64,000 nt of DNA from Massilia arenae (GTDB lineage Bacteria; Pseudomonadota; Gammaproteobacteria; Burkholderiales; Burkholderiaceae_D). The notes below the pieces were generated by a model. The model ran no database searches. It worked only from the letters and a program-made list of their open reading frames with translations, and was not told the origin of the DNA. The stretch spans positions 1,006 to 65,005 of the forward strand of contig NZ_VPFD01000029.1 of assembly GCF_008014745.1 (NCBI RefSeq), given 5' to 3'. Below are positions 1-64,000 of this stretch, piece by piece; the stretch's first letter is position 1; each line of letters starts with the position of its first letter. The position numbers were made by a program, and so were the translations under genes.

Positions 1-378
1 ACGACGGTCGCCCGAGTACTGGGCCACCTTGGTGACATCCGACGCTTCAAGAATGCGAAAGCCTTCGCCGCTTTTCTGGGGCTTACCCCAAAACAGAGAA
101 CATCAGGCACGTCGCTCAAAGGCCGAACGATGGTGAGCAAAACGGGCAACACATCGCTACGGGCAGCGCTATTCATGCCGAGCATGGTCGCACGCCGCCA
201 CAACCCTATCCTTCGTCAATTTGCCGAACGCCTTCTAGCGAACGGCATGGCCAAGCGAGCGGTGATCAGCGCCGTCACACATAAGCTGGCACACCTGATC
301 TATGGCGTCATCCGAACCGGCAAGCCGTTTGACGCCAATTACCTTCACAAAAATCTTGCAATCCAAGACGGTATCTGA
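1..378 (+). CDS. IS110-family transposase, C-terminal part (5' end outside window)
   Basis: The frame is open from the first base to a TGA at 376-378, so only about 125 C-terminal residues are present. The motifs AAFLGLTPK and SKTGNTSLRAALF and the end LAIQDGI are typical of the second (Transposase_20) domain of IS110-family DEDD transposases, which recombine DNA guided by an element-encoded non-coding RNA. The stop codon lies inside the motif TCTGACCCTAATT, which recurs in the repeat cluster at 11.9-12.3 kb, and only 17 bp separate it from the phoR stop. Whether the N-terminal part is intact cannot be seen. Confidence 0.85.
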   Translation, partial: TTVARVLGHLGDIRRFKNAKAFAAFLGLTPKQRTSGTSLKGRTMVSKTGNTSLRAALFMPSMVARRHNPILRQFAERLLANGMAKRAVISAVTHKLAHLIYGVIRTGKPFDANYLHKNLAIQDGI

Positions 379-391
379 CCCTAATTGGAGG
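374..391. repeat. AATTAGGGTCAG-type repeat at IS110 right end
   Basis: The minus strand reads CCTCCAATTAGGGTCAGA. The same CTCCAATKAGGGTCAG block follows the DUF1853 stop at about 12.31 kb, and shorter AATKAGGGTCAG copies occur at 11.87, 12.02, 12.15 and 12.21 kb. Here it overlaps the transposase stop codon and ends 4 bp from the phoR stop codon. It is either the terminal sequence of this insertion element or a pre-existing repeat used as its target. Confidence 0.6.
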
Positions 392-395
392 GGGG

Positions 396-1688
396 TTAGG
401 CGGGGAGTGAGGTGTTGGGGAGCGAGGCGGAGAAGGTGCTGCCTTTGCCGGGATGCGAGGTGATTGTCAGCTTGCCGCCGTGGCGCAGCAGGACGTGCTT
501 GACGATCGCCAGGCCGAGGCCGGTGCCCTGGGTTTCGCGCGAGCGGCTCTTGTCGACGCGGTAGAAACGCTCGGTCAGGCGCGGGATGTGTTCGGGGTCG
601 ATGCCGATGCCGCAATCCGTTACCGCGAAACTCAGCGCATCCGCGCCGCGGGTCCAGGCCAGGCGGATCGTACCGCCGTTGGGCGAGTAGCGCACCGCGT
701 TCGAGGCCAGGTTGGCGAAGGCGCTGCGCAGTTCTTCCATGCTGCCCATCACGTCGGGGCCGTCAACCGCCACGTCGATCGTGTGCCGGCCGCCCGAGAG
801 CGCGCGCGCCTCGGCGGCGATCGAGTCGATCAGGCTGCGTATGTCCACCCGCTCGCGCTTCATGGGATATTCGTCGGACTCCAGCCGCGACAGGGTCAGC
901 ATGTCCTGGATCAGGCGCTGCATGCGGTGCGCCTGCTCCGTCATCAGGTTCAGGTGCGACATCCGCGTGGCGACGTCGATGCCCGGATCGGACAGCGCGA
1001 TCTCGAGGAAGCCCACGATCACCGTCAGCGGCGTGCGCAGCTCGTGCGAGGCGTTGGCGATGAAGTCGCGCCGCATCGCTTCGATGCGCTCGGTGTCGGT
1101 GGCGTCGTGCGTCACCAGGATCTGGCGCCGGTTCTCGAACGGGATGATGCGGCATTCCAGCTTGCGGCCGCGGAACGATAGCGTCAACGGCTGCTCGTAG
1201 CGCCCCAGCACGATGTAGTCGATGAAGTCCGGATGGCGCACCAGGTTCGTGACGCGCAGGCCCTTGTCGCGCTCCATCGTCAGGCCCAGGTGACGCTCGA
1301 CCGCCGGATTGCACCACTCCAGGAACAGCACGTCGTCCATGATGGCAACGCCTTCCGGCAGCAGGTGCATCGCCTGGCGGAAGCGCGCCAGCCATTCGGT
1401 CAGTTCGGCCTGGTGGCGCTCGTCGTCGCGCCGCAGGCGGTACAGACGGGCAAACGCATCGGTCCAGGCGCCCCAGCCGTCCGGCAGGCGCGTGCTGTGC
1501 GGCTCTTCCAGCCACTCGCCCAGCTTGTACAGGTACGACAATTGCGTGAACACGGCGACCGCCATCCCGGCCAGCGCCAGCGCCAGCGCGGCCACGAGAC
1601 CGAACCACCACCACACCACGCCGGACACGGCGAACAGCAGCGCCGTGCGCAGCAGCGCCGGCACCCAGAACAACAGCTTGGGATTCAT
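396..1688 (-). CDS. phoR: Phosphate regulon sensor histidine kinase PhoR
   Basis: Inner-membrane sensor kinase that phosphorylates PhoB when phosphate is scarce. The 430-residue product has two hydrophobic segments near residues 8-50, a PAS-like region (about 105-195) without a periplasmic loop, a HisKA motif NASHELRTPL with the phospho-acceptor His near residue 215, an N-box (NLASNAVRYSP), DCGIGI and GTGLGLA. I start at the ATG at 1688 because AAGGAAG lies six bases upstream; a GTG five codons earlier (1703) is also open. It follows phoB by 18 bp and is the last gene of the pst-pho run. Confidence 0.93.
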   Translation of the reverse strand: MNPKLLFWVPALLRTALLFAVSGVVWWWFGLVAALALALAGMAVAVFTQLSYLYKLGEWLEEPHSTRLPDGWGAWTDAFARLYRLRRDDERHQAELTEWLARFRQAMHLLPEGVAIMDDVLFLEWCNPAVERHLGLTMERDKGLRVTNLVRHPDFIDYIVLGRYEQPLTLSFRGRKLECRIIPFENRRQILVTHDATDTERIEAMRRDFIANASHELRTPLTVIVGFLEIALSDPGIDVATRMSHLNLMTEQAHRMQRLIQDMLTLSRLESDEYPMKRERVDIRSLIDSIAAEARALSGGRHTIDVAVDGPDVMGSMEELRSAFANLASNAVRYSPNGGTIRLAWTRGADALSFAVTDCGIGIDPEHIPRLTERFYRVDKSRSRETQGTGLGLAIVKHVLLRHGGKLTITSHPGKGSTFSASLPNTSLPA

Positions 1689-1706
1689 CGCTTCCTTCGA
1701 CACCGC

Positions 1707-2393
1707 TTATTTCTCGGACAGCATGTAGCCGACGCTGCGCACCGTGCGGATCAAGCCATCGGCGCTTTTCAATGCCTTGCGCAGGCGCAGCACGTGCACG
1801 TCGACCGTGCGCTCCTCGATCACGGCATGGTCGCCCCACACCTTGTCGAGCAGCTGGGCGCGCGAGAACACGCGCTCCCGATGCGCCATCAGGTACTTCA
1901 AGAGCTTGTACTCGGCATTGCCGATGTCGATCTGCTGGTTCTCCACCGTGACGGTGCAGCTGTTCGGATCGAGCGTCACCGTGCCGGCACGCAGCGGCGC
2001 CTCGGCCAGGTGCGGCGATTTGCGGCGCAGCAGCGCGCGTGAACGCGCCAGCAGTTCGCGCGGCGAGAACGGCTTGGTGATGTAGTCGTCGGCGCCGTTG
2101 TTCAGGCCCGCCAGCTTGTCCTCTTCCATGCTCTTTGCCGTCAGCATGATCACCGGCAGGTCCTGGAAGTCGCGGTCGGCGCGCAGGCGCGACAGCAAAC
2201 GCAGGCCGCTCTGGTCGGGCAGCATCCAGTCGAGCAGCAGCAGGTCGGGCTTGCCCCGGCTGATGCTCTCCCAGGCGCCGGCGGTGGTGTCGGCGGTGCG
2301 GATGTCCCAGCCAGCCTCGCGCAGAGAATACGTCACCAGCTCGACGATCGCCGGCTCGTCTTCAACGACCAGGACCGAGGTGTTGTCTGCCAT
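1707..2393 (-). CDS. phoB: Phosphate regulon response regulator PhoB
   Basis: OmpR-type transcription factor of 228 residues: an N-terminal receiver domain with acidic pair ED (11-12), phospho-acceptor Asp55 in LLLLDWMLP and Lys107 in TKPF, then a C-terminal winged helix (about 130-228) with the recognition-helix region TVDVHVLRLRKAL. It activates Pho-box promoters such as the one upstream of pstS in this window. It sits 4 bp after phoU and is followed by its kinase gene phoR. Confidence 0.96.
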   Translation of the reverse strand: MADNTSVLVVEDEPAIVELVTYSLREAGWDIRTADTTAGAWESISRGKPDLLLLDWMLPDQSGLRLLSRLRADRDFQDLPVIMLTAKSMEEDKLAGLNNGADDYITKPFSPRELLARSRALLRRKSPHLAEAPLRAGTVTLDPNSCTVTVENQQIDIGNAEYKLLKYLMAHRERVFSRAQLLDKVWGDHAVIEERTVDVHVLRLRKALKSADGLIRTVRSVGYMLSEK

Positions 2394-2397
2394 CGTG

Positions 2398-3096
2398 TTA
2401 TTCCGCCACCTGGTCGAGCACTACCTTGCTGTGACGGATGTCGCGGCCTTCGACCACGTAGATCACGTACTCGGCGATGTTCTTGGCGTGGTCGCCGATG
2501 CGCTCGATCGCCTTCGCCACCCACAGCGTGTCCAGCGCCGACGAGATCGTGCGCGGGTCTTCCATCATATAGGTAACCATGCTGCGCAGGATGGTGCGGA
2601 ACTCGTGGTCAATCACCTCGTCGCCGGCGATGATCTGCAAGGCCTGCTTGCCGTCCAGGCGCGCAAACGCATCCAGCGAATCGTGCAACAGTTCCGAGGT
2701 CGCCTTGGCGATGGTGCGGATCATGTCGTAGTGGGCGAAGCCCGTAACGCCGCGCTCGTGCAAGCTCTTGGCGGTGCGCGCGACCTTGGTCGCCTCGTCG
2801 CCGATGCGCTCCAGGTCGGTGATGACCTTGATGGTGGCCATCACGGTGCGCAGGTCATTGGCGGTCGGCTGGCGCTTGACGATCAGGTGGCTGCAGGCGT
2901 CGTCGAGCGAGACTTCGAGCTGGTTGACGGCCTGGTCTTCGGCCATCACGCGCTCGGCGCGCGGGATGTCGCCGATGCGGAAGCACTCGAGCGCTTCCTC
3001 GAACTGGGTTTCCACCATGCCGCCCATCAGCAAGACCTGGGAACGGATGCCCTCGAGTTCCTGGTCGTACTGCTTGGATGAATGCTCGCCTGTCAT
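2398..3096 (-). CDS. phoU: Phosphate signalling protein PhoU
   Basis: Cytoplasmic all-helical protein (232 residues) built of two three-helix PhoU repeats. It links the Pst transporter to PhoR and holds the regulon off when phosphate is plentiful. The repeats are recognisable through E/DxxxD-rich helices such as DLERIGDEATKVA and AIERIGDHAKNIAEYV. An ATG at 3096 is preceded by GGAGAAG at good distance and is preferred over an upstream in-frame start at 3150. It lies between pstB and phoB, as in many betaproteobacteria. Confidence 0.95.
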   Translation of the reverse strand: MTGEHSSKQYDQELEGIRSQVLLMGGMVETQFEEALECFRIGDIPRAERVMAEDQAVNQLEVSLDDACSHLIVKRQPTANDLRTVMATIKVITDLERIGDEATKVARTAKSLHERGVTGFAHYDMIRTIAKATSELLHDSLDAFARLDGKQALQIIAGDEVIDHEFRTILRSMVTYMMEDPRTISSALDTLWVAKAIERIGDHAKNIAEYVIYVVEGRDIRHSKVVLDQVAE

Positions 3097-3159
3097 AACT
3101 TCTCCGTCAAATTTTCTTGTGAAGCCGGCGGGGGCCGGCAAAATGAGCAACCGGTAGAA

Positions 3160-3960
3160 TCAGCCGAAGCGGCCGGTAATATAGTCTTGCGTTTCCTTGC
3201 GCGCCGGATTCATGAAGATCTGGTCGGTCTCGCCGAATTCGACCAGCTCGCCAAGATACATGTAGGCAGTGTAATCCGAGCAACGCGCGGCTTGTTGCAT
3301 ATTATGGGTCACGATGGTGATCGTGTAATCCTGCTTCAGCTCGCTGATCAGTTCTTCGATCTTGGCGGTCGAGATCGGGTCCAGCGCCGAGGTCGGTTCG
3401 TCGAGCAGCAGGACGTCTGGCTTGACCGCCACGCCGCGCGCGATGCACAGGCGCTGCTGCTGGCCGCCCGACAGCGACAGGCCGCTCTTGTTCAATTTGT
3501 CCTTGGCTTCTTCCCACAGGGCCGCCTTTTTCAGGGCCCACTCGACGCGCTCGTCCATCTCGCCCTTCGACAGGTTTTCGTACAGGCGCACGCCGAAGGC
3601 GATGTTGTCGTAGATCGACATCGGGAATGGGGTCGGCTTCTGGAACACCATGCCGACCTTGGCGCGCAGCATGTTGACGTCGACACCCGGCTCCAGGATG
3701 TTGCGGCCGCGGTACATGATCGAGCCTTCGGCGCGCTGGCCCGGGTACAGGTCGTACATCCGGTTCAGCGTGCGCAGCAGGGTCGACTTGCCGCAGCCCG
3801 ACGGGCCGATAAAGGCCGTCACCTGCTTGGCGTGGATGTCGAGCGAGACATCCTTGAGGCTCTGCGTCTTACCGTAAAAAAAGTTCAGGCCTTCGATTTC
3901 GATCGTCTTGGCTTTTGCAGCGGCCGGGGTCGGAGTCGTATTGAGCATGGCTTGGTTCAT
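3160..3960 (-). CDS. pstB: Phosphate ABC transporter ATP-binding protein PstB
   Basis: ATPase of the high-affinity phosphate importer, 266 residues, acting as a dimer on the cytoplasmic face of PstC/PstA. Walker [10 protein letters not shown] at 52-60, signature LSGGQQQR at 163-170 and Walker B LLLDEP at 184-189 are intact. An ATG at 3960 follows a GTG at 3963; I use the ATG. A 24-bp gap separates it from pstA and 63 bp separate it from phoU, including a short GC-rich hairpin at 3124-3139. Confidence 0.96.
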
Positions 3961-3984
3961 CACTTTGTCTTTTATCAGGGTAGA

Positions 3985-4845
3985 TTAACGCGGAGTTTTT
4001 TGGCTAAACAGGGTCCGCGACAGGATGTTCAGCAACAGCACGGTAGCAGTCACCAGCAGTGCGCCGGCCCAGGCCAGCGAGCGCCAGTCGTCATACGGGC
4101 TCATGGCGTAGGTGTAGATCACCACCGGCAGGTTGGCCAGCGGCGCGTTCATGTCGTTGCTGTAGAACTGGTTGTTCAGCGCGGTGAACAGCAGCGGCGC
4201 GGTCTCACCGGTGACGCGGGCAATCGCCAGCAGCACGCCGGTCACGACGCCGGCCTTGACGGCGCGCAGGCGCACCGTGATCGCCACCTTCCAGTGCGGC
4301 GCACCGAGGGCGTAGGCGGCTTCAAGCAGGCTGGCTGGCACCAGGCGCAGCATATTGTCGGTCGTACGCACCACCACCGGCACCGCGATCAGGGACAGCG
4401 CGATGGCGCCGGCGTAGCCCGAGAAGTGCTGCACATTGGCCACGTAGATCGCGTACACGAACAGGCCGATCACGATCGATGGCGCCGAAAGCATGATGTC
4501 GGTCACGAAGCGCGTGATCTGTGCGAACTTGTTGTTCTCGCCGTACTCTGCCAGATAGATGCCGGCCAGGATGCCGATCGGGGTCGAGACCAGGGTCGAC
4601 AGGCCGACCATCATCACGCTACCGACAATGGCGTTGCGCAAGCCGCCACCCGGGGTGCCCGGGGCTGGCGTATCGGCCGTCAGCAGGGTCGAGCTCAAGC
4701 CGCCCAGGCCGTTGTACAGCAGGGTCCACAAGATCCAGGCCAGGAAGGCCAGGCCGATGCCCATGGCGCACACCGACAGGGTAATGCCGATGCGGTGCGC
4801 CAGCAGGCGCTTGCGATAAACAGGGTTCTTGACAGCGTTATTCAT
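3985..4845 (-). CDS. pstA: Phosphate ABC transporter permease PstA
   Basis: Inner-membrane subunit of the PstSCAB phosphate importer, 286 residues with about six transmembrane segments and the coupling-loop EAA motif region (LLEAAYALGAPHWKVAITV). The start codon overlaps the pstC stop by one base (TAATG), pointing to translational coupling and equal expression of the two permeases. Confidence 0.96.
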   Translation of the reverse strand: MNNAVKNPVYRKRLLAHRIGITLSVCAMGIGLAFLAWILWTLLYNGLGGLSSTLLTADTPAPGTPGGGLRNAIVGSVMMVGLSTLVSTPIGILAGIYLAEYGENNKFAQITRFVTDIMLSAPSIVIGLFVYAIYVANVQHFSGYAGAIALSLIAVPVVVRTTDNMLRLVPASLLEAAYALGAPHWKVAITVRLRAVKAGVVTGVLLAIARVTGETAPLLFTALNNQFYSNDMNAPLANLPVVIYTYAMSPYDDWRSLAWAGALLVTATVLLLNILSRTLFSQKTPR

Positions 4846-5867
4846 TATTTGGTGCCTTCGTTACGCGACATACCCACCAGCATCAGCTTGGCGGCCGACA
4901 GCACGATGAAGGTGATGCCGAACAGGATCAGGGCCAGCGCAAACAGCGACGACGAATGCAGCGCGGTAGCTGCTTCGGCAAACTCGTTGGCCAGGGTCGA
5001 CGAAATCGAATTACCCGGCGAGAACAGCGACGCCGACAGCGAGTGGGCATTACCGATCACGAAGGTGACTGCCATGGTCTCGCCCAGCGCGCGGCCCAGG
5101 CCCAGCATCACGCCGCCCACCACACCGTTGCGGGTGTACGGCAGCACGACCTTGCGCACCACTTCCCACCGGGTGCAGCCCAGGCCATACGCCGATTCCT
5201 TGAGCACGGTCGGCACGATCTCGAACACGTCGCGCATCACCGAAGCGATGAAGGGAATGATCATGATCGCCAGGATCAGGCCGGCGGTCATGATGCCGAT
5301 GCCCATGGTCGGTCCCTGGAAGATGGCCCCGATGATCGGCAGCTGGCCGATGGTTTCCTTCAGCGCCGGCTGCACGTACTCCGCGAACAAGGGCGCAAAC
5401 ACGAACAGGCCCCACATGCCGTAGATGATCGACGGCACGCCGGCCAGCAGCTCGACCGCGGTGCCCAGCGGGCGGCGCAGCCAGGCCGGGCAAATCTCGG
5501 TGAGGAACAGGGCGATCCCGAAACTGATCGGGAACGCGACCGCCAGCGCGATGATCGAGGTGGCCAGCGTGCCCCAGATCGCGATCATGGCGCCGAATTC
5601 GTCGTTCACCGGATCCCATTCGACGCGGGTGATGAAGCCCGGCCCGAACTGGCTGAATGCCGGCGCGGCGCCGATCGCCAGCGAGATGATGATTCCGACC
5701 AGCACCAGCAGCACCGAAGCGGCGAACAGCAAGGTGATCTTGTGGAAGAAGAAGTCCTGGATACGCTGGTTGCGCATGGTGCCGCGCAAGGCTTCGTAGT
5801 GGCGGGCGTCTTCGGCTGCGGCCTTGTCGGACAGGTCGTTTACGGTGACGGATGGGTGGGCGCTCAT
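4845..5867 (-). CDS. pstC: Phosphate ABC transporter permease PstC
   Basis: Partner permease to PstA, 340 residues, about six transmembrane segments. It has a longer hydrophilic N-terminus than the Escherichia coli protein, and the coupling motif [16 protein letters not shown] is visible at about two-thirds of the length. The gene is 95 bp after pstS, with an intervening hairpin that may separate pstS transcript abundance from the membrane genes. Confidence 0.95.
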
Positions 5868-5916
5868 GGTCTTATGGACTCGTTATCAATATCGTTTTGT
5901 CAATATCGCTGGCATG

Positions 5917-5945
5917 CGGAAAGACCGGTCGCGCCGGCCCTTCCG
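5917..5945 (-). promoter_or_regulatory. Hairpin in the pstS-pstC intergenic region
   Basis: On the coding strand CGGAAGGGCCGG and CCGGTCTTTCCG can pair with one offset around a short loop. No T-run follows, so it looks more like an RNA-stabilising or processing hairpin than a terminator. Two direct copies of TCAATATCG (5886-5894, 5900-5908, plus strand) sit next to it. A role in giving pstS more mRNA than pstCAB is inference. Confidence 0.45.
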
Positions 5946-5962
5946 GGTTGAGGAAATGTGGA

Positions 5963-6997
5963 TTACCAGAGCGCCTTGCCGGACGCGTCCTTCAGGTTGG
6001 CGCGCCAGGCATCCTGCACCAGCTTGGCGACTTCGGCCGGCATCGGCACGTAGTCCAGTTCGGCGGCCGACGGCGCGCCGTTCTTGTACGCCCAGTCGAA
6101 GAACTTCAGCACTTGCTGGCCCTTGGCGGCAGCCTGGGTCTTGTGGACCAGGATGTAGGAGGCGCCGGTCACGGGCCATGCGCCCTTGCCAGCCTGGTTG
6201 GTCAGGACCACCGCGAAGCCCGGGGTGCCCTTCCAGTCGGCGCCGGCGGCGGCGGCCTTGAAGGCGTCGTCCGAAGGCTGCAGCCAGCTGCCGTCAGCGC
6301 CTTGCAGCTGGGTGTGCGACATCTTGTTCTTCTTGGCGTAGGCCCACTCGACGTAGCCGATGCCGCCCTTGATGCGTTGCACGTTGGCGGCCACGCCTTC
6401 ATTGCCCTTGCCGCCCACGCCCACTGCCCACTTGACGGTGGTGCCGGCGCCGATGGTCGATTTCCAGGTCGGGCTGACCTTGCTCAGGTAGTCGGTCCAC
6501 AGGAACGAGGTGCCCGAGCTGTCGGCGCGGCGCACGACGGTGATGTCGGTGGCCGGCAGCTTGACGCCCGGGTTCAGCGCGGCGATCTGCGGCGCGTTCC
6601 ACTTGACGATCTTGCCCATGTAGATGTCGGCGATGACGGCGCCGCTCAGTTTCATCTGGCCCGGGGCGATGCCGTCCAGGTTCACGATCGGCACCACGCC
6701 GCCCATGATGGCCGGGAACTGGAACAGGCCCGCGGCATTCAGTTCATTCGCTGCCAGCGGCATGTCGGACGCGCCGAAGTCGACGGTCTTGGCCTTGATC
6801 TGCTTGATGCCGGCGCCCGAACCCACCGACTGGTAGTTCAGGCCGACGCCGGACGCCGCCTTGTACAGCTCGGCCCACTTGGCATAGATCGGGTATGGGA
6901 AGGTCGCGCCGGCGCCGGTGATGTTGACGTTCTGGGCGCTGGCGGAAAATGCCGTTGCAGCCAGGGCGATCGAGACGAAGAAGTGCTTCATGCGCAT
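5963..6997 (-). CDS. pstS: Phosphate-binding periplasmic protein PstS
   Basis: Periplasmic phosphate receptor of the Pst importer, 344 residues. A signal peptide covers about residues 1-21 (cleavage after ASA), followed by the family hallmark ITGAGATFPYPIYAKW; phosphate-contacting motifs include VGSGAGI and RADSSGTS. AAAGGAT upstream supports the ATG at 6997. It is the first gene of the pstSCAB-phoU-phoBR operon, directly behind two Pho boxes. Confidence 0.96.
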   Translation of the reverse strand: MRMKHFFVSIALAATAFSASAQNVNITGAGATFPYPIYAKWAELYKAASGVGLNYQSVGSGAGIKQIKAKTVDFGASDMPLAANELNAAGLFQFPAIMGGVVPIVNLDGIAPGQMKLSGAVIADIYMGKIVKWNAPQIAALNPGVKLPATDITVVRRADSSGTSFLWTDYLSKVSPTWKSTIGAGTTVKWAVGVGGKGNEGVAANVQRIKGGIGYVEWAYAKKNKMSHTQLQGADGSWLQPSDDAFKAAAAGADWKGTPGFAVVLTNQAGKGAWPVTGASYILVHKTQAAAKGQQVLKFFDWAYKNGAPSAAELDYVPMPAEVAKLVQDAWRANLKDASGKALW

Positions 6998-7050
6998 ATC
7001 GGATCCTTTGGAAGTGACACCACGGGACGGTCCCGCTGACGATGAGCCGC

Positions 7051-7112
7051 AGTCTAACGGGCGAATGTGACAGGTTCATGACATATTTGGCCAATGTGAC
7101 ATGAACATGACA
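7051..7112 (-). promoter_or_regulatory. Tandem Pho boxes and -10 element of the pst operon
   Basis: Plus-strand GTGACAGGTTCATGACA (7067-7083) and GTGACATGAACATGACA (7096-7112) are, read on the minus strand, two Pho boxes of the TGTCA-N6-TGTCA type, each with 11-bp direct-repeat spacing. A -10-like TAGACT (minus strand, 7051-7056) starts 10 bp below the proximal box, the usual class II geometry for PhoB. This predicts strong PhoB activation of pstS. Confidence 0.88.
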
Positions 7113-7257
7113 CGCGCGCAAGGATGTCATCCCCGGGCGCGACGCGGCGCGCGGATGGAAATCGGCGTCAGCCGAATATAGTCATGTTCCGCATTGTGGG
7201 CACTTGTAAATACACCATTGCCTGCTAACCTGAGATGGTAGTCATGACATGGAGGGG

Positions 7258-7398
7258 ATGCCGACAGGCGTTTTGTTTTATATGTTAGATCTGATGGTGA
7301 TGGGGATACTGAGCGGACTGGCCGCCCTCGTGGCGTTCGAGATTTACCAGGAAGTGCGCGGCAGTTCCTCCGATTTACACGACCGCTATCACGAATAG
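7258..7398 (+). CDS. Small single-pass membrane protein, unknown
   Basis: A 46-codon ORF with one hydrophobic helix (about residues 8-27, LDLMVMGILSGLAALVAF) followed by a charged tail ending LHDRYHE. The start is unsettled: ATGs lie in frame at 7249, 7258 and 7282, and GGAGGGG directly abuts the 7258 ATG, which is closer than ideal. I recognise no family. It stands alone between the pst promoter and the PilZ gene. Confidence 0.4.
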   Translation: MPTGVLFYMLDLMVMGILSGLAALVAFEIYQEVRGSSSDLHDRYHE

Positions 7399-7502
7399 CG
7401 CATGGCCCGCTCAGTGGGCCAATACAGCAGACGGCGAGGCCGATGGCGCTCGCCGCTTGTCGTATACAAGGCGCTATTGTCGAACTGCCGCCTTCATGAC
7501 AT

Positions 7503-7823
7503 TTATCGCATGAAGCGCGCCAGCGCCGTCACCGCGGCCAGGTCGGGCTGCAGGAACTGGAAGCCGACCTTGAATTCGCCGCTGCTGAAAATGCAATACG
7601 ACACCTTGACCCGCGTATTGATGGTGAAGAAGCTGCCCTCGACCAGCAGGTCGAAGGCCAGTTGTCCGCCCTGCCCGACCGCCAGCGGATCGGCCAGGTT
7701 GATGCTCACGCCGTTGGCGCCGACGTCGGTGGTCTTGCCGCCGACGGGCGGCTGGCCGTCGATGGCGATCATCGCCTTGGTGCGGTACACCTTGCGTGGA
7801 GATTTCCTTTGGTCTTGATACAC
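7503..7823 (-). CDS. PilZ-domain protein (predicted c-di-GMP receptor)
   Basis: About 106 residues forming a single PilZ domain: an N-terminal arginine-containing stretch QRKSPRKVYR (the RxxxR-like c-di-GMP-binding switch) and DVGANGVSINL, matching the D/NxSxxG-type second motif. A GTG at 7823 fits the domain boundary; the frame stays open to 8006, but that extension overlaps radA and looks non-coding. The window also contains three GGDEF proteins that could make or degrade its ligand. Its partner pathway is unknown. Confidence 0.7.
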   Translation of the reverse strand: MYQDQRKSPRKVYRTKAMIAIDGQPPVGGKTTDVGANGVSINLADPLAVGQGGQLAFDLLVEGSFFTINTRVKVSYCIFSSGEFKVGFQFLQPDLAAVTALARFMR

Positions 7824-7917
7824 GTGTTTAGCCGAATACAGTGAACAAGACACAATTATAGAATCTTTCGAGAAATCCGACAGACAATAGCCCAGCCCGC
7901 TGGGCAGGTATTGACGA

Positions 7918-9294
7918 TCAGTCGACCTCGCGCAATTTATTAAACGCCTCCTCGATGCGTTCGACGGTAATGATGCGCATACCCTCGATCTTGCCCTTCG
8001 GCGCATTCGATTTCGGGATCACAGCCAGCGAGAAGCCCAGCTTGGCCGCCTCGCGCAGGCGTTCCTGGCCGCGCGGCGCCGGCCGGATCTCGCCGGCCAG
8101 GCCGACCTCGCCGAACACCACCAGCCCGCGCGGCAGCGGCTTGTTGCGCATCGACGAGTTGATCGCCAGGAGCACGGCAAGATCGGCCGCCGGTTCGGTG
8201 ATCTTGACGCCGCCGACCGCATTGATGAACACGTCCTGGTCGAAAGCCGCGATGCCGGCGTGCCGGTGCAGCACCGCCAGCAGCATCGCCAGGCGATTCT
8301 GTTCCAACCCAACGGACAGGCGGCGCGCGTTGGGCAGGTGGCTGGTGTCGACCAGTGCCTGGATCTCCACCAGCAGCGGCCTCGTGCCCTCCTGCGTCAC
8401 CATCACGCAGGAACCCGGCACCTGGCTGTCGTGCTGCGACAGGAACAGGGCGGACGGATTCGACACGCCCTTCAGGCCTTTCTCGGTCATCGCGAACACG
8501 CCCAGCTCGTTCACCGCGCCGAAGCGGTTCTTGATCGCCCGCACCAGGCGATAGCTCGACTGCGTATCGCCTTCGAAGTACAGCACGGTATCGACGATGT
8601 GTTCCAGCACGCGCGGGCCGGCCAGCGCGCCCTCCTTGGTGACGTGGCCGACCAGGATGATGGTGACGCCGGTCTGCTTGGCCACCCGCGTGAGCTGGGC
8701 CGCGCACTCGCGCACCTGGGCCACCGAGCCGGGGGCCGACGTGAGCGCATCCGAATACATGGTCTGGATCGAGTCGATCACCACCACGTCGGGCTTCAAG
8801 TCGGCGATGGTGCCGAGGATTTTCTCGAGCTGGATCTCGGCCTGCAATTTCAGGTCTTTCGCATCCACCGCCAGGCGCTTGGCGCGCAGCGCGATCTGGG
8901 CGCCGGATTCTTCGCCGCTGACGTAGAGGGTGCTGCGGACGGTGGAAAGGCTCGACAGCGCCTGCAGCAGCAGGGTCGACTTGCCGATGCCGGGGTCGCC
9001 GCCGATCAGGACCACGCCGCCGGCCACCAGGCCGCCGCCCAGCACGCGGTCGAATTCCTCGATGCCGGTGCCGAAGCGCGGCACGTCGATCGCCTCGATG
9101 TCGGCCAGGGACAGCACCGGCGCGGTCTGCGCCAGGCTGCGGTGCGGGGTCTGCGACATGCGATTGACGCCCGGCGTGTCGACCACCGTCTCGACCATGG
9201 TGTTCCAGGCCTTGCAGTCGGCGCACTGGCCGGTCCAGCGGGTGGAGATCGCGCCGCACTCGCTGCAGGTGTAATTGGTTTTTGCTTTTGCCAT
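7918..9294 (-). CDS. radA: DNA repair protein RadA
   Basis: RecA-related ATPase (458 residues) that promotes branch migration in recombination repair. The order of parts is canonical: zinc finger with Cys10, Cys13, Cys24 and Cys27, Walker A GGDPGIGKST at about 98-107, the RadA-specific KNRFG motif at 255-259, and a C-terminal Lon-protease-like domain (from about 280). The alr gene is 31 bp upstream on the same strand, so the two may be cotranscribed. Confidence 0.96.
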   Translation of the reverse strand: MAKAKTNYTCSECGAISTRWTGQCADCKAWNTMVETVVDTPGVNRMSQTPHRSLAQTAPVLSLADIEAIDVPRFGTGIEEFDRVLGGGLVAGGVVLIGGDPGIGKSTLLLQALSSLSTVRSTLYVSGEESGAQIALRAKRLAVDAKDLKLQAEIQLEKILGTIADLKPDVVVIDSIQTMYSDALTSAPGSVAQVRECAAQLTRVAKQTGVTIILVGHVTKEGALAGPRVLEHIVDTVLYFEGDTQSSYRLVRAIKNRFGAVNELGVFAMTEKGLKGVSNPSALFLSQHDSQVPGSCVMVTQEGTRPLLVEIQALVDTSHLPNARRLSVGLEQNRLAMLLAVLHRHAGIAAFDQDVFINAVGGVKITEPAADLAVLLAINSSMRNKPLPRGLVVFGEVGLAGEIRPAPRGQERLREAAKLGFSLAVIPKSNAPKGKIEGMRIITVERIEEAFNKLREVD

Positions 9295-9325
9295 CGTATC
9301 TATATGGGGATTGTCGGGCCGCGGT

Positions 9326-10432
9326 TCAACCGTCGGTGCCGAGACGGCCTTCGGTCACGCGCACGCGCGGCGCCAGTGCGCACATCAGCTCATAGCCGAT
9401 GGTGCCGGCGGCCTGGGCCACGTCGTCGATCGGCAATCCATCGCCCCACAGGGTGACCTTGCTGCCGATGCGGGCGTTGGGGATGGGCGTCAGGTCGACG
9501 GTCATCATGTCCATCGAGACCCGGCCGACCAGGGTGGTGCGCACGCCGTCGACGATCACCGGCGTGCCGTGCGGCGCGCTGCGCGGGTAGCCGTCGGCAT
9601 AGCCGCAGGCCACCACGCCGATCGTCATCGGGCCTTCAGCCTCGAAGCGGCTGCCGTAGCCGACCGTGTCGCCCGGCCCGATATGCTGGATGCCGATCAC
9701 TTCCGAGCGCAGGGTCATGGTAGGACGCAGGCCGAACTCCTGGGCGCTGCGGCCGCCCGGCGTGCCGCCGTACAGCATGATGCCGGGCCGGACCCAGTCG
9801 TTCGACAGCTGGTCGGCGAGTTCGGCCTGGTGCAGCACGCCGCCCGAATTCGACAGGCTGCGCTCGCCGGCCAGGTCGGCCGCCCCCAGCTGGAAGCGCC
9901 GCACCTGCTCGGCGATCGTCAGGCGCGGATGTTCCAGTTCGTCGGCATTGGCGAAATGGGTCATGTGGGTGATCGAGCGCACGTCGCGGATCGCGTGCAG
10001 GCGCTGCCAGGCGGCGGCATATTCAGCGGGCGGAAAGCCCAGGCGGTTCATCCCGGTGTTCATCTTGAGGTAGACGTCGATCGGGCGGTACAGCTGGGTG
10101 TACTCGAGCAGCTTGACCTGCTCGATGCTGTGCACGGCGGTGGCGATATTGTGCTCGGCCAGCAGGGGCACGTCGGCCGCTTCGAAGAATCCCTCTAATA
10201 AAAGAATCGGCTTGATCCAGCCGAGTTGGCGCAGGCGGATCGCGCTTTCCAGCTCGACCAGCGCCAGGCCGTCGGCGCTGGCGAAGCCGCGCAGCGCGCG
10301 TTCCAGGCCGTGGCCGTAGGCATCGGCTTTCACGACGGCCCAGATCTTCGCCAGCGGCGCGCAAGTGCGCGCCTGGGCGAGGTTGTGTTGCATGGAATCG
10401 AGGTGGATGGTGGCAAAGAGCGGGCGCGACAT
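9326..10432 (-). CDS. alr: Alanine racemase
   Basis: PLP enzyme that interconverts L- and D-alanine, supplying D-Ala for peptidoglycan. In 368 residues the PLP lysine is Lys35 (VVKADAYGHG) and the second catalytic base is Tyr259 (VGYGSRF); MNTGMNRLGF and YVxP-like loops are also present. It is divergent from lplT and upstream of radA on the minus strand. Confidence 0.95.
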   Translation of the reverse strand: MSRPLFATIHLDSMQHNLAQARTCAPLAKIWAVVKADAYGHGLERALRGFASADGLALVELESAIRLRQLGWIKPILLLEGFFEAADVPLLAEHNIATAVHSIEQVKLLEYTQLYRPIDVYLKMNTGMNRLGFPPAEYAAAWQRLHAIRDVRSITHMTHFANADELEHPRLTIAEQVRRFQLGAADLAGERSLSNSGGVLHQAELADQLSNDWVRPGIMLYGGTPGGRSAQEFGLRPTMTLRSEVIGIQHIGPGDTVGYGSRFEAEGPMTIGVVACGYADGYPRSAPHGTPVIVDGVRTTLVGRVSMDMMTVDLTPIPNARIGSKVTLWGDGLPIDDVAQAAGTIGYELMCALAPRVRVTEGRLGTDG

Positions 10433-10591
10433 GGCAATCTTTTAAGAAAAACGGAAGGAATCCGGTATAAAACGTCAAGTGCCTATTTTACCGGAGCGGG
10501 CCGCGCGGCGGCGGCGTCGCACCGTTTCCCGTTTCGCCTGTCTATGCATTCATGGTATAAAGCAACCCGGACCAGATTTGTGAATTCTCGA

Positions 10592-11851
10592 ATGAACCGT
10601 GGTTTCTATACCATCATGGCGGCGCAGTTCTTCTCGTCGCTGGCGGATAACGCGCTCCTGTTTGTCGCGATCAGCCTGCTCGTCGCCATGGATGCGCCGG
10701 CATCGCTGACTCCGTTGCTGAAGCTGTCGTTCGTGCTGTTCTACGTCTTGCTCGCCGCTTTCGTGGGCGCCTTCGCCGATGCGCTGCCCAAGGGGCGCGT
10801 GATGTTCATCGCGAACATCATCAAGGTCTTCGGCTGTGCGCTGATGTTCTTCACCATCCATCCCCTGATCTCGTATGCCGTGGTCGGCTTCGGCGCGGCC
10901 GTGTATTCGCCTGCCAAGTACGGCATCCTGACCGAACTGCTGCCGCCCGAAAAACTCGTGCCCGCCAATGGCTGGATCGAGGGGCTGACCGTGATGTCGA
11001 TCATTCTCGGCACCGTGCTCGGCGGCACCCTGGTGAGCGAGCGCGGCACGGCCTTCCTGCTGTCGTTCGATACCTTCGCGAGCCTGGGCCTCACGACCGG
11101 CGCCGAAGCCGCGATGGCGGTGGTGGTCGGCATCTATCTCCTGGCCGCCCTGTTCAACCTGCGCATTCCGGACACCGGCGCCCGCTACGAGCACCAGGAA
11201 CGCAATCCAGCCAAGCTGATCGCCGACTTCGCCAACTGCTCGGCCACCTTGTGGCGCGACAAGCTGGGCCAGATTTCGCTGGCAGTGACGACGCTGTTCT
11301 GGGGCGCTGGCGCCACCCTGCAATTCATCGTGCTGAAATGGGCCGAGCGCTCGCTCGGCATGCCGCTGGACAAGGCCACCAACCTGATCGGCGTGGTCGC
11401 GATCGGCGTGGCGCTGGGCGCGGCGATGGCGGCGCGCATGATCCCGCTGCGCAAGTCGCTGACGGTGATCCCGATGGGCATCATCATGGGCCTGGTCGTG
11501 ACCAGCATGGTATTCGTGCACTCGGTGACGGTGGCCTACCCGCTGCTGGCCCTGATCGGCTTCCTGTCGGGCTTCTTCGTGGTGCCGATGAACGCGCTGC
11601 TGCAGCACCGCGGCCATGTGTTGATGAGCGCGGGCCACTCGATCGCGGTGCAGAACTTCAACGAGAACCTGTCGATCCTGGTGATGCTGGCCGCCTACGC
11701 GGTGATGATCACCCTGAACCTGGACCTGGACATCATCATCGTCATCTTCGGCCTGTCGGTCGCCGGCATCATGCTCCTGATCCAACGCCGCCACACCCTC
11801 AACCAGCGCGAACACGACTCGCTCGGCCTGATCGGCGAAGGCAAACACTAA
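10592..11851 (+). CDS. lplT: Lysophospholipid transporter LplT (MFS)
   Basis: Twelve-helix major facilitator protein (419 residues) that flips lysophospholipids across the inner membrane for re-acylation. Family features include AAQFFSSLADNALLF near the N-terminus, FADALPKGRVM in the first cytoplasmic loop, and YSPAKYGILTELLPP. The ATG at 10592 matches the family start; an in-frame ATG at 10544 would add 16 residues. The aas acyltransferase, often fused or adjacent to it, is not in the window. The stop codon is followed 14 bp later by the repeat cluster. Confidence 0.88.
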   Translation: MNRGFYTIMAAQFFSSLADNALLFVAISLLVAMDAPASLTPLLKLSFVLFYVLLAAFVGAFADALPKGRVMFIANIIKVFGCALMFFTIHPLISYAVVGFGAAVYSPAKYGILTELLPPEKLVPANGWIEGLTVMSIILGTVLGGTLVSERGTAFLLSFDTFASLGLTTGAEAAMAVVVGIYLLAALFNLRIPDTGARYEHQERNPAKLIADFANCSATLWRDKLGQISLAVTTLFWGAGATLQFIVLKWAERSLGMPLDKATNLIGVVAIGVALGAAMAARMIPLRKSLTVIPMGIIMGLVVTSMVFVHSVTVAYPLLALIGFLSGFFVVPMNALLQHRGHVLMSAGHSIAVQNFNENLSILVMLAAYAVMITLNLDLDIIIVIFGLSVAGIMLLIQRRHTLNQREHDSLGLIGEGKH

Positions 11852-11865
11852 CCCCCCAGAACCCC

Positions 11866-12030
11866 AATGAGGGTCAGTGTCGAATTGTTTGACAACGTTT
11901 CGCGTCAGCCATTGCTCGGCGCGCGAACAAAAGCGCTGGTTACCACCAGCACTTGCTCGGGCAGCACACTCTGTCCCCGATTACTCGCTGACGCGGAAAA
12001 TTGCTCAACAAATCGACTCTGACCCTAATT
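11866..12030. repeat. 165-bp element with 43-bp imperfect terminal inverted repeats
   Basis: The left end (11866-11908) begins AATGAGGGTCAG and the right end (11988-12030) finishes CTGACCCTAATT. Read inward the two ends agree at 35 of 43 positions, both closing on CGCGTCAG. The 79-bp centre has no ORF. It looks like a MITE- or REP-type non-autonomous element directly after lplT. The transposase responsible is not identifiable from this window. Confidence 0.75.
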
Positions 12031-12150
12031 ATTTTGCAACGAAATTGGGGAGCGTTAGGCAATGTACTTTCAGCGCATTCCGCTGCGGCTCAGCATCCTC
12101 CTCATTCATTGCCACACCTCAACTTAAACAGATCCAGCCAGCAAAAAAAT

Positions 12151-12220
12151 AATTAGGGTCAGTGTCGATTTATTGGGCAATTCCTCAAAGTTGTCAAACA
12201 ATTCGACTCTGACCCTCATT
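12151..12220. repeat. 70-bp palindromic copy of the AATKAGGGTCAG repeat
   Basis: Two inward-facing copies of the repeat end are fused back to back: AATTAGGGTCAGTGTCGA at the left, TCGACTCTGACCCTCATT at the right, with almost no centre. A transcript would fold into a long hairpin. It is the second full unit of the cluster between lplT and the DUF1853 gene. Confidence 0.7.
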
Positions 12221-12279
12221 GCTTACTGTCGAGTCGGCCACCTGTAAAGGGAGGACTCGGGGGCGAATTACCGGGGGAG

Positions 12280-12323
12280 GCGGAAAGTTGTCAAACAATT
12301 TGACACTGACCCTCATTGGAGGG
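12280..12323. repeat. Solo repeat end adjacent to the DUF1853 stop codon
   Basis: GCGGAAAGTTGTCAAACAAT, then TTGACACTGACCCTCATT, then GGAGGG: a single outward end of the same repeat family as at 11988-12030. Its last bases directly adjoin the DUF1853 stop codon, just as the copy at 374-391 adjoins the phoR stop. No matching left end is visible within 60 bp, so this is a solo copy. Confidence 0.65.
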
Positions 12324-13274
12324 TCAGGCTGGCTTGGTCAGCTGCATTTGTGCGGCGCGGGAGCGCCAGTCGGTGGGGACGATAAAGCCGCGGTCGACTT
12401 CTTCGATGAAATCGTCGTGGCGGCGCATGGTGGCGATCAGTACTGGTGTGCCGGAGGATGTGAATTGGTCCGTCAGGGCGGCGTGCAGTTCGGGACGGTT
12501 CATCAGTGGCGTTGCGGGATCTGTGCGCAATGGGGCGAGCCACTGGAGCTTGGGCAGGAGCAAGAATTCCTCGCCAGCGATGTCATCGATCTCGTCCAGG
12601 GCGCACCAGAAGCCGCGGCAGTGGGCGGCCGTGATGCCTCGCATCGCGGGCCAGTTGCCGGATGGGTAGAACAGCCAGCCCTTGACCAGGGCTTGCGCCT
12701 GGGTCACGGGGAGCGGCAGCAGCGCCTGTGCCGCCGGATGATCGCCCAGCGCCAGCTGGCGCTCGAAGACCTTGCGCATCTTGAGGCCCAGGGTGTCGGC
12801 CAGGTTGGGGCCGACCAGGGCGTCGAACTCGTTCGATCCGCCGCCATCGAGCAGGTAGAACTTGGTGGCGATTTCGATGTGCGTTAGCGCCCCCGGCCCG
12901 TTCTCGAGCAGGAAGTCGAACTCACCCACCGTGTCGTTGCGGCTGGCGCGCACCTGCAGGCCGTGGCGCACCAGTCGGCCCTGCTCTGCGAAATAAAAGG
13001 CCATCAGTTTTTCGGCGTACAGGCCAAGCCGGGTGTAGGTCTTGTCGCCCAAGGCCGCGTCGAGCCTGGCGGGGTCCAGGTCGAGTCGGGCCAGCCAGTC
13101 GGCCGCGTCTTGCGTGACGGGGCCCAGTGTAGCGATGCGGCCGGCCCACTCAGGCGCGGCCGCGTCGAGCAGGTCGGGCGAGTCGAGCAGCCAGGCCAGT
13201 GCGCGCACCCGGTCCTGCCGCAGGTGCCCCCAGCGGCGGTGAAAGCCGGCCTGGTAACTAGCCGCGCGGTCCAA
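12324..13274 (-). CDS. DUF1853 family protein (possible PD-(D/E)XK nuclease fold)
   Basis: 316-residue soluble protein. The N-terminal RVRALAWLLDSPDLLD and the central EFDFLL followed by THIEIATKFYLL match the DUF1853 family; the latter pair resembles the D...(E/Q)xK metal site of PD-(D/E)XK nucleases, which is inference. The longest reading begins with TTG at 13274 and overlaps the UDG stop by 17 bp; no better start with a ribosome site is visible, so the N-terminus is uncertain. Last gene of the tsaB-rimI-UDG run. Confidence 0.75.
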   Translation of the reverse strand: MDRAASYQAGFHRRWGHLRQDRVRALAWLLDSPDLLDAAAPEWAGRIATLGPVTQDAADWLARLDLDPARLDAALGDKTYTRLGLYAEKLMAFYFAEQGRLVRHGLQVRASRNDTVGEFDFLLENGPGALTHIEIATKFYLLDGGGSNEFDALVGPNLADTLGLKMRKVFERQLALGDHPAAQALLPLPVTQAQALVKGWLFYPSGNWPAMRGITAAHCRGFWCALDEIDDIAGEEFLLLPKLQWLAPLRTDPATPLMNRPELHAALTDQFTSSGTPVLIATMRRHDDFIEEVDRGFIVPTDWRSRAAQMQLTKPA

Positions 13275-14163
13275 GGGATCGCGCCCGGCACAGGTCGGCC
13301 CAGGCCTGGGCCTTGTTTTCGCCGCGCAGCAGCAGCTCGCCCGGATGCAGGGTCGCCACCAGCGGCACCTCGCCCAGGCGATGGACCTCGCCGCGGGCGC
13401 CGGCCAGCGGCTCTTGCAGCGCGCGGCCCAGCAGGCCGTTGGTCGCGACCTGGCCCAGGGTCAGCACGGTCGTGGCCCCTGTGAGCGCCAGCTCGCGTTC
13501 GACGAAGGGACGGCAGGCGGCAATCTCGCCCGGCGTCGGCGCGCGGTCGCCGCCTTTCGCGTTCAGCGGCCGGCATTTGACCAGCGGGGTGACATAGACA
13601 TCGCGCTCGCGCGCCAGCCCGACCGCGTGCAGCATATTGTCGAGCAGCTTGCCGGCGTCGCCCGTGAGCGGCTGACCGGCCTCTTCGTCGAGCGCGCTCG
13701 GGGTGCCGGCCGCGATCAGCCAGCGCGCCTGGCGCGGACCGGCGCCGTACACCGGCTTGCGGCCTTCGCCGCAGGCGCAATCCTTGCAAGCGACGATCGC
13801 CTGGCGCAGCCCGGCCCAGTCCAGATTGGCGACGTCGGGCGCCGCCGGTTCGGGCGCGGCGCTGTCGTCCCAGGCCGAGTCGTCGGCAACCGGCGGCGGA
13901 TTGCGGTAAGGCGGCGCGGACAGCGGCGTGTGGGCGCGCGCGGCCGGTGCTGGCTCAGGTGCCGGTGCGGACACAGGCGCAGGTGCAGCAACAGGTGCCA
14001 CTGCAGGCGCTGCTGCAGGCGCAACGGCTTCCGGCGCTGCCTCGACGACAGCCATTTCGGCCACCGGATCCGCCTCGGACTGCGGCATATCGCGCAGCTG
14101 CCACAGCGGGCCGATGCCCATCTCGGCCAGGAACAGCGCATCGCGCTGGCTCGTGTTCTTCAT
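13258..14163 (-). CDS. Family 4-like uracil-DNA glycosylase with altered catalytic motif
   Basis: 301 residues: a 30-residue conserved head, an Ala/Pro-rich linker (about 35-95), then a UDG domain. Iron-sulfur cysteines appear in CKDCACGEGRKPVYG and in VKCRP...EIAAC; the leucine-loop motif is HPGELLLRG. The first active-site motif, usually GE(A/G)PG, reads AAGTPSALDEEAG, so the usual catalytic Glu seems replaced. Start overlaps the rimI stop by 4 bp. It may be a divergent repair enzyme or a non-catalytic homologue. Confidence 0.8.
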   Translation of the reverse strand: MKNTSQRDALFLAEMGIGPLWQLRDMPQSEADPVAEMAVVEAAPEAVAPAAAPAVAPVAAPAPVSAPAPEPAPAARAHTPLSAPPYRNPPPVADDSAWDDSAAPEPAAPDVANLDWAGLRQAIVACKDCACGEGRKPVYGAGPRQARWLIAAGTPSALDEEAGQPLTGDAGKLLDNMLHAVGLARERDVYVTPLVKCRPLNAKGGDRAPTPGEIAACRPFVERELALTGATTVLTLGQVATNGLLGRALQEPLAGARGEVHRLGEVPLVATLHPGELLLRGENKAQAWADLCRARSLGPRG

Positions 14164-14627
14164 AAATCCAGTCTCATCACGATCGCATCCTCGCGGCTCG
14201 CCGGGCCGGCCGGATAATAGCCCTTGCGGCGGCCGATATGGACATAGCCATGGCGCCGATACACGTCCAGCGCCCGTTCGTTCGACGGCCGCACCTCGAG
14301 CAGGATCGAGGTCATGCCCTGGCTGCGCGCGCGCGCCGCGACCTCGTCGAGCAGGCGCCGGCCCAGGCCCTGGCGCTGGCGCTTGCCGGCCACGGCGACG
14401 TCGAGCAGGTGCGCCTCGTCGAGCGCGTACATCAGCAGATAGTAGCCGGCCAGCTCGCCGGCCGCATCGCGCACGGTCCAGCAGTCGTAGCCGCTGACCA
14501 TGGAATCGACGAAGTTACCACGGCTCCAGGGATAGGGAAAGACGCCGCATTCGAGCGCCCATACCTCGTCCACGTCGGCCGCCGTCATCGGGGCCAGACG
14601 CAAGCCGGTGCCTTCCAGCTCCCTCAT
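14160..14627 (-). CDS. rimI: Ribosomal protein alanine N-acetyltransferase RimI
   Basis: GNAT-fold acetyltransferase (155 residues) predicted to acetylate the N-terminal Ala of ribosomal protein S18 using acetyl-CoA. The acetyl-CoA binding motif appears as VAGKRQRQGLGRRLL and the late strand as LLEVRPSNERALDVYRRHGY. It overlaps tsaB by 4 bp (ATGA), the standard tsaB-rimI coupling in proteobacteria. Confidence 0.9.
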   Translation of the reverse strand: MRELEGTGLRLAPMTAADVDEVWALECGVFPYPWSRGNFVDSMVSGYDCWTVRDAAGELAGYYLLMYALDEAHLLDVAVAGKRQRQGLGRRLLDEVAARARSQGMTSILLEVRPSNERALDVYRRHGYVHIGRRKGYYPAGPASREDAIVMRLDL

Positions 14628-15334
14628 GCGCCAGCCTTGGCCTGATTGATTGCCTGACGCTCGGCGCTCGTATACGCGACCTTGTTGCGCAGGTAGATCG
14701 GCTGGGCCTGGGCCGCAGGCACGCCCTGCTCCGCCGCCAGCGCGGCGCGCGCCAGCAGCGCCAGCTCGCGCGCATGCGGCACGATCTCGGGCAAGGCGGC
14801 TTGCGCGAACGGCTTGCCGGCGAAGGCGTCGGCATACTCTGCGAAGCCATTACCGCAAGCTTGCAGGCCCTCTGCCGCGAGCGGCGCCACGTCCTGCGGC
14901 GCCGACAGGGTCGGCGCCACCACCTCGCTCCAGCCACCATCGAGGAACCGGTACTGGGCCCAATACACCTCGCCCATGCGCGCATCCAGCACCGCCAGCA
15001 CTTCGCCAGCGCCGGTGGCGGCGCGGCAGGCTTCGGCCATCGCCTCCAGCGTCACCAGCGGCAGCACAGGTAGTTTGGCGCCATAGGCCAGGCCCTGGGC
15101 CACGCCGCAGGCGGTGCGCACGCCGGTGAAGGAGCCGGGACCGGCGCCGAAAGCGACGGCGTCGCAATCGGCCAGCGCGATGCCGGCCTCGTTCAACAAC
15201 TCCTGCACCATGGGCAGGACCGATTGCGAGTGGCTGCGCACGCCGGGAGTCGAGCGCACGATGACGTTGTCCCCGACCAGCAGCGCGCAGGACGCCAGCT
15301 CGGCCGAGGTTTCGATAGCAAGGATGGTAGACAT
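14624..15334 (-). CDS. tsaB: tRNA threonylcarbamoyladenosine biosynthesis protein TsaB
   Basis: ASKHA-fold scaffold subunit (236 residues) that dimerises with TsaD for t6A modification of ANN-decoding tRNAs. N-terminal ILAIETSAELASCAL, HSQSVLPMVQELL and FGAGPGSFTGVRTACGVAQG are diagnostic. It is the first gene of the tsaB-rimI-UDG-DUF1853 operon and is divergent from the thioredoxin-like gene across 90 bp. Confidence 0.94.
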   Translation of the reverse strand: MSTILAIETSAELASCALLVGDNVIVRSTPGVRSHSQSVLPMVQELLNEAGIALADCDAVAFGAGPGSFTGVRTACGVAQGLAYGAKLPVLPLVTLEAMAEACRAATGAGEVLAVLDARMGEVYWAQYRFLDGGWSEVVAPTLSAPQDVAPLAAEGLQACGNGFAEYADAFAGKPFAQAALPEIVPHARELALLARAALAAEQGVPAAQAQPIYLRNKVAYTSAERQAINQAKAGA

Positions 15335-15424
15335 GCCGCTATTTTAACCTCTCGGCACGGCGCCTTCCATGGTGGCGCCGCGAATCGCCATCGCAGTGCA
15401 ACACGATTAAAAAGTCGCTGTACA

Positions 15425-15859
15425 ATGCCGCACATGCAGAGCCTGACCCTCGACTCCACCACCCGCGACGTCGTCGCCGCCGCCGTCCATGGCGACGGCT
15501 GGACCGTCGCCTGCCTGTGCGCCGCTTGGTGCGGCACCTGCGCCACCTACCGCGCCACCTTCGAAGAGCTGGCGCTGCGCCACCCGGACAAGCAGTTCGT
15601 CTGGATCGACATCGAAGACCAGGCCGACCTGGTGGGCGACCTCGACGTCGATAACTTCCCGACCCTGCTGCTGCAGCGCGGCGACACGGTCGCCTTCTTC
15701 GGCACCATGGTGCCGGACGGCGGCGTGGCCGATCGGCTGATCCAGGCCCAGGCCGAGCAGAGCGACGAAGAACTGGCGCGCCTGGGGCAGTCGAGCGAAG
15801 AACGCCGCACCTGGCAGGAAGAATGCAATCTGCGCATCCTTCTCGGCGCGCACGACTGA
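15425..15859 (+). CDS. Thioredoxin-family protein
   Basis: 144-residue cytoplasmic protein with a thioredoxin fold and active site WCGTC (Cys36, Cys39), followed by the cis-Pro region NFPTLLL. The WCGTC core differs from the WCGPC of housekeeping thioredoxin, and a charged helical C-terminal extension follows the fold. No signal peptide. ATG at 15425 and 15434 are both possible starts. Partner unknown. Confidence 0.8.
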   Translation: MPHMQSLTLDSTTRDVVAAAVHGDGWTVACLCAAWCGTCATYRATFEELALRHPDKQFVWIDIEDQADLVGDLDVDNFPTLLLQRGDTVAFFGTMVPDGGVADRLIQAQAEQSDEELARLGQSSEERRTWQEECNLRILLGAHD

Positions 15860-15953
15860 ACCGCTGTCTACGCCGCCGTCCTTCAGGCCTGTGCCACGCG
15901 CGACGAAAGACCATCCGCACCGACGAAGGAGGCTGTGCCCCTGATCGATCCGA

Positions 15954-18218
15954 TCAAGCCAGCGTCAGCGGCAGCGCCCGCAACCGCTTGCCGGTCAGCT
16001 TGAACACCGCCGCCGCCACCGCCGGCGCCACCGGCGGCACGGCCGGTTCGCCCACGCCTTCCGGATGCGCGCTGCTGGCCATCACGATGGTCTCCACATG
16101 CGGCACCTGCCCCATGCGCGGCAGCGGATAGTCGCCGAAGTTCGACTGCTGGATCTTGCCTGCCTCGATCGTGATCTCACCCGCCAGCGCCGCCGATAGC
16201 CCGAACACCACGCCCGACTCTACCTGCTGGGCCACGATATTCGGGTTGACCACCAGGCCGCAATCGATCGCGCACACCACGCGGTGCACGCGGATCTCGC
16301 CATCCTCGACCGCGACCTCGGCCACCTGGGCCACCGTGCTGCCGAACGAGCGGTGCAGCGCCACGCCGTGCGCGCGTCCTTCCGGCGCCTGGCCGGCGGC
16401 AGCCACCGCCGCATCGAGCACCGCCAGCGCGCGCGGCTGGCCCGCCAGCAGGGTGCGCCGCAAGGCCACCGGATCCTGTCCGCCGGCGTGCGCCACCTCG
16501 TCCAGGAACGACTCCTTGAAGAAGGCATTGTGCGAATGCCCGACCGAGCGCCAGTAGCCGATCGGCACCTGGCTGTCCACGATCACGTGCGCGACGCGCT
16601 GGTTCGGAATCGCATATTGATGGTCGTATTCTCCCTCGGCCGTGGTCTTGTCCGGCCCCACGCCCGGCAGGCCCAGGCTGCGTTCCACGTACTGATGGCC
16701 AATGGAGCCGCTCGCCGATTTATTATCCCAGGCCAGGATGGCGCCGCCCTCGTCCAGCTGCGCGCTGAAGCGCGCCAGCGCCGCCGGACGGTAGACGTCG
16801 TGCATCGTGTCCTGTTCGCGGGTCCAGATCAGCTGCACCGGCTGGCCGTCGAGAGCCCTGGCGACGGCCACCGCCTGCGCCACCATGTCCACTTCGAGCC
16901 GGCGCCCGAAGCCGCCGCCCAGCAGCATGACCTCGATCGCCACGTCCTCGCGCGCCACCCCGGCTACGCGCGCGGCGCAGTCGACCGCGATGCTCGGCAC
17001 CTGGGTCGAGGCCCACAGCCGCACCTTGCCATGCGCCACCTGGGCCGTGCAATTCACCGGTTCCAATGCCGCATGGGCCAGGAACGGCGCGCGGTATTCG
17101 GCGCGCAGCGTGCGCACGGCGCCCTTGACCTCTTGCGCACCGGTCTCGTGATAGACGTAGCCGCGTTCCTCATCGAGCGCGCGCGCCAGGCCGGCCAGGA
17201 CGGCGGCGCTCGACAGCGCCGCACCCTCGCCCGGCTGCCAGGTGACCGGCAAGGCCTGGGCCGCCTGGCGCGCCTGCCACCAGGTCGACGCCACCACCGC
17301 CACGCCGGCCCCGGCGCCGGTGCGGCCCTCGAGCGCGGACGAGACGTCGACCACGGCCAGCACGCCCGGCATCCGGCGCACGGCGTCGGCGTCGAATGCC
17401 GCGAGCGTGGCGCCGATCGTCGGCGCCATCGTCAAGGCCGCGTACACCATCCCGGCCGGCCGCGCATCGATGCCGAAGCGCGCGCTGCCGTCGGACTTGG
17501 CGCGGCTGTCCAGGCGCGGCAAAGGCTTGCCGATCAGGCGGAAGTGTTTCGGTTCCTTCAGGCGCACATCGCGCGCGGTGAGTCCGGCGCCAGCCTGTGC
17601 CGCCAGCCCGGCCAGCGCGCCATAACCGGCGCTGCGGCCGTCGGCGTGGATCACGAAGCCATCCCCGGTGCGGCAGTCCTCCACCCGCGCGCCCCACTCC
17701 TGCGCGGCCGCCTTCACCAGCATCGCGCGCGCCACCGCGCCCGCTTCGCGCATCGGCAGCCAGGCATCGCGCACGCTGCTCGAGCCGCCGGTAAACATGA
17801 TGCCCAGCTCGCGGCCGATCTTCGCCATCAGCCACTGTGCGCCCTGGGCCGTATGGCCGCCGTCGTCCGGGTGGAACGGCAGGTTTTCGCGCAGCACCGT
17901 GACGTTGGCATAGATCTTGTCGATCGGCGGTGCGATGACGCGCACCGCGTCCAGGCCGATGTCGAGTTCCTCGGCCACCAGCATCGGCAGCGCCGTGTGC
18001 ACGCCCTGCCCCATTTCGCTGCGCGGCACCACCACCGACACCGTGCCGTCGGGCGCGAGCGCGACCCAGCCGTTGAGCGCGACCTCGTCGTCGGCCAGCG
18101 CCAGCGGGCGCGAAGGATGCAGGCGCTGGCGCGGCGGCTGCGCGCCCCAGCCGATCAGCAGCGCGCCGCCGGCGGCCAGGCCGGCCAGCAGGAAGTTGCG
18201 GCGGGTTAGCTTATGCAT
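15954..18218 (-). CDS. Tat-exported molybdenum hydroxylase large subunit (isoquinoline 1-oxidoreductase beta-like)
   Basis: 754 residues starting with a twin-arginine signal (RRNFLLAGLAAGG) and two xanthine-dehydrogenase-type molybdopterin domains: SEMGQGVHTALPMLVAEELD near the N-terminus, LLGGGFGRRLEVD and AHAALEPVNCTA in the middle, GVVFGLSAAL near the end. Homologues bind Mo-MCD and work in the periplasm with a 2Fe-2S small subunit. No small subunit or cytochrome gene is adjacent. The ATG at 18218, with GGGGAG upstream, overlaps the GGDEF/EAL gene's stop by 8 bp, implying coupled translation. Substrate unknown. Confidence 0.85.
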   Translation of the reverse strand: MHKLTRRNFLLAGLAAGGALLIGWGAQPPRQRLHPSRPLALADDEVALNGWVALAPDGTVSVVVPRSEMGQGVHTALPMLVAEELDIGLDAVRVIAPPIDKIYANVTVLRENLPFHPDDGGHTAQGAQWLMAKIGRELGIMFTGGSSSVRDAWLPMREAGAVARAMLVKAAAQEWGARVEDCRTGDGFVIHADGRSAGYGALAGLAAQAGAGLTARDVRLKEPKHFRLIGKPLPRLDSRAKSDGSARFGIDARPAGMVYAALTMAPTIGATLAAFDADAVRRMPGVLAVVDVSSALEGRTGAGAGVAVVASTWWQARQAAQALPVTWQPGEGAALSSAAVLAGLARALDEERGYVYHETGAQEVKGAVRTLRAEYRAPFLAHAALEPVNCTAQVAHGKVRLWASTQVPSIAVDCAARVAGVAREDVAIEVMLLGGGFGRRLEVDMVAQAVAVARALDGQPVQLIWTREQDTMHDVYRPAALARFSAQLDEGGAILAWDNKSASGSIGHQYVERSLGLPGVGPDKTTAEGEYDHQYAIPNQRVAHVIVDSQVPIGYWRSVGHSHNAFFKESFLDEVAHAGGQDPVALRRTLLAGQPRALAVLDAAVAAAGQAPEGRAHGVALHRSFGSTVAQVAEVAVEDGEIRVHRVVCAIDCGLVVNPNIVAQQVESGVVFGLSAALAGEITIEAGKIQQSNFGDYPLPRMGQVPHVETIVMASSAHPEGVGEPAVPPVAPAVAAAVFKLTGKRLRALPLTLA

Positions 18219-21072
18219 TTTGCTCAACTCCCCAGCGCGCCAGGATCTCGCCGTGCGCGAGCGGCTTGCCGTACAAATAGCCCTGGGCCAGGTTGCAGCC
18301 ATGGCGCAGCAAAAAGGCCGCCTGGTCCTCGCGCTCGACGCCTTCCGCGATCACCGACAGGTTCATGCTCTTGCCGAGCTGGATGATGGCGATCGCGATC
18401 GCCTCGTCGTCCGGATCCTGCGGGATGTCCTTGATGAAGCTGCGGTCGATCTTGAGGGTCTGCACCGGCAGCTGCTTCAGGTAGGCCAGCGACGAATAAC
18501 CGGTGCCGAAGTCGTCGATCGCAAGGCACACGCCGACCGCATGCAGGTCGTTCACATACTGCAGCGCGTCGCCCGTGTTCATGATCACCGATTCCGTCAC
18601 CTCGAGCTGCAGGCGCTGCGGCGCCAGGCCGGTGTCCTGCAAGACCCCGGCCACGGCCGCCGCCATGCCGCCGCGCTCGAACTGGCGCACCGACAGGTTG
18701 ACGGCGATCTTCGGCACCGCCAGGCCGCGCGCCTCCCACGCCACCATCTGGCGGCAGGCTTCCTGCAGCACCCACTGGCCCAGCTGGCCGATGAAGCCGG
18801 TGTCCTCGGCCAGCGGGATGAAGCTGCTGGGCGCGACCTGCCCCAGTTCGGGACTGTTCCAGCGCAGCAGGGCCTCGACCCCGATCAGGCGGCCACTGTC
18901 GATCTCGACCTGCGGCTGGTAGGCCAGATGGATCTCGTCCTTGTCGATCGCGCGCCGCAGCAGGGCCTCCATGCGCAGGCGCAGCTCGCCGTCGCCGCTC
19001 ATCGCCGGCGCGTAGAACCGGTAGCCGTTGCGGCCGCGCGCCTTGGCCTGGTACATCGCCACGTCGGCATTGCGGATCAGGATGTGCATGTCGCGCCCGT
19101 CCTGCGGATACAGGCTGATGCCGACGCTGCCGGTGACGAACAGCTCGTAGCCCGAGACATTGAAGGGCTGCTCGAACATCGCCATCAGCTTGTCGGCCAC
19201 GCGCGTGGCGCCGTGCATGCCGTCGACGTCTTCCAGCAGCACGATGAATTCGTCGCCGCCCAGGCGGGCCAAGGTATCGCCTTCGCGCAGGCAGCGCGAC
19301 AGCGCCAGCGCCGCCTGCTTGAGCAACTCGTCGCCCACATGGTGGCCCAGCGTGTCGTTGACGTTCTTGAAGCGGTCGAGGTCGATGAACATCACCGCCA
19401 GCTGATCGCCGTCGCGTTCGGCGCGCGCCATCGCATGGCGCAGGCGGTCGTGGTACAGCAGGCGGTTGGGCAGCGCGGTCAGCGCATCGTGATGGGCCAG
19501 GTGGTCGAGCTGGTTCTGTGATTCGCGCTCGCGCGTGATGTCGCTGAACACGCACACATAGTGGGTGGTGGCGCCGTCGTCGTCGCGCACCGCCGACACC
19601 GTGAGCGCTTCCAGGTAGGCTTCGCCGCCCTTGCGCGTGTCCCAGATCTCGCCGCGCCAGAAGCCAGATGCGTCGAGCTCGCGCCACAGTTCCTGGTACA
19701 GGGCGGGATCGTTGCGGGTGCCTGATCCGTCGTGCGAAGACAGGCTCGAAGTGCGCCCCAAGGCTTCATGCTCGGCATAGCCGGTGATGCGGGTAAACGC
19801 GGGATTGGTGGCCGCGATCCGCCCGTGCACGTCGAGCACCATCACGCCGTCGGCGATGTGTTCCAGCACATTGGCCGACAGGCGCAGCTTTTCCTCGGCC
19901 AGCTTGCGCTCCGTGATGTCGGCGAACACCCAGATGCTGCCCTCGTTGGCGCGGTTCGGCTCCAGCGCACAGCCGCTCATCAGGCACCAGAACAGGCTGC
20001 CGTCGCGGTGGCGCAGCTGGCGCTCCTCGCCCAGGTCCATGCCTTTCTCGAGCAGCGGATACTGTTCGACGCCGATGCGTTCATAGTCCTCGTGGTTGGG
20101 ATACAGGACCGCGGTCGACTGCCCCACCATCTCGCCTTCGGCGTAGCCGAACAGCTCTTCGCAGCGGCGGTTGCTCGAGACGATGCGGCGCTGGCGCACG
20201 AACAGCACGCCGAACATGACGTTATCGAGGATCGCGCCCTGTTCGGCCAGCAGCGCCTCGATGCGCATCTCGTCGTGGCGGCGCTCGCTGATGTCCGAGA
20301 TGATGCCGTCCACCCGCACGCCATCCGGGCCGTGCAGCGCCGGATCCCAGGCGGCCTGCGGCTGGCCGTGTTCCTGCACCCAGCGCTCGATGCCGTGGGC
20401 GTCGACGATCCGGTATTCCATCTCGAAGGCGGCGCCCGACAGCGCCGCATCGCGCACGGTGCGGTGGTAGACGCGCCGGTCTTCCGGATGGACGATGGCG
20501 GCCCAGTCCTCGGTGGTGGCGCACATGAAGCGCGCCGACGGGTAGCCGGTGATCTTCTCGATCTCGTCGCTGACGAATTCGATCGCCCCGCCCGCGCGCG
20601 CGCGATAGACGGCGCCCGGGACCTGGGTCACGATGGTGCGGAACTGTTCCTCGCGGCGCGCGACGTCGGCGAACAGGTCGCGGATCGCCAGGCGCATGCG
20701 CTCCATCTGCTCGCCCAGCCGTCCCAGCTCGTCGTGGGCCGACAGCGCCAGCGGCGTCTCGAAGTCGCCGCGCGCCAGGCGGTCCGAAAAACGCATCAGC
20801 TGGCGCAGGGGCGACACCAGGCGCCGCCGCAGCAGCAGCGCGATCAGGAGCAGCGACACCGCCAATTGCAGTGCCAGCACCAGCGCGTAATTGCCCTGCA
20901 GCGTGTCGTTCAGGCTGGCGCCTGCGCGCTGCTGCAGGCCGACCAGCAGGTAGCCGCCGACCACGGCGGGGGCCAGCAGGCCGGCGAACACCACCAGCAG
21001 CAGCGCACCGTATAGCGAACGGCCGTACAGCGAACGCAGGCGGGACGGATTGCGGGCAACGGGACTCGACAT
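18211..21072 (-). CDS. Membrane GGDEF/EAL protein with HAMP and three PAS domains
   Basis: 953 residues: two membrane helices (about 23-45 and 63-81), HAMP (82-135), PAS domains at about 145-265, 280-390 and 395-515, GGDEF (motif GGDEF at 605-609) and EAL (EALLR at 733-737). Both catalytic motifs are intact, so synthesis and breakdown of c-di-GMP are possible; the EAL domain has the DDFGTGYSS metal/loop 6 sequence. It is upstream of, and overlaps, the molybdenum hydroxylase gene, an unusual pairing. No dedicated ligand can be named. Confidence 0.92.
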   Translation of the reverse strand: MSSPVARNPSRLRSLYGRSLYGALLLVVFAGLLAPAVVGGYLLVGLQQRAGASLNDTLQGNYALVLALQLAVSLLLIALLLRRRLVSPLRQLMRFSDRLARGDFETPLALSAHDELGRLGEQMERMRLAIRDLFADVARREEQFRTIVTQVPGAVYRARAGGAIEFVSDEIEKITGYPSARFMCATTEDWAAIVHPEDRRVYHRTVRDAALSGAAFEMEYRIVDAHGIERWVQEHGQPQAAWDPALHGPDGVRVDGIISDISERRHDEMRIEALLAEQGAILDNVMFGVLFVRQRRIVSSNRRCEELFGYAEGEMVGQSTAVLYPNHEDYERIGVEQYPLLEKGMDLGEERQLRHRDGSLFWCLMSGCALEPNRANEGSIWVFADITERKLAEEKLRLSANVLEHIADGVMVLDVHGRIAATNPAFTRITGYAEHEALGRTSSLSSHDGSGTRNDPALYQELWRELDASGFWRGEIWDTRKGGEAYLEALTVSAVRDDDGATTHYVCVFSDITRERESQNQLDHLAHHDALTALPNRLLYHDRLRHAMARAERDGDQLAVMFIDLDRFKNVNDTLGHHVGDELLKQAALALSRCLREGDTLARLGGDEFIVLLEDVDGMHGATRVADKLMAMFEQPFNVSGYELFVTGSVGISLYPQDGRDMHILIRNADVAMYQAKARGRNGYRFYAPAMSGDGELRLRMEALLRRAIDKDEIHLAYQPQVEIDSGRLIGVEALLRWNSPELGQVAPSSFIPLAEDTGFIGQLGQWVLQEACRQMVAWEARGLAVPKIAVNLSVRQFERGGMAAAVAGVLQDTGLAPQRLQLEVTESVIMNTGDALQYVNDLHAVGVCLAIDDFGTGYSSLAYLKQLPVQTLKIDRSFIKDIPQDPDDEAIAIAIIQLGKSMNLSVIAEGVEREDQAAFLLRHGCNLAQGYLYGKPLAHGEILARWGVEQNA

Positions 21073-21226
21073 GGACGCGGAACGGGGTCGGGCGAGCCCG
21101 ATGCATAAAGGATGGCCAGATTATGCACAGTTGCTTGCCGGGAGTCACTAACTATAGGGGCAACACCGTCAACGGCGCGCGACAGGACTTGCTATGATGG
21201 GACGATTCTGACAATAGGAGAACCAG

Positions 21227-21736
21227 ATGAGCCATTCCCTGTATTCCGCTTCGGTGCCGGTATTGCGCCAGTTGCTGGGCAGCCTGGCCGCGGTGCTGGA
21301 AAAAGCCGAGGCCCACGCCCAGGAACGCCGCATCGAGCCGGACGCCCTGCTGCAGGCGCGCCTCTATCCCGACATGTTCCCGCTGGCCAAACAAATCCAG
21401 ATCGCCACCGACTTCGCCAAGGGCGCCAGCGCGCGCCTGGCCGGGGTCGAGCCGCCGCGCTACGAAGATGGCGAACGCAGCTTCGCCGAGCTGCAGCAGC
21501 GCATCAGCAAAACGCTGGGCTTCATCGACGGACTAAAAGAAGCGGACGTGGAAGCCGGCGCCACCCGCGCCATCACCCATGGCAGCGGCGAGCGGGCGCG
21601 CCATTTCGACGACGGCGCGCACTACCTGACCCACTTCGCGCTGCCGCAGTTCTTCTTCCACGTGACGACGGCGTACGCGATCCTGCGCCACAACGGCGTC
21701 CCGATCGGCAAGAAGGATTTCATCGGGGCCTATTGA
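21227..21736 (+). CDS. DUF1993 family protein
   Basis: 169 residues, all-helical DinB-like fold of the DUF1993 family. Characteristic pieces are SLYSASVPVLRQLLGSL at the N-terminus, ARLYPDMFPLAKQIQIATDF and the C-terminal LPQFFFHVTTAYAILRHNGV with GKKDF. Conserved His residues suggest a metal site, as in DinB proteins, but no activity is known. It stands alone and is convergent with the DUF1289 gene. Confidence 0.88.
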   Translation: MSHSLYSASVPVLRQLLGSLAAVLEKAEAHAQERRIEPDALLQARLYPDMFPLAKQIQIATDFAKGASARLAGVEPPRYEDGERSFAELQQRISKTLGFIDGLKEADVEAGATRAITHGSGERARHFDDGAHYLTHFALPQFFFHVTTAYAILRHNGVPIGKKDFIGAY

Positions 21737-21749
21737 GCAGGCCCCACAG

Positions 21750-21971
21750 TCAAGTATTCCGGCGCGGATAACCCTGCGCCAGGATGCGCTGCCACACGAC
21801 CTCCTTCGCGGCAGCGTCCATCGACACCCAGTGGGCGACTTCGGCGACCGTGCGGCCGCAGCCGCGGCACACCTCGTCGAAGGTGGTCGAGCACACCGCC
21901 ACGCACGGGGTATCGGGACGTTCGGCCGCCGCCGCCGCCACGGCGGCGCGGTCTTCAGGCCGGGCCGACAT
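21750..21971 (-). CDS. DUF1289 small cysteine-rich protein
   Basis: 73 residues. The DUF1289 pattern is PCVAVCSTTFDEVCRGCGRT: four cysteines (C-x3-C, then C-x2-C) probably binding zinc or an iron-sulfur centre, followed by E...W. The start ATG lies 17 bp inside the upstream DUF1415 gene, so the two are probably translated together. Function unknown. Confidence 0.8.
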   Translation of the reverse strand: MSARPEDRAAVAAAAAERPDTPCVAVCSTTFDEVCRGCGRTVAEVAHWVSMDAAAKEVVWQRILAQGYPRRNT

Positions 21972-22521
21972 CGAGCTTGTCCCAGCCTTCGTGGCCGAGC
22001 TTTTCCATGGTCGCGATATTCTTTTCGAAGATCTCTTCCGCTTCCGGGAAGGCCTCGACCGCGCGCGCGATGCTGTCCTCGCGCAGCAGGTGCAGGATCG
22101 GGTACGGGGCGCGGTTGGTGTAGTTCGCGATGTCGTTGGCGTCGCTGTCGGCGAACTGGTAATCCGGGTGGAAGGAAGCCACCTGCAACTCGCCATCGAG
22201 CTGCATGTCCTCGACCGCGACATCGGCCACGTCCAGGAATTCGTTGTAGTCCTCGAAATCGTTCAGCACGAATGGGTGGATCAGCAAGGTCGTGTCGATC
22301 TGCTCGGGGCTGGTATCGGACAGGCGTTGCAACTCGTCCATCAAGGTCTCAAGCAATTGCTCGGGCGTGGTGGCGTTCGAAACGACGTAGCGCACCTGCT
22401 CCTTGACATAGACCGACTTGGCGAAGGGGCAGAGATTGAGGCCGATGACGGCGCGCTCCAGCCACTTGCGGGTGGCGGCGACGATGGCATCGTCGTCGGC
22501 GTTCAGATTGGGGGTGCTCAT
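21955..22521 (-). CDS. DUF1415 family protein
   Basis: 188 residues. LNLCPFAKSVYV near the N-terminus, IHPFVLNDFEDYNEFLDVAD in the middle and RAPYPILHLLREDS near the C-terminus identify DUF1415. The family is widespread in proteobacteria without an assigned role; the CPFAK motif looks like a possible redox or metal site. The ATG at 22521 is chosen because the in-frame extension to 22584 has no conservation signal that I can see. Confidence 0.85.
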   Translation of the reverse strand: MSTPNLNADDDAIVAATRKWLERAVIGLNLCPFAKSVYVKEQVRYVVSNATTPEQLLETLMDELQRLSDTSPEQIDTTLLIHPFVLNDFEDYNEFLDVADVAVEDMQLDGELQVASFHPDYQFADSDANDIANYTNRAPYPILHLLREDSIARAVEAFPEAEEIFEKNIATMEKLGHEGWDKLDVGPA

Positions 22522-22846
22522 GGTGAAACTTTCGAAAGCAAGGCGAACGGCAAAGCCTGGATTGTACGCACTCTTTGCGCCCACTCATAGTTCGACCCCG
22601 CCACAGCGCTAAGGTTTGCCAGACACGGCCGTTATCCGGGATGGGTCGGACAAACAGCGCACTGCTCGGCAATATCCGTGATATGTGCGGCATCTTCCGT
22701 TTTCATGATGCCAATGGATGACATTTATCGTTCGATTTCAATTGTAACGACAGCGACTTAATTCTTGACTGACTCGACAATTGATACGTACACTGCCCTT
22801 CTGTCCTGCCCGTTCGTTCCTGGACGCAACATTGGAAACGCCTCAC
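22522..22846. other. Intergenic region between DUF1415 and mltD
   Basis: A 325-bp divergent spacer with clearly lower GC towards mltD. Besides the mltD promoter candidate I see no ORF with a ribosome site, no strong terminator and no known RNA motif. Confidence 0.6.
22765..22794 (+). promoter_or_regulatory. Candidate sigma-70 promoter of mltD
   Basis: TTGACT (22765-22770) and TACACT (22789-22794) are separated by 18 bp, 52 bp before the mltD start. The -35 is near consensus and the surrounding region is AT-rich. Confidence 0.5.
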
Positions 22847-24178
22847 ATGAAGCCCATGCACGATACGAAACGCTCCATCTTCACCCTGGCTGCGCTGGCC
22901 CTCCTGGCGGCAGCACCGCTCTGCCAGGCGATGGACGCGGCCCCGGCTTCTGGCGCCCACGCCGCCGCCAGCTACGAGCGCCCGGCACTGTCGTCGTCGA
23001 CGATGAAACTGGATGCCGACGAATTCCGTGAGACCGATGTCTGGGGCCGCATCCGCAGCGGCTATGCGATTCCCGACCTGAACAATGCCCTGGTGACGCG
23101 CCACGCCCAGGCCTATGCGGCGCATCCGGGTAACCTGTCGCGCATCTCCGGACGCGCCTCGCCTTATCTGTACCACGTGGTGTCGGAACTGGAAAAACGC
23201 GGCATGCCGACCGAGCTGGCGCTACTGCCGGTGATCGAATCGGCCTTCAACCCGCAAGCCATGTCGAGCGCCAATGCCGCCGGCCTGTGGCAATTCGTGC
23301 CGGGCACCGGCAAGGATTTCGACCTGCGCCAGAATATGTTCAAGGACGAGCGGCGCGGCGTGGTCGCCTCGACCGACGCCGCCCTCTCCTATCTGCAGCG
23401 CCTGTACACGATGTTCGGCGACTGGCCGCTGGCCCTGGCGGCATATAACTGGGGCGAAGGTAATGTCCAGCGCGCCATCAAGAAAAACCAGGAACTGGGC
23501 AAGCCGACCGACTTCGACAGCCTCGCCGAGCTGATGCCGGCCGAGACCCGCAACTACGTGCCTAAATTGCAGGCGGTCAAGAACGTGGTGGCCAATCCTT
23601 CGCAGTACGGCGTCACCCTGCCGGCGATCGACAACCAGCCCTACTTCACCACGGTCGACAAGACCAGCGACATCGACCTGGCCATCGCGGCCCAGCTGGC
23701 CGAAATGTCGCTCGACGAATTCAAGGCGCTCAATCCGCAATTCAAGAAGCCGGTGATCATCGGCGGCGAGCGCACCAAGATCCTGCTGCCGACCGAGAAC
23801 GCCGAAAAATTCCACATCAACCTGGCGCAGTGGGGCCATGCGCTGTCGACCTGGACCACGCACAGGATCACCGGCGCCCGCGTGACCATCGCCCAGCTGG
23901 CTTCGAAGTTCGGCACCACGCCCGATGTCATCCGCCAGGCCAACAATATCCCGCCGCAGTCGCGCCTGAAAGCCGGCTCGACCATTCTGGTACCGAAGAC
24001 CTCGGCCTCGAGCCATGGCGACATCGCCGAGAACATCATCGAGAACGCGGTGGTGGCCTTTGAAGCCGACCGCGGCAAGGCCAAGCGCAATGCCTCACGC
24101 TTCAAGGCCAAGGCGAGCACCAGCAAGAACAGCAAGCGCCTCGCCCGCAATACTTCTTCCAAGCGCAAGCAGCGCTGA
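22847..24178 (+). CDS. mltD: Membrane-bound lytic murein transglycosylase D
   Basis: 443 residues: signal peptide (about 1-28), a lysozyme-like SLT domain with catalytic Glu131 in LLPVIESAFNPQAMS and the GLWQF motif, then a C-terminal LysM region (about 340-385, ITGARVTIAQLASKFGTT) that binds peptidoglycan, and a basic Lys/Ser-rich tail. It cleaves the MurNAc-GlcNAc bond to give 1,6-anhydro ends. No lipobox cysteine is evident at the expected position (PLCQAMD is atypical), so lipid anchoring is uncertain. Confidence 0.92.
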   Translation: MKPMHDTKRSIFTLAALALLAAAPLCQAMDAAPASGAHAAASYERPALSSSTMKLDADEFRETDVWGRIRSGYAIPDLNNALVTRHAQAYAAHPGNLSRISGRASPYLYHVVSELEKRGMPTELALLPVIESAFNPQAMSSANAAGLWQFVPGTGKDFDLRQNMFKDERRGVVASTDAALSYLQRLYTMFGDWPLALAAYNWGEGNVQRAIKKNQELGKPTDFDSLAELMPAETRNYVPKLQAVKNVVANPSQYGVTLPAIDNQPYFTTVDKTSDIDLAIAAQLAEMSLDEFKALNPQFKKPVIIGGERTKILLPTENAEKFHINLAQWGHALSTWTTHRITGARVTIAQLASKFGTTPDVIRQANNIPPQSRLKAGSTILVPKTSASSHGDIAENIIENAVVAFEADRGKAKRNASRFKAKASTSKNSKRLARNTSSKRKQR

Positions 24179-24183
24179 TGTTG

Positions 24184-24209
24184 CCGTGCAGCATTAGCTG
24201 CACGGTTTT
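24184..24209 (+). terminator. Rho-independent terminator of mltD
   Basis: CCGTGCAG, a 6-base loop, CTGCACGG, then TTTT, starting 5 bp after the mltD stop: an 8-bp perfect stem with a short T-run. Confidence 0.85.
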
Positions 24210-24544
24210 ACGCGCTGTCGTGCAAACAAACGGAAAAACCTGTATAGTTCTGTTTGTGCGCTGCGACATCGCGCCCGCTCGATACGATCTCCAGGAGATT
24301 CGATGAGCCGGCAGCAACAGCGTTAGCAGTACAACCAGCAGCTACGCAAACCCCAGGCAGCTCGACATAGAGCGCCTTTCCAAAGCCTCCCGCCTTGTGT
24401 GTCGTTTCCAGACACCGTCCCGGCGCAAAGCTTTTGTGCCGAAATTTCTTTCACTACTAAGTCATTTCGTTTGTCGGTTCGCGTTGCATTTTTACGTTCG
24501 CGCCACATGTGCGAACGCATGATTTATTTCGAAAGTAAGCACAC
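24210..24544 (+). promoter_or_regulatory. Long leader region of the DEAD-box helicase gene
   Basis: About 335 bp without a substantial gene. It contains a mini-ORF of seven codons (24303-24326) with its own ribosome site, a run of C/T-rich sequence, and a hairpin CGTTCGC...GCGAACG at 24495-24517 shortly before the helicase start at 24545. Long structured leaders are common on cold-shock and autoregulated RNA helicase mRNAs; that this one regulates the gene is inference. Confidence 0.45.
24303..24326 (+). other. Possible leader mini-ORF MSRQQQR
   Basis: ATG at 24303 preceded by AGGAG, followed by six codons and TAG. The peptide MSRQQQR is too short to be assigned, but start, spacing and ribosome site are good. 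It lies 218 bp ahead of the helicase start codon. Confidence 0.35.
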
Positions 24545-26137
24545 ATGAGTTTTGAAGCACTTGGCCTGCACGCGTCCATCGTCCAGGCAGTCGTCGACAG
24601 CGGCTACACCACCCCGACCCCGGTCCAGTTGCAAGCCGTCCCTGCAGCCATCGCCGGCCGCGACCTGCTGGTGTCCTCGCAAACCGGTTCGGGCAAGACC
24701 GCGGCCTTCATGCTGCCGGCCCTGCACCGCCTGGCCAACGCCGAGCCTACCCCGGTCGGCAAGACCCCTGCACAAGAAGCGCAGGCTGCCAAGGCACGCG
24801 GCGAGCGCGTCCGTTTCAAGCCAGCCCAGCCGAAGATGCTGGTCCTGACCCCGACCCGCGAACTGGCCCTGCAAGTGACCAGCAACACCGACAAGTACAC
24901 GGCCCACATGCGCCGCGTGCGCTGCGTCTCGATCCTGGGCGGCATGCCGTACCCGAAGCAGATGCAACTGCTGGCCAAGAATCCTGAGATCCTGGTCGCC
25001 ACCCCTGGCCGCCTGATCGACCATATGGACTCGGGCAAGATCGACTTCTCGCAGCTCGAAATCCTGGTGCTGGACGAAGCCGACCGCATGCTCGACATGG
25101 GCTTTATCGACGACATCGAGAAGATCGTCGCCGCTACCCCGTCGACCCGCCAGACCATGCTGTTCTCGGCAACCCTGGACGGCGTCGTGGGCAATATGGC
25201 CCGTCGCATCACCACCGATCCGATGACGATCCAGATCGCCAGCGCCGGTAACCGTCACGAGAACATCGTGCAGCGCGTTCACTTTGTCGACGACCTGTCG
25301 CACAAGAACCGCCTGCTCGACCACCTGCTGCGCGACGAGTCGATGGACCAGGCCGTGGTGTTCACCGCCACCAAGCGTGACGCCGACATGATCGCCGACC
25401 GCCTGAACATCGCCGGCTTCGCCGCCGCCGCACTGCATGGCGACATGCACCAGGGCGCCCGTAACCGCACGCTCGACGGCATGCGCCGCGGCAGCGTGCG
25501 CGTGCTGGTGGCCACCGACGTCGCCGCGCGCGGCATCGACGTGCCGACCATCACCCACGTGGTGAACTACGACCTGCCGAAGTTCCCCGAGGACTACGTG
25601 CACCGTATCGGCCGTACCGGCCGCGCCGGCCGCAACGGCACCGCGATCTCGCTGGTCAACCACGCCGAGAACATGAACATCCGCCGCATCGAACGCTTCA
25701 CCCGCCAGCCGATCCCGGTCAACGTGGTCGAAGGTTTCGAGCCGAAGCGCAGCGCAGCACCGGCCCGCGCGGCAGCCCGTCCAGGCTGGAAGCCCGGCGA
25801 CGGCCGCAATGCCGGTGCCGGCAAGCCGGCCCAGCGCGGCTTCGGCAAGCCGGCCGGCCCGCGTGAAGGCGGTTACGCCGACCGCACGCCACGCGAAGGC
25901 TTCGCGGCGCGTCCGCAGGGCGACCGCCCTGCCGGCGAGAGCCGTTACGCCGACCGTGGCCCGCGCGAGGGTTACGCGCCGCGTCCACAAGGCGACCGTC
26001 CGGCCGCCGACCGTGCGCCACGCGACGGCAACCGCTTCGGCGGCCCGCGCGAAGGCCAGGGCCAGCGCCGCGAAGGCGGCTACAAGGGCGCCCACCCGCG
26101 CTCGATGGACGGCGCCCGCCGTTCGTTCGGCGAGTAA
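24545..26137 (+). CDS. rhlE: DEAD-box RNA helicase (RhlE-like)
   Basis: ATP-dependent RNA helicase of 530 residues. Q-motif region near 22-30, Walker A SQTGSGKT at 45-52, PTRELA, DEAD at 177-180, SAT in LFSATLD, and HRIGRTGRAGR in the second RecA domain are all intact. Domain order and the QTGSGKT/TPGR pattern fit the RhlE group. Residues from about 395 form a basic, Gly/Arg-rich unstructured tail with an internal 24-residue repeat, likely for non-specific RNA binding. Likely roles are ribosome assembly and RNA decay at low temperature. Confidence 0.9.
   Translation: MSFEALGLHASIVQAVVDSGYTTPTPVQLQAVPAAIAGRDLLVSSQTGSGKTAAFMLPALHRLANAEPTPVGKTPAQEAQAAKARGERVRFKPAQPKMLVLTPTRELALQVTSNTDKYTAHMRRVRCVSILGGMPYPKQMQLLAKNPEILVATPGRLIDHMDSGKIDFSQLEILVLDEADRMLDMGFIDDIEKIVAATPSTRQTMLFSATLDGVVGNMARRITTDPMTIQIASAGNRHENIVQRVHFVDDLSHKNRLLDHLLRDESMDQAVVFTATKRDADMIADRLNIAGFAAAALHGDMHQGARNRTLDGMRRGSVRVLVATDVAARGIDVPTITHVVNYDLPKFPEDYVHRIGRTGRAGRNGTAISLVNHAENMNIRRIERFTRQPIPVNVVEGFEPKRSAAPARAAARPGWKPGDGRNAGAGKPAQRGFGKPAGPREGGYADRTPREGFAARPQGDRPAGESRYADRGPREGYAPRPQGDRPAADRAPRDGNRFGGPREGQGQRREGGYKGAHPRSMDGARRSFGE
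25871..26012 (+). repeat. 72-bp in-frame tandem repeat in the helicase tail
   Basis: Two successive 24-residue units of the form YADR-x-PREG-[YF]-A-x-RPQGDRPA, beginning with GGTTACGCC at 25871 and CGTTACGCC at 25943. The copies differ at several third positions, so the duplication is not recent. Confidence 0.7.
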
Positions 26138-26170
26138 TCTCCGAACGCTAAACAGCAAACTGCAGTAACC

Positions 26171-26274
26171 CGTCGTCCCCGCGCAGGCGGGGATCCAAGT
26201 TTCTCAGCACGCCACTACGAATACCGAAGTGGCTGTGCAGGCAACCTTGGGTCCCCGCCTGCGCGGGGACGACG
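26171..26274. repeat. Inverted pair of GTCCCCGCGCAGGCGGGG repeats
   Basis: CGTCGTCCCCGCGCAGGCGG (continuing GGATCCAAG) at 26171-26199 and its reverse complement at 26246-26274 match over 29 bp with one mismatch, around a 46-bp centre. Each arm also contains the internal palindrome CCCCGC...GCGGGG. This is the REP/BIME-like class common in betaproteobacteria; it lies between the convergently unlinked rhlE end and selD and may protect or terminate transcripts. Confidence 0.8.
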
Positions 26275-26372
26275 CTTTTGGGCCAACGAAAAAAGTACCT
26301 CGCAGGCTCGCCGCCAAGCGCCGGCGTCCGACTTGCGCGATAATTCCACGATCAACGATAACCGGATATCCC

Positions 26373-27428
26373 ATGAGTACCAGCGACCAACCCATCAAAC
26401 TCACCTCGTTCTCGCACGGCGGCGGCTGCGGCTGCAAGATCGCGCCCGGCGTGCTGGCCGAGATCCTCAAGTCGTCCGGCGGCTTTCCGCTGCCGAAGGA
26501 GCTGATGGTCGGCATCGAGACCTCGGACGACGCCGCGGTCTACCTGCTCAATGACGAGCAGGCGCTGGTCGCCACCACCGATTTCTTCATGCCGATCGTC
26601 GACGACCCGTTCGACTTCGGCCGCATCGCCGCCACCAATGCGATCTCGGACGTGTATGCGATGGGCGGCACCCCGATCATGGCCCTGGCCCTGGTCGGCA
26701 TGCCGATCAACAAGCTGCCGCTCGAGACCATCGGCCAGATCCTGGAAGGCGGCGCATCGATCTGCCGCGAAGCCGGCATCCCGATCGCCGGCGGCCACAC
26801 GATCGATTCGGTCGAGCCGATCTACGGCCTGGTGGTGATGGGCCTGGTGCACCCGTCGAAGGTCAAGAAGAACAGCGCCGCCGGCGCCGGCGACGTGCTG
26901 GTGCTGGGCAAACCGCTGGGCGTGGGCGTGCTGTCGGCCGCGCTCAAGAAGGGCGTGCTGGGCGAGGACGGTTATGCGGCCATGATCGCCAATACCACCA
27001 AATTGAACAAGCCGGGCCGCCTGCTGGCCGACATGCCCGGCGTGCACGCCATGACCGACGTCACCGGCTTTGGCCTCTTGGGCCACCTGCTCGAACTCGC
27101 GCGTGGCGCCCAGATGCACGCGACACTTGATATGCCGGCGATCCCCCTGCTGCCCGGCGTGCTGCAACTGGCGCATGACGGCTTCTTCACCGGCGCCTCG
27201 GGACGCAACTGGGATGCCTATGGCAAGGACGTGCAGCTCGACGATGCCCTCACCCCGGCCCAGCGCGCGCTGCTGACCGATCCGCAAACCTCGGGCGGCC
27301 TGCTGGTGGCCTGCGATCCGGCCTCGGTCGACGAGGTGCTGGCCCTGTTCGCGCGCGAAGGGTTCGCGGATGCGGCGGTGGTCGGCCGCATCGAAGCCGG
27401 CGCCGCCGGCGTCACCGTTCGCGCCTGA
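26373..27428 (+). CDS. selD: Selenide, water dikinase SelD
   Basis: Makes selenophosphate from selenide and ATP, the selenium donor for selenocysteine and 2-selenouridine. 351 residues of the AIR-synthase fold; the catalytic loop reads SHGGGCGCKI with Cys19 and Lys22, so this is the Cys rather than the Sec form. Asp-rich ATP/Mg motifs include SDDAAVY and TTDFFMPIVDDPF. The ATG at 26373 fits the family N-terminus. No selA, selB, selC or mnmH is visible in the window, but a putative selenate importer lies 5.6 kb downstream. Confidence 0.95.
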   Translation: MSTSDQPIKLTSFSHGGGCGCKIAPGVLAEILKSSGGFPLPKELMVGIETSDDAAVYLLNDEQALVATTDFFMPIVDDPFDFGRIAATNAISDVYAMGGTPIMALALVGMPINKLPLETIGQILEGGASICREAGIPIAGGHTIDSVEPIYGLVVMGLVHPSKVKKNSAAGAGDVLVLGKPLGVGVLSAALKKGVLGEDGYAAMIANTTKLNKPGRLLADMPGVHAMTDVTGFGLLGHLLELARGAQMHATLDMPAIPLLPGVLQLAHDGFFTGASGRNWDAYGKDVQLDDALTPAQRALLTDPQTSGGLLVACDPASVDEVLALFAREGFADAAVVGRIEAGAAGVTVRA

Positions 27429-27441
27429 CGTTTTACCGACC

Positions 27442-27461
27442 CGGGCGCCGCGCGGCGCCCG
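27442..27461. terminator. Perfect hairpin between convergent selD and nhaR
   Basis: CGGGCGCC-GCGC-GGCGCCCG, an 8-bp GC stem in the 33-bp gap between the two stop codons. No long T-run follows on either strand, so termination strength is uncertain; a bidirectional role is plausible. Confidence 0.5.
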
Positions 27462-28406
27462 TCAGTCGCCACCTCGCCCCTCGCCCGCGCTCTCACCGCG
27501 GCCATCGCCGCGCGCGAACAGCTTGTCGCGCGCCAGCCTGCTGATCGCCACGGTGGCCGGATGGCTCATGCGGCGCTCGGTGGTAATCGCATACACCTGC
27601 TCGACCACCGACTCGACCTCGCCCAGCGCGACCAGGCCGTACTGGCTGCTGACCTGGGCCGCGATCACGCTTGGTGCGAAGAACACGCCAGCGCCCGAGC
27701 GGCCGAAGGCCTGGATCATGGCGCTGTCGTCGAACTCTCCCACCACACGCGGATGCACGTCGCAGCGTTCGAGCCAGCGCAGCAGGCGCTGGTGGATCGC
27801 GAAATCCTCGCCCGGCAGCAGCATCGGGGCATTGTGCAGGCAGGCCGGGAATGGTTGGTCAAAGGTGGCCGCCAGCGTCTCGGTGCAAAAGGCCGTCATC
27901 GGGCTCTCGCCCAGCAAGTGGTTATAGGCGCGCACGCTGAAGTGGCCCGGGATCGGGCGGTCGGCGACCACCAGGTCGAGCCGGTGCACGGCCAGGTCGG
28001 CGATCAGGCTGTCCAGCCGCCCTTCACGGCAGATCAGCTTGACGGGGTCTTTCAGCCTGAGGGCCGGCTCGACCAGATCGACGGCAATCAGCTTGGAGAC
28101 CGAATCGGCGCAACCGACGCGATAGGACGTGGTCGCGAAGGCCTGGTCACGCACCAGCTCCAGCAGCTCGTCGCCGGTATTGAAGATGGCTTCGGCGTAG
28201 CTCACGATGCGGCGCCCGGTGTCGGTCAGTTCGAGCTTGCGCCCCACCCGGCGAAACAGCTCGACGCCCAGGCTGTTGGCGAATTCGGACAGCTGGCCGG
28301 AGATCGAGTGGGGCGTCAGGTGCAGCTGTTCGGCTGCGCGCGCAATGCTGCCGGTTTTCGCTACCATCCAGAAGTAACGCAGGTGTTTATAGTTGAGTGT
28401 CGACAC
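27462..28406 (-). CDS. nhaR: LysR-family regulator, NhaR-like
   Basis: 314 residues: N-terminal winged helix-turn-helix and a C-terminal periplasmic-binding-like effector domain. The opening LNYKHLRYFWMVAKTGSIA and LTPHSISGQLSEF are close to NhaR, the Na+-responsive activator of nhaA in enterobacteria, rather than to generic LysR proteins. The start is GTG at 28406. It is divergent from terC with a LysR-type box in between. Neither nhaA nor another Na+/H+ antiporter gene is present here, so its target is unknown. Confidence 0.85.
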   Translation of the reverse strand: MSTLNYKHLRYFWMVAKTGSIARAAEQLHLTPHSISGQLSEFANSLGVELFRRVGRKLELTDTGRRIVSYAEAIFNTGDELLELVRDQAFATTSYRVGCADSVSKLIAVDLVEPALRLKDPVKLICREGRLDSLIADLAVHRLDLVVADRPIPGHFSVRAYNHLLGESPMTAFCTETLAATFDQPFPACLHNAPMLLPGEDFAIHQRLLRWLERCDVHPRVVGEFDDSAMIQAFGRSGAGVFFAPSVIAAQVSSQYGLVALGEVESVVEQVYAITTERRMSHPATVAISRLARDKLFARGDGRGESAGEGRGGD

Positions 28407-28420
28407 GGCGCTCTCGCGTA

Positions 28421-28441
28421 AAGATCGAAAAACTCGATCTT
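28421..28441. promoter_or_regulatory. LysR-type T-N11-A operator in the nhaR-terC spacer
   Basis: AAGATCGA and TCGATCTT form a perfect 8-bp inverted repeat around 5 bp, containing a T-N11-A core (28425-28437). It lies 14 bp upstream of the nhaR start codon, so autoregulation is the simplest reading; control of terC from 134 bp away is possible. Confidence 0.6.
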
Positions 28442-28460
28442 ACATCAAACAATATTCGAT

Positions 28461-28489
28461 TTGTACGATGTATTGGTGCAACCTATAGT
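28461..28489 (+). promoter_or_regulatory. Candidate promoter of terC
   Basis: TTGTAC (28461-28466), 17-bp spacer, TATAGT (28484-28489), 65 bp ahead of the terC start codon, which has AAGGAG at 28543-28548. Confidence 0.6.
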
Positions 28490-28554
28490 GTGGTTTTTAC
28501 CCATTGGAGGACTGTCATGCCCCCTCGTCCCGTTGTAAGTACAAGGAGTACCCG

Positions 28555-29520
28555 ATGAACGGATTGGAAACCATCGCAAGTCCCATGATGTGGGCCGGCT
28601 TCGTCGGCTTCGTGCTGGTCATGCTCGCACTCGACCTGTTCGTCTTCGGCGGCAACAAGGCGCACAAAGTCAGCGTCAAGGAAGCCGGCATCTGGTCGCT
28701 GGTCTGGGTCAGCCTGGCGCTGATCTTCAACGCCTGTCTGTATTTCTACCTGAAGGACACCGCCGGCCCCGAGATCGCGAGCCAGAAGTCGCTCGAATTC
28801 TTCTCCGGCTACCTGATCGAGAAAGCGCTGTCGGTCGACAACGTGTTCGTGTTCCTGCTGATCTTCACCGCCTTCCAGGTGCCGCAGCAATACCAGCGCC
28901 GCGTCCTGATCTATGGCGTGCTGGGTGCGATCATCATGCGCGCCATCATGATCAGCGCGGGCGCCTGGGTCGTGAGCGAATTCAGCTGGGTCCTGTACCT
29001 GTTCGGCGCCTTCCTGCTGTTCACCGGTATCCGCATGCTGGTGGCGGTCGACGAAGAACCGGACGTGGCCAACAACCCGATCCTGAAGCTGGCGCGCAAG
29101 CACCTGCGCGTGGCCGACGGCGACCATGGCGAGAAGTTCTTCGTCCAGAAGGATGGCCTGCGTTATGTGACGCCGCTGTTCCTGGTGCTGATCCTGATCG
29201 AAGTGACCGACCTGATCTTCGCGGTGGACTCGATCCCGGCGATCTTCGCGATCACGACCGACCCGTTCATCGTGTTCACGTCGAACATGTTCGCGATTTT
29301 AGGTTTGCGTGCACTGTACTTCCTGCTGGTCGACGTGGCTGACCGCTTCCACCTGCTCAAGTATGGCCTGGCGATGGTCCTGACCTTCATCGGCGTCAAG
29401 ATGCTGATCATGCCGTGGTATCACATCCCGGTGCAGGCTTCGCTGACTGTCGTGGCAGTCCTGATCGCTGGTAGCTGCATCGCCAGCCTGATGATCAAGC
29501 CGAAAGACGAAGCGAAGTAA
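28555..29520 (+). CDS. TerC/Alx-family integral membrane protein
   Basis: 321 residues with about nine hydrophobic segments. The family signature acidic membrane motifs appear as ALDLFVFG near residue 22, LSVDNVFVFLLIF near 95 and ITDLIFAVDSIPAIFA-like VTDLIFAVDS near 215. Members are linked to tellurite resistance, Mn2+ export and pH stress. Strong AAGGAG ribosome site. The spacer to divergent nhaR lacks a recognisable Mn2+ riboswitch. Confidence 0.9.
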   Translation: MNGLETIASPMMWAGFVGFVLVMLALDLFVFGGNKAHKVSVKEAGIWSLVWVSLALIFNACLYFYLKDTAGPEIASQKSLEFFSGYLIEKALSVDNVFVFLLIFTAFQVPQQYQRRVLIYGVLGAIIMRAIMISAGAWVVSEFSWVLYLFGAFLLFTGIRMLVAVDEEPDVANNPILKLARKHLRVADGDHGEKFFVQKDGLRYVTPLFLVLILIEVTDLIFAVDSIPAIFAITTDPFIVFTSNMFAILGLRALYFLLVDVADRFHLLKYGLAMVLTFIGVKMLIMPWYHIPVQASLTVVAVLIAGSCIASLMIKPKDEAK

Positions 29521-29553
29521 TACATCGGAAATAATGCATCGGAAGTAATACAT

Positions 29554-29587
29554 AGGGTGGAAGGCTGTGCCGTCCACCCTGTTTTTT
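29554..29587 (+). terminator. Terminator of terC
   Basis: AGGGTGGA and TCCACCCT pair over 8 bp around an 11-base loop that itself contains GGC/GCC, followed by GTTTTTT. It lies 34 bp after the terC stop and overlaps the 3' end of the opposite yihY gene by one base. Confidence 0.85.
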
Positions 29588-30534
29588 CAACCTCTCGCCA
29601 GCGGCGGAATATCGCACGTTGGCTTGTCCGGCGGCTCCCCGCCGCCGGCCTGCCCCACCCGCTCGTACTCGGCGATCACCTGGGCACCCAGCAGCAGCAG
29701 GGTGGCCGCAATCTCCAGCGAGAACATCACCACGATCGCGGTCGTCATCGAGCCATACACCAGGTTCACCTGCGACAGGGTCGAGAAATACCAGACCAGC
29801 ACGTGGCGCGCGACTTCCCACAACAGCGCCGCCGTCGCGCCGCCGATGAAGGCGTGCCAGATCGACAGCCGGCCCACCGGCATCACCAGGTAGATCGAGG
29901 TCAGCACCAGGATCTCGCCCGCCAGTCCCAACAAATACAGCAACACCCCCGACACCCCGCCCAGCGACCACTTGTAGTTGAACAGCCACACGCTCTCGGA
30001 CCCCATCACCTGCAGCGCGCCGGCGACCAGGGTCACCACCATGATGCCGATGCCCAGCGCCAGGATGTAGCAATACGGCAGCACCGCCGAGACCATGAAA
30101 TGGCGGCGTCGAATCGCGACCCGGTGCACGAAGATCACGCTCATCGCATTTTCCAACACCGTGAACGCGAGTGAGCTGAAGAACAGCATGGTCAGCGCCA
30201 GCACCCAGGTCAGCAACTGGCGGTCCTGCAGGAAGTTGGCGACCTCGGTCACGATTGGGCGCGACTGCCCCGGCACCAGCAGTTCGAGGTAGCGCCGCAA
30301 GGTGTCGAGCAATTCGTGCGGGTCGATGAAGTGCGACAGCACCACCACCACCAGCATCAGGAAGGGCACGATCGACAGCAGTGCGTAATAGGCGACGGCG
30401 CCGGCCAGCAGCAGGCCCTGGTTGGCGCGGAAGCCCTTGAGCACCTGCAGGGTGAACTTGAGGGGATGCGACAGGATGTAGATATTGGCGCGCTGGTCCT
30501 TCAGGCGCGCGCGCCAGTCACGCCGCCGGCTCAT
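29587..30534 (-). CDS. YihY/BrkB-family membrane protein
   Basis: 315 residues, about six transmembrane helices. Family features: GLLLAGAVAYYALLSIVPFL in the first helix, the GS(L/M)TTAIVVM helix and the ALLWEVARHVLVWYF segment. Once misnamed RNase BN, the family is now regarded as a probable transporter of unknown substrate. Its start overlaps the egtB stop by 4 bp, making it the third gene of an egtD-egtB-yihY operon. Confidence 0.88.
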   Translation of the reverse strand: MSRRRDWRARLKDQRANIYILSHPLKFTLQVLKGFRANQGLLLAGAVAYYALLSIVPFLMLVVVVLSHFIDPHELLDTLRRYLELLVPGQSRPIVTEVANFLQDRQLLTWVLALTMLFFSSLAFTVLENAMSVIFVHRVAIRRRHFMVSAVLPYCYILALGIGIMVVTLVAGALQVMGSESVWLFNYKWSLGGVSGVLLYLLGLAGEILVLTSIYLVMPVGRLSIWHAFIGGATAALLWEVARHVLVWYFSTLSQVNLVYGSMTTAIVVMFSLEIAATLLLLGAQVIAEYERVGQAGGGEPPDKPTCDIPPLARG

Positions 30535-31757
30535 CTTGCCAGCCGGATGCCGGTGAACTGCCAGCGCGCGCCGGACGGGAAGAAATTGCGGTAGCTGGCG
30601 CGCGCATGGCCTTCGGGCGTGGCGCAGGACGAGCCGCGCAGCACGTACTGGTTGATCATGAACTTGCCGTTGTATTCGCCGATGGCGCCCGGCGCTGGCG
30701 CATAGCCGGGATATGGCGCGTAGCTACTGCTGGTCCACTGCCAGCAGGCGCCGAACAGTTGCTGCAGGCCGGCGCCGCTGGCAGCCGCCGGATGATGGGT
30801 CGGCAGCCCGCCCAGACTTGTCTGGCGCGCCGCGAACTCCCACTCTGCCTCGGTCGGCAAGCGTGCACCGCGCCAGCGCGCATAGGCGTCGGCTTCGTAC
30901 AGCGAGACGTGGGTGACGGGACGCTCGGGATCGAGCGGCTGCACACCGTGCAGCGTGAACTCGTGCCAGCCATCGTCCTGCTCGATCCAGTACAGCGGCC
31001 GGGCGATCTCGCCCGAGCAGACCCGGTCCCAGCCCTCGGCCAGCCACAGGGCCGGGTCGCGGTAGCCGCCGGCCTCAATGAAGGCGCGGTATTCGCCATT
31101 GGTGACGAGGCGCGAGGCCAGCGCGAACGGCGCCACATAGGTGCGATGGCGCGGCAGTTCGTTGTCGAAGCAAAAGCCGCTGCCCTTGTGGCCGATCTCG
31201 GCCAGTCCACCTTCGAACCGCAGCCACTCCAGCTGCGGCGCCGGTGTCGATGGCGCCAGGGGCTCGGCCGCATAGGCCGGATACAGGGGGCTCTGCGCCA
31301 GCAGGTGCTTGACGTCGGTGAGCATCAATTCCTGGTGCTGCTGCTCGTGCTGCAGGCCCAGTTCGACCAGACTCGCCAGCGCGTCGTCAATACCGCGCGC
31401 CAGCAAGGCGTCCATGCGGCGGTCGACGTCATGGCGGTAGGCCTTCACCTCGCCCAGTGCCGGCCGCGTGAGCAGGCCGCGCTGCGGACGCGGATGCTTG
31501 TCGCCGACGCCGTTGTAGTAGGAGTTGAAAATGACGCGGAACGCCGGGTGGAACGGCGCGAAGCCCGGCTCGCGCGGTTCGAGGATGAAGGTCTCGAAGA
31601 ACCAGGTGGTGTGCGCCAGGTGCCACTTGATCGGGCTGGCGTCGGGCATCGACTGCGCGCAGCAGTCCTCGTCGGACAACCTTTCTGCCAGGTGCAGCGA
31701 ACGGCCGCGCACCCGGGCAAAAGTGCGTGGCAGGCCCTCGTCGCGCAGCATATTCAT
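30531..31757 (-). CDS. egtB: Ergothioneine biosynthesis protein EgtB (iron sulfoxide synthase)
   Basis: Non-haem iron enzyme coupling hercynine with a thiol (gamma-glutamylcysteine or cysteine) and O2. 408 residues: a DinB-like N-terminal domain whose iron ligands are probably His49 (WHLAHTTWFFE) and His137/His141 (LQHEQQHQELM), then a formylglycine-generating-enzyme-like C-terminal domain (PTEAEWEFAAR, GSSCATPEGHARASYRNFF). Overlaps egtD by 4 bp. No egtC, egtE or egtA is adjacent, as in many proteobacterial egtBD pairs. Confidence 0.93.
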   Translation of the reverse strand: MNMLRDEGLPRTFARVRGRSLHLAERLSDEDCCAQSMPDASPIKWHLAHTTWFFETFILEPREPGFAPFHPAFRVIFNSYYNGVGDKHPRPQRGLLTRPALGEVKAYRHDVDRRMDALLARGIDDALASLVELGLQHEQQHQELMLTDVKHLLAQSPLYPAYAAEPLAPSTPAPQLEWLRFEGGLAEIGHKGSGFCFDNELPRHRTYVAPFALASRLVTNGEYRAFIEAGGYRDPALWLAEGWDRVCSGEIARPLYWIEQDDGWHEFTLHGVQPLDPERPVTHVSLYEADAYARWRGARLPTEAEWEFAARQTSLGGLPTHHPAAASGAGLQQLFGACWQWTSSSYAPYPGYAPAPGAIGEYNGKFMINQYVLRGSSCATPEGHARASYRNFFPSGARWQFTGIRLAR

Positions 31758-32746
31758 ACGGGTATGGCCTGTGCGTGGATCACGGCAAACCAGCGCTGGG
31801 GATCGGTCCAGACGCGGGTCGCCTCGAAACCGGAACGCTCCAGCAGCTTGATGGCGTCGGCCTGCTGGTATTTATAGCTGTTCTCGGTGTGGATGCAGTC
31901 GCCCGCCTCGAAGCGGCGCGCGCCGCCGCGCCAGTGCACGTCTTGCGCCGTGCGCGCCTCGAGGTGCATCTCGATGCGTCCGCGCGCGGCATTGTAGAAA
32001 CCGTGGTGGCGCCACTGGCGGATGTCGAAGTCGGCGTCGACCAGCTGGTTTACATGGCGCAGGATGTTCAGGTTGAAGGCGGCGGTCACGCCCAGCGCGT
32101 CGTCATAGGCGGCGTCGAGCGTGGCTTTGTCCTTGGCCAGGTCGATGCCGATCAGGATGCCGCCGTCCGGCCCGCATTGCGCACGCAGGCGCATGAGGAA
32201 CTCGTGCGCGAGCTCGGGCGTGAAATTGCCGAGCGACGAGCCGGGATAAAAGAACAGGCGGCGCTCGGCGCGCACCAGCTCGGGCAATTCGAAGCGATTC
32301 GAGAAATCCATGCCCAGCGCTTCCATCGCGATCTGCGGGAAACGCTGGCGCAGGCGCGCCAGGGCGTCATGCGTGAATTCGCTGGAGATGTCGACCGCCA
32401 CATATTGCGCCGGCTGCAGCAGCGGGAACAGCTTGGCGGCCTTGGCGCAATTGCCGGCGCCGAGGTCGATCATGGTGGCGCCGGTGCCGGCCACGCGCGC
32501 GATCTCGGCGCCGTGACGCTCGAAGATCGCCGCCTCGGTACGGGTTGGATAATACTCGGGCAATTCGCAGATCGCCTCGAACAGCTTGGATCCGAGCGCG
32601 TCATACAGGAATTTGGGCGAAATGCAGGGTTCAGCCGCGCCGAGGCCCACGTGCAGCTCTTCTGCATCGTGGGCATTGGCGATTGCGGAGCTGGAGGCAG
32701 CCATGGGCTTGTCCGATGTGCAGGATGTCAGCATAAGGTTTATCAT
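31754..32746 (-). CDS. egtD: L-histidine N-alpha-methyltransferase EgtD
   Basis: Trimethylates histidine with S-adenosylmethionine to give hercynine, the first step of ergothioneine synthesis. 330 residues; SAM-binding ATMIDLGAGNCAKA, the family string PEYYPTRTEAAIF, LFFYPGSSLGNF and GIDLAKD are diagnostic. ATG at 32746 is used; a GTG at 32758 and an ATG at 32734 are also in frame and none has a clear ribosome site. First gene of the operon egtD-egtB-yihY. Confidence 0.93.
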   Translation of the reverse strand: MINLMLTSCTSDKPMAASSSAIANAHDAEELHVGLGAAEPCISPKFLYDALGSKLFEAICELPEYYPTRTEAAIFERHGAEIARVAGTGATMIDLGAGNCAKAAKLFPLLQPAQYVAVDISSEFTHDALARLRQRFPQIAMEALGMDFSNRFELPELVRAERRLFFYPGSSLGNFTPELAHEFLMRLRAQCGPDGGILIGIDLAKDKATLDAAYDDALGVTAAFNLNILRHVNQLVDADFDIRQWRHHGFYNAARGRIEMHLEARTAQDVHWRGGARRFEAGDCIHTENSYKYQQADAIKLLERSGFEATRVWTDPQRWFAVIHAQAIPV

Positions 32747-33012
32747 TCGTGCCGCCACGCCGCACCATGCGAGATGGCATATGAGTTTAACGTCTATGTA
32801 TTGCTGTTTTATCCATCATAGCGGATTCTCTATTTTTGCTGTGCGCGCCACAATTCTAGCGTGCAGGTAAATACCCGCCGTCCCATAGTGGGAAAAACAG
32901 TGGTCTTTTGCCACGTGGAATACCCATCCCGCACTGTCGGGCATTTATAATTCGTTTCCACGTTTCATTAACCAGTACTTTCACCAGTACTTCGTCACCG
33001 ATAAGAGCTCCC

Positions 33013-33891
33013 ATGACCATGTCCATTCGCCGTCACGTCCTGAAAACCCTGTGCGCAGCCGTTGCCGGCACGATGCTGATCGCAGGCGCCGCCAACGCCC
33101 AGAGCAATGGCGTGCTGCGCGTCTCGGCCATCCCCGACGAATCGCCGACCGAACTGCAGCGCAAGTTCAAGCCGCTGGGCGAATACCTGGCCAAGGCCAC
33201 CGGCCTGAAGGTCGAATTCACCCCGGTGACCGACTACGCCGCCTCGGTCGAAGGCCTGATCAACCGCAAGATCGACATGGTCTGGTTCGGCGGCTTCACC
33301 TTCGTGCAAGCCAATGTGCGCAGCAAGGGTCAGGTCACCCCGCTGGTGCAGCGCGAGGAAGACGAGAAATTCCGCTCGGTCTTCATCACCACCGTGCCAG
33401 GCATCACCAAGCTGGAAGACCTGAAGGGCAAGACCCTGGCCTTCGGTTCGGAATCGTCGACTTCGGGCCACCTGATGCCACGCTCGTTCCTACTGCAAGC
33501 CAAGGTCAACCCGGACACCGACCTGAAGCGCATCGCCTTCTCGGGCGCGCATGACGCGACCGTGGCGGCCGTGGCCGGCGGCAAGGTCGATGCCGGCGCG
33601 CTGAACATCTCGGTCTGGGAAAAGCTGGTCGAGACCAAGAAGGTCGATCCGAAACAGGTGCGCGTGTTCTACACCACCCCGGGCTACTTCGACTACAACT
33701 GGACCGTGCGTACCGATATGGACCCGGCACTGAAGAAAAAAATCACCGACGCCTTCCTGGCGCTGGACGGCTCGACCGCCGAAGGTAAGCAGATCCTCGA
33801 CCTGCAGCGCGCCACCAAGTTCGTGCCGACCAAGACCGCCAACTATGGCGCGATCGAAGCCGCCGCACGCAATGCGGGCCTGCTGAAGTAA
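33013..33891 (+). CDS. ABC transporter periplasmic binding protein, putative selenate/oxyanion type
   Basis: 292 residues, PhnD-like. Signal peptide to about residue 26 (ANA|QSNG), then LRVSAIPDESPTELQRKFKP, VTDYAASVEGL, IDMVWFGGFTFVQA and FGSESSTSGHLMPR. This string pattern fits the subgroup catalogued as 'putative selenate ABC transporter' binding proteins, from memory and not checked; phosphite/phosphonate binding is the alternative. It heads a tightly packed operon of two ATPases and two permeases. No Pho box is visible upstream, which argues mildly against a phosphonate role. Confidence 0.82.
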   Translation: MTMSIRRHVLKTLCAAVAGTMLIAGAANAQSNGVLRVSAIPDESPTELQRKFKPLGEYLAKATGLKVEFTPVTDYAASVEGLINRKIDMVWFGGFTFVQANVRSKGQVTPLVQREEDEKFRSVFITTVPGITKLEDLKGKTLAFGSESSTSGHLMPRSFLLQAKVNPDTDLKRIAFSGAHDATVAAVAGGKVDAGALNISVWEKLVETKKVDPKQVRVFYTTPGYFDYNWTVRTDMDPALKKKITDAFLALDGSTAEGKQILDLQRATKFVPTKTANYGAIEAAARNAGLLK

Positions 33892-33910
33892 TACCGGAAG
33901 GCGATTCACC

Positions 33911-34726
33911 ATGGCGACCTACCGCCTGCGCGGCCTGACCGTGCGCCACCTGGCCGGCAGCCGCGCGCCGGCCCTGCACGCGCTCGACCTCACGATCCGC
34001 GCCGGCGAGCAGGTCGCCCTGATCGGTCCTTCCGGGGCCGGCAAGACCACCCTCTTGTCCACCCTCGCCTGCGCCCACCGGCCGGCCGAGGGCACGCTTG
34101 AAATCTTCGGCCAGGATCCCTGGCAGTTGACCGGCGCAGAGCGCCACCACCTGCGCGCGCGCCTGTTCCTGGCGCCGCAGGCGCCGCCACTGCCGCCGCG
34201 CCAGCGCGTGGTGACGGCGGTGCTGGCCGCGCGCCTGCCGCACTGGTCGCTGTGGCAGGCCCTGACCTCGCTGGTGCGCCCGCAGGATCCCGCCGCCGCC
34301 CACGCCGCGCTGACGCGCTTTTCACTGGGCGACAAGCTGTATGCACGGGTCGACCGCCTGTCGGGCGGCGAACGCCAGCGCTGCGGCCTGGCGCGCCTGC
34401 TGCTCTCGAATGCCGAAGCGCTGCTGGTCGACGAGCCGATCTCGGCGCTCGACCCGGCGCTGGCGCGCCACACCCTGGCCACCTTGCGTCAGGAAGCGCA
34501 GCAACGTGGCGCGACCCTGGTCTGCAGCCTGCACCAGGTCGACCTGGCGCGCGAGCAGTTCGCTCGCCTGATCGGCCTGCGCTACGGGCGTATCGTGTTC
34601 GATGCGGCGCGCGACGACGTCAGCGACGCCATGATCGCCGAGCTGTACGCCAACGAGCAGGTCGACATGCCGCCCGAGACACCGCACGACACACCCGGCC
34701 AGATCGCCGTCGGCGCCTGCTTCTGA
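33911..34726 (+). CDS. PhnC-like ABC transporter ATP-binding protein
   Basis: 271 residues. Walker A GPSGAGKTT at 39-47, signature LSGGERQR, Walker B ALLVDEPISALD, and the H-loop within CSLHQVD. Sequence style is that of phosphonate/oxyanion importers (PhnC). It follows the binding protein by 19 bp and its TGA overlaps the next ATG by one base, so it is the energising subunit of this transporter. Confidence 0.88.
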   Translation: MATYRLRGLTVRHLAGSRAPALHALDLTIRAGEQVALIGPSGAGKTTLLSTLACAHRPAEGTLEIFGQDPWQLTGAERHHLRARLFLAPQAPPLPPRQRVVTAVLAARLPHWSLWQALTSLVRPQDPAAAHAALTRFSLGDKLYARVDRLSGGERQRCGLARLLLSNAEALLVDEPISALDPALARHTLATLRQEAQQRGATLVCSLHQVDLAREQFARLIGLRYGRIVFDAARDDVSDAMIAELYANEQVDMPPETPHDTPGQIAVGACF

Positions 34727-35556
34727 TGAGCGCCGCTGCAGTTCTTCACCGCGATCCCGCGTGGCGCACGCGCGTCACCTGGGCCGCGATCTTCATCGTC
34801 CTGCTATACCCGCTGCTGGCAGGCGCCGAATTCAAGCCCTGGCTGCTGTTCGACGCGCAAAGCCTGCGCGCGGCCGGGATGTTCCTGTCCGATTTCCTGA
34901 TGCCGGCGCATGACCCCGAATTCCTGGCCATGGTGCTGCGCGAGACCTGGCAGACGGTGGCGATCGCCACCGCCGGCCTCACGCTGGCCTTGCTGGTGGC
35001 GATTCCCGCCACCTTCGTCATCACCGAACGCCTGTCGATCTCGCGCCTGGGCACCGGCCGCGTGCATCCGTTCGCGGCGCTCGTGCGCCAGGGCCTGCGC
35101 TGGATCCTGATGATCCTGCGTTCGGTGCCCGAACTCGTGTGGGCGCTGCTGTTCGTGCGCATCGTCGGCCTGGGGCCGACCGCCGGCGTGCTGGCGATTG
35201 CCCTGTCGTACAGCGGCATGCTGGCCAAGGTGTATGCCGAGATCCTCGAGTCGAGCGACGCCCATGCCACCGACGTCCTGCTCGCCAATGGCGCCGGCCG
35301 CCTGCCCGCCCTGCTGTACGGCGCCCTGCCCGATTCGAGCGCCGAACTGGTGTCGTACACGGTGTACCGCTGGGAGTGCGCGATCCGCGGCTCGGCGGTG
35401 ATGGGCTTCGTCGGCGCCGGCGGCCTGGGCCAGCGCCTGGACGAATCGACCAAGATGATGGCCGGCGGCGAAGTCGCCACCATGCTGATCATGTTCGTGC
35501 TGCTGGTGGCGGCGGCCGACCTGGTGTCGAAACTGCTGCGCCGGAGGCTCGGATGA
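34726..35556 (+). CDS. PhnE-like ABC transporter permease, first subunit
   Basis: 276 residues with about six membrane helices. Permease hallmarks RSVPELVWALLF, and the coupling loop EILESSDAHATDVLLANGAGRL followed by SYTVYRWECAIRGSAVMGFVGAGGLG. Starts at TGATG overlap with the ATPase gene; the end overlaps the second permease by 4 bp. Confidence 0.88.
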   Translation: MSAAAVLHRDPAWRTRVTWAAIFIVLLYPLLAGAEFKPWLLFDAQSLRAAGMFLSDFLMPAHDPEFLAMVLRETWQTVAIATAGLTLALLVAIPATFVITERLSISRLGTGRVHPFAALVRQGLRWILMILRSVPELVWALLFVRIVGLGPTAGVLAIALSYSGMLAKVYAEILESSDAHATDVLLANGAGRLPALLYGALPDSSAELVSYTVYRWECAIRGSAVMGFVGAGGLGQRLDESTKMMAGGEVATMLIMFVLLVAAADLVSKLLRRRLG

Positions 35557-36347
35557 AGCAGCCGACCCTGCCGCCGGCGCCGGCGCGCGATCTCACGAGC
35601 TGGCTGATCCTGCTTGGCCTCTTGGCCCTGGTCGTGGCCAGCTTCGCCTCGCTGCCACTGCAGTGGAGCGCCTTCTTCACCGCCGAGGCGGTCAGCTCGG
35701 CGCGCGAATTCCTGGCCGGCTTCGCGCCGCCCGAGACCAGCACGCCTTTCCTCATGAAGACGCTGGTTGCACTATGGGAGACGCTGGCCATGTCGGCGAT
35801 CGGCACCCTGCTCGCCGCCATCGTCGGCCTGCCGCTGGCGCTGGCCGGCGCGGGACGCCTGGGCCGCGCGGCGCGCGCCGTCACACGACTGGTGCTCAAT
35901 ATCCTGCGCTCGATTCCCGAACTGGTATGGGCCGCGGTGCTGCTGGTGCTGGCCGGCCTGGGGCCGATGGCCGGCACCATGGCGCTGGCCGCGCACACCG
36001 CTGGGGTGCTGGGACGGCTGTTCGCCGACGCCCTGGAAAACGTCGAACCGCATGCCGAGCAGACCCTGCGCACCAATGGCGCGCGGCCGCTGGCGGCCTT
36101 CCTGTACGCTACGCTGCCCCAGGCGCTGCCGCAGATGCTGTCGTACACGCTGTACCGCTGGGAGAACAATATTCGCGCGGCGGCGGTGCTGGGCGTGGTC
36201 GGGGCCGGCGGCCTGGGCCAGATGCTCAAGTACCACCTGTCGCTGTTCCAGATGCCCAGCGCGGCCACCGTGGTGATCGCGATGCTGGTGCTGGTGGCCC
36301 TGGTCGATGCGGCCAGCTATGCGCTGCGGCGCGCCCTGACCCGTTAG
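35553..36347 (+). CDS. PhnE-like ABC transporter permease, second subunit
   Basis: 264 residues, about six helices, paralogous to the preceding gene: RSIPELVWAAVL, ENVEPHAEQTLRTNGARP, SYTLYRWENNIRAAAVLGVVGAGGLG. A heterodimer with the first permease is expected. ATG at 35553 overlaps the upstream stop (ATGA). Confidence 0.88.
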   Translation: MKQPTLPPAPARDLTSWLILLGLLALVVASFASLPLQWSAFFTAEAVSSAREFLAGFAPPETSTPFLMKTLVALWETLAMSAIGTLLAAIVGLPLALAGAGRLGRAARAVTRLVLNILRSIPELVWAAVLLVLAGLGPMAGTMALAAHTAGVLGRLFADALENVEPHAEQTLRTNGARPLAAFLYATLPQALPQMLSYTLYRWENNIRAAAVLGVVGAGGLGQMLKYHLSLFQMPSAATVVIAMLVLVALVDAASYALRRALTR

Positions 36348-36363
36348 CTTCCATATCGCCTGC

Positions 36364-37008
<645 letters not shown>

Positions 37009-37184
37009 GTTCCTGGAAGAAACGCGCAATTGCGGCATTTTTAGTTAAATTTCGCGAATCGTGCGCAACATAATCGTAGTAATATCACAACGACCCGCCG
37101 CGATAAAGCGAATACAACAGGCGTGGATCGTTTTCCAGAACAGTCGCTCTGTCTTGAATCATGTTTTCATATTGGAGAATCGAC

Positions 37185-37475
37185 ATGACCGTACGACAGA
37201 AAAAACAGGAAATGCTCGATGCCATGCATCGAGCGCGGGCGCTTGAGCCCTCGAGTTTCGTACCCAACAAACTGCTCGACACCCTGATCGAGCGCCTGCA
37301 GCTGAAGAACGACGCGGAGCTGTGCCGCGTGCTTGAAGTGCAGCCGCCGATCATCAGCAAGATCCGCCACCGCAAACTCAATGTCGGTGCGACGATCCTG
37401 CTGCGCATGCACGAAAAATCGAATATCCCGATCCGCGAACTCAAGGAATTGACGAGCGCGTCGGCGATCCACTAG
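37185..37475 (+). CDS. Small helix-turn-helix protein
   Basis: 96 residues. The central part (NDAELCRVLEVQPPIISKIRHRKL) has the spacing of a Cro/CI-type helix-turn-helix, with a C-terminal extension MHEKSNIPIRELKEL. Start supported by TTGGAGA at 37173-37178. Likely a DNA-binding regulator; no operator or partner could be assigned. It is convergent with the AlgP-like gene, 7 bp away. Confidence 0.65.
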   Translation: MTVRQKKQEMLDAMHRARALEPSSFVPNKLLDTLIERLQLKNDAELCRVLEVQPPIISKIRHRKLNVGATILLRMHEKSNIPIRELKELTSASAIH

Positions 37476-37482
37476 CGCGGGT

Positions 37483-37998
37483 TTACTCCTGCGCTGGCGG
37501 ACGCCCGGTCTTGAGCTGGGGCAGCGCCGCCAGCACGCCCTGCAAGGTGGCCACGTCGAGCTGGCCCAGCAGGGCCACGCCAATGCGCAGCAGTTCGCTC
37601 TTCTTGACGTCGATGCCGGCCCGCAGGCAGGCCTGCTTGACTTCAAGCAGCACCGCGTATTCCCCCTCGGGCATGGTGAAGCTGTCGCGCACCAGCACCG
37701 GACGCGCATCCTGGACGGGAGCACGTTCCACGGCCTTCGCCGCTGGCCTGGCTGCCGCCTTCCTGGCCGGCGGATTCGCGAGCGTCCTGGCGGCCGACTT
37801 GACCGCCGTCTTGAGTCCACCCTTCGCCGTCGCGGCCCTGGTGGCCTTGGCGGCCGGCCTGGCTGCAGGCTTGGTCGCGGGCTTGGTCACCGCCTTGCTC
37901 ACCGCCTTGGCCGCCGGTTTAAGACTGGCGCTCTTCGCCCTGGCGCGCGACGCGCGCGTTGCTGCTGGTTCGGGCGCGGTCGCCGGCTTGCGTGGCAT
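37483..37998 (-). CDS. Ala/Lys/Pro-rich histone H1-like protein
   Basis: 171 residues. Residues 1-95 are a basic, low-complexity chain of KPAAK/KPATK/RAAT-type units like AlgP and other bacterial histone H1-like tails, expected to bind DNA. The C-terminal 70 residues (DSFTMPEGEYAVLLEVKQAC and KKSELLRIGVALLGQL) form a compact helical domain that resembles ribbon-helix-helix-type segments. AAGGAG precedes the ATG at 37998. A nucleoid-associated role is inference. Confidence 0.65.
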   Translation of the reverse strand: MPRKPATAPEPAATRASRARAKSASLKPAAKAVSKAVTKPATKPAARPAAKATRAATAKGGLKTAVKSAARTLANPPARKAAARPAAKAVERAPVQDARPVLVRDSFTMPEGEYAVLLEVKQACLRAGIDVKKSELLRIGVALLGQLDVATLQGVLAALPQLKTGRPPAQE

Positions 37999-38154
37999 GG
38001 TGCTGCTCCTTCGTTGCGAGGGCAAATAGTATAAACGATTTAGCCGCTTCCCGCCGAATAGCGTACATACCGCGCGCTTGCTGCCGCCGGCGCCGATCGG
38101 TGTCACAATACCATCTCCATAGGAGCGGCATTCTGTTTTTCAGAAGTATTCATT

Positions 38155-38227
38155 CTGTAAACTCCGCTTTTATGGGAAGGCATCCTGTATTATTCTTTCG
38201 AGCGGACAACTCTGCTGTAAACTCCGC
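38155..38227 (+). repeat. Two 13-bp direct repeats upstream of the AI-2E gene
   Basis: CTGTAAACTCCGC occurs at 38155-38167 and 38215-38227, exactly 60 bp apart, in the 276-bp spacer before the permease gene. The spacer is otherwise without a gene and unusually AT-rich. Regulator binding sites or a decayed tandem duplication are both possible. Confidence 0.5.
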
Positions 38228-38274
38228 GCGACGTAGAAACTTTTTGAGGAAAACGTGATTCAATCCGGGCCAGT

Positions 38275-39372
38275 ATGCGCAACAAAGCTCATTTGATCCT
38301 GCCGGTGCTGTTCGCCATCGCCCTGGCCTTCCTGTTGCAACATTTTGTTGGCTCGATCGCCTGGGCCGGCCTGCTGGCCGTGATCACCTGGCCGTTGCAC
38401 CAGCGCCTGCTGCGCCGCGGCTGGGCGCCGCTGGCCAGCGCAAGCTTCATGCTGCTGCTCCTGATCGTCAGCTTCGTCGGGCCGTCGGTGCTGCTGTTCC
38501 ACACGCTCACCTACGAGCTGGCGAGCCTGCAGCGCATGCTCATCAGCTTCAACCAGACCGGGGTGCCGGTGCCGGACTGGCTGGCCAACCTGCCGCTGGT
38601 GGCCGAACCCGCCGTCAAGTGGTGGCTCGAGCACCTTGCCGTGCCGGGCGGACTCAACGCGCTGGTGCGCACCACGGTGGGCGACTTCATGCCGCACCTG
38701 ACCGACACCGCACGCGTCTGGGGCTCCACGATCCTGGCCAACGCCCTGTACCTGTTCCTTACCCTGCTCACGCTGTTCGTGCTCTACGTGCACGGCTCGG
38801 CCGTCATGCACTACATCGACCGCGCCGGCGCGCGCCTGCTGCCCGACCAGTACACCAAGCTGCGGCGCGTGCTGCCGCTGTCGGTACGCGGCACCGCGCT
38901 GGGACTCGGTTCGATCGCGATCCTGGAAGGCATCGTGCTGGGCGTGGCCTACTGGGTGGCCGGCGCGCCGGCCCCGGTGCTGCTGGGCGTGATCACCGGC
39001 TACCTGGCCCTGATCCCGGGCGGCGCCCCGCTGTCGTTCACGATGGTGTCGCTGCTGCTGTTCGGCCAGGGCCATTCGGCCGAGGCGCTGGGCCTGTTCA
39101 CCTGGGGCGCGGTCGAGCTGTTCCTGGTCGATAAATTCATCCGCCCGAAACTGATCGGGCAACGCGTCAACCTGCCCTTCCTGGCGGTGCTGTTCGGCCT
39201 GCTGGGCGGCGTCTCGACGCTGGGCGTGATCGGCCTGTTCGTCGGCCCGCTGATGATGGCGATCCTGTTCGGCTGGCTGCGTGACGAACCGCCGGGCACC
39301 GCGCTGCTGACGGTGCCGCCGCCGCAGGCGCCGGCCACCGAGGCGTCAGGCGACGCCGAGCGGATGCGCTAG
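38275..39372 (+). CDS. AI-2E family transporter (YdiK/PerM-like)
   Basis: 365 residues, about eight membrane helices with a central periplasmic/cytoplasmic domain. LLAVITWPLHQRLL near the start, GVITGYLALIPGGAPL and FIRPKLIGQRVNLPFLAVLFGLLGG near the end are family landmarks. Despite the name most members are not AI-2 exporters; some act as Na+/H+ antiporters. The 3' end overlaps the convergent Ppx/GppA gene by 27 bp. Confidence 0.87.
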   Translation: MRNKAHLILPVLFAIALAFLLQHFVGSIAWAGLLAVITWPLHQRLLRRGWAPLASASFMLLLLIVSFVGPSVLLFHTLTYELASLQRMLISFNQTGVPVPDWLANLPLVAEPAVKWWLEHLAVPGGLNALVRTTVGDFMPHLTDTARVWGSTILANALYLFLTLLTLFVLYVHGSAVMHYIDRAGARLLPDQYTKLRRVLPLSVRGTALGLGSIAILEGIVLGVAYWVAGAPAPVLLGVITGYLALIPGGAPLSFTMVSLLLFGQGHSAEALGLFTWGAVELFLVDKFIRPKLIGQRVNLPFLAVLFGLLGGVSTLGVIGLFVGPLMMAILFGWLRDEPPGTALLTVPPPQAPATEASGDAERMR

Positions 39373-40323
39373 CGAGTCGACCAGCGCGGCGGTTCCCACT
39401 GCCGCCGCGCGCTGGTGCAAGTCCCATAGTGCGCCCACGCGCAGGCCGGCCTGCACTGGCGCCAGCTCGGCAATGTCGAGTTCTTCCATCAAACCGATCA
39501 AAATCGCCAGCCCGCCCGGCAGGTGCGAGGCCCGCTCGGCCGCCGGATAGGCCAGGCGCACGCCGGCCACGTGGCCGATCCGGATGAAGTCCGCGCGCAG
39601 ACGTTCGAGGCCGGCGCGACTCAACACCCCTTGCTCGCCGTGTAGTTGTGCGATCTCGGCCAGTGCGCGCACCGTGCCGCAGGCGCCATACGCCTGCTGC
39701 CAGCGCTGGGCGCCCAGCCTGGCCTCGGCGAAGCGGCTGCGGCTCGAACGCACCGCGGCGTCGAAACCGGCCGCGTCCAGGCGCCCATCCGGGAAAAAGG
39801 TCAGGCTCTGGCGCACGGCACCGACGGCGAACGATTCGATGCGCCGGATCGTGGCGCCCTGCCCCAGCACCAGCTCGGTCGAGCCGCTGCCGATATCCAC
39901 CACCAGCCGCGCCGCGGTGTCCTGCGCGCCGAGCGTGGTCGCCACGCCCAGGTAGACCAGGCGCCCGGCTTCGTCGCCCGCGATCAGTTCGATCGGCCGG
40001 CCCAGCGCCTTGCCGGCGGCGGGCAGGAACAGCGCCGCATTGCGCGCCATGCGCAGGGCCGAGGTGGCCACCACGCGCACCGCCTGCGGGCGCCATGCAT
40101 CGAGCGCACTGCGGAAGGCATCGAGGCAGTCCAGCGCGCGCCGCATGGCGGCCGTGCACAGCATGCCGTCCTCGTCGAGCGTCGCGGCCAGCCGGACCGG
40201 CTCGGCCATGGTGGCGACCAGGCGCAGCACGCCGTCCTCGACATGCCCGACGTGCAGGCGGAAACTGTCCGAGCCCAGCTCGACGGCGGCATAGATTGGT
40301 GATTCGCTATGTGAGGCTTGCAT
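39346..40323 (-). CDS. Ppx/GppA-family phosphatase
   Basis: 325 residues, the length of a short Ppx/GppA protein containing only the two ASKHA domains and lacking the C-terminal HD-like domain. Nucleotide/phosphate motifs AAVELGSDSFRLHV near residue 12 and VVDIGSGSTELVLG near 142 are visible. Expected activity is hydrolysis of polyphosphate or pppGpp. The usual first-motif D(I/L)GSNS reads ELGSDS. Confidence 0.87.
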   Translation of the reverse strand: MQASHSESPIYAAVELGSDSFRLHVGHVEDGVLRLVATMAEPVRLAATLDEDGMLCTAAMRRALDCLDAFRSALDAWRPQAVRVVATSALRMARNAALFLPAAGKALGRPIELIAGDEAGRLVYLGVATTLGAQDTAARLVVDIGSGSTELVLGQGATIRRIESFAVGAVRQSLTFFPDGRLDAAGFDAAVRSSRSRFAEARLGAQRWQQAYGACGTVRALAEIAQLHGEQGVLSRAGLERLRADFIRIGHVAGVRLAYPAAERASHLPGGLAILIGLMEELDIAELAPVQAGLRVGALWDLHQRAAAVGTAALVDSLAHPLGVA

Positions 40324-40413
40324 GGCATGTCCAGTTGAACAGGCCGCAGGATAAGCCGTGTCCGTGACATGCGCGTGACGGCGCGGCGCGAACTCTTTCT
40401 TAAGCGAGGCCGC

Positions 40414-41598
40414 TCAAACCTCGGCCAGCGTCTCGCTGGCCAGCTCCACCCGGTTGCGCCCCGCCTGGCGGGCCTGCTGCAAGGCCTCGTCGGCGCGCTG
40501 GAACAGGGTCGTGGTGCTGTCCTCGGGGCGGATGGTGGTCACGCCGAAGCTGGCGGTCAGCTTGATCATCGCGCGCTCGCCCTTGAACGGGGTCGACTCG
40601 ATCGCGGCGCGGATGCGCTCGGCCACCAGCGCGGCCTCGGTGAGATTGGTGCGCGGCAGCAGGAGCGCGAACTCCACGCCGACCACGCGCCCCAGCTGGT
40701 CGCTGTCGCGCAGCTGGCGTCGGCACAGCTCGACCATCTGGCGGAGCACGACGTCGCCGGCCGGATGGCCGTAGCTGTCGTTGACGCGCTTGAAACCGTC
40801 CGGATCGAACACCACCAGCGAGGTCGGCTGGCCAGGACGGCGCGCCAGCGCCATCCACGGCCCCAGGAGCTGGAAGAAGCCGCGCCGGTTCGGCGCATCG
40901 GTCAGCGGATCGATCACCTCGGCGCGCTCGAGCGCGTCCTGCAGGCGTTCGCGCGTCAGCAGCAGCACGCCGAAGGCATTGCCGAGCATGAGCAGGTACA
41001 GGGCGCCGCTGGACAGCTGGCCCAGCAGCTCGCTCGTCAGCCAGCCCCAGCCACCCGGAAGCAGCAGCACCGACAGGCCGCGCGAGGCCACCACCAGGGC
41101 CAGCGCCATGCTGGCCAGCGCCAGGAAGCGCTGCAGCAGGCTGACGTCGCGCCAGCGCCAGGCCAGGGCCAGCGCGCCCGAGAAATAGAAGCCGCCCAGC
41201 AGCAGCGAGGCCGCCACGGCGCGCAAGGCTTCCTCGTCGATCAGGTAGCACAGGAAGAAACCGAGGATGGCGAGGCCGCCGACGATGATGGTCGGGGTGC
41301 GCCAGCCGCGTCGGCGCGCCGCTTCCCACGAGGCGCCGCCTTCGACCGCCACGCCGGCGAACAGCAAGGCATAGCCGCCCGGCACCGCGATCGGGGCCGG
41401 CACCACGCCGGCATCGCCCAGGGCCAGCAGCAGCCAGGCGCCGCCCTGGATCTGTTTCGACAGGCTCCACAGCACCAGCGCCGGCGAGCGGGTCGGTCCG
41501 TGATTGAAGAAGGTCAGCAGCGCGCACAGGGCCAGGTTGCCCAATGCCAGTACCAGGACCATGGTCGACGCGTCCAGCATCATTGTGTCAGTACTCAT
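40414..41598 (-). CDS. Membrane protein with a degenerate GGDEF domain
   Basis: 394 residues: seven or so hydrophobic segments over the first 215 residues, then a diguanylate cyclase-type domain (IDPLTDAPNRRGFF, DPDGFKRVNDSYGHPAGD). The signature that should read GG(D/E)EF is VGVEF, losing the metal-binding acidic third residue, so cyclase activity is doubtful; the protein could be a signalling receptor or dimer partner. The ATG overlaps the stop of the upstream small gene by 11 bp. Confidence 0.85.
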   Translation of the reverse strand: MSTDTMMLDASTMVLVLALGNLALCALLTFFNHGPTRSPALVLWSLSKQIQGGAWLLLALGDAGVVPAPIAVPGGYALLFAGVAVEGGASWEAARRRGWRTPTIIVGGLAILGFFLCYLIDEEALRAVAASLLLGGFYFSGALALAWRWRDVSLLQRFLALASMALALVVASRGLSVLLLPGGWGWLTSELLGQLSSGALYLLMLGNAFGVLLLTRERLQDALERAEVIDPLTDAPNRRGFFQLLGPWMALARRPGQPTSLVVFDPDGFKRVNDSYGHPAGDVVLRQMVELCRRQLRDSDQLGRVVGVEFALLLPRTNLTEAALVAERIRAAIESTPFKGERAMIKLTASFGVTTIRPEDSTTTLFQRADEALQQARQAGRNRVELASETLAEV

Positions 41599-41863
41599 GT
41601 TCGACGTTCAAGGTGCCGTCGCCGACCTTGCTGGCCCAGGCGCGGGTGAAATAGTCCCGCTCCGCGTCCAGGGGCGGTTCGTGCCAGAACACGATCAGGG
41701 TGCCCTTGTGATCGTGCAACTGGGTGACTTTATCGACGAAACCGCCATCTCCAAAGCCGTCCGCCAGCGCTGCCGCGTAACCGTACACGCGCTGCAGCCG
41801 CTCCAGGCGGTCCGGCTCGGCCACGGCATTGGTCGCGGTCATGGTGGGATGGTCCAGGAACAT
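41588..41863 (-). CDS. Hypothetical protein, 91 residues
   Basis: Soluble, acidic small protein (RLERLQRVYGYAAALADGFG, LIVFWHEPPLDAER). I recognise no family. GGAGAG sits before the ATG at 41863, and its 3' end overlaps the degenerate GGDEF gene, suggesting joint expression and possibly joint function. Confidence 0.6.
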   Translation of the reverse strand: MFLDHPTMTATNAVAEPDRLERLQRVYGYAAALADGFGDGGFVDKVTQLHDHKGTLIVFWHEPPLDAERDYFTRAWASKVGDGTLNVEHEY

Positions 41864-41966
41864 GGGCTCTCCGTCGAAGCGGCCAGCTTATCAGAAGAAG
41901 ATGCTTTGCAACAAGCCAACTCTTCCGCCTCGACGTTGCTCCTGGACATCAACGCCTTTGCCGGGT

Positions 41967-42590
41967 TCAGCCGGCGAAGCGGTTGAACACCTCGCGGATG
42001 GCCAATCCGCCGCCGCCGATCAGGACGGCGAAATACAGGATCGTCACGACATTGCTGACGTGGCCCAGCAGGATGCACAGGCCGTCGCGCTGCAACAGGC
42101 CGATCGCCAGGAACAGGATCGCCACCGCCGGAAAGGTATTGCTGAATGGAATCAGACCGAAGGGCATCATCAGCAACACGGCGCCCAGGATCAGGGCCAG
42201 GTTGTTGATGACCGCCATGGTGCCGCTCGCCACCAGCCACTGGATGCGGTTCGGGCGGCTGACCCGCTCGAGCTTTTTCAGCCACGACAAGGCCTTGCGC
42301 AGCAATGGGCGCAACTTACGGGTGCCGATGATGCGGTGCTCGATCTTCGACGGGATCCACAGGTTGCGGCCGAACAGGCGGCTGACGCTGATGAGCAGGA
42401 TGGCGGCGCCGAACACGGTGCTCACGCCCGGGATCGACACCGGGATCAGGAACACCAGCGTCAGCAGGGTGACCAGGATCAGCAGGCCATCGTTGCCGAC
42501 ACGCTGTATCAGTTCGCTGAGGGTAATGCCGGTGCGCGGCAGGGAGCGGACCAGCGAGCGAAGCGTCTGGGAAATCGGGGCACTGTTCAT
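41967..42590 (-). CDS. exoD: ExoD-family exopolysaccharide synthesis protein
   Basis: 207 residues with about four hydrophobic segments. LSELIQRVGNDGLLILVTLL, FLIPVSIPGVSTVFG and NTFPAVAILFLAIGLLQRDGL are characteristic of ExoD, a membrane protein first linked to exopolysaccharide production and alkaline tolerance in rhizobia. Biochemical role is not known. It is a single gene here. Confidence 0.88.
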   Translation of the reverse strand: MNSAPISQTLRSLVRSLPRTGITLSELIQRVGNDGLLILVTLLTLVFLIPVSIPGVSTVFGAAILLISVSRLFGRNLWIPSKIEHRIIGTRKLRPLLRKALSWLKKLERVSRPNRIQWLVASGTMAVINNLALILGAVLLMMPFGLIPFSNTFPAVAILFLAIGLLQRDGLCILLGHVSNVVTILYFAVLIGGGGLAIREVFNRFAG

Positions 42591-42810
42591 TGCGTTTCTA
42601 TTCCTGGAGTCAATGACGGAGCGACAGTATACGCGTTAGCGGGGATCGGCACTGTCGATTGCCGGGCAACCGTCATTGTGCACCGCGCCACCCCTCACAC
42701 CGCATACGAATCCGCATCCATTTGCGCGGGGGCGACGTTGTTGTCAATACATGCCAAATCCCGGCATTGTGTTTACTGAACTGCAACTCCCCCAACCCGA
42801 AAGGATCGCC

Positions 42811-43431
42811 ATGAAACACGCTTTTGCACTGGTCGTACTTGCCTGTACCTTACTTACACCCGCCCAAGCCGCTGTCGTCCATACCTCGTCCGCCGCCTTC
42901 CTGCCGCAAGTGGGGGGAGGCGCCTACACCGAAACTTTTGACACCGCCCTCTCGAACGCGCCACGCGCGCTCGACTACGCGCAAGGCGATTTCGCCTATA
43001 CGGTCTTTGCCGGACGAGGCCTGTTCGGGAACGGCGACTTCCTGGGCACCTCGACTACCGCCAGTTCGCTGACCATCTCGTTCACGGGCGCCGACGTCAC
43101 CGCCTTCGGCGCCAATTTCTACAACACCGGTGTCGACCTGGCCTTCCGTGCGGCCGAGATCATCATCGCGCTCAGCGACGGCACGATCACGCGCTTCACA
43201 CCCAGCTCGGTCGAGGACAGTTACCGCGGCTTCACCTCGGACGTCGCCATTGCCTCCGTCACCCTCAGCAGCACGGACCTGCTCGATTTCGCCAGCCTCG
43301 ACAACCTGACGGTCGGCGCCTGGATCGGCGAAGCCCCGGGCGAAGTGCCCGAGCCGGCCAGCCTGGGTCTGATCGGAATCGGCCTGGCCGGTCTGCTGGG
43401 CCAACGCCGCCGCGCATCGTCGGCCAATTAG
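42811..43431 (+). CDS. PEP-CTERM secreted protein, copy 1
   Basis: 206 residues: signal peptide (about 1-20), a beta-rich domain, and a C-terminal sorting signal VPEPASLGLIGIGLAGLL followed by GQRRR, recognised by an exosortase (EpsH type, not in this window). AAGG precedes the start. The mature N-terminus VVHTSSAAFLPQVGGGAY closely matches the next gene. Confidence 0.88.
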   Translation: MKHAFALVVLACTLLTPAQAAVVHTSSAAFLPQVGGGAYTETFDTALSNAPRALDYAQGDFAYTVFAGRGLFGNGDFLGTSTTASSLTISFTGADVTAFGANFYNTGVDLAFRAAEIIIALSDGTITRFTPSSVEDSYRGFTSDVAIASVTLSSTDLLDFASLDNLTVGAWIGEAPGEVPEPASLGLIGIGLAGLLGQRRRASSAN

Positions 43432-43659
43432 ACGGAAATAACCTGGCGCAAGTTACACGGGCCCCGCTTCCGGCAGAAGCGCGGTCCAAGACAGGCGTCG
43501 GGAAATCTTACATTGTCGAGAAAACGGCGAGGCGACGGCCAGGCAGGTCGTCTATCTTGATCTAAATCATTGTTCTTTAACAAATCTCGCGATCGGGCAC
43601 AGGGCTTGCTTAGCAATATCCGTCGCAAACACATAACCACGATAACGAAGGGATTTGTC

Positions 43660-44277
43660 ATGAAACAGCTACTCGCACTGCTCACCGTCTCCGCCTCGAT
43701 GTTCGCCGCCCCTAGCCACGCCGCAGTGGTCTACACCTCAGCCGCCGACTTCCTGCCGCAAGTCGCCGCCGGCGCCTATACTGAAACCTTCAGCTCCCCT
43801 GATTTCAGCATCCCACCGACGATAAATTTTGCAGGCGGCGCTTATTCATACACCGCCTCCGCCCCTGACGGCGTATGGCTGAGCGGGAGTTTCCTGGGCA
43901 CTTACAGATCCACCAACGCACTCGCCATCACGTTTACCGGTGCAACCGTGACTGCCATCGGCGGCAATTTCTTCAACTCCAGCAACGCCGATGAGTTCCT
44001 CAGCACCATGATCACCATCGCCCTTAGCGACGGCACCAACACCTCGTTGTCACCACTGTCGCTGGCGGACAGCTACCGCGGCTTCACGAGCCTGGTCGGC
44101 ATCGCCTCGATCACCCTGACCGCCGCAACCGGCCTCAATTTCGCCTCGGTCGACAATCTGACGATCGGCACCGCCATCGACGAGCTTCCTGTCGACGTGC
44201 CGGAACCGGCCAGCATCGCCCTGCTGGGTGCGGGCCTGCTGGGTGTCGGCGCCCTGCGTCGTCGTCGCCAGTCTTGA
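43660..44277 (+). CDS. PEP-CTERM secreted protein, copy 2
   Basis: 205 residues, paralogue of the preceding gene: signal peptide to about residue 22, mature start VVYTSAADFLPQVAAGAY, middle motif DSYRGFTS shared by both copies, and C-terminal VPEPASIALLGAGLLGVG with RRRR. Third-position GC is lower than in copy 1, so it is probably an older or separately acquired duplicate. A 228-bp spacer with its own AT-rich upstream region suggests independent transcription. Confidence 0.88.
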   Translation: MKQLLALLTVSASMFAAPSHAAVVYTSAADFLPQVAAGAYTETFSSPDFSIPPTINFAGGAYSYTASAPDGVWLSGSFLGTYRSTNALAITFTGATVTAIGGNFFNSSNADEFLSTMITIALSDGTNTSLSPLSLADSYRGFTSLVGIASITLTAATGLNFASVDNLTIGTAIDELPVDVPEPASIALLGAGLLGVGALRRRRQS

Positions 44278-44278
44278 A

Positions 44279-45250
44279 CTAGCGCTCGCGCAAGAGCTTG
44301 AACTGCCGGGCCTGGCGGTGATGGCCGGCGACCGACTGCTTGATGTAGCGGGTGAGCGCGTCGCCGGTGAGCGAAAACGGATACAGGCCGGCCCGGGCCC
44401 GCTTTTCGGCGAATTCCGGGCTGGCCTCCATATTGTCGAAAGCCTGCACCCAGCGCCGGTAGTCGGCCTCGCGCACGTCCGGCCCCATCCACACGCCGCG
44501 GATCACGGGCCAGACCACGTCGTAGCCCTGTTCGCGCGCGGTCTTCACATTTGCCAGCGCACCCGGTAGCCGCTGTTCGGACAGTACCGCCAGCACCCTC
44601 ACCTTGCCACCACCCGTGTACAGCAAGGCTTCGGAGGTGTCGCCCGACACCGCCTGCACATGGTTTTCCTGCATCGCGATGAACTGCTCGCCGCCGCCCT
44701 CGAGGGCGACGAAGCGCATCTTGCGCGGGTCGATGCCGGCCATTTGCGCCAGCAGCGCCATCTTGATCCAGTCCTGGCTGCCGACCGTGCCCGACATGCC
44801 GATCAAGACTTTTTTAGGATCGCGCTTCAGGGCGTTCAACAGATCGTCGAGCGACTGCCAGGGCGAATCGGCGCGCACCGCGATCATGCCGTAGTCGGCG
44901 CCGAAGGCCGCCACCCAGCGCACGTCGTCGACGTCGGCGTCGCCGAATTTGCCCAGCGCGAGATTCAGTACCGAACCGCCGGAAAACGTGACCAGGGTAT
45001 TGGCTTCGGCGCGGCGCTGCGACACGATGGTGTGCCAGGCCACCGCGCCCACCCCGCCCGGCAGGTAGCTCAGTTGCAGCTCGGGCGCGCCTGGCTGCCC
45101 GTGCAGGGCTTTCTGGGCCAGCTTGCAGGTCAGGTCCATGCCGCCGCCGGGCTTGGACGGGATCAGGCATTCCGCCCCGCGCGGCTGGGCGCCGCCGGGC
45201 GCGGCCAGCGCCAGGCCCAGGATGGCGAGGAAGGTGTGCACGAATCTCAT
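44279..45250 (-). CDS. Bug/TctC-family tripartite tricarboxylate-type binding protein
   Basis: 323 residues with a signal peptide (about 1-21, GGAQ). The TctC fold is recognised by CLIPSKPGGGMDLTCKL, YLPGGVGAVAWHTI, WVAAFGADYGMIAVRADSPW and IGMSGTVGSQDWIKMA. Such proteins bind citrate or related carboxylates either for a TctAB transporter or as extracytoplasmic sensors for TctE-type kinases. No tctA or tctB is here, so a sensing role for the adjacent TctDE-like system is attractive. It lies 43 bp downstream of the porin gene. Confidence 0.87.
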   Translation of the reverse strand: MRFVHTFLAILGLALAAPGGAQPRGAECLIPSKPGGGMDLTCKLAQKALHGQPGAPELQLSYLPGGVGAVAWHTIVSQRRAEANTLVTFSGGSVLNLALGKFGDADVDDVRWVAAFGADYGMIAVRADSPWQSLDDLLNALKRDPKKVLIGMSGTVGSQDWIKMALLAQMAGIDPRKMRFVALEGGGEQFIAMQENHVQAVSGDTSEALLYTGGGKVRVLAVLSEQRLPGALANVKTAREQGYDVVWPVIRGVWMGPDVREADYRRWVQAFDNMEASPEFAEKRARAGLYPFSLTGDALTRYIKQSVAGHHRQARQFKLLRER

Positions 45251-45293
45251 GGGACGCATGATAGCGCCATGCCGGCCGCGGTGCCGGTCCGGC

Positions 45294-46355
45294 TCAGAAA
45301 CGATGCTGCATGCCGGCGCTGACGCCGCTCTGGGTCGTGCCGAATCCGGGGTCGTCGCGCGACAGGCCGACGAGCTGGCCATGGTCGGCTTTCGCGTGCG
45401 CCACCGACAGATAAAGGTCGGTGCGCTTGGACAGCGCCAGCATGCCGCGCACGACGAACATCGTCGGGTCGGCATCCTCGAGGGCTGGCACGTCCTTCGT
45501 GTTCACGTGATAGACGGCGCCGGTCAGGGTCACGCTGTCGATCGTGCGCGAGATGCCACCCCAATACGTGTCGGCGCGCAGGTCGGCGCCGGCGCGGGCC
45601 GCGTCGAGCTTATAGCCGCGCATGCCGGCGGTGTAGCGCCACTTGCCTGTTCGATAATCCGCGCCAAGGTGGTAGGCGCGGGTTTCGTCGCGCGCCGGCA
45701 GGCCGGCTACCGCATTGCCGTTGATCTGCTCATACGAGGCCATCAGCCCGAGGCCGCTATCGCCGAACCACGAGCCGCCCACCGCCAGCTTGCGGCCCTC
45801 GGCCAGGCTCCCCGAGCGCTCGCCCAGGCCGACCGTGGCCCCATAGGTGAAGCCGCCGCTTTTTCCCGTGTACTTGACCAGGTTGTCGAACTGGGTCGTC
45901 ATGCCGTACTTCGACGGCCCGGTGGCGCTGGCGCCGGTGGCCCAGGAATAATTGGGGGCGAAGCCCAGCGGATCGAACTTGATCACCAGCTCGTAGGTGG
46001 TGGTGAACGAGCGGCCGATGACGATGCGCCCGAGCGAACCGTCCAGGCCGACCCAGGCCTGGCGCTTGAACACGGCGCCGTCGCTTTCGCCGGTATCCAT
46101 CAGGATGCCGCCTTCGAGCTGCCAGATCGCCTTCAGGCCGCCGCCCAGGTCTTCGCTGCCGCGAAAGCCCCAGCGCGAGGTGTTCTTGCCACCCGAGATG
46201 ACGCGCACCATGTTTCCGCTGTTTTCGCTGGGATGGTTGACGTACTCGACGCCGGCATCGATCAGGCCATAGACCTGTACATTGCTCTGGGCGTGGACGG
46301 AATGGTTCAGGGAAAGCGCTGCCAGGACGGCGAGCGCGAGGGCCGACTGCTTCAT
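45294..46355 (-). CDS. Gram-negative porin (Porin_4 family)
   Basis: 353 residues: signal peptide (about 1-22, VHA|Q), 16-strand beta barrel pattern starting SNVQVYGLIDAGVEYV, loop 3-like region, and the C-terminal MQHRF with terminal Phe used by the BAM complex. A ribosome site GGAGA precedes ATG. It is divergent from the response regulator gene and shares an operator with the symporter gene citM, pointing to citrate-linked outer-membrane uptake. Confidence 0.92.
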   Translation of the reverse strand: MKQSALALAVLAALSLNHSVHAQSNVQVYGLIDAGVEYVNHPSENSGNMVRVISGGKNTSRWGFRGSEDLGGGLKAIWQLEGGILMDTGESDGAVFKRQAWVGLDGSLGRIVIGRSFTTTYELVIKFDPLGFAPNYSWATGASATGPSKYGMTTQFDNLVKYTGKSGGFTYGATVGLGERSGSLAEGRKLAVGGSWFGDSGLGLMASYEQINGNAVAGLPARDETRAYHLGADYRTGKWRYTAGMRGYKLDAARAGADLRADTYWGGISRTIDSVTLTGAVYHVNTKDVPALEDADPTMFVVRGMLALSKRTDLYLSVAHAKADHGQLVGLSRDDPGFGTTQSGVSAGMQHRF

Positions 46356-46398
46356 GGTGTCTCCGAATCTTGTTATGGTTGTGCTGCTTTATCGCTCG

Positions 46399-46432
46399 AC
46401 TATATGCGGCGCCAGCTTTCAGTTTGCTTTCA
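46399..46432 (-). promoter_or_regulatory. Operator and -10 of the porin promoter
   Basis: Read on the minus strand: TGAAAGC-AAAC-TGAAAGC (46432 to 46415), 10 bp, TATAGT (46404 to 46399), then 43 bp to the porin ATG. Direct heptamers with 11-bp phase are the typical binding pattern of OmpR-family regulators, and the position over the -35 region fits activation. The same arrangement precedes citM. Confidence 0.75.
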
Positions 46433-46478
46433 ACAGCTGCCCTTTCCACGGCCCCGCCATTGCGCTTACACTGACGCG

Positions 46479-47165
46479 ATGAGAATCCTGCTAGTTGAAG
46501 ACCACGTCGAGCTGTCGCACTGGGTGTCGAAGGCGCTGCGCGACGCCCATCTGACCGTCGAATGCGCGAGCACCGGCGCCGATGCCGACGCCCTGCTGCA
46601 CACCCAGGACTACGCGCTGGTGATCCTGGACCTGACCCTGCCGCGCATGGATGGCCTGGACGTGCTGCGCCGCCTGCGCGCCCGCGGCGGTGCACGCGGC
46701 GGCACGCCGGTGCTGATCCTGACCGCGCGCGGCGGCCTGGAAGACAAGGTGCAGGGCCTGAACCTGGGCGCCGACGACTACCTGGCCAAACCGTTCGAAC
46801 TGGCCGAACTCGAAGCGCGCGTCAAAGCGCTGCTGCGCCGGCGCAGCGGCAACGAGGCGCTGGTGCACCGCTGCGGCCAGCTCGCCTTCGACACGGTCTC
46901 GCGCATGTTTTCCTATTGCGGCGAGCCATTGGCGCTGACGCCGCGCGAGCACGCGGTGCTCGAAGCGCTGATCGCCAGGCCAGGCCGCGCGCTGTCGAAG
47001 GAAAAGCTGTTCCAGGAAGTGTTCGCCCTGAGCGACGACGCCAACCTCGACGCCATCGAGCTGTACATCCACCGCATTCGCAAGAAGCTCGAGCGCCCGG
47101 GGGGCGACGCCGCCATCGTCACCCTGCGCGGCATCGGCTACCTGATGCAAGAAAAGCCCGCCTGA
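46479..47165 (+). CDS. tctD: Response regulator, TctD-like (OmpR family)
   Basis: 228 residues: receiver domain with ED (7-8), Asp51 (VILDLTLPR) and Lys104 (AKPFEL), and a winged-helix DNA-binding domain (about 125-225, LDAIELYIHRIRKKLE). In homologous systems TctD activates tricarboxylate uptake genes. It lies 47 bp from the TGAAAGC operator shared with the divergent porin and 4 bp before its kinase gene. Confidence 0.87.
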   Translation: MRILLVEDHVELSHWVSKALRDAHLTVECASTGADADALLHTQDYALVILDLTLPRMDGLDVLRRLRARGGARGGTPVLILTARGGLEDKVQGLNLGADDYLAKPFELAELEARVKALLRRRSGNEALVHRCGQLAFDTVSRMFSYCGEPLALTPREHAVLEALIARPGRALSKEKLFQEVFALSDDANLDAIELYIHRIRKKLERPGGDAAIVTLRGIGYLMQEKPA

Positions 47166-47169
47166 GGCC

Positions 47170-48621
47170 ATGGCTCAGCGCATCTCCCTGCTGCAACGCG
47201 CCGCGGCCCGGCCGCTCGGCAGCCTGCGCCAGCAGCTGCTGCGCTGGCTGATCCTGCCGCTGGTGGCGCTGGTCGCACTGAATGCCGTGTCGCTGTACCG
47301 CGACGCGCTGGAGGCGGCCGACGTGGCCTATGACCGTTCGCTGCTGTCGTCCACGCGTGCACTGGCCGAGCGCGTCACGGTCAGGGACGGCAAGGTGGTC
47401 GCCAACGTGCCTTATGTGGCGCTGGACAGTTTCGAGACCGATACCCTGGGCCGCATCTACTACAAGGTCACCGGCCTGGATGGCGAGACCGTCAGCGGCT
47501 ACGGCGACCTGCCGCCGGTGCCGTCCGACGTGCCGCGCAGCGACCTGTATCCGGCCCTCGTGCGCTTCTACCACGCCAGCTATAACGGCGAGCCGGTACG
47601 CATCGCGGCCCTGCTGCAGCCGGTCTACGACGATTCGATGCGCGGCATCGCCCTGATCCAGGTTGGCGAGACGCTCGACGCGAGGAATGCCCTGTCGCGC
47701 GACATCCTGCTCAACACCCTGTGGCGCCAGGCACTGCTGGTGCTGGCGGTGGCGGCGCTGGTGTGGTTTGCGGTGCGCCTGGTGCTGCGGCCGCTGATGC
47801 GGCTCAAGAACGAGGTCGAGACGCGCCCGCTGTCCGACCTGTCGACCATCGACCAGGCCCTGGTGCACAAGGAGGTGCGGCCGCTGGTGGCGGCCATGAA
47901 CGGCACCATGGCGCGCATGCAGGACCTGATCGCCAGCCAGCGCCGCTTCATCGCCGACGCCTCGCATCAACTGCGCACCCCGCTCGCGGTGCTCAAGACC
48001 CAGGCCGCGCTGGCCCTTCGCGAAAACGATCCGGCGGCGATGCGCGCCATCGTGAGTTCGATCGCCGGCACCACCGACTCGGCCATCCACCTGGCCAACC
48101 GCCTGCTGGTGCTGGCGCGCATCGAGCATGGCGGCGGCGGAGAGCAAGTGCAGCCGGTAGCGCTAGCGGCCATTGCGCGCCAGGTGGGCCTGGAGCTGGC
48201 CCTGCCGGCGGTGCAGAAGAGCCTCGACCTGGCGCTCGAAGCACAGGCCGACGCCGACACCATGGTCGTCGGCCGGGAACTGCTGCTGCACGAACTGGTG
48301 GCGAACCTGGTCGACAACGCGATCCGCTACACGCCGGCTGGCGGCAGCGTGCTGCTGTGGGTTGGGCGGCGCGACGACCGAGTCGTGCTGGCGGTGAGCG
48401 ACAGCGGCCCGGGCATCGTCGAGGCCGAGATCGACAAGGTGGTGATGCCCTTCTACCGCGCCCAGTCCACGCTGGAAGCCAATCCCGGCGGCACCGGCCT
48501 CGGATTGGCGATCGTGCGCGACGTCGCCAGCCTGCACGGCGCCACCCTGGCGCTCGGACGCTCGGACGCTGGCGGCCTGAAAGTCGAGGTGATCTTCGAT
48601 GTGCCGCGCGCTGAAAGCTGA
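47170..48621 (+). CDS. tctE: Sensor histidine kinase, TctE-like
   Basis: 483 residues: membrane helix at about 25-43, a periplasmic TctE-type (2CSK_N) sensor domain at about 45-180, second helix (185-205), HAMP-like linker, HisKA with His266 in IADASHQLRTPL, N-box DNAIRYTP, DSGPGI and GTGLGLAI. Phospho-donor to the preceding regulator. The 3' end contains half of the operator that drives citM. Confidence 0.89.
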   Translation: MAQRISLLQRAAARPLGSLRQQLLRWLILPLVALVALNAVSLYRDALEAADVAYDRSLLSSTRALAERVTVRDGKVVANVPYVALDSFETDTLGRIYYKVTGLDGETVSGYGDLPPVPSDVPRSDLYPALVRFYHASYNGEPVRIAALLQPVYDDSMRGIALIQVGETLDARNALSRDILLNTLWRQALLVLAVAALVWFAVRLVLRPLMRLKNEVETRPLSDLSTIDQALVHKEVRPLVAAMNGTMARMQDLIASQRRFIADASHQLRTPLAVLKTQAALALRENDPAAMRAIVSSIAGTTDSAIHLANRLLVLARIEHGGGGEQVQPVALAAIARQVGLELALPAVQKSLDLALEAQADADTMVVGRELLLHELVANLVDNAIRYTPAGGSVLLWVGRRDDRVVLAVSDSGPGIVEAEIDKVVMPFYRAQSTLEANPGGTGLGLAIVRDVASLHGATLALGRSDAGGLKVEVIFDVPRAES

Positions 48622-48645
48622 TTGAAAGCTTGCGCGGCCTATAGT
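48612..48645 (+). promoter_or_regulatory. Operator and -10 of the citM promoter
   Basis: TGAAAGC (48612-48618), TGAT, TGAAAGC (48623-48629), 10 bp, TATAGT (48640-48645). It has the same half-sites, spacing and -10 as the porin promoter and overlaps the last codons of the kinase gene. Predicted target of the TctD-like regulator. Confidence 0.75.
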
Positions 48646-48692
48646 TGGCGAAAACGGGGCAGAGCCCCATTACGACAACGATCGGAGACATC

Positions 48693-48758
48693 ATGAAGCA
48701 GCCTGCTTTCGCGCGCGCCGTCCTGGCCACGCCATCCCTTATCCCCCGCGGAGCATGA
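48693..48758 (+). pseudogene. Porin signal-peptide remnant forming a 21-codon leader ORF before citM
   Basis: ATG at 48693 follows CGGAGACATC, the same ribosome site context as the porin gene (CGGAGACACC). The first 35 nucleotides match the first 35 of the porin coding sequence at 30 positions: MKQPAFARAVLA against MKQSALALAVLA. The frame ends at TGA 48756-48758, one base before the citM ATG at 48760. It may be a dead fragment or a translated leader coupling ribosomes into citM. Confidence 0.65.
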
Positions 48759-48759
48759 C

Positions 48760-50283
48760 ATGCTGACCATCCTCGCCTATTCGATGATCATCGTCTTCAT
48801 GTTCCTGATCATGACCAAGCGCCTGCCAGCGCTGGTCGCGCTGATCGTCGTGCCGATCGCCTTCGGCCTGATCGGCGGCTTCGGCGCCGGCCTCGGCCCG
48901 ATGATGCTGGACGGGATCCGCTCGCTGGCCCCCACTGGCGTCATGCTGATGTTCGCCATCCTGTATTTCGGCGTCATGATCGACGCCGGCCTGTTCGATC
49001 CGGTCGTGCGCATCATCCTGAAACTGGTGCAGGGCGACCCGATGAAGATCGTGGTCGGCACCGCGGCGCTGGCGATGTTCATCTCGCTCGACGGCGACGG
49101 CGCCACCACCTATATGATCACGGTGTCGGCCATGCTGCCGCTGTACATGCGCCTGGGGATGAGCCGCCTGGTGATGGCCTGCGTCATCATGCTGGCCGGC
49201 GGCGTCTTCAATATCCTGCCGTGGGGCGGCCCGACGGCGCGCGCCGCCACCGCGCTGGGCGTGGACGTGAGCGACATCTTCGTGCCGATGATCCCGGCGA
49301 TGGCCGTGACCGCCGTGTGGGTGTTGTTCGTCGCCTATATGCTGGGCATGAAGGAGCGCAAGCGCCTGGGCACCGTAAGCCTGCCGGGCCAGGCCAGGGC
49401 CGAGGTCAGGAAAGCGGCGCCAGCGCCCGTCCTGCAGCCGGCTTTCAATGAACTTGCCGTCGCCGGCAGCATGAACGGCACCACCGGCCAATGGAGCGCC
49501 GCCCCGGCCGCCGCCGCGCGCGAAGGCAATGTGCATGCATTCGCCGCTGGCCGCATCGAGGCCGATGCCGGCGCAGTGGGTGGCTCGGGCGGCTCGGGCA
49601 ATTCGGGCGGTGGCGACGAGCCGCCGGTCGGCGTGTCCTCGCCCGACACCGCACGTCCCAAGCTGATCTGGGTGAATTTCCTGTTGACCGTGGCGCTGCT
49701 GGTGCTGCTGGTGCTGGGCGCCCTGCCGCTGCCGGTGCTGTTCATGATCTTCTTCGCGATCGCCATCACCGTGAACTATCCGGGCCTGGAGGCGCAGAAG
49801 GCGCGCATCGAGGCGCATGCGGCCAATGTGCTGCCGGTGGTGTCGCTGATCTTCGCTGCCGGCATCTTCGTCGGCATCCTGCAGGGCACGAAAATGGTCG
49901 ACGCCATCGCCCTGAGCGTAATCGCAGCGGTGCCGGACTGGATGGGGCCTTATATGGCGATCGTCACCGGCCTGCTGAGCATCCCGTTCACCTTCTTCAT
50001 CTCGAACGACGCCTTCTATTTCGGCGTGGTGCCGGTGCTGGCCAAGGCGGCCGAGGTGTATGGCATCACGGCGGCTGAGATCGGCCGCGCCTCGGTGATC
50101 GGCCAGCCGGTCCACCTGCTCAGCCCGCTGGTCGCTTCGACTTACCTGCTGGTCGGCATGTGCAAGGTCGAATTCGGCGACCATCAGCGCTACACCCTGA
50201 TCTGGTCGATCTCGGCCTCACTGGTGATGCTGGTGGCCGCTGTCATCTTTGGCGTGGTGCCGCTGATGGGATCAGGAGCCTGA
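48760..50283 (+). CDS. CitMHS-family citrate:proton/metal symporter
   Basis: 507 residues, about twelve membrane segments in two halves. FAILYFGVMIDAGLFDP, SLDGDGATTYMITVSA, GGVFNILPWGGPTARAA and FTFFISNDAFYFGVVPVLAKAA are landmarks of CitM/CitH citrate transporters, which import metal-citrate complexes with protons. The central cytoplasmic loop (about residues 205-305) is expanded with Ala/Gly-rich sequence (GGSGGSGNSGGG). Start at ATG 48760, directly after the leader ORF stop. Confidence 0.9.
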   Translation: MLTILAYSMIIVFMFLIMTKRLPALVALIVVPIAFGLIGGFGAGLGPMMLDGIRSLAPTGVMLMFAILYFGVMIDAGLFDPVVRIILKLVQGDPMKIVVGTAALAMFISLDGDGATTYMITVSAMLPLYMRLGMSRLVMACVIMLAGGVFNILPWGGPTARAATALGVDVSDIFVPMIPAMAVTAVWVLFVAYMLGMKERKRLGTVSLPGQARAEVRKAAPAPVLQPAFNELAVAGSMNGTTGQWSAAPAAAAREGNVHAFAAGRIEADAGAVGGSGGSGNSGGGDEPPVGVSSPDTARPKLIWVNFLLTVALLVLLVLGALPLPVLFMIFFAIAITVNYPGLEAQKARIEAHAANVLPVVSLIFAAGIFVGILQGTKMVDAIALSVIAAVPDWMGPYMAIVTGLLSIPFTFFISNDAFYFGVVPVLAKAAEVYGITAAEIGRASVIGQPVHLLSPLVASTYLLVGMCKVEFGDHQRYTLIWSISASLVMLVAAVIFGVVPLMGSGA

Positions 50284-50417
50284 TGTCATTTTCTGAAATG
50301 GATGCGATGGCGACTGTGCCCGGCCAGGTTATAGCCATTGCAGCCTCGAAACAGGGGCGAAGCTCTTGCACGCATTAGTTGCGATATAGTTAGCGAAATG
50401 AATCCCCTACTCTCAAT

Positions 50418-50654
50418 CTAGTACGTGCGCGTTCCGCGTTGAGCAAGGGCCTGATACAAAGCATCCTTGTGCACTTTCGGGACGATCCAGTTTTTGTAGG
50501 TCCAGTTGAAAGTTGTTCCCGCGAAAGACGAACAAACGGCTTTCACGCTGTTGTTGACCGTGATTTGGCAGGTCACAGCCACATCACCGCTGGGAAGGTC
50601 GGAGGTTTGTACTGCGCCTTCCTTCTCGCCCTCACGCAAGATAAAAATGGCCAT
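50418..50654 (-). CDS. Unknown 78-residue protein, third gene of the mazEF operon
   Basis: Begins MAIFILREGEKEGA and is preceded by AAGGA; the frame could extend to 50729 but that part overlaps mazF. It has beta-strand-like alternation (VAVTCQITVNNSVKAVC), no membrane segment and no motif that I recognise. It starts 10 bp after the mazF stop on the same strand, so cotranscription is likely. It could be an accessory modulator of the toxin or an unrelated passenger. Confidence 0.6.
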   Translation of the reverse strand: MAIFILREGEKEGAVQTSDLPSGDVAVTCQITVNNSVKAVCSSFAGTTFNWTYKNWIVPKVHKDALYQALAQRGTRTY

Positions 50655-50664
50655 TTCGTTTTCC

Positions 50665-51015
50665 TTATTCGACAATGGCCCGCAACCGGGCAAGTGCGTC
50701 CTCGACCACAAATTCAGGTGCAGTCTCAATTTTCTTTGCCCCTCGAGCTGCCAAGTCCATCGTCCGAATCATGTTTACCAGCGCGACGCCTTGAGTCTCC
50801 GTACCGGATCCGCTCAATGGCACTGCAAAGCCTGCATAGCGCGCCAAATCGCCACCTTGGGTAATTGGGGCCACCAACGCCACCCCCATGAGATTGAACG
50901 CGGCCGGCGAAAGGACAAGGGCGGGACGAAAGTCGCCTTGCTGCTCTCGTCCAACAGTTGGGTTGAGGCATACGCGGACGATATCCCCACGGTTGAACGT
51001 GGTACGCCTCACCAT
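50665..51015 (-). CDS. MazF/PemK-family endoribonuclease toxin
   Basis: 116 residues of the PemK/MazF fold: RGDIVRVCLNPTVGREQQG near the N-terminus and FRPALVLSPAAFN, the region with the catalytic Arg and the substrate loop. Members cleave mRNA at short sequence motifs. Start overlaps the antitoxin stop by 7 bp. Base composition is clearly lower in GC than the flanking citM and spermidine-synthase-like genes, suggesting acquisition. Confidence 0.88.
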   Translation of the reverse strand: MVRRTTFNRGDIVRVCLNPTVGREQQGDFRPALVLSPAAFNLMGVALVAPITQGGDLARYAGFAVPLSGSGTETQGVALVNMIRTMDLAARGAKKIETAPEFVVEDALARLRAIVE

Positions 51016-51260
51016 ACTTCGTGACCTACCGGTTTGCTACGCTCCCAGGCCTCAGCGTCCACAGGAGGCGCCGCCTTCAAATCACATTGCGCCATTAGAT
51101 CAGCGAGAGAATAGGATTTGCGGGCAGGCCGCAACACCAGCCCTTCCGGTTTCATATCAGCGCTCAGCCTGTCGCCAAGTGCAACGCCTAATTGGCTCAA
51201 CAAAGTTGACGGCAGTCGGACAGCCGCGCTATTACCCCATTTTTGAATCGCGAGTTCCAT
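51009..51260 (-). CDS. MazE/AbrB-type antitoxin
   Basis: 83 residues. The N-terminal 45 residues (IQKWGNSAAVRLPSTLLSQL, GDRLSADM) form a swapped-hairpin AbrB DNA-binding domain; the C-terminal part (YSLADLMAQCD) should wrap the toxin. GGAGGT precedes the ATG at 51260. It overlaps its own palindromic operator's operon promoter region just upstream. Confidence 0.88.
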   Translation of the reverse strand: MELAIQKWGNSAAVRLPSTLLSQLGVALGDRLSADMKPEGLVLRPARKSYSLADLMAQCDLKAAPPVDAEAWERSKPVGHEVW

Positions 51261-51271
51261 GATTACACCTC

Positions 51272-51334
51272 CAATGTAGATACATTGTATTACCGAAAAT
51301 CTGCTGCGACAAGAGAATTCTACAATGTAGATAC
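51272..51334 (-). promoter_or_regulatory. mazEF promoter with palindromic operators
   Basis: Minus strand -35 TTGTCG (51312-51307), 17 bp, -10 TACAAT (51289-51284). The -10 is embedded in the palindrome CAATGTA-GA-TACATTG (51272-51287); a second half-conserved copy, CAATGTAGATAC, lies at 51323-51334. This is the layout expected for autorepression by a MazE-MazF complex. Confidence 0.7.
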
Positions 51335-51449
51335 GTCTCACAATATCGTCTGGCACATCCCCTCGGACCTCCCTTGTCACACTCGAAGGTACGGGCAGAC
51401 GCGATACGAGCGACGCCGACCGGCCGCGCAGCTCGCATATACTCCCCCC

Positions 51450-52226
51450 ATGCCCGCCCCCCTCGACCGCCCCGCCACCGACCACACCCACCCGCCCCTG
51501 GTCCGCACCGACGGCGACCGCCGCACCCTCGAATTCAAGCCCGGCGACGTCCAGAGCGAGATGCTGGTCTCGCGGCCCGACGCGCTGGTGCTGGAATACA
51601 CGCGCGCCATGATGTGCTTTGCGCTGTTCGTGCCCGATCCGCATCACATCGTGATGGTCGGCCTGGGCGGCGGCTCGCTGGCCAAGTTCTGCCACCGCCA
51701 TTTTCCGCGCGCCCGCATCACCGTTCTCGAGATTCGCGACGACGTGATCGCCCTGCGCGACCAGTTCTGCCTGCCGCCCGACGACGCCCGCTTGCGTGTC
51801 CTGCACTGCGATGCGGCCGACTACCTGGCGCGCATGCCAGGCTGCTGCGACGTGCTGCTGGTCGACGGCTTCGACAGCCAGGGCCTGCCATCCGTGCTGG
51901 CAGGCAGCGCCTTCTACGCCGCCTGCCGGCGCGCCCTGCACCCGGGCGGCGTGCTGGTGGCGAACGTGTTTACCTACGATCCCCAATATGCGGGCGTGTT
52001 GCAGCGATTGCGCGCCGCCTTCGACGGCCGCCTGGCCTGGTTTACCCGCATCGCCGGCAATAACCGCATCCTGTACGCGATCCGCCCCGCCCACCCGGGC
52101 ACCATACCGGGCCGCGGCGAACGCCTGCTTACCCGCATGGCATGCAAGGAAGGCCGCGGCCTGGGCTGGAGCAACCGCCTGCTGGCACGCCTTCTCGTCG
52201 CCTGGCTGGCGCGACGCCGGGTGTGA
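51450..52226 (+). CDS. Spermidine synthase-like methyltransferase-fold protein
   Basis: 258 residues. Rossmann core: HIVMVGLGGGSLAKFC (nucleotide-binding glycine loop), ITVLEIRDDVIALRD (acidic strand end), LRVLHCDAADYL, CDVLLVDGFDSQG. Similar to SpeE-like proteins that lack an adjacent decarboxylase; no speD is present. Putrescine aminopropylation is possible, but short family members without SpeD often have other or unknown activities. Confidence 0.75.
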   Translation: MPAPLDRPATDHTHPPLVRTDGDRRTLEFKPGDVQSEMLVSRPDALVLEYTRAMMCFALFVPDPHHIVMVGLGGGSLAKFCHRHFPRARITVLEIRDDVIALRDQFCLPPDDARLRVLHCDAADYLARMPGCCDVLLVDGFDSQGLPSVLAGSAFYAACRRALHPGGVLVANVFTYDPQYAGVLQRLRAAFDGRLAWFTRIAGNNRILYAIRPAHPGTIPGRGERLLTRMACKEGRGLGWSNRLLARLLVAWLARRRV

Positions 52227-52372
52227 ACGTGTGGACGAAATGTCTCGCACGATAGGATTCGTTTGCGAGCCGATCGCGTTTATGACACACTTGCGCGGAT
52301 TAATGCCTACCGGCAAGCAGTTTTCTGTCAACACACCCACACAGTCAGACGATAGTCCAGGAACACAACCCG

Positions 52373-55204
52373 ATGCCGCGCCGACCGATCCGTTCACTGA
52401 CACTCGCGGCGGCCCTCACATTGGGCGGCGGCCTGGCCGCTTCCTTCGGCCTGTTCGTGGGCGTCAGCCACCTCGAGTACGACAATATGGCGCTGGCTTT
52501 CGGCCAGCGCGCCGACGAGCGGGTGGCGGCGGTGCGCCAGGGGATGGACGGGGCGATCGAGGTGCTGGCGGTGACCAACCAGCTGTTCTCGAACGGCGAG
52601 CCGGTCAGCCGCGAGCGCTTCGCAGACTTCACCTCGCGCCTGCTGGATCGGCACCGTTTCATACAAGCCTTCCATTACCACCGGGTGGTGCCGGCCCACG
52701 AGCGCGCGGCGGTCGAGGCCGAGTTGCAGCGCGTGCGGCCCGGCGCCGTCCTGACGGAAATGACACCAAACGGTCTGGCGCCGGCGCCGGCGCGCGGCCG
52801 CTACCACGTGATCGAGTACGTCGAGCCGATGGTCGGCAACGAAGGCGCCTTCGGCCTGGACCTGGGCCGCGATGCATCGCTCATGACCGCGCTCGACGAA
52901 GCGAAGAACAGCCGCCAGCCCACCGCGACCAGCCTGTTCACGCTGAGGCGGACGGGGGCCACGGTCTTCGACCTGGTCATGCCGGTGTTCGGTAAGCGCG
53001 GCGAACTGCTCGGCAATACGGCGGCCGTCGTCCGCGGCAAGGAACTGGTGCACCAGTCGCTGCTCGAGACCGGCCTGCTGGACCGCACCGACATCTTCGT
53101 GTCGGTGTATGCCGGCGAGCACGCCGATCCGGCGGCCTTGCTGATGTCGACCGGCCCTACCGCGCCCCGGGCGCGCCCGGCGCTCATCAGTTGGCTGCGG
53201 CCGGACCATGGCGCCCGCGCCACCGTGCTGAAGGCCGGCGGACGCCCATGGCGGGTCGAGGTCGCCGCCGCGCCGCGTCCCTTCCTGGCCGACCACATGG
53301 CCTCGGTGGCGCTGCTGGTGGGCGGCATCCTGGTGACCCTGCTCGGCACCGCCTTCGTCCAGTCGGCGGGGATGCGCGCGCGCAAGGTCCAGCAACTGGT
53401 GCGCCAGCGCACCTCGGACCTGCGCCGCAGCAACCGCCGCCTGATCGAGGACATGGCCGCGCGCGAGCGCGCCGAGAAGGCACTGCTGCAAAGCGAGCAG
53501 CGCTTCCGCCAGCTGGTCGCGATGTCGTCCGACTGGTATTGGGAGCAGGACCGGGATTTCCGCTTCACGATGATCACCGGCGGCTTCACCGAGAAGTCTG
53601 GCGTGGCGGTCCAGGGGCTGATCGGCAAGACGCGCTGGGAATACGTGCCAGGCCTGCTCGACAACGAGAGCGGGCGCGAGCACCTGGCCAAGATGCAGGC
53701 CCACGAAGCCTTCGCCAACCTGGAATATCAAGTGGTCGACGACCATGGCGACACCCGCTGGTTCTGCGTGAACGGCCAGCCCGTGTTCGATGACGATGAC
53801 GTGCTGCAGGGCTACCGCGGGACCGGCAGCGACATCACCGAGCGCAAGCTGACCGAGCAGCGCGTGCACCACGTGGCCCAGCACGACGTGCTGACCGGCC
53901 TGCCCAACCGCTCGCTGCTGCAGGATCGCCTGGGCCAGGCGATCGCCTACGCCAACCGCGGCGGCCGTCCGGTATGGGTGATGCTGATCGACCTCGACCG
54001 CTTCAAGTTCGTCAACGACAGCATGGGCCACAAGGCCGGCGACGTGCTGCTGGTGACGGTGGCGGCGCGCCTGCGCTCGTCGCTGCGCGATGCCGACACC
54101 GTGGCGCGCCTGTCGGGCGACGAATTCGTGGTGATCCTCAACGAGCATGCCGACGAGCCGCTCGCTCCGGCCATCGTGCAGCGGGTGATGGATGCGGTGG
54201 CGCAGCCGGTCATGCTCGGCAACAAGGAATTCTTCGTCACCTGCTCGATCGGCGTGGCGGTGTATCCGAGCGAAGGCACGTCGAGCGACAACCTGATCGA
54301 ACATGCCGACATCGCCATGTACCGCGCCAAGAAACTGGGCCGCAATAACTTCCAGTTCTATACCCCGGCCATGAACGAGGAATCGCTGGAGCGGGTACGC
54401 ATCGAAAGCGCGTTGCGCAATGCCTTGGAGCGCAATGAATTCGTGCTGCACTATCAGCCGCAGGTCGACCTCAAGAGCGGCCAGATCGTGGGCATGGAAG
54501 CGCTGATCCGCTGGAACCATCCGGAGCTGGGCATGGTGCCGCCGGGCCGCTTCGTCGGCGTGGCCGAGGAGACCGGCCTGATCGTCCCGATCGGGGCCTG
54601 GGTGATGCGCACCGCCTGCGCCCAGAACAAGGCCTGGCAGGATGCCGGCTACCAGCGCCTGCGGGTGGCGGTGAACCTGTCGGCGCGCCAGTTCGGCGCC
54701 CCCGACCTGCTGCAAAGCCTGGAATCGGCGCTGAACGACACCGGCCTGGATCCGGCCTGCCTCGAGATCGAGCTGACCGAAAGCCTGTTCATGAGCGACG
54801 TCACGCCGGCGGTGGAGCTGCTGCACCGGATGAAAGCGCTGGGGGTGAACCTGTCGATCGACGATTTCGGCACCGGCTACTCGAGCTTTTCCTACCTGTC
54901 GCGCTTCCCGATCGATGTGCTCAAGATCGACCGCTCCTTCGTGGCCGACATCACGCATGACGCCAACGACGCCGCGATCGTGACCTCGATCATCGCCCTG
55001 GCCCACAACCTGAAGCTGGCGGTGATCGCCGAGGGAGTCGAAACAGCGGAACAGCTCGACTACCTGCGCAGACGCGGCTGCGACGAGATGCAGGGCTATT
55101 ACTTCAGCAAGCCGCTGGCGGCCGACGATTTCGAGCAGCTGCTGCGCCAGCGCCGTGCGCTGCCGGCGCAGATCGTCGAGCAGGAAGCGTCGCTGCCCGT
55201 TTAA
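52373..55204 (+). CDS. CHASE-PAS-GGDEF-EAL signalling protein
   Basis: 943 residues: N-terminal helix (about 9-31), periplasmic CHASE domain (35-300), second helix (308-330), short coiled coil, PAS (375-490), GGDEF-type domain with motif SGDEF (581-585) and EAL with EALIR (709-713), DDFGTGYSS, and loop glutamates. Third GGDEF-containing protein in the window. The first Gly-to-Ser change in the GGDEF motif may still permit activity; the EAL side looks complete, so net c-di-GMP hydrolysis is plausible. Ligand unknown. Confidence 0.91.
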   Translation: MPRRPIRSLTLAAALTLGGGLAASFGLFVGVSHLEYDNMALAFGQRADERVAAVRQGMDGAIEVLAVTNQLFSNGEPVSRERFADFTSRLLDRHRFIQAFHYHRVVPAHERAAVEAELQRVRPGAVLTEMTPNGLAPAPARGRYHVIEYVEPMVGNEGAFGLDLGRDASLMTALDEAKNSRQPTATSLFTLRRTGATVFDLVMPVFGKRGELLGNTAAVVRGKELVHQSLLETGLLDRTDIFVSVYAGEHADPAALLMSTGPTAPRARPALISWLRPDHGARATVLKAGGRPWRVEVAAAPRPFLADHMASVALLVGGILVTLLGTAFVQSAGMRARKVQQLVRQRTSDLRRSNRRLIEDMAARERAEKALLQSEQRFRQLVAMSSDWYWEQDRDFRFTMITGGFTEKSGVAVQGLIGKTRWEYVPGLLDNESGREHLAKMQAHEAFANLEYQVVDDHGDTRWFCVNGQPVFDDDDVLQGYRGTGSDITERKLTEQRVHHVAQHDVLTGLPNRSLLQDRLGQAIAYANRGGRPVWVMLIDLDRFKFVNDSMGHKAGDVLLVTVAARLRSSLRDADTVARLSGDEFVVILNEHADEPLAPAIVQRVMDAVAQPVMLGNKEFFVTCSIGVAVYPSEGTSSDNLIEHADIAMYRAKKLGRNNFQFYTPAMNEESLERVRIESALRNALERNEFVLHYQPQVDLKSGQIVGMEALIRWNHPELGMVPPGRFVGVAEETGLIVPIGAWVMRTACAQNKAWQDAGYQRLRVAVNLSARQFGAPDLLQSLESALNDTGLDPACLEIELTESLFMSDVTPAVELLHRMKALGVNLSIDDFGTGYSSFSYLSRFPIDVLKIDRSFVADITHDANDAAIVTSIIALAHNLKLAVIAEGVETAEQLDYLRRRGCDEMQGYYFSKPLAADDFEQLLRQRRALPAQIVEQEASLPV

Positions 55205-55341
55205 ATCGTCGCTGAGGCGGCGCCGCAACGCCCCTATCCGGGAAGCATGAGAATTGCCTTCTCGAAAACATTTCCATAGCCACTTGATTATCGGTGGACG
55301 TACAATACTCGTGCCTATATTGCACTGACGGAGTACGAACC

Positions 55342-55563
55342 ATGATGATCAACGAGACGCCCGACGCGGCAAGCGTGTCCGGCGTGCAGGCGGGCCACAG
55401 GCAGCGCGTGGACGGTCGCACGCGCGACCTGGTGAACCAGGCGATAGCGTCGATCCCGACGCTCGGCCTGGCGCGCGCGGCGGAATTCCTGGCCACGATG
55501 AACGTGCCGGCCGAGGTGGCGGTGCGGGCGCTGGTCTATCCGAAGCTGCGGCGCGCCAGCTAG
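55342..55563 (+). CDS. Hypothetical 73-residue protein
   Basis: Starts MMINETPDAA with GGAG at 55330-55333. The C-terminal half (AIASIPTLGLARAAEFLATM) is amphipathic-helical. No family is recognised. It is convergent with the following minus-strand gene, 22 bp apart. Confidence 0.55.
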   Translation: MMINETPDAASVSGVQAGHRQRVDGRTRDLVNQAIASIPTLGLARAAEFLATMNVPAEVAVRALVYPKLRRAS

Positions 55564-55585
55564 TCACCGGCGTCGCCGCGGAAAA

Positions 55586-55957
55586 TCAGCGGCGTTCTTC
55601 CTGCTGGTCGATGTCGGCCAGCGATTCGCGACCGCGCTCGCTCAGCGCATGACCACCCGCCTCGAGCGGCAGGATATGCGATTTGCGGCCCAGGAAACGC
55701 AGCACGTCGTCGTCGACCGCCGCCATCGGATCGGCCGCGAGCGCACGCAGGCCCACCACACAGCGGCGCAGGAACAGCACTTCTTCGCCCTTTTCGGTGA
55801 GCGTCAGCCGCTTGTCGCGGCCAAAGGACATCAGCTTGATGCCGCACAGGCGCTTGGTGTTGCGCCCGACGCAGGCCGTCGCCAGATCCTGCTTGCCACC
55901 ACGGCGCACCAGTTCCAGCGCGTCGTATTCGTCCGTCGTCAGCTTTTCGTTTTTCAT
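55586..55957 (-). CDS. Hypothetical protein, winged-helix-like
   Basis: 123 residues. TTDEYDALELVRRGGKQDLA, KRLTLTEKGEEVLFLRR and GGHALSERGRESLADID resemble the helix-wing pattern of MarR/PadR-type domains (L-T-E-K-G-E is common at the wing), but no family is certain. No obvious partner. Confidence 0.55.
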   Translation of the reverse strand: MKNEKLTTDEYDALELVRRGGKQDLATACVGRNTKRLCGIKLMSFGRDKRLTLTEKGEEVLFLRRCVVGLRALAADPMAAVDDDVLRFLGRKSHILPLEAGGHALSERGRESLADIDQQEERR

Positions 55958-56016
55958 TACCGCATTCAGTTAAGCAAAGGGCGCATGGTACGCGCCCCGG
56001 CCCATCGCGGCAACCT

Positions 56017-56154
56017 TCAGCGCAGCGAACGCAGCGCGTACCAGCCGATCCCGGCGCCGGCAATCACCCCGAGCACCAGCGCCAGCCGGCCGTGGGCGGA
56101 ACCCAACAGCGGTCGGCGGCCCAGGTAAATCTTGTTGTACAAGGTCGAACCCAT
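56017..56154 (-). CDS. Small 45-residue membrane protein
   Basis: ATG at 56154 (a second ATG at 56157) behind a perfect AGGAGG. The product starts MGSTLYNKIYLGRR and has one hydrophobic helix (about 25-41, ALVLGVIAGAGIGWYAL), ending in RSLR. Unknown family; strong ribosome site and clean membrane topology make it a likely real gene. Confidence 0.55.
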   Translation of the reverse strand: MGSTLYNKIYLGRRPLLGSAHGRLALVLGVIAGAGIGWYALRSLR

Positions 56155-56343
56155 CATCTCCTCCTGTTTTTTTATTGTTACAAGCTCATTATAGAAACCG
56201 CATTGTTGCCGCTATGTGACAGCGAGCACACGCGCGTCGCGCACGACGAAAAAGCAACACCATGGGCGGCTTCCTGCCGCGCGCCGGGCCTGCGGGTGGC
56301 CTGTTAGGATCGTACGACATTGACAACTTTAGCGGAGCACAGC

Positions 56344-56583
56344 ATGAACGACCCAACGCCCAGTATCGATCCCAAGAACAAGGGACGCGCGATGTACGAC
56401 GAGGCGGACATCGGTAGCGGCGAACGCTCTCCGGGGCAGCATGAAACCGATGAAATGATTCGCGGAATTCCTCCATTGCCATCCAACCGGCAGGCCGACG
56501 AAGGCGCGCCGAACAGTGGCAAGGAGGACAATGAAGGCGGCGGTACGCCGGAGGGCAACCGCCAGGGGACGCCCGGCGTCTGA
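56344..56583 (+). CDS. Hypothetical disordered protein, 79 residues
   Basis: Hydrophilic and Gly/Pro/Glu/Asp-rich throughout (DPKNKGRAMYDEADIGSGER, PNSGKEDNEGGG), probably unstructured. Starts at ATG 56344. No family or partner recognised; possibly a stress-related hydrophilic protein. Confidence 0.5.
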   Translation: MNDPTPSIDPKNKGRAMYDEADIGSGERSPGQHETDEMIRGIPPLPSNRQADEGAPNSGKEDNEGGGTPEGNRQGTPGV

Positions 56584-56601
56584 TCCGGGGCGCCCAGGTT
56601 T

Positions 56602-56808
56602 CTAGTTCGCCCGGATCGGCGGTTCGGGCAGGCGTGGCTCCTCGACCGGAGCATTGACTGGGTCGGGGACGTCGTCCGGCACCGGTGGTGGCGCCGTCGG
56701 CGCCGGCGGTTCGCCCGGATACTCCGGATCGGGCGTGGAATGGAAGTGCTGGCCGACGCGCTCGTGCCGGCGCTCTTGCCTGGAATCGTACGACTGTAGT
56801 TCGCTCAT
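56602..56808 (-). CDS. Hypothetical proline-rich protein, 68 residues
   Basis: The N-terminal 30 residues are charged (SYDSRQERRHERVGQHF), the rest Pro/Glu-rich (PPAPTAPPPVPDDVPD). GAGAGG precedes the ATG at 56808. Likely disordered; no function can be assigned. Confidence 0.5.
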   Translation of the reverse strand: MSELQSYDSRQERRHERVGQHFHSTPDPEYPGEPPAPTAPPPVPDDVPDPVNAPVEEPRLPEPPIRAN

Positions 56809-57017
56809 ATGGGCCTCTCAGGTTGGACGCGCGCCGCGGCGATGCCGGCGGGCGCGCGATGACATGGAAGGCAACGCCGTTGCCTGTGGTGCATTCGTGC
56901 GCAGACTAGCACGGATCAAGCAGCCCGGTTTTTCGATTGATCCATCACCAATGCAATGTTCTTCAGCAAGAACAACTCGGCTATAGTGGCGTTTTATCCA
57001 ATTAGGCAATATCTCCC

Positions 57018-57914
57018 ATGCGCTTGGCCAGCCTGCTTCCTGCCCTCCTGCTCGGCGCGCTCCTGAACGCCCACGCCGCCGCTCCGATGAAACTCGACGA
57101 CTACCTGGCCCTGACCGGCCCTGCCCCCAGCGCCAAGCTCGCCTATGGCCCCGCTCCCTCGCAATACGCCGAACTGTTCGTGCCGCAGGGAGCGGGACCG
57201 TTCCCGGTGGCGGTGCTGGTGCATGGCGGCTGCTGGACCAGCAAGTTCGGCGGCATCGCCCAGTTCCGCAATATGGCCGGCGCCCTGGCCGCGCGCGGCA
57301 TCGCCGTCTGGAATGTCGAATACCGGCGCGTGGACGAGGAAGGCGGCGGCTATCCCGGCATGTACCTCGACATGCATGCGGCGCTCGACCTGCTCGCCGC
57401 CAATGCATCGGCGCACAAGCTCGACCTGGAACGCATCGTCGCGGTCGGCCACTCGGCCGGCGGTCAGCTGGTGCAGTGGATCGCGGGCCGTGCGCGCATC
57501 CCGGCCGGCAGTCCCCTCTACCACCCCGATGGCCTGAAGGTCGACCGCATCGTCAGCCTGGGCGGCCTGGCCGACCTGCGCCACGAGGCGGCGCTGATCA
57601 AGTCCAGCTGCGACCGCGATATCGCGCAACTGGCCGGCACGCCGAGTTCCGAACGGCCGGACGTGCTGGTCGATACCAATGCCGCCGACCTGATGCCCAA
57701 CGGTAGCCGCACCTGGCTCGTCACGGGCGCGCTCGACACCATTTCTCCACCGCGCGTGGCCCACGACTACGCGGCGCGCGCAAAAGCGGCCGGAGACAAG
57801 GCCGAGGTCGTGATCCTGCCGGACGCCAGCCACTACGACGAAGTCGCCGCGACCTCGCCCGCCTGGCCGCAGGTGCTGCGGGTGATCGAACAGGCGCTTG
57901 CCATCCAACAGTAA
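57018..57914 (+). CDS. Exported alpha/beta hydrolase
   Basis: 298 residues with a signal peptide (about 1-21). Catalytic triad candidates are Ser146 (GHSAGGQ), Asp240 (GALDTISPP) and His272 (ASHYDEV); the HGGCW motif at 69-73 forms the oxyanion region, as in the hormone-sensitive-lipase/kynurenine formamidase-like branch. Substrate unknown, probably a small ester or peptide in the periplasm. The Kelch protein gene begins 17 bp later. Confidence 0.82.
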   Translation: MRLASLLPALLLGALLNAHAAAPMKLDDYLALTGPAPSAKLAYGPAPSQYAELFVPQGAGPFPVAVLVHGGCWTSKFGGIAQFRNMAGALAARGIAVWNVEYRRVDEEGGGYPGMYLDMHAALDLLAANASAHKLDLERIVAVGHSAGGQLVQWIAGRARIPAGSPLYHPDGLKVDRIVSLGGLADLRHEAALIKSSCDRDIAQLAGTPSSERPDVLVDTNAADLMPNGSRTWLVTGALDTISPPRVAHDYAARAKAAGDKAEVVILPDASHYDEVAATSPAWPQVLRVIEQALAIQQ

Positions 57915-57931
57915 TCCAGGGAGTCTCCATC

Positions 57932-58933
57932 TTGAAACCGATCATGCCGGCACTGCTGGCGATGAGCTTGCTCGTTACGTCCGGGGCCGCCCTGGCGCAA
58001 TCCTGGTCGCGCGTGGCCGACGCCTCGCTGGCGCGCCAGGAAATCTATCCGACCGTGTTGAACGACAAGATCTACGTGGCCGGCGGCATCCTGAGTGTGG
58101 CGCCGGGCTTTACCGATCTCTTCGAAGCCTATGACGCGGGAGCGGATCGCTGGACCAGGCTGGCGTCGCTGCCCGAAGCCCGTCACCACATCGCCCTGGC
58201 CGCGGCCGGCGGCAAGATCTACGGCATCGGCGGCTTCTCCGGCGCGATTCCCGACTGGCGCGCCCACGCCTCGGTGTTCGTCTACGATCCGAAATCCGAC
58301 CGTTGGTCGACCGGTCCTTCGCTGCCGCAAGCACGGGCCGAAGGCGTGGTCGCAACCGTCGGCGGCAAGATCTATTTCATCGGCGGCCGCATCCCGACCA
58401 GCCCTGAAGCAAAGCACATCAGCCAACACGCCGACACCAACCGGGCCGAGGCCCTGGACGCGGGCACCGGGCGCTGGTCGCCCATCGCCGATGCACCCAG
58501 CGCGCGCAATAGCGCGGCCGGCGCCGTGATCGACAACAAGATCTACGTCGTGGGTGGACGCCAGATGGTCGCGCAGGCCGACGGCAGGTCGCGGCCGGTC
58601 AATGTGGCGACCCTTGAAGTGTACGACCCGGCCAGCGACCGCTGGGAGACCCGGGCGCCGATGCCGCTGGCCCAGGGCGGCCTGGCCGCCGCCGCCCATG
58701 ACGGAAAACTATACGTCTTCGGCGGCGAGCAGTTCGTCCCGCAAGCCAGGGTGTTCGCCGAATCCTGGGTCTACGACCCGGCACTGGACCGCTGGTCGGC
58801 CCTGCCGGCCATGCCGACGCCGCGCCATGGGCACGGCGCGGCGGTGGTCGGCAAGCGCATCTTCCTGATGGGCGGCGGAGAAAAGGTCGGGGTCGCGGCC
58901 AGCGCCGCACACGAAGCGCTCGCACTGCCGTGA
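57932..58933 (+). CDS. Secreted Kelch-repeat beta-propeller protein
   Basis: 333 residues: signal peptide (about 1-23, ALAQ), then six Kelch blades each with a (K)-I-Y-x-x-GG core (KIYVAGG, KIYGIGG, KIYFIGG, KIYVVGG, KLYVFGG, RIFLMGG). The start is TTG at 57932 supported by AGGGAG eight bases upstream; an ATG at 57944 is a weaker option. Probably cotranscribed with the hydrolase; the role of the propeller (binding or sialate-isomerase-like) is not clear. Confidence 0.85.
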   Translation: MKPIMPALLAMSLLVTSGAALAQSWSRVADASLARQEIYPTVLNDKIYVAGGILSVAPGFTDLFEAYDAGADRWTRLASLPEARHHIALAAAGGKIYGIGGFSGAIPDWRAHASVFVYDPKSDRWSTGPSLPQARAEGVVATVGGKIYFIGGRIPTSPEAKHISQHADTNRAEALDAGTGRWSPIADAPSARNSAAGAVIDNKIYVVGGRQMVAQADGRSRPVNVATLEVYDPASDRWETRAPMPLAQGGLAAAAHDGKLYVFGGEQFVPQARVFAESWVYDPALDRWSALPAMPTPRHGHGAAVVGKRIFLMGGGEKVGVAASAAHEALALP

Positions 58934-58943
58934 TCCGCGTTCG

Positions 58944-60050
58944 TCAGTAGAGCACCACCGAGCGGATCGATTCGCCGCTCTTCATCAGGTCGAAACCTTC
59001 GTTGATGCGCTCGAGCGGCAGGCGGTGGGTGATCAGGTCGTCAATGTTCAACTTGCCCTCCATGTACCAGTCGACGATCTTCGGCACGTCGGTGCGACCA
59101 CGGGCGCCGCCGAAGGCCGAACCCTTCCACTCGCGACCGGTCACCAGCTGGAACGGACGGGTCGCGATTTCCTGGCCGGCGGCGGCCACGCCGATGATGA
59201 AGGACTGGCCCCAGCCTTTATGCGTGCACTCGAGCGCCTGGCGCATCAGCGTGGTGTTGCCGACGCACTCGAAGCTGTAGTCGGCGCCGCCGTCGGTCAG
59301 TTGCACGATGTGGTCCACGACGTTGGCGACCTCGTTCGGATTGATGAAATCGGTCATGCCGAACTTGCGGGCCATGGCTTCGCGGGCCGGATTGATGTCG
59401 ACGCCGATGATCTTGTCGGCGCCTACCATCTTCGCGGCCTGGATCACGTTCAGGCCGATGCCGCCCAGCCCGAACACGACCACATTGGCCCCGGCTTCCA
59501 CCTTGGCCGAGAACAGCACCGCGCCAACGCCGGTGGTGACGCCGCAGCCGATGTAGCAGACCTTGTCGAACGGCGCATCGCTGCGGATCTTGGCCAGCGC
59601 GATCTCGGGCACCACGATGTAGTTCGAGAAGGTGGACGTTCCCATGTAGTGGAACAGCGGCTTGCCGTCCAGCGAGAACCGCGAGGTCGCGTCAGGCATC
59701 AGGCCACGCCCCTGGGTCGAGCGGATCGCCTGGCACAGATTGGTCTTGCGCGACAGGCAGAATTTGCACTGGCGGCACTCCGGCGTGTACAGCGGGATGA
59801 CGTGGTCGTCCTTCTTCAACGTGGTCACGCCCGGGCCGACGTCGACCACGACGCCGGCGCCCTCATGGCCCAGGATGGCCGGGAACAGGCCTTCCGGATC
59901 GGCGCCCGACAGCGTGTAGTAATCGGTGTGGCAGATGCCGGTGGCCTTCAGCTCGACCAGCACCTCGCCCTCACGCGGGCCTTGCAGGTCCACTTCTTCG
60001 ATCGTCAGCGGCTGGCCCGCCTGCCATGCGACGGCTGCTTTGGTTTTCAT
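58944..60050 (-). CDS. frmA: S-(hydroxymethyl)glutathione dehydrogenase / class III alcohol dehydrogenase
   Basis: 368 residues, zinc-dependent, NAD-linked oxidation of the formaldehyde-glutathione adduct. Catalytic zinc ligands in TGICHTDYYT and GHEGAG, structural zinc cysteines in PECRQCKFCLSRKTNLC, Rossmann GLGGIGLNV, and the class III-typical STQGRGLMPDATSRF. Start ATG 60050. The usual partner S-formylglutathione hydrolase gene (fghA) is absent here. Divergent from a GlxA-type regulator. Confidence 0.95.
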   Translation of the reverse strand: MKTKAAVAWQAGQPLTIEEVDLQGPREGEVLVELKATGICHTDYYTLSGADPEGLFPAILGHEGAGVVVDVGPGVTTLKKDDHVIPLYTPECRQCKFCLSRKTNLCQAIRSTQGRGLMPDATSRFSLDGKPLFHYMGTSTFSNYIVVPEIALAKIRSDAPFDKVCYIGCGVTTGVGAVLFSAKVEAGANVVVFGLGGIGLNVIQAAKMVGADKIIGVDINPAREAMARKFGMTDFINPNEVANVVDHIVQLTDGGADYSFECVGNTTLMRQALECTHKGWGQSFIIGVAAAGQEIATRPFQLVTGREWKGSAFGGARGRTDVPKIVDWYMEGKLNIDDLITHRLPLERINEGFDLMKSGESIRSVVLY

Positions 60051-60134
60051 GGTGATCCTCGCTTGCATTGTTTGAATAGCCCGCAGTATGCGCGCCGTGG
60101 CCGGCGTTTTACACGCCGGGACGCGAGAATGGCA

Positions 60135-60166
60135 GGATTTTGCCGCATGAAGACTGGATTTTGCCG
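60135..60166 (+). promoter_or_regulatory. Phased direct repeat between frmA and the AraC-type regulator
   Basis: GGATTTTGCCG occurs at 60135-60145 and 60156-60166, 21 bp apart, which is two helical turns and the classical spacing of AraC-family half-sites. It lies 85 bp from the frmA start codon and 23 bp from the regulator's ATG. Confidence 0.65.
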
Positions 60167-60188
60167 TCCGCGGCAGCGACAATGGCGC

Positions 60189-61220
60189 ATGACCGCCACG
60201 CCCCCATCTGCCATCGACGCCAGCACAGAGCGCACCCGGACCGTCGACATCGTGGTCTACCCCGGCTTCAAGGCGATGGAGGCGGTCGGGCCGATGTCGG
60301 TGTTCGAGTACGCCAACCTGCATCTCGCCCGGCGTGGCCGCCCGCCCGGCTACGACGTGCGCATTGCATCGAGCCGTCTCGGAACCGTAGCATCGGATAC
60401 CCTGATGTCGCTCGAAGCGACCAAGGTCTTGAACACACTGGCCCTGCCCGACAGCGCGATCGTGGTCGGCGCCCGCCATATCGAGACGGCGCTGGCGGAC
60501 GGCGCCGCGATCGTCGACTGGGTGGCGGCGGCCTGCCCCCGCATCGAACGCCTGGCCTCGCTCTGTTCGGGCGCCTTCTTTCTCGCCGCCGCCGGCGTGC
60601 TCGACGGCAAGCGCGCCACCACCCACTGGAGCGTGGCCGAGCGCCTGCAGGCGGCCCATCCCGCCATCGCGGTCGAGGCCGACGCGATCTTCATCCGCGA
60701 CGGCAAGCTGTGGACCTCGGCCGGCGTCACCGCCGGCATGGACCTGGCGCTGGCCCTGGTCGAGGAAGATTTCGGCCGCGACCTGGCGCTCGAGGTGGCC
60801 ACCGAGATGGTGGTCTACCTGAAGCGCCCCGGCGGCCAGTCGCAGTTCAGTTCCTACCTCAAGAGCGAACGCACGGCGCGCCCGAACATCCGCGAATTGC
60901 AAAGCTGGATCCTGGACAATCTGCACGAACGGTTTACGACGGCGCAACTGGCGACCAGGGCGATGATGAGCGAACGCCACTTCGCCCGCGTGTTCCAGCA
61001 GGAGGTGGGGCTTAGCGCCCAGGAATTCATCGAGGCCAGCCGTTTCGAGCGGGCTACCCACCTGCTGGCCGACCTTGCGCTGCCATTGAAGACGGTGGCC
61101 GCGCGCGCCTGCTTCAGCGACGAGGCGCATATGCGGCGGGTGTTCATGAAGAAGCTCGGCATCACGCCGAAGTTGTACCGCGAACGCTTTGCCACGACCG
61201 GGCTCGACAGCGCTGCATGA
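60189..61220 (+). CDS. GlxA-type transcriptional regulator (DJ-1/PfpI plus AraC domain)
   Basis: 343 residues: an N-terminal glutamine-amidotransferase-like domain (about 15-185, LCSGAFFLAAAGVLDGK with the nucleophile-elbow Cys, THW following) and a C-terminal AraC/XylS double helix-turn-helix (about 235-330, RHFARVFQQEVGLSAQEFIE, VAARACFSDEAHMRRVF). Divergent frmA makes a formaldehyde- or C1-responsive role attractive. ATG at 60189 is used; an in-frame start upstream would add about 15 residues. Confidence 0.86.
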   Translation: MTATPPSAIDASTERTRTVDIVVYPGFKAMEAVGPMSVFEYANLHLARRGRPPGYDVRIASSRLGTVASDTLMSLEATKVLNTLALPDSAIVVGARHIETALADGAAIVDWVAAACPRIERLASLCSGAFFLAAAGVLDGKRATTHWSVAERLQAAHPAIAVEADAIFIRDGKLWTSAGVTAGMDLALALVEEDFGRDLALEVATEMVVYLKRPGGQSQFSSYLKSERTARPNIRELQSWILDNLHERFTTAQLATRAMMSERHFARVFQQEVGLSAQEFIEASRFERATHLLADLALPLKTVAARACFSDEAHMRRVFMKKLGITPKLYRERFATTGLDSAA

Positions 61221-61247
61221 GCGCTAACTGAGCGCAAACTGAGCCCG

Positions 61248-61550
61248 TCAGTCGAACGAAACCCGCCGCGCCAGCGGCAAATCCACTACTAAATCGCTGC
61301 GCGCCAGCGCGACACAGGGCAAAATAAACCCTTCCCGCTTCTCGTCGAACGACAGGCCGGGCCACTCGACCGTGTAGGCCACCGTGCCGGCCTGCAGGCG
61401 GCAGATGCAGATGCGGCACGTGCCGTTGCGGCAGGAGCTGGGCGCATCGAACCCGGCCGCCTCCAAAGCCAGCAGCAGGGTCGTGTCTTCCTGCACAGAA
61501 AAACTGGCGCCGAGGGGCGCGAGGGTGACGGTATGGCGAATGGTCGGCAT
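61248..61550 (-). CDS. Plant-type 2Fe-2S ferredoxin
   Basis: 100 residues. Cluster ligands follow C-x4-C-x2-C...C (SSCRNGTCRICICRL and ILPCVA), characteristic of [2Fe-2S] ferredoxins of the adrenodoxin/plant class. ATG at 61550 gives the right length; the open frame reaches 61613 without a better start. No adjacent oxygenase or reductase; convergent with the GlxA-type regulator gene. Confidence 0.87.
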   Translation of the reverse strand: MPTIRHTVTLAPLGASFSVQEDTTLLLALEAAGFDAPSSCRNGTCRICICRLQAGTVAYTVEWPGLSFDEKREGFILPCVALARSDLVVDLPLARRVSFD

Positions 61551-61673
61551 GGTCCGTCGATTGTAGCGCCGGGTGGAACAAAGCGGACGAGTTTGAAGAG
61601 TTCGTTCACGCACAGACCCGGTTGATTCATGTCATTACGCTAAGGTTTCCAGAAGCATATTGCAGGAGACCAT

Positions 61674-62693
61674 ATGAAAAAAGCCACCGCACTGACCCTG
61701 ATCGCCGCCCTTGGAGGCGTTTTCCCTTCCGCCTTCGCGCAACAGCCAGTCGGCCAGCCAGCTCCTGTCCAGCAGCAACAAACTGCAGCGGGAACACCCA
61801 TGCAGGCCGCGCCTGGCGCAGTCCAGGATCCCGCCATCGCCGAACAGGCCGAATTCGAACGCCTGCTGCGGGCCCAGGTGCTGCTCGAACGCCAGTACCT
61901 GTCGCCGGGCGAAATCGACGGCGCCTACGGCTCGAATATGCGGCAAGCCCTGAACACCTTCCAGGCCCAGCGCAATCTCCCCGTCACCGGCAAGCTCGAC
62001 GAAGCCACCTGGAACGCACTGAACACCGATCCCAGCCCGACCCTCGCCGAATACACGATCGAGGCGGAAGACGTGGCCGGTCCCTTCCAGCCGATCCCGG
62101 ACACCATGATGGGCAAGGCCAAGCTGCCCGCGCTCGGCTACGCCACGGCGCTCGAAGGCCTGGGCGAAAAATTCCATGCCAGCCCGGCCCTGCTACAACG
62201 CCTGAACCCCGGCAAATCCCTGTCGCAGGCCGGCGAAAAGATCGTGGTGCCGCACGTGAGCGGCAAGCAACCGCTGGCGCCGGCAGCCAGGGTCGTGGTG
62301 CGCGATTCGACCAAGACCCTGCAGTTGTTTGACGCGGGCGGCCAGTTGCTGGCCCAGTATCCGGTCTCGACCGGCAGCAAGCGCGATCCACTGCCGATCG
62401 GCAACTGGAAGATCAATGGCGTGCACGCCAACCCGGTCTACAACTACAACCCGAAACTGTTCTGGGACGCCAAGCCGGGCGACAGCAAGACGCAAATCAA
62501 GCCAGGCCCGAACAATCCGGTCGGCGTGATGTGGATCGATCTCTCGAAACCGCACTACGGCATCCACGGCACCCCGGTGCCCGGCCACGTGGGCAAGACC
62601 GAGTCGCATGGCTGCATCCGCCTGACCAACTGGAGCGCCGCCGAAGTGGGCGCGGTGGTCGGCGAAGGCACCGAAGTCGAACTCGTCAAATAA
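61674..62693 (+). CDS. L,D-transpeptidase with peptidoglycan-binding domain
   Basis: 339 residues: signal peptide (1-22), Gln/Pro-rich linker, PG_binding_1 domain (about 62-118, GAYGSNMRQALNTFQAQRNL), a LysM-like middle, and a C-terminal YkuD catalytic domain (about 203-338) with His298 in YGIHGT and Cys314 in SHGCIRLTNW. It forms 3-3 crosslinks or attaches proteins to peptidoglycan in the periplasm. The M23 peptidase gene follows 44 bp later. Confidence 0.93.
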   Translation: MKKATALTLIAALGGVFPSAFAQQPVGQPAPVQQQQTAAGTPMQAAPGAVQDPAIAEQAEFERLLRAQVLLERQYLSPGEIDGAYGSNMRQALNTFQAQRNLPVTGKLDEATWNALNTDPSPTLAEYTIEAEDVAGPFQPIPDTMMGKAKLPALGYATALEGLGEKFHASPALLQRLNPGKSLSQAGEKIVVPHVSGKQPLAPAARVVVRDSTKTLQLFDAGGQLLAQYPVSTGSKRDPLPIGNWKINGVHANPVYNYNPKLFWDAKPGDSKTQIKPGPNNPVGVMWIDLSKPHYGIHGTPVPGHVGKTESHGCIRLTNWSAAEVGAVVGEGTEVELVK

Positions 62694-62708
62694 TCTTTGA
62701 ATCAACTC

Positions 62709-62725
62709 CCGGCGCGAGGCGCCGG
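62709..62725 (+). promoter_or_regulatory. Short GC hairpin between the L,D-transpeptidase and M23 genes
   Basis: CCGGCGC-GAG-GCGCCGG, a 7-bp perfect stem with a triloop, without T-run, immediately before the ribosome site of the M23 gene. May modulate expression of the downstream gene; not a convincing terminator. Confidence 0.35.
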
Positions 62726-62737
62726 ACGGAGAACGCG

Positions 62738-63433
62738 ATGAAATGGCTGATGACCTTGATCGTTGGTGCGCTGCTGGGCGCCGGGGTGTTGTTCGTGCTG
62801 CTGAGCGACGATTCCAGCTCGCCGGCGCCGGAGCTGGTCGCCGCGGCGCCACCGGCCTCGAACGCGGGCGGCGTGCCCGCGGCGCAGATCGAGGGCCAGC
62901 TGCCGCCCGCGCCGGTGGTCGAACCGAACCTGCTCGAGGCCGACCTGCCGCTGCGGCCTGAAGTCGCGGAAGGCGCCGCGCCCATGGCGCCTGCCACCGT
63001 GCCCGGCAAGCTGCTGGTGCCGGTCCAGGGCATCAAGTCAGACCAGCTGACCGACACTTTTTACCAGCCACGCGGCGAGCAACGCCAGCACGAGGCGCTC
63101 GACATCATGGCGCCGACCGGCACGCCGGTGCTCGCCGCGGCCGACGGCAAGGTGGTCAAGCTGTTCCAGAGCAAACCGGGCGGCCTGACCGTCTACCAAT
63201 TCGATCCGGGCGAGCAGTACGCCTATTACTACGCCCACCTCGACCGCTATGCCGACAATCTCAAGGAAGGCATGGACGTCAAGCGCGGCGACATCGTCGG
63301 CTACGTCGGCGCGACCGGCAATGCCGACCCGGCCGCGCCGCACCTGCATTTCGCCGTCGTTGCGCTGACGGCCGAGAAGCAGTGGTGGAAAGGCACTCCG
63401 CTCAATCCGTTTCCGCTAATGTCCGACCAGTAG
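62738..63433 (+). CDS. Membrane-anchored M23 metallopeptidase
   Basis: 231 residues: an N-terminal membrane helix (about 4-22), Ala/Pro-rich linker, and an M23 (LytM) domain with zinc ligands His118 and Asp122 (HEALDI), His167 (YYYAHLDRY) and the HLHF motif at 202-205. All catalytic residues are present, so it should cleave peptidoglycan cross-bridges or stem peptides. The 3' end overlaps the convergent M4 gene by 32 bp. Confidence 0.91.
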   Translation: MKWLMTLIVGALLGAGVLFVLLSDDSSSPAPELVAAAPPASNAGGVPAAQIEGQLPPAPVVEPNLLEADLPLRPEVAEGAAPMAPATVPGKLLVPVQGIKSDQLTDTFYQPRGEQRQHEALDIMAPTGTPVLAAADGKVVKLFQSKPGGLTVYQFDPGEQYAYYYAHLDRYADNLKEGMDVKRGDIVGYVGATGNADPAAPHLHFAVVALTAEKQWWKGTPLNPFPLMSDQ

Positions 63434-64000
63434 CCTGCGTACCCGACGGCGCCGGAACCGGCTCGTCGACATCGAGCCCCACATTGATCGCGGCATAGGC
63501 GCGCTGCACTGCGATCACTTCGCGTCCGCCGGCGCCATACAGGTCGCTGGCCGCCTCGATCATCTTGGTGCGTGCGTCGGCATAATTGGTGCTGGACGTG
63601 AACTTGGTCGTGTTGGCGCGGAACCAGATGCGGAAGGCCTTGTCAATGCCGATGCCCGTCATCGCCAGCGGCTGCTTCACCAGATAGCGGCTCCAGGCAT
63701 CGTTGCCATTCTCCGCGCTCGATCCCTTCGCCAGGAAATAGAACATGCGGTTGTTCGGGCCGCTGCTGTAATGGACGTCCAGCCGGCGCAGGCCCGTGCT
63801 CCAGGCGTCGTGACTATTGCCGTCCTTGCTCGGCTTGATCATCCAGCGCAGCGGGGTTCCGGTGCGGCTGATTTCGCTGCCCAGCATCCAGTCGTTGCCG
63901 GTCTCGGGAATCACGTCGCCGGTGCCGCCGCCGCGCGCATAGGCTTCGACCACCTCGCCCGCGATGTCCGAGCTCGATTCATTCAGGCCACCCGGCTCGC
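63402..64000 (-). CDS. M4 (thermolysin) family metallopeptidase, C-terminal part (5' end outside window)
   Basis: Open to the right edge of the window, about 199 residues seen. GGLNESSSDIAGE includes the third zinc-ligand Glu of the NExxSD motif, and GLRRLDVHYSSGPNNRMFYFL carries the His of the substrate pocket. The HExxH motif must lie beyond the edge. Family members are secreted as preproenzymes. The visible C-terminus ends soon after the catalytic domain (SGTQATGRTLAETD), with no obvious C-terminal extension. Confidence 0.85.
   Translation of the reverse strand, partial: EPGGLNESSSDIAGEVVEAYARGGGTGDVIPETGNDWMLGSEISRTGTPLRWMIKPSKDGNSHDAWSTGLRRLDVHYSSGPNNRMFYFLAKGSSAENGNDAWSRYLVKQPLAMTGIGIDKAFRIWFRANTTKFTSSTNYADARTKMIEAASDLYGAGGREVIAVQRAYAAINVGLDVDEPVPAPSGTQATGRTLAETD

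Follow-up and report, generated by a model that had tools for sequence, protein, structure and literature searches.

The citrate:proton symporter gene of Massilia arenae, citM, is preceded by a control and start region homologous to the front of a porin gene whose promoter lies 2.2 kb away. Our preferred reading, to which as a whole we assign a probability of roughly 0.7, is that this region holds an old and decayed copy of a porin front, that citM had an operator before the copy arose, and that the remnant is now the leader of citM. Part of the porin promoter, the porin leader and a length of coding sequence (51 codons in the best-kept relative) would have been copied to a place before citM; citM would already have had its operator, and porin and citM would have been joint targets prior to the copying. 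The route of that copying is something we infer, and two candidates for it are weighed below.

The window, by which we mean the whole 64,000-nucleotide stretch of DNA that was analysed, presents tctC and the porin gene on the minus strand, followed on the plus strand by the genes for a TctD-type regulator, a sensor kinase and CitM (Table 1). The kinase is called TctE-like on the strength of its N-terminal domain and the neighbouring gene, its best NCBIfam model being QseC at 175.5 bits, far under the cut-off of 475; for the regulator the best NCBIfam model is TctD, at 276.7 bits and under the cut-off of 337. The citM operator overlaps the end of tctE (the codons for AES, then the stop at 48619-48621; overlap 48612-48621). 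Within CitM, a Gly/Ala-rich segment (window 49390-49640, residues ~210-290) lies between the parts matched in Cupriavidus and Pseudomonas relatives, and several genomes carry elsewhere a distant second CitM relative of ~45-50% (L051, L052 and others; G010, G060 C1, G045, G051 and G032). Inspection of the flanks by eye adds two adjacent similar ORFs with PEP-CTERM-like ends (42676-44277) and, on the minus strand at 50665-51300, a PemK/MazF-type toxin-like ORF with a MazE-like antitoxin.

Table 1. Features of the citM region (window coordinates) and, in the last line, the chimeric gene of M. niastensis.
Feature	Position	Strand	Remarks
TctC-type periplasmic receptor	44279..45259	-	TctC 1.1e-16; start picked by eye
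Porin, family from which the remnant derives	45294..46355	-	Porin_4 8.8e-45
Porin operator TGAAAGC-AAAC-TGAAAGC	46415..46432	-	TATAGT at 46404-46399
TctD-type response regulator	46479..47165	+	Response_reg, Trans_reg_C
TctE-like sensor kinase	47170..48621	+	2CSK_N, HisKA, HATPase_c domains
citM operator TGAAAGC-TGAT-TGAAAGC	48612..48629	+	direct repeat, 11-bp period
citM -10 element TATAGT	48640..48645	+	10 bp after operator
Small hairpin GGGG-CAGAG-CCCC	48656..48668	+	near expected mRNA 5' end; by eye and predicted
Shine-Dalgarno GGAGAC	48684..48689	+	porin-leader type
Porin 5' remnant, 21-codon leader ORF MKQPAFARAVLATPSLIPRGA	48693..48758	+	48693-48744 align without gap to porin start
citM Shine-Dalgarno GGAG	48750..48753	+	within leader ORF
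citM, citrate:proton symporter, CitMHS family	48760..50283	+	Pfam CitMHS 7.4e-33; TIGR00784 5.5e-180, above cut-off
M. niastensis chimera: porin-type operator, leader and signal-peptide start + tctC-type receptor	L194:6820-7575 (C94)		contig ends within gene

The earlier note had described the elements of the porin promoter as recurring upstream of citM in the same order and spacing, and this description holds: from operator through -10 element, 28 of 34 bases are equal between citM and the porin (46432-46399, minus strand), and the order is the same. Both leaders end in CGGAGACA[T/C]C-ATG, the remainder (47 and 43 nt) being weakly alike, with 58 of 2956 random pairs scoring as high. The likeness then runs on into the coding starts, which, counted from the A of the ATG, agree without a gap at 30 of 35, 31 of 38 and 41 of 52 positions; the 30 matches in 35 reported earlier stand on that count, and become 28 when the 35 bases are taken past the ATG. 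Among the 1772 ATGs of the window, the best apart from those of the porin and the citM remnant reaches 24 of 38. Alignment of the two regions, which had been proposed as a check, gives a local score of 61 over the whole stretch against a maximum of 27 in 1971 random window pairs, and taken singly the operator-to--10 part and the coding part are equalled by 0 of 2960 and 0 of 2970 random pairs, respectively. The homology of the citM 5' region to the porin front is thus far above chance. A search of the whole genome with the citM control region returns the porin promoter as its single good match (E 5.9e-15; the next has E 0.034), and the operator followed by TATANT at 8-12 bp occurs at exactly two sites in the genome. 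The same genome-wide search yields no other signal peptide that matches the remnant better, and another signal peptide is accordingly rejected as its source.

Relatives of citM were found in 23 of 62 genomes of the genus at E <= 0.001, and 18 of these, including G000, have the close form; with Pseudoduganella umbonata and P. buxea they supply the 20 citM leaders compared here. A leader ORF, defined by the pattern GGAG, spacer and ATG before citM, is present in 16 of the 20, the four leaders without one being those of G003, G034, G022 and G043; in G003 a porin-type CGGAGACA immediately precedes the citM ATG. When the 16 ORFs are scored against porin codons 2-22, 12 outscore all 200 mononucleotide shuffles and all 200 codon shuffles; in one control G050 and G004 are each beaten by 2 of 200 and G005 by 1 of 200, and the P. 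buxea ORF, beaten by 9 of 200, is doubtful as a remnant.

The best-preserved remnant is that of M. niastensis (G017), whose first 40 bases are identical to the porin of the same genome and are followed by an inserted T, a premature stop and some short deletions, the alignment extending to porin nt 154 (51 codons). Against the whole porin as target, the part past nt 60 scores 35.5 (shuffle maximum 28) and the part past nt 90 scores 27.0, within its shuffles (maximum 31.5); against porin fronts as target, the parts beginning at nt 60, 75, 90 and 105 each beat 300 of 300 shuffles. The G050 leader aligns over its full length to the M. niastensis remnant and scores 74.5, a value to be compared with a maximum of 28.5 among 50 shuffles; the G049 leader matches more weakly, 37 against 25.5. 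In the window's clade, ~52 nt of porin coding sequence are left. Two marks of a 5' pseudogene are present in both species. One is porin homology past the regulatory part (52 nt in the window, 154 nt in M. niastensis); the other is a broken frame or lost body, the window having no more than a 21-codon ORF and M. niastensis a shifted frame that soon runs into a stop. Comparison of these leaders supports reading the citM 5' region in Massilia-type bacteria as what is left of the front of a second porin gene.

The copy is old. When presence of the remnant is mapped on a 30-row citM tree it takes 3 changes, as low a number as is reached in 0 of 500 shuffles, and three changes would match one gain and two losses; the remnant-bearing citM clade has support of 90/95, below the tree program's star, with its inner order unresolved. 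In none of the 15 genomes that have both units is the genome's own porin the porin nearest to its citM unit (ranks 2-19 of 28), which argues for an old copy and leads us to reject recent duplication or ongoing conversion. For 13 of 16 citM units the nearest match among porins and other citM units is a citM unit; for the exceptions, G004, G020 and M. niastensis, it is a porin, and on the unit tree, which is weakly supported, the M. niastensis unit falls outside the other citM units. A counterpoint comes from the same species, as past nt 60 no porin is closer to its remnant than the one in its own genome. Most likely, we infer, the copy arose once, in the ancestor of one Massilia clade, and was later shortened.

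How much of a porin was copied is a separate question, and the odds between a whole gene and a partial copy as the source are about even. On the first account, which was the proposal of the earlier note, a whole second porin preceded citM and was then deleted down to its front; on the second, recombination or gene conversion between the like operators moved the porin leader and first codons, and a whole porin was never there. Each by itself falls somewhat short of an even chance. A survey of relatives bears on both. We find no second porin behind tctE in any of 56 tctD-tctE loci, comprising the window, 14 loci of the genus, P. umbonata, 11 loci of the genus without citM at that place, M. niastensis, 8 further loci of the genus and 20 from outside it, the last a selection from 185 regulator-bearing genomes outside the genus (219 of 392 genomes overall have the regulator). 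The stretches examined behind tctE measure ~2.5 to 10 kb, and in M. niastensis 0.8 kb to the contig end. This result speaks against a whole gene, and not against a partial copy. What is demonstrated of a second porin before citM is consequently its 5' part, ~51 codons; of the earlier claim, the remnant (154 nt in M. niastensis) is supported, and the whole gene is a candidate. Of the two outcomes that the earlier note had named jointly as refuting it, the survey gave one, as no relative with a whole porin was found, but the search of this genome did not give the other, a better-matching signal peptide.

The far end of the porin is likewise established in no citM leader, the best 3'-end match having z 2.7 (G005). 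Matches to the porin middle occur in M. aurea-type citM leaders, with z 3.9-4.5 in three of four genomes and 1.8 in the fourth, and are tentatively taken for chance; z in both tests runs somewhat too high because the shuffles used every second porin. That no 3' end is established argues for partial copying, and so does the presence of the operator at citM already outside the clade. On the other hand, the M. niastensis remnant is 154 nt deep, well past promoter and leader, and that its 51 codons are broken by a frameshift, a stop and deletions counts in favour of a whole gene, the rest of which could have been lost by deletions.

Two further observations concern porins in other settings. Behind tctE, M. 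niastensis has a further copy of the porin front, which continues in frame into a tctC-type gene (its product begins MKKSAPALAVLAALSLNKSTKAQNRIHG..., and a second signal-like stretch follows), as if the front moves alone, which again favours partial copying. G032 and G045 carry second porins of the same subfamily (L245:2924-3982 and L246:2934-3995; 68% and 65% against the porin of the window), which have no operator and adjoin other transport genes, of ABC and MFS type to judge by eye. Such close paralogs beside transport genes lend some weight to a whole second porin before citM.

Porin mRNAs are often RNA-regulated close to their start, and the shared codons might accordingly persist because one small regulatory RNA acts on both porin and citM. 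We consider this very improbable and reject it, as synonymous conservation of porin codons 1-20 is not in excess (0.73, as compared with 0.76 and 0.72 in two later parts of the gene), the remnant decays in relatives, and an Rfam search of 46000-50500 gives no match. Very improbable, too, is the proposition that porin and citM share an operator and like start signals only, the codon match being due to chance or signal-peptide composition: the operator does precede citM elsewhere without codon homology, but the genome has no further signal peptide that matches, the leader ORFs of 12 of 16 relatives outscore every shuffle, and the M. niastensis match goes past the signal peptide.

To return to the old copy before an already controlled citM, the distribution of the operator is what separates the age of the control from that of the remnant. 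Of the 62 genomes of the genus, 27 have the operator with TATAGT at fixed spacing, at 45 sites in all, and the reversed control pattern has 0 sites; 27 of the 45 sites precede a porin, 17 precede citM and 1 the chimeric tctC. Beyond the clade, four loci have the operator ahead of a remnant-free citM: L064, L067, L082 (Duganella type) and L083 (Noviherbaspirillum humi). The -10 element is TAAAGT in L067 and TATAGT in the other three. Genus g80 contributes nine citM loci, one of which (L278) is of the P. buxea type; seven of the eight others have the repeat (L277 and L280-L285), six with TATAGT, and L279 has a degenerate form only. Since L280 and L285 are by sequence L064 and L067, nine distinct remnant-free operator genomes remain. 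Porin-front homology was not detected in the g80 loci L278-L285 (L278 included), where the scores lie under the shuffle maximum in 8 of 8. Looser forms of the repeat are seen by eye before citM in N. malthae, P. namucuonensis, Root418 and one MAG, and two Cupriavidus loci have no repeat before citM. Near citM outside the clade we find no tctD or tctE relatives (E <= 1e-8), in 8 loci over 16-18 kb, in 9 over 4.5 kb and in one over 12.5 kb.

The operator at citM therefore appears, on comparative grounds, to be older than the porin remnant, and because it stands outside the clade without one, citM was most likely a target before the porin front arrived. The earlier suggestion that the porin put the symporter under porin-type control is not supported by an operator that precedes remnant-free citM, with no tctD-tctE nearby; citM probably does not owe its control by the operator to the porin.

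Within the window, porin and citM look like joint targets of the neighbouring TctD-like regulator. Activators of the OmpR/PhoB type bind direct repeats of 11-bp period that replace the -35 box. Here, too, TGAAAGC-N4-TGAAAGC ends 10 bp before TATAGT at both promoters, the half-site having a sequence of its own, and a scan finds no -35/-10 pair. The TctD-like regulator, the likely binder by analogy with the Pseudomonas system, would occupy the 11-bp direct repeat where a -35 box is otherwise expected, and may activate porin and citM when the kinase senses a tricarboxylate. In Pseudomonas aeruginosa, TctD is described as controlling its own gene and opdH-tctCBA (PMC4513871), and citrate as inducing the porin promoter via TctED (PMC4513871, PMC10865840). 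As those reports present the system (PMC4513871, PMC10865840), a TctD-type regulator and sensor kinase adjoin a porin just as they do here; at the Massilia locus, in contrast to opdH-tctCBA, a CitMHS carrier lies behind the kinase, the porin is of the Porin_4 type, the leader of the carrier is a decayed porin-front copy and the binding of the regulator is predicted. At the level of titles and abstracts, we found no literature on this locus in Massilia.

What the remnant now supplies to citM is a leader, a ribosome site and a start codon. The stop of the leader ORF (TGA, 48756-48758) ends one base upstream of the citM ATG, a consequence of the short distance between remnant and citM in the window's clade; the arrangement is found in 5 of 5 genomes of that clade, a similar overlap occurs in G004, and it is absent in the other 10 of 16. 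In G059 the frame of the leader ORF is maintained across a 12-nt insertion. Of known bacterial types, translationally coupled leader ORFs come closest, having likewise a short-ORF stop that adjoins the downstream start and a ribosome site that lies inside the ORF; the present ORF differs in its descent from the 5' part of a different gene and in a peptide that is hardly conserved. In the window's clade, the short ORF would be translated from the ribosome site and ATG of the remnant up to one base before citM, an anatomy that makes coupling of citM translation to it probable.

Fold prediction added no support for coupling. In 3 of 5 genomes the predicted fold buries the citM ribosome site no more notably than it does when citM codons are recoded, and a special fold hiding that site is rejected. 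The small hairpin near the expected mRNA 5' end is found only in the window's close clade, as GGGG/CCCC in four genomes and GAGG/CCTC in G011.

Conservation along the 16 leaders, expressed as mean pairwise identity, is 0.96 in the -10 element, 0.51 in the spacer before it, 0.58 in the leader, 0.56 in codons 2-5 and 0.74 in codons 6-14. The GGAGAC is identical in all 16, although the start signal is biased towards conservation, as the leaders were selected by the pattern GGAG...ATG. Pooled pN and pS of the leader peptide, in 4 of 5 clade genomes, are 0.154 and 0.226, so by this measure the peptide is weakly constrained, and the leader ORF is not essential, given that 4 of 20 citM leaders have none.

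A bolder extension, which we offer tentatively and regard as rather unlikely, is that the dead porin front has become a working translation module: selection would keep its ribosome site and start codon, the leader peptide being a disposable product whose synthesis couples or primes that of the transporter, and the front would have been used twice, at citM and in the tctC-type fusion of M. niastensis. A mobile cassette of promoter, leader and start would explain both the citM remnant and that fusion. The case also carries a caution, in that a shared promoter together with shared codons need not mean that control arrived with the copy. For the bacteria concerned, it provides a species-by-species graded series in which the front of one gene is reduced to the leader of another, beside an operator that is apparently older, and with it the retention of a pseudogene start as a translation signal becomes testable.
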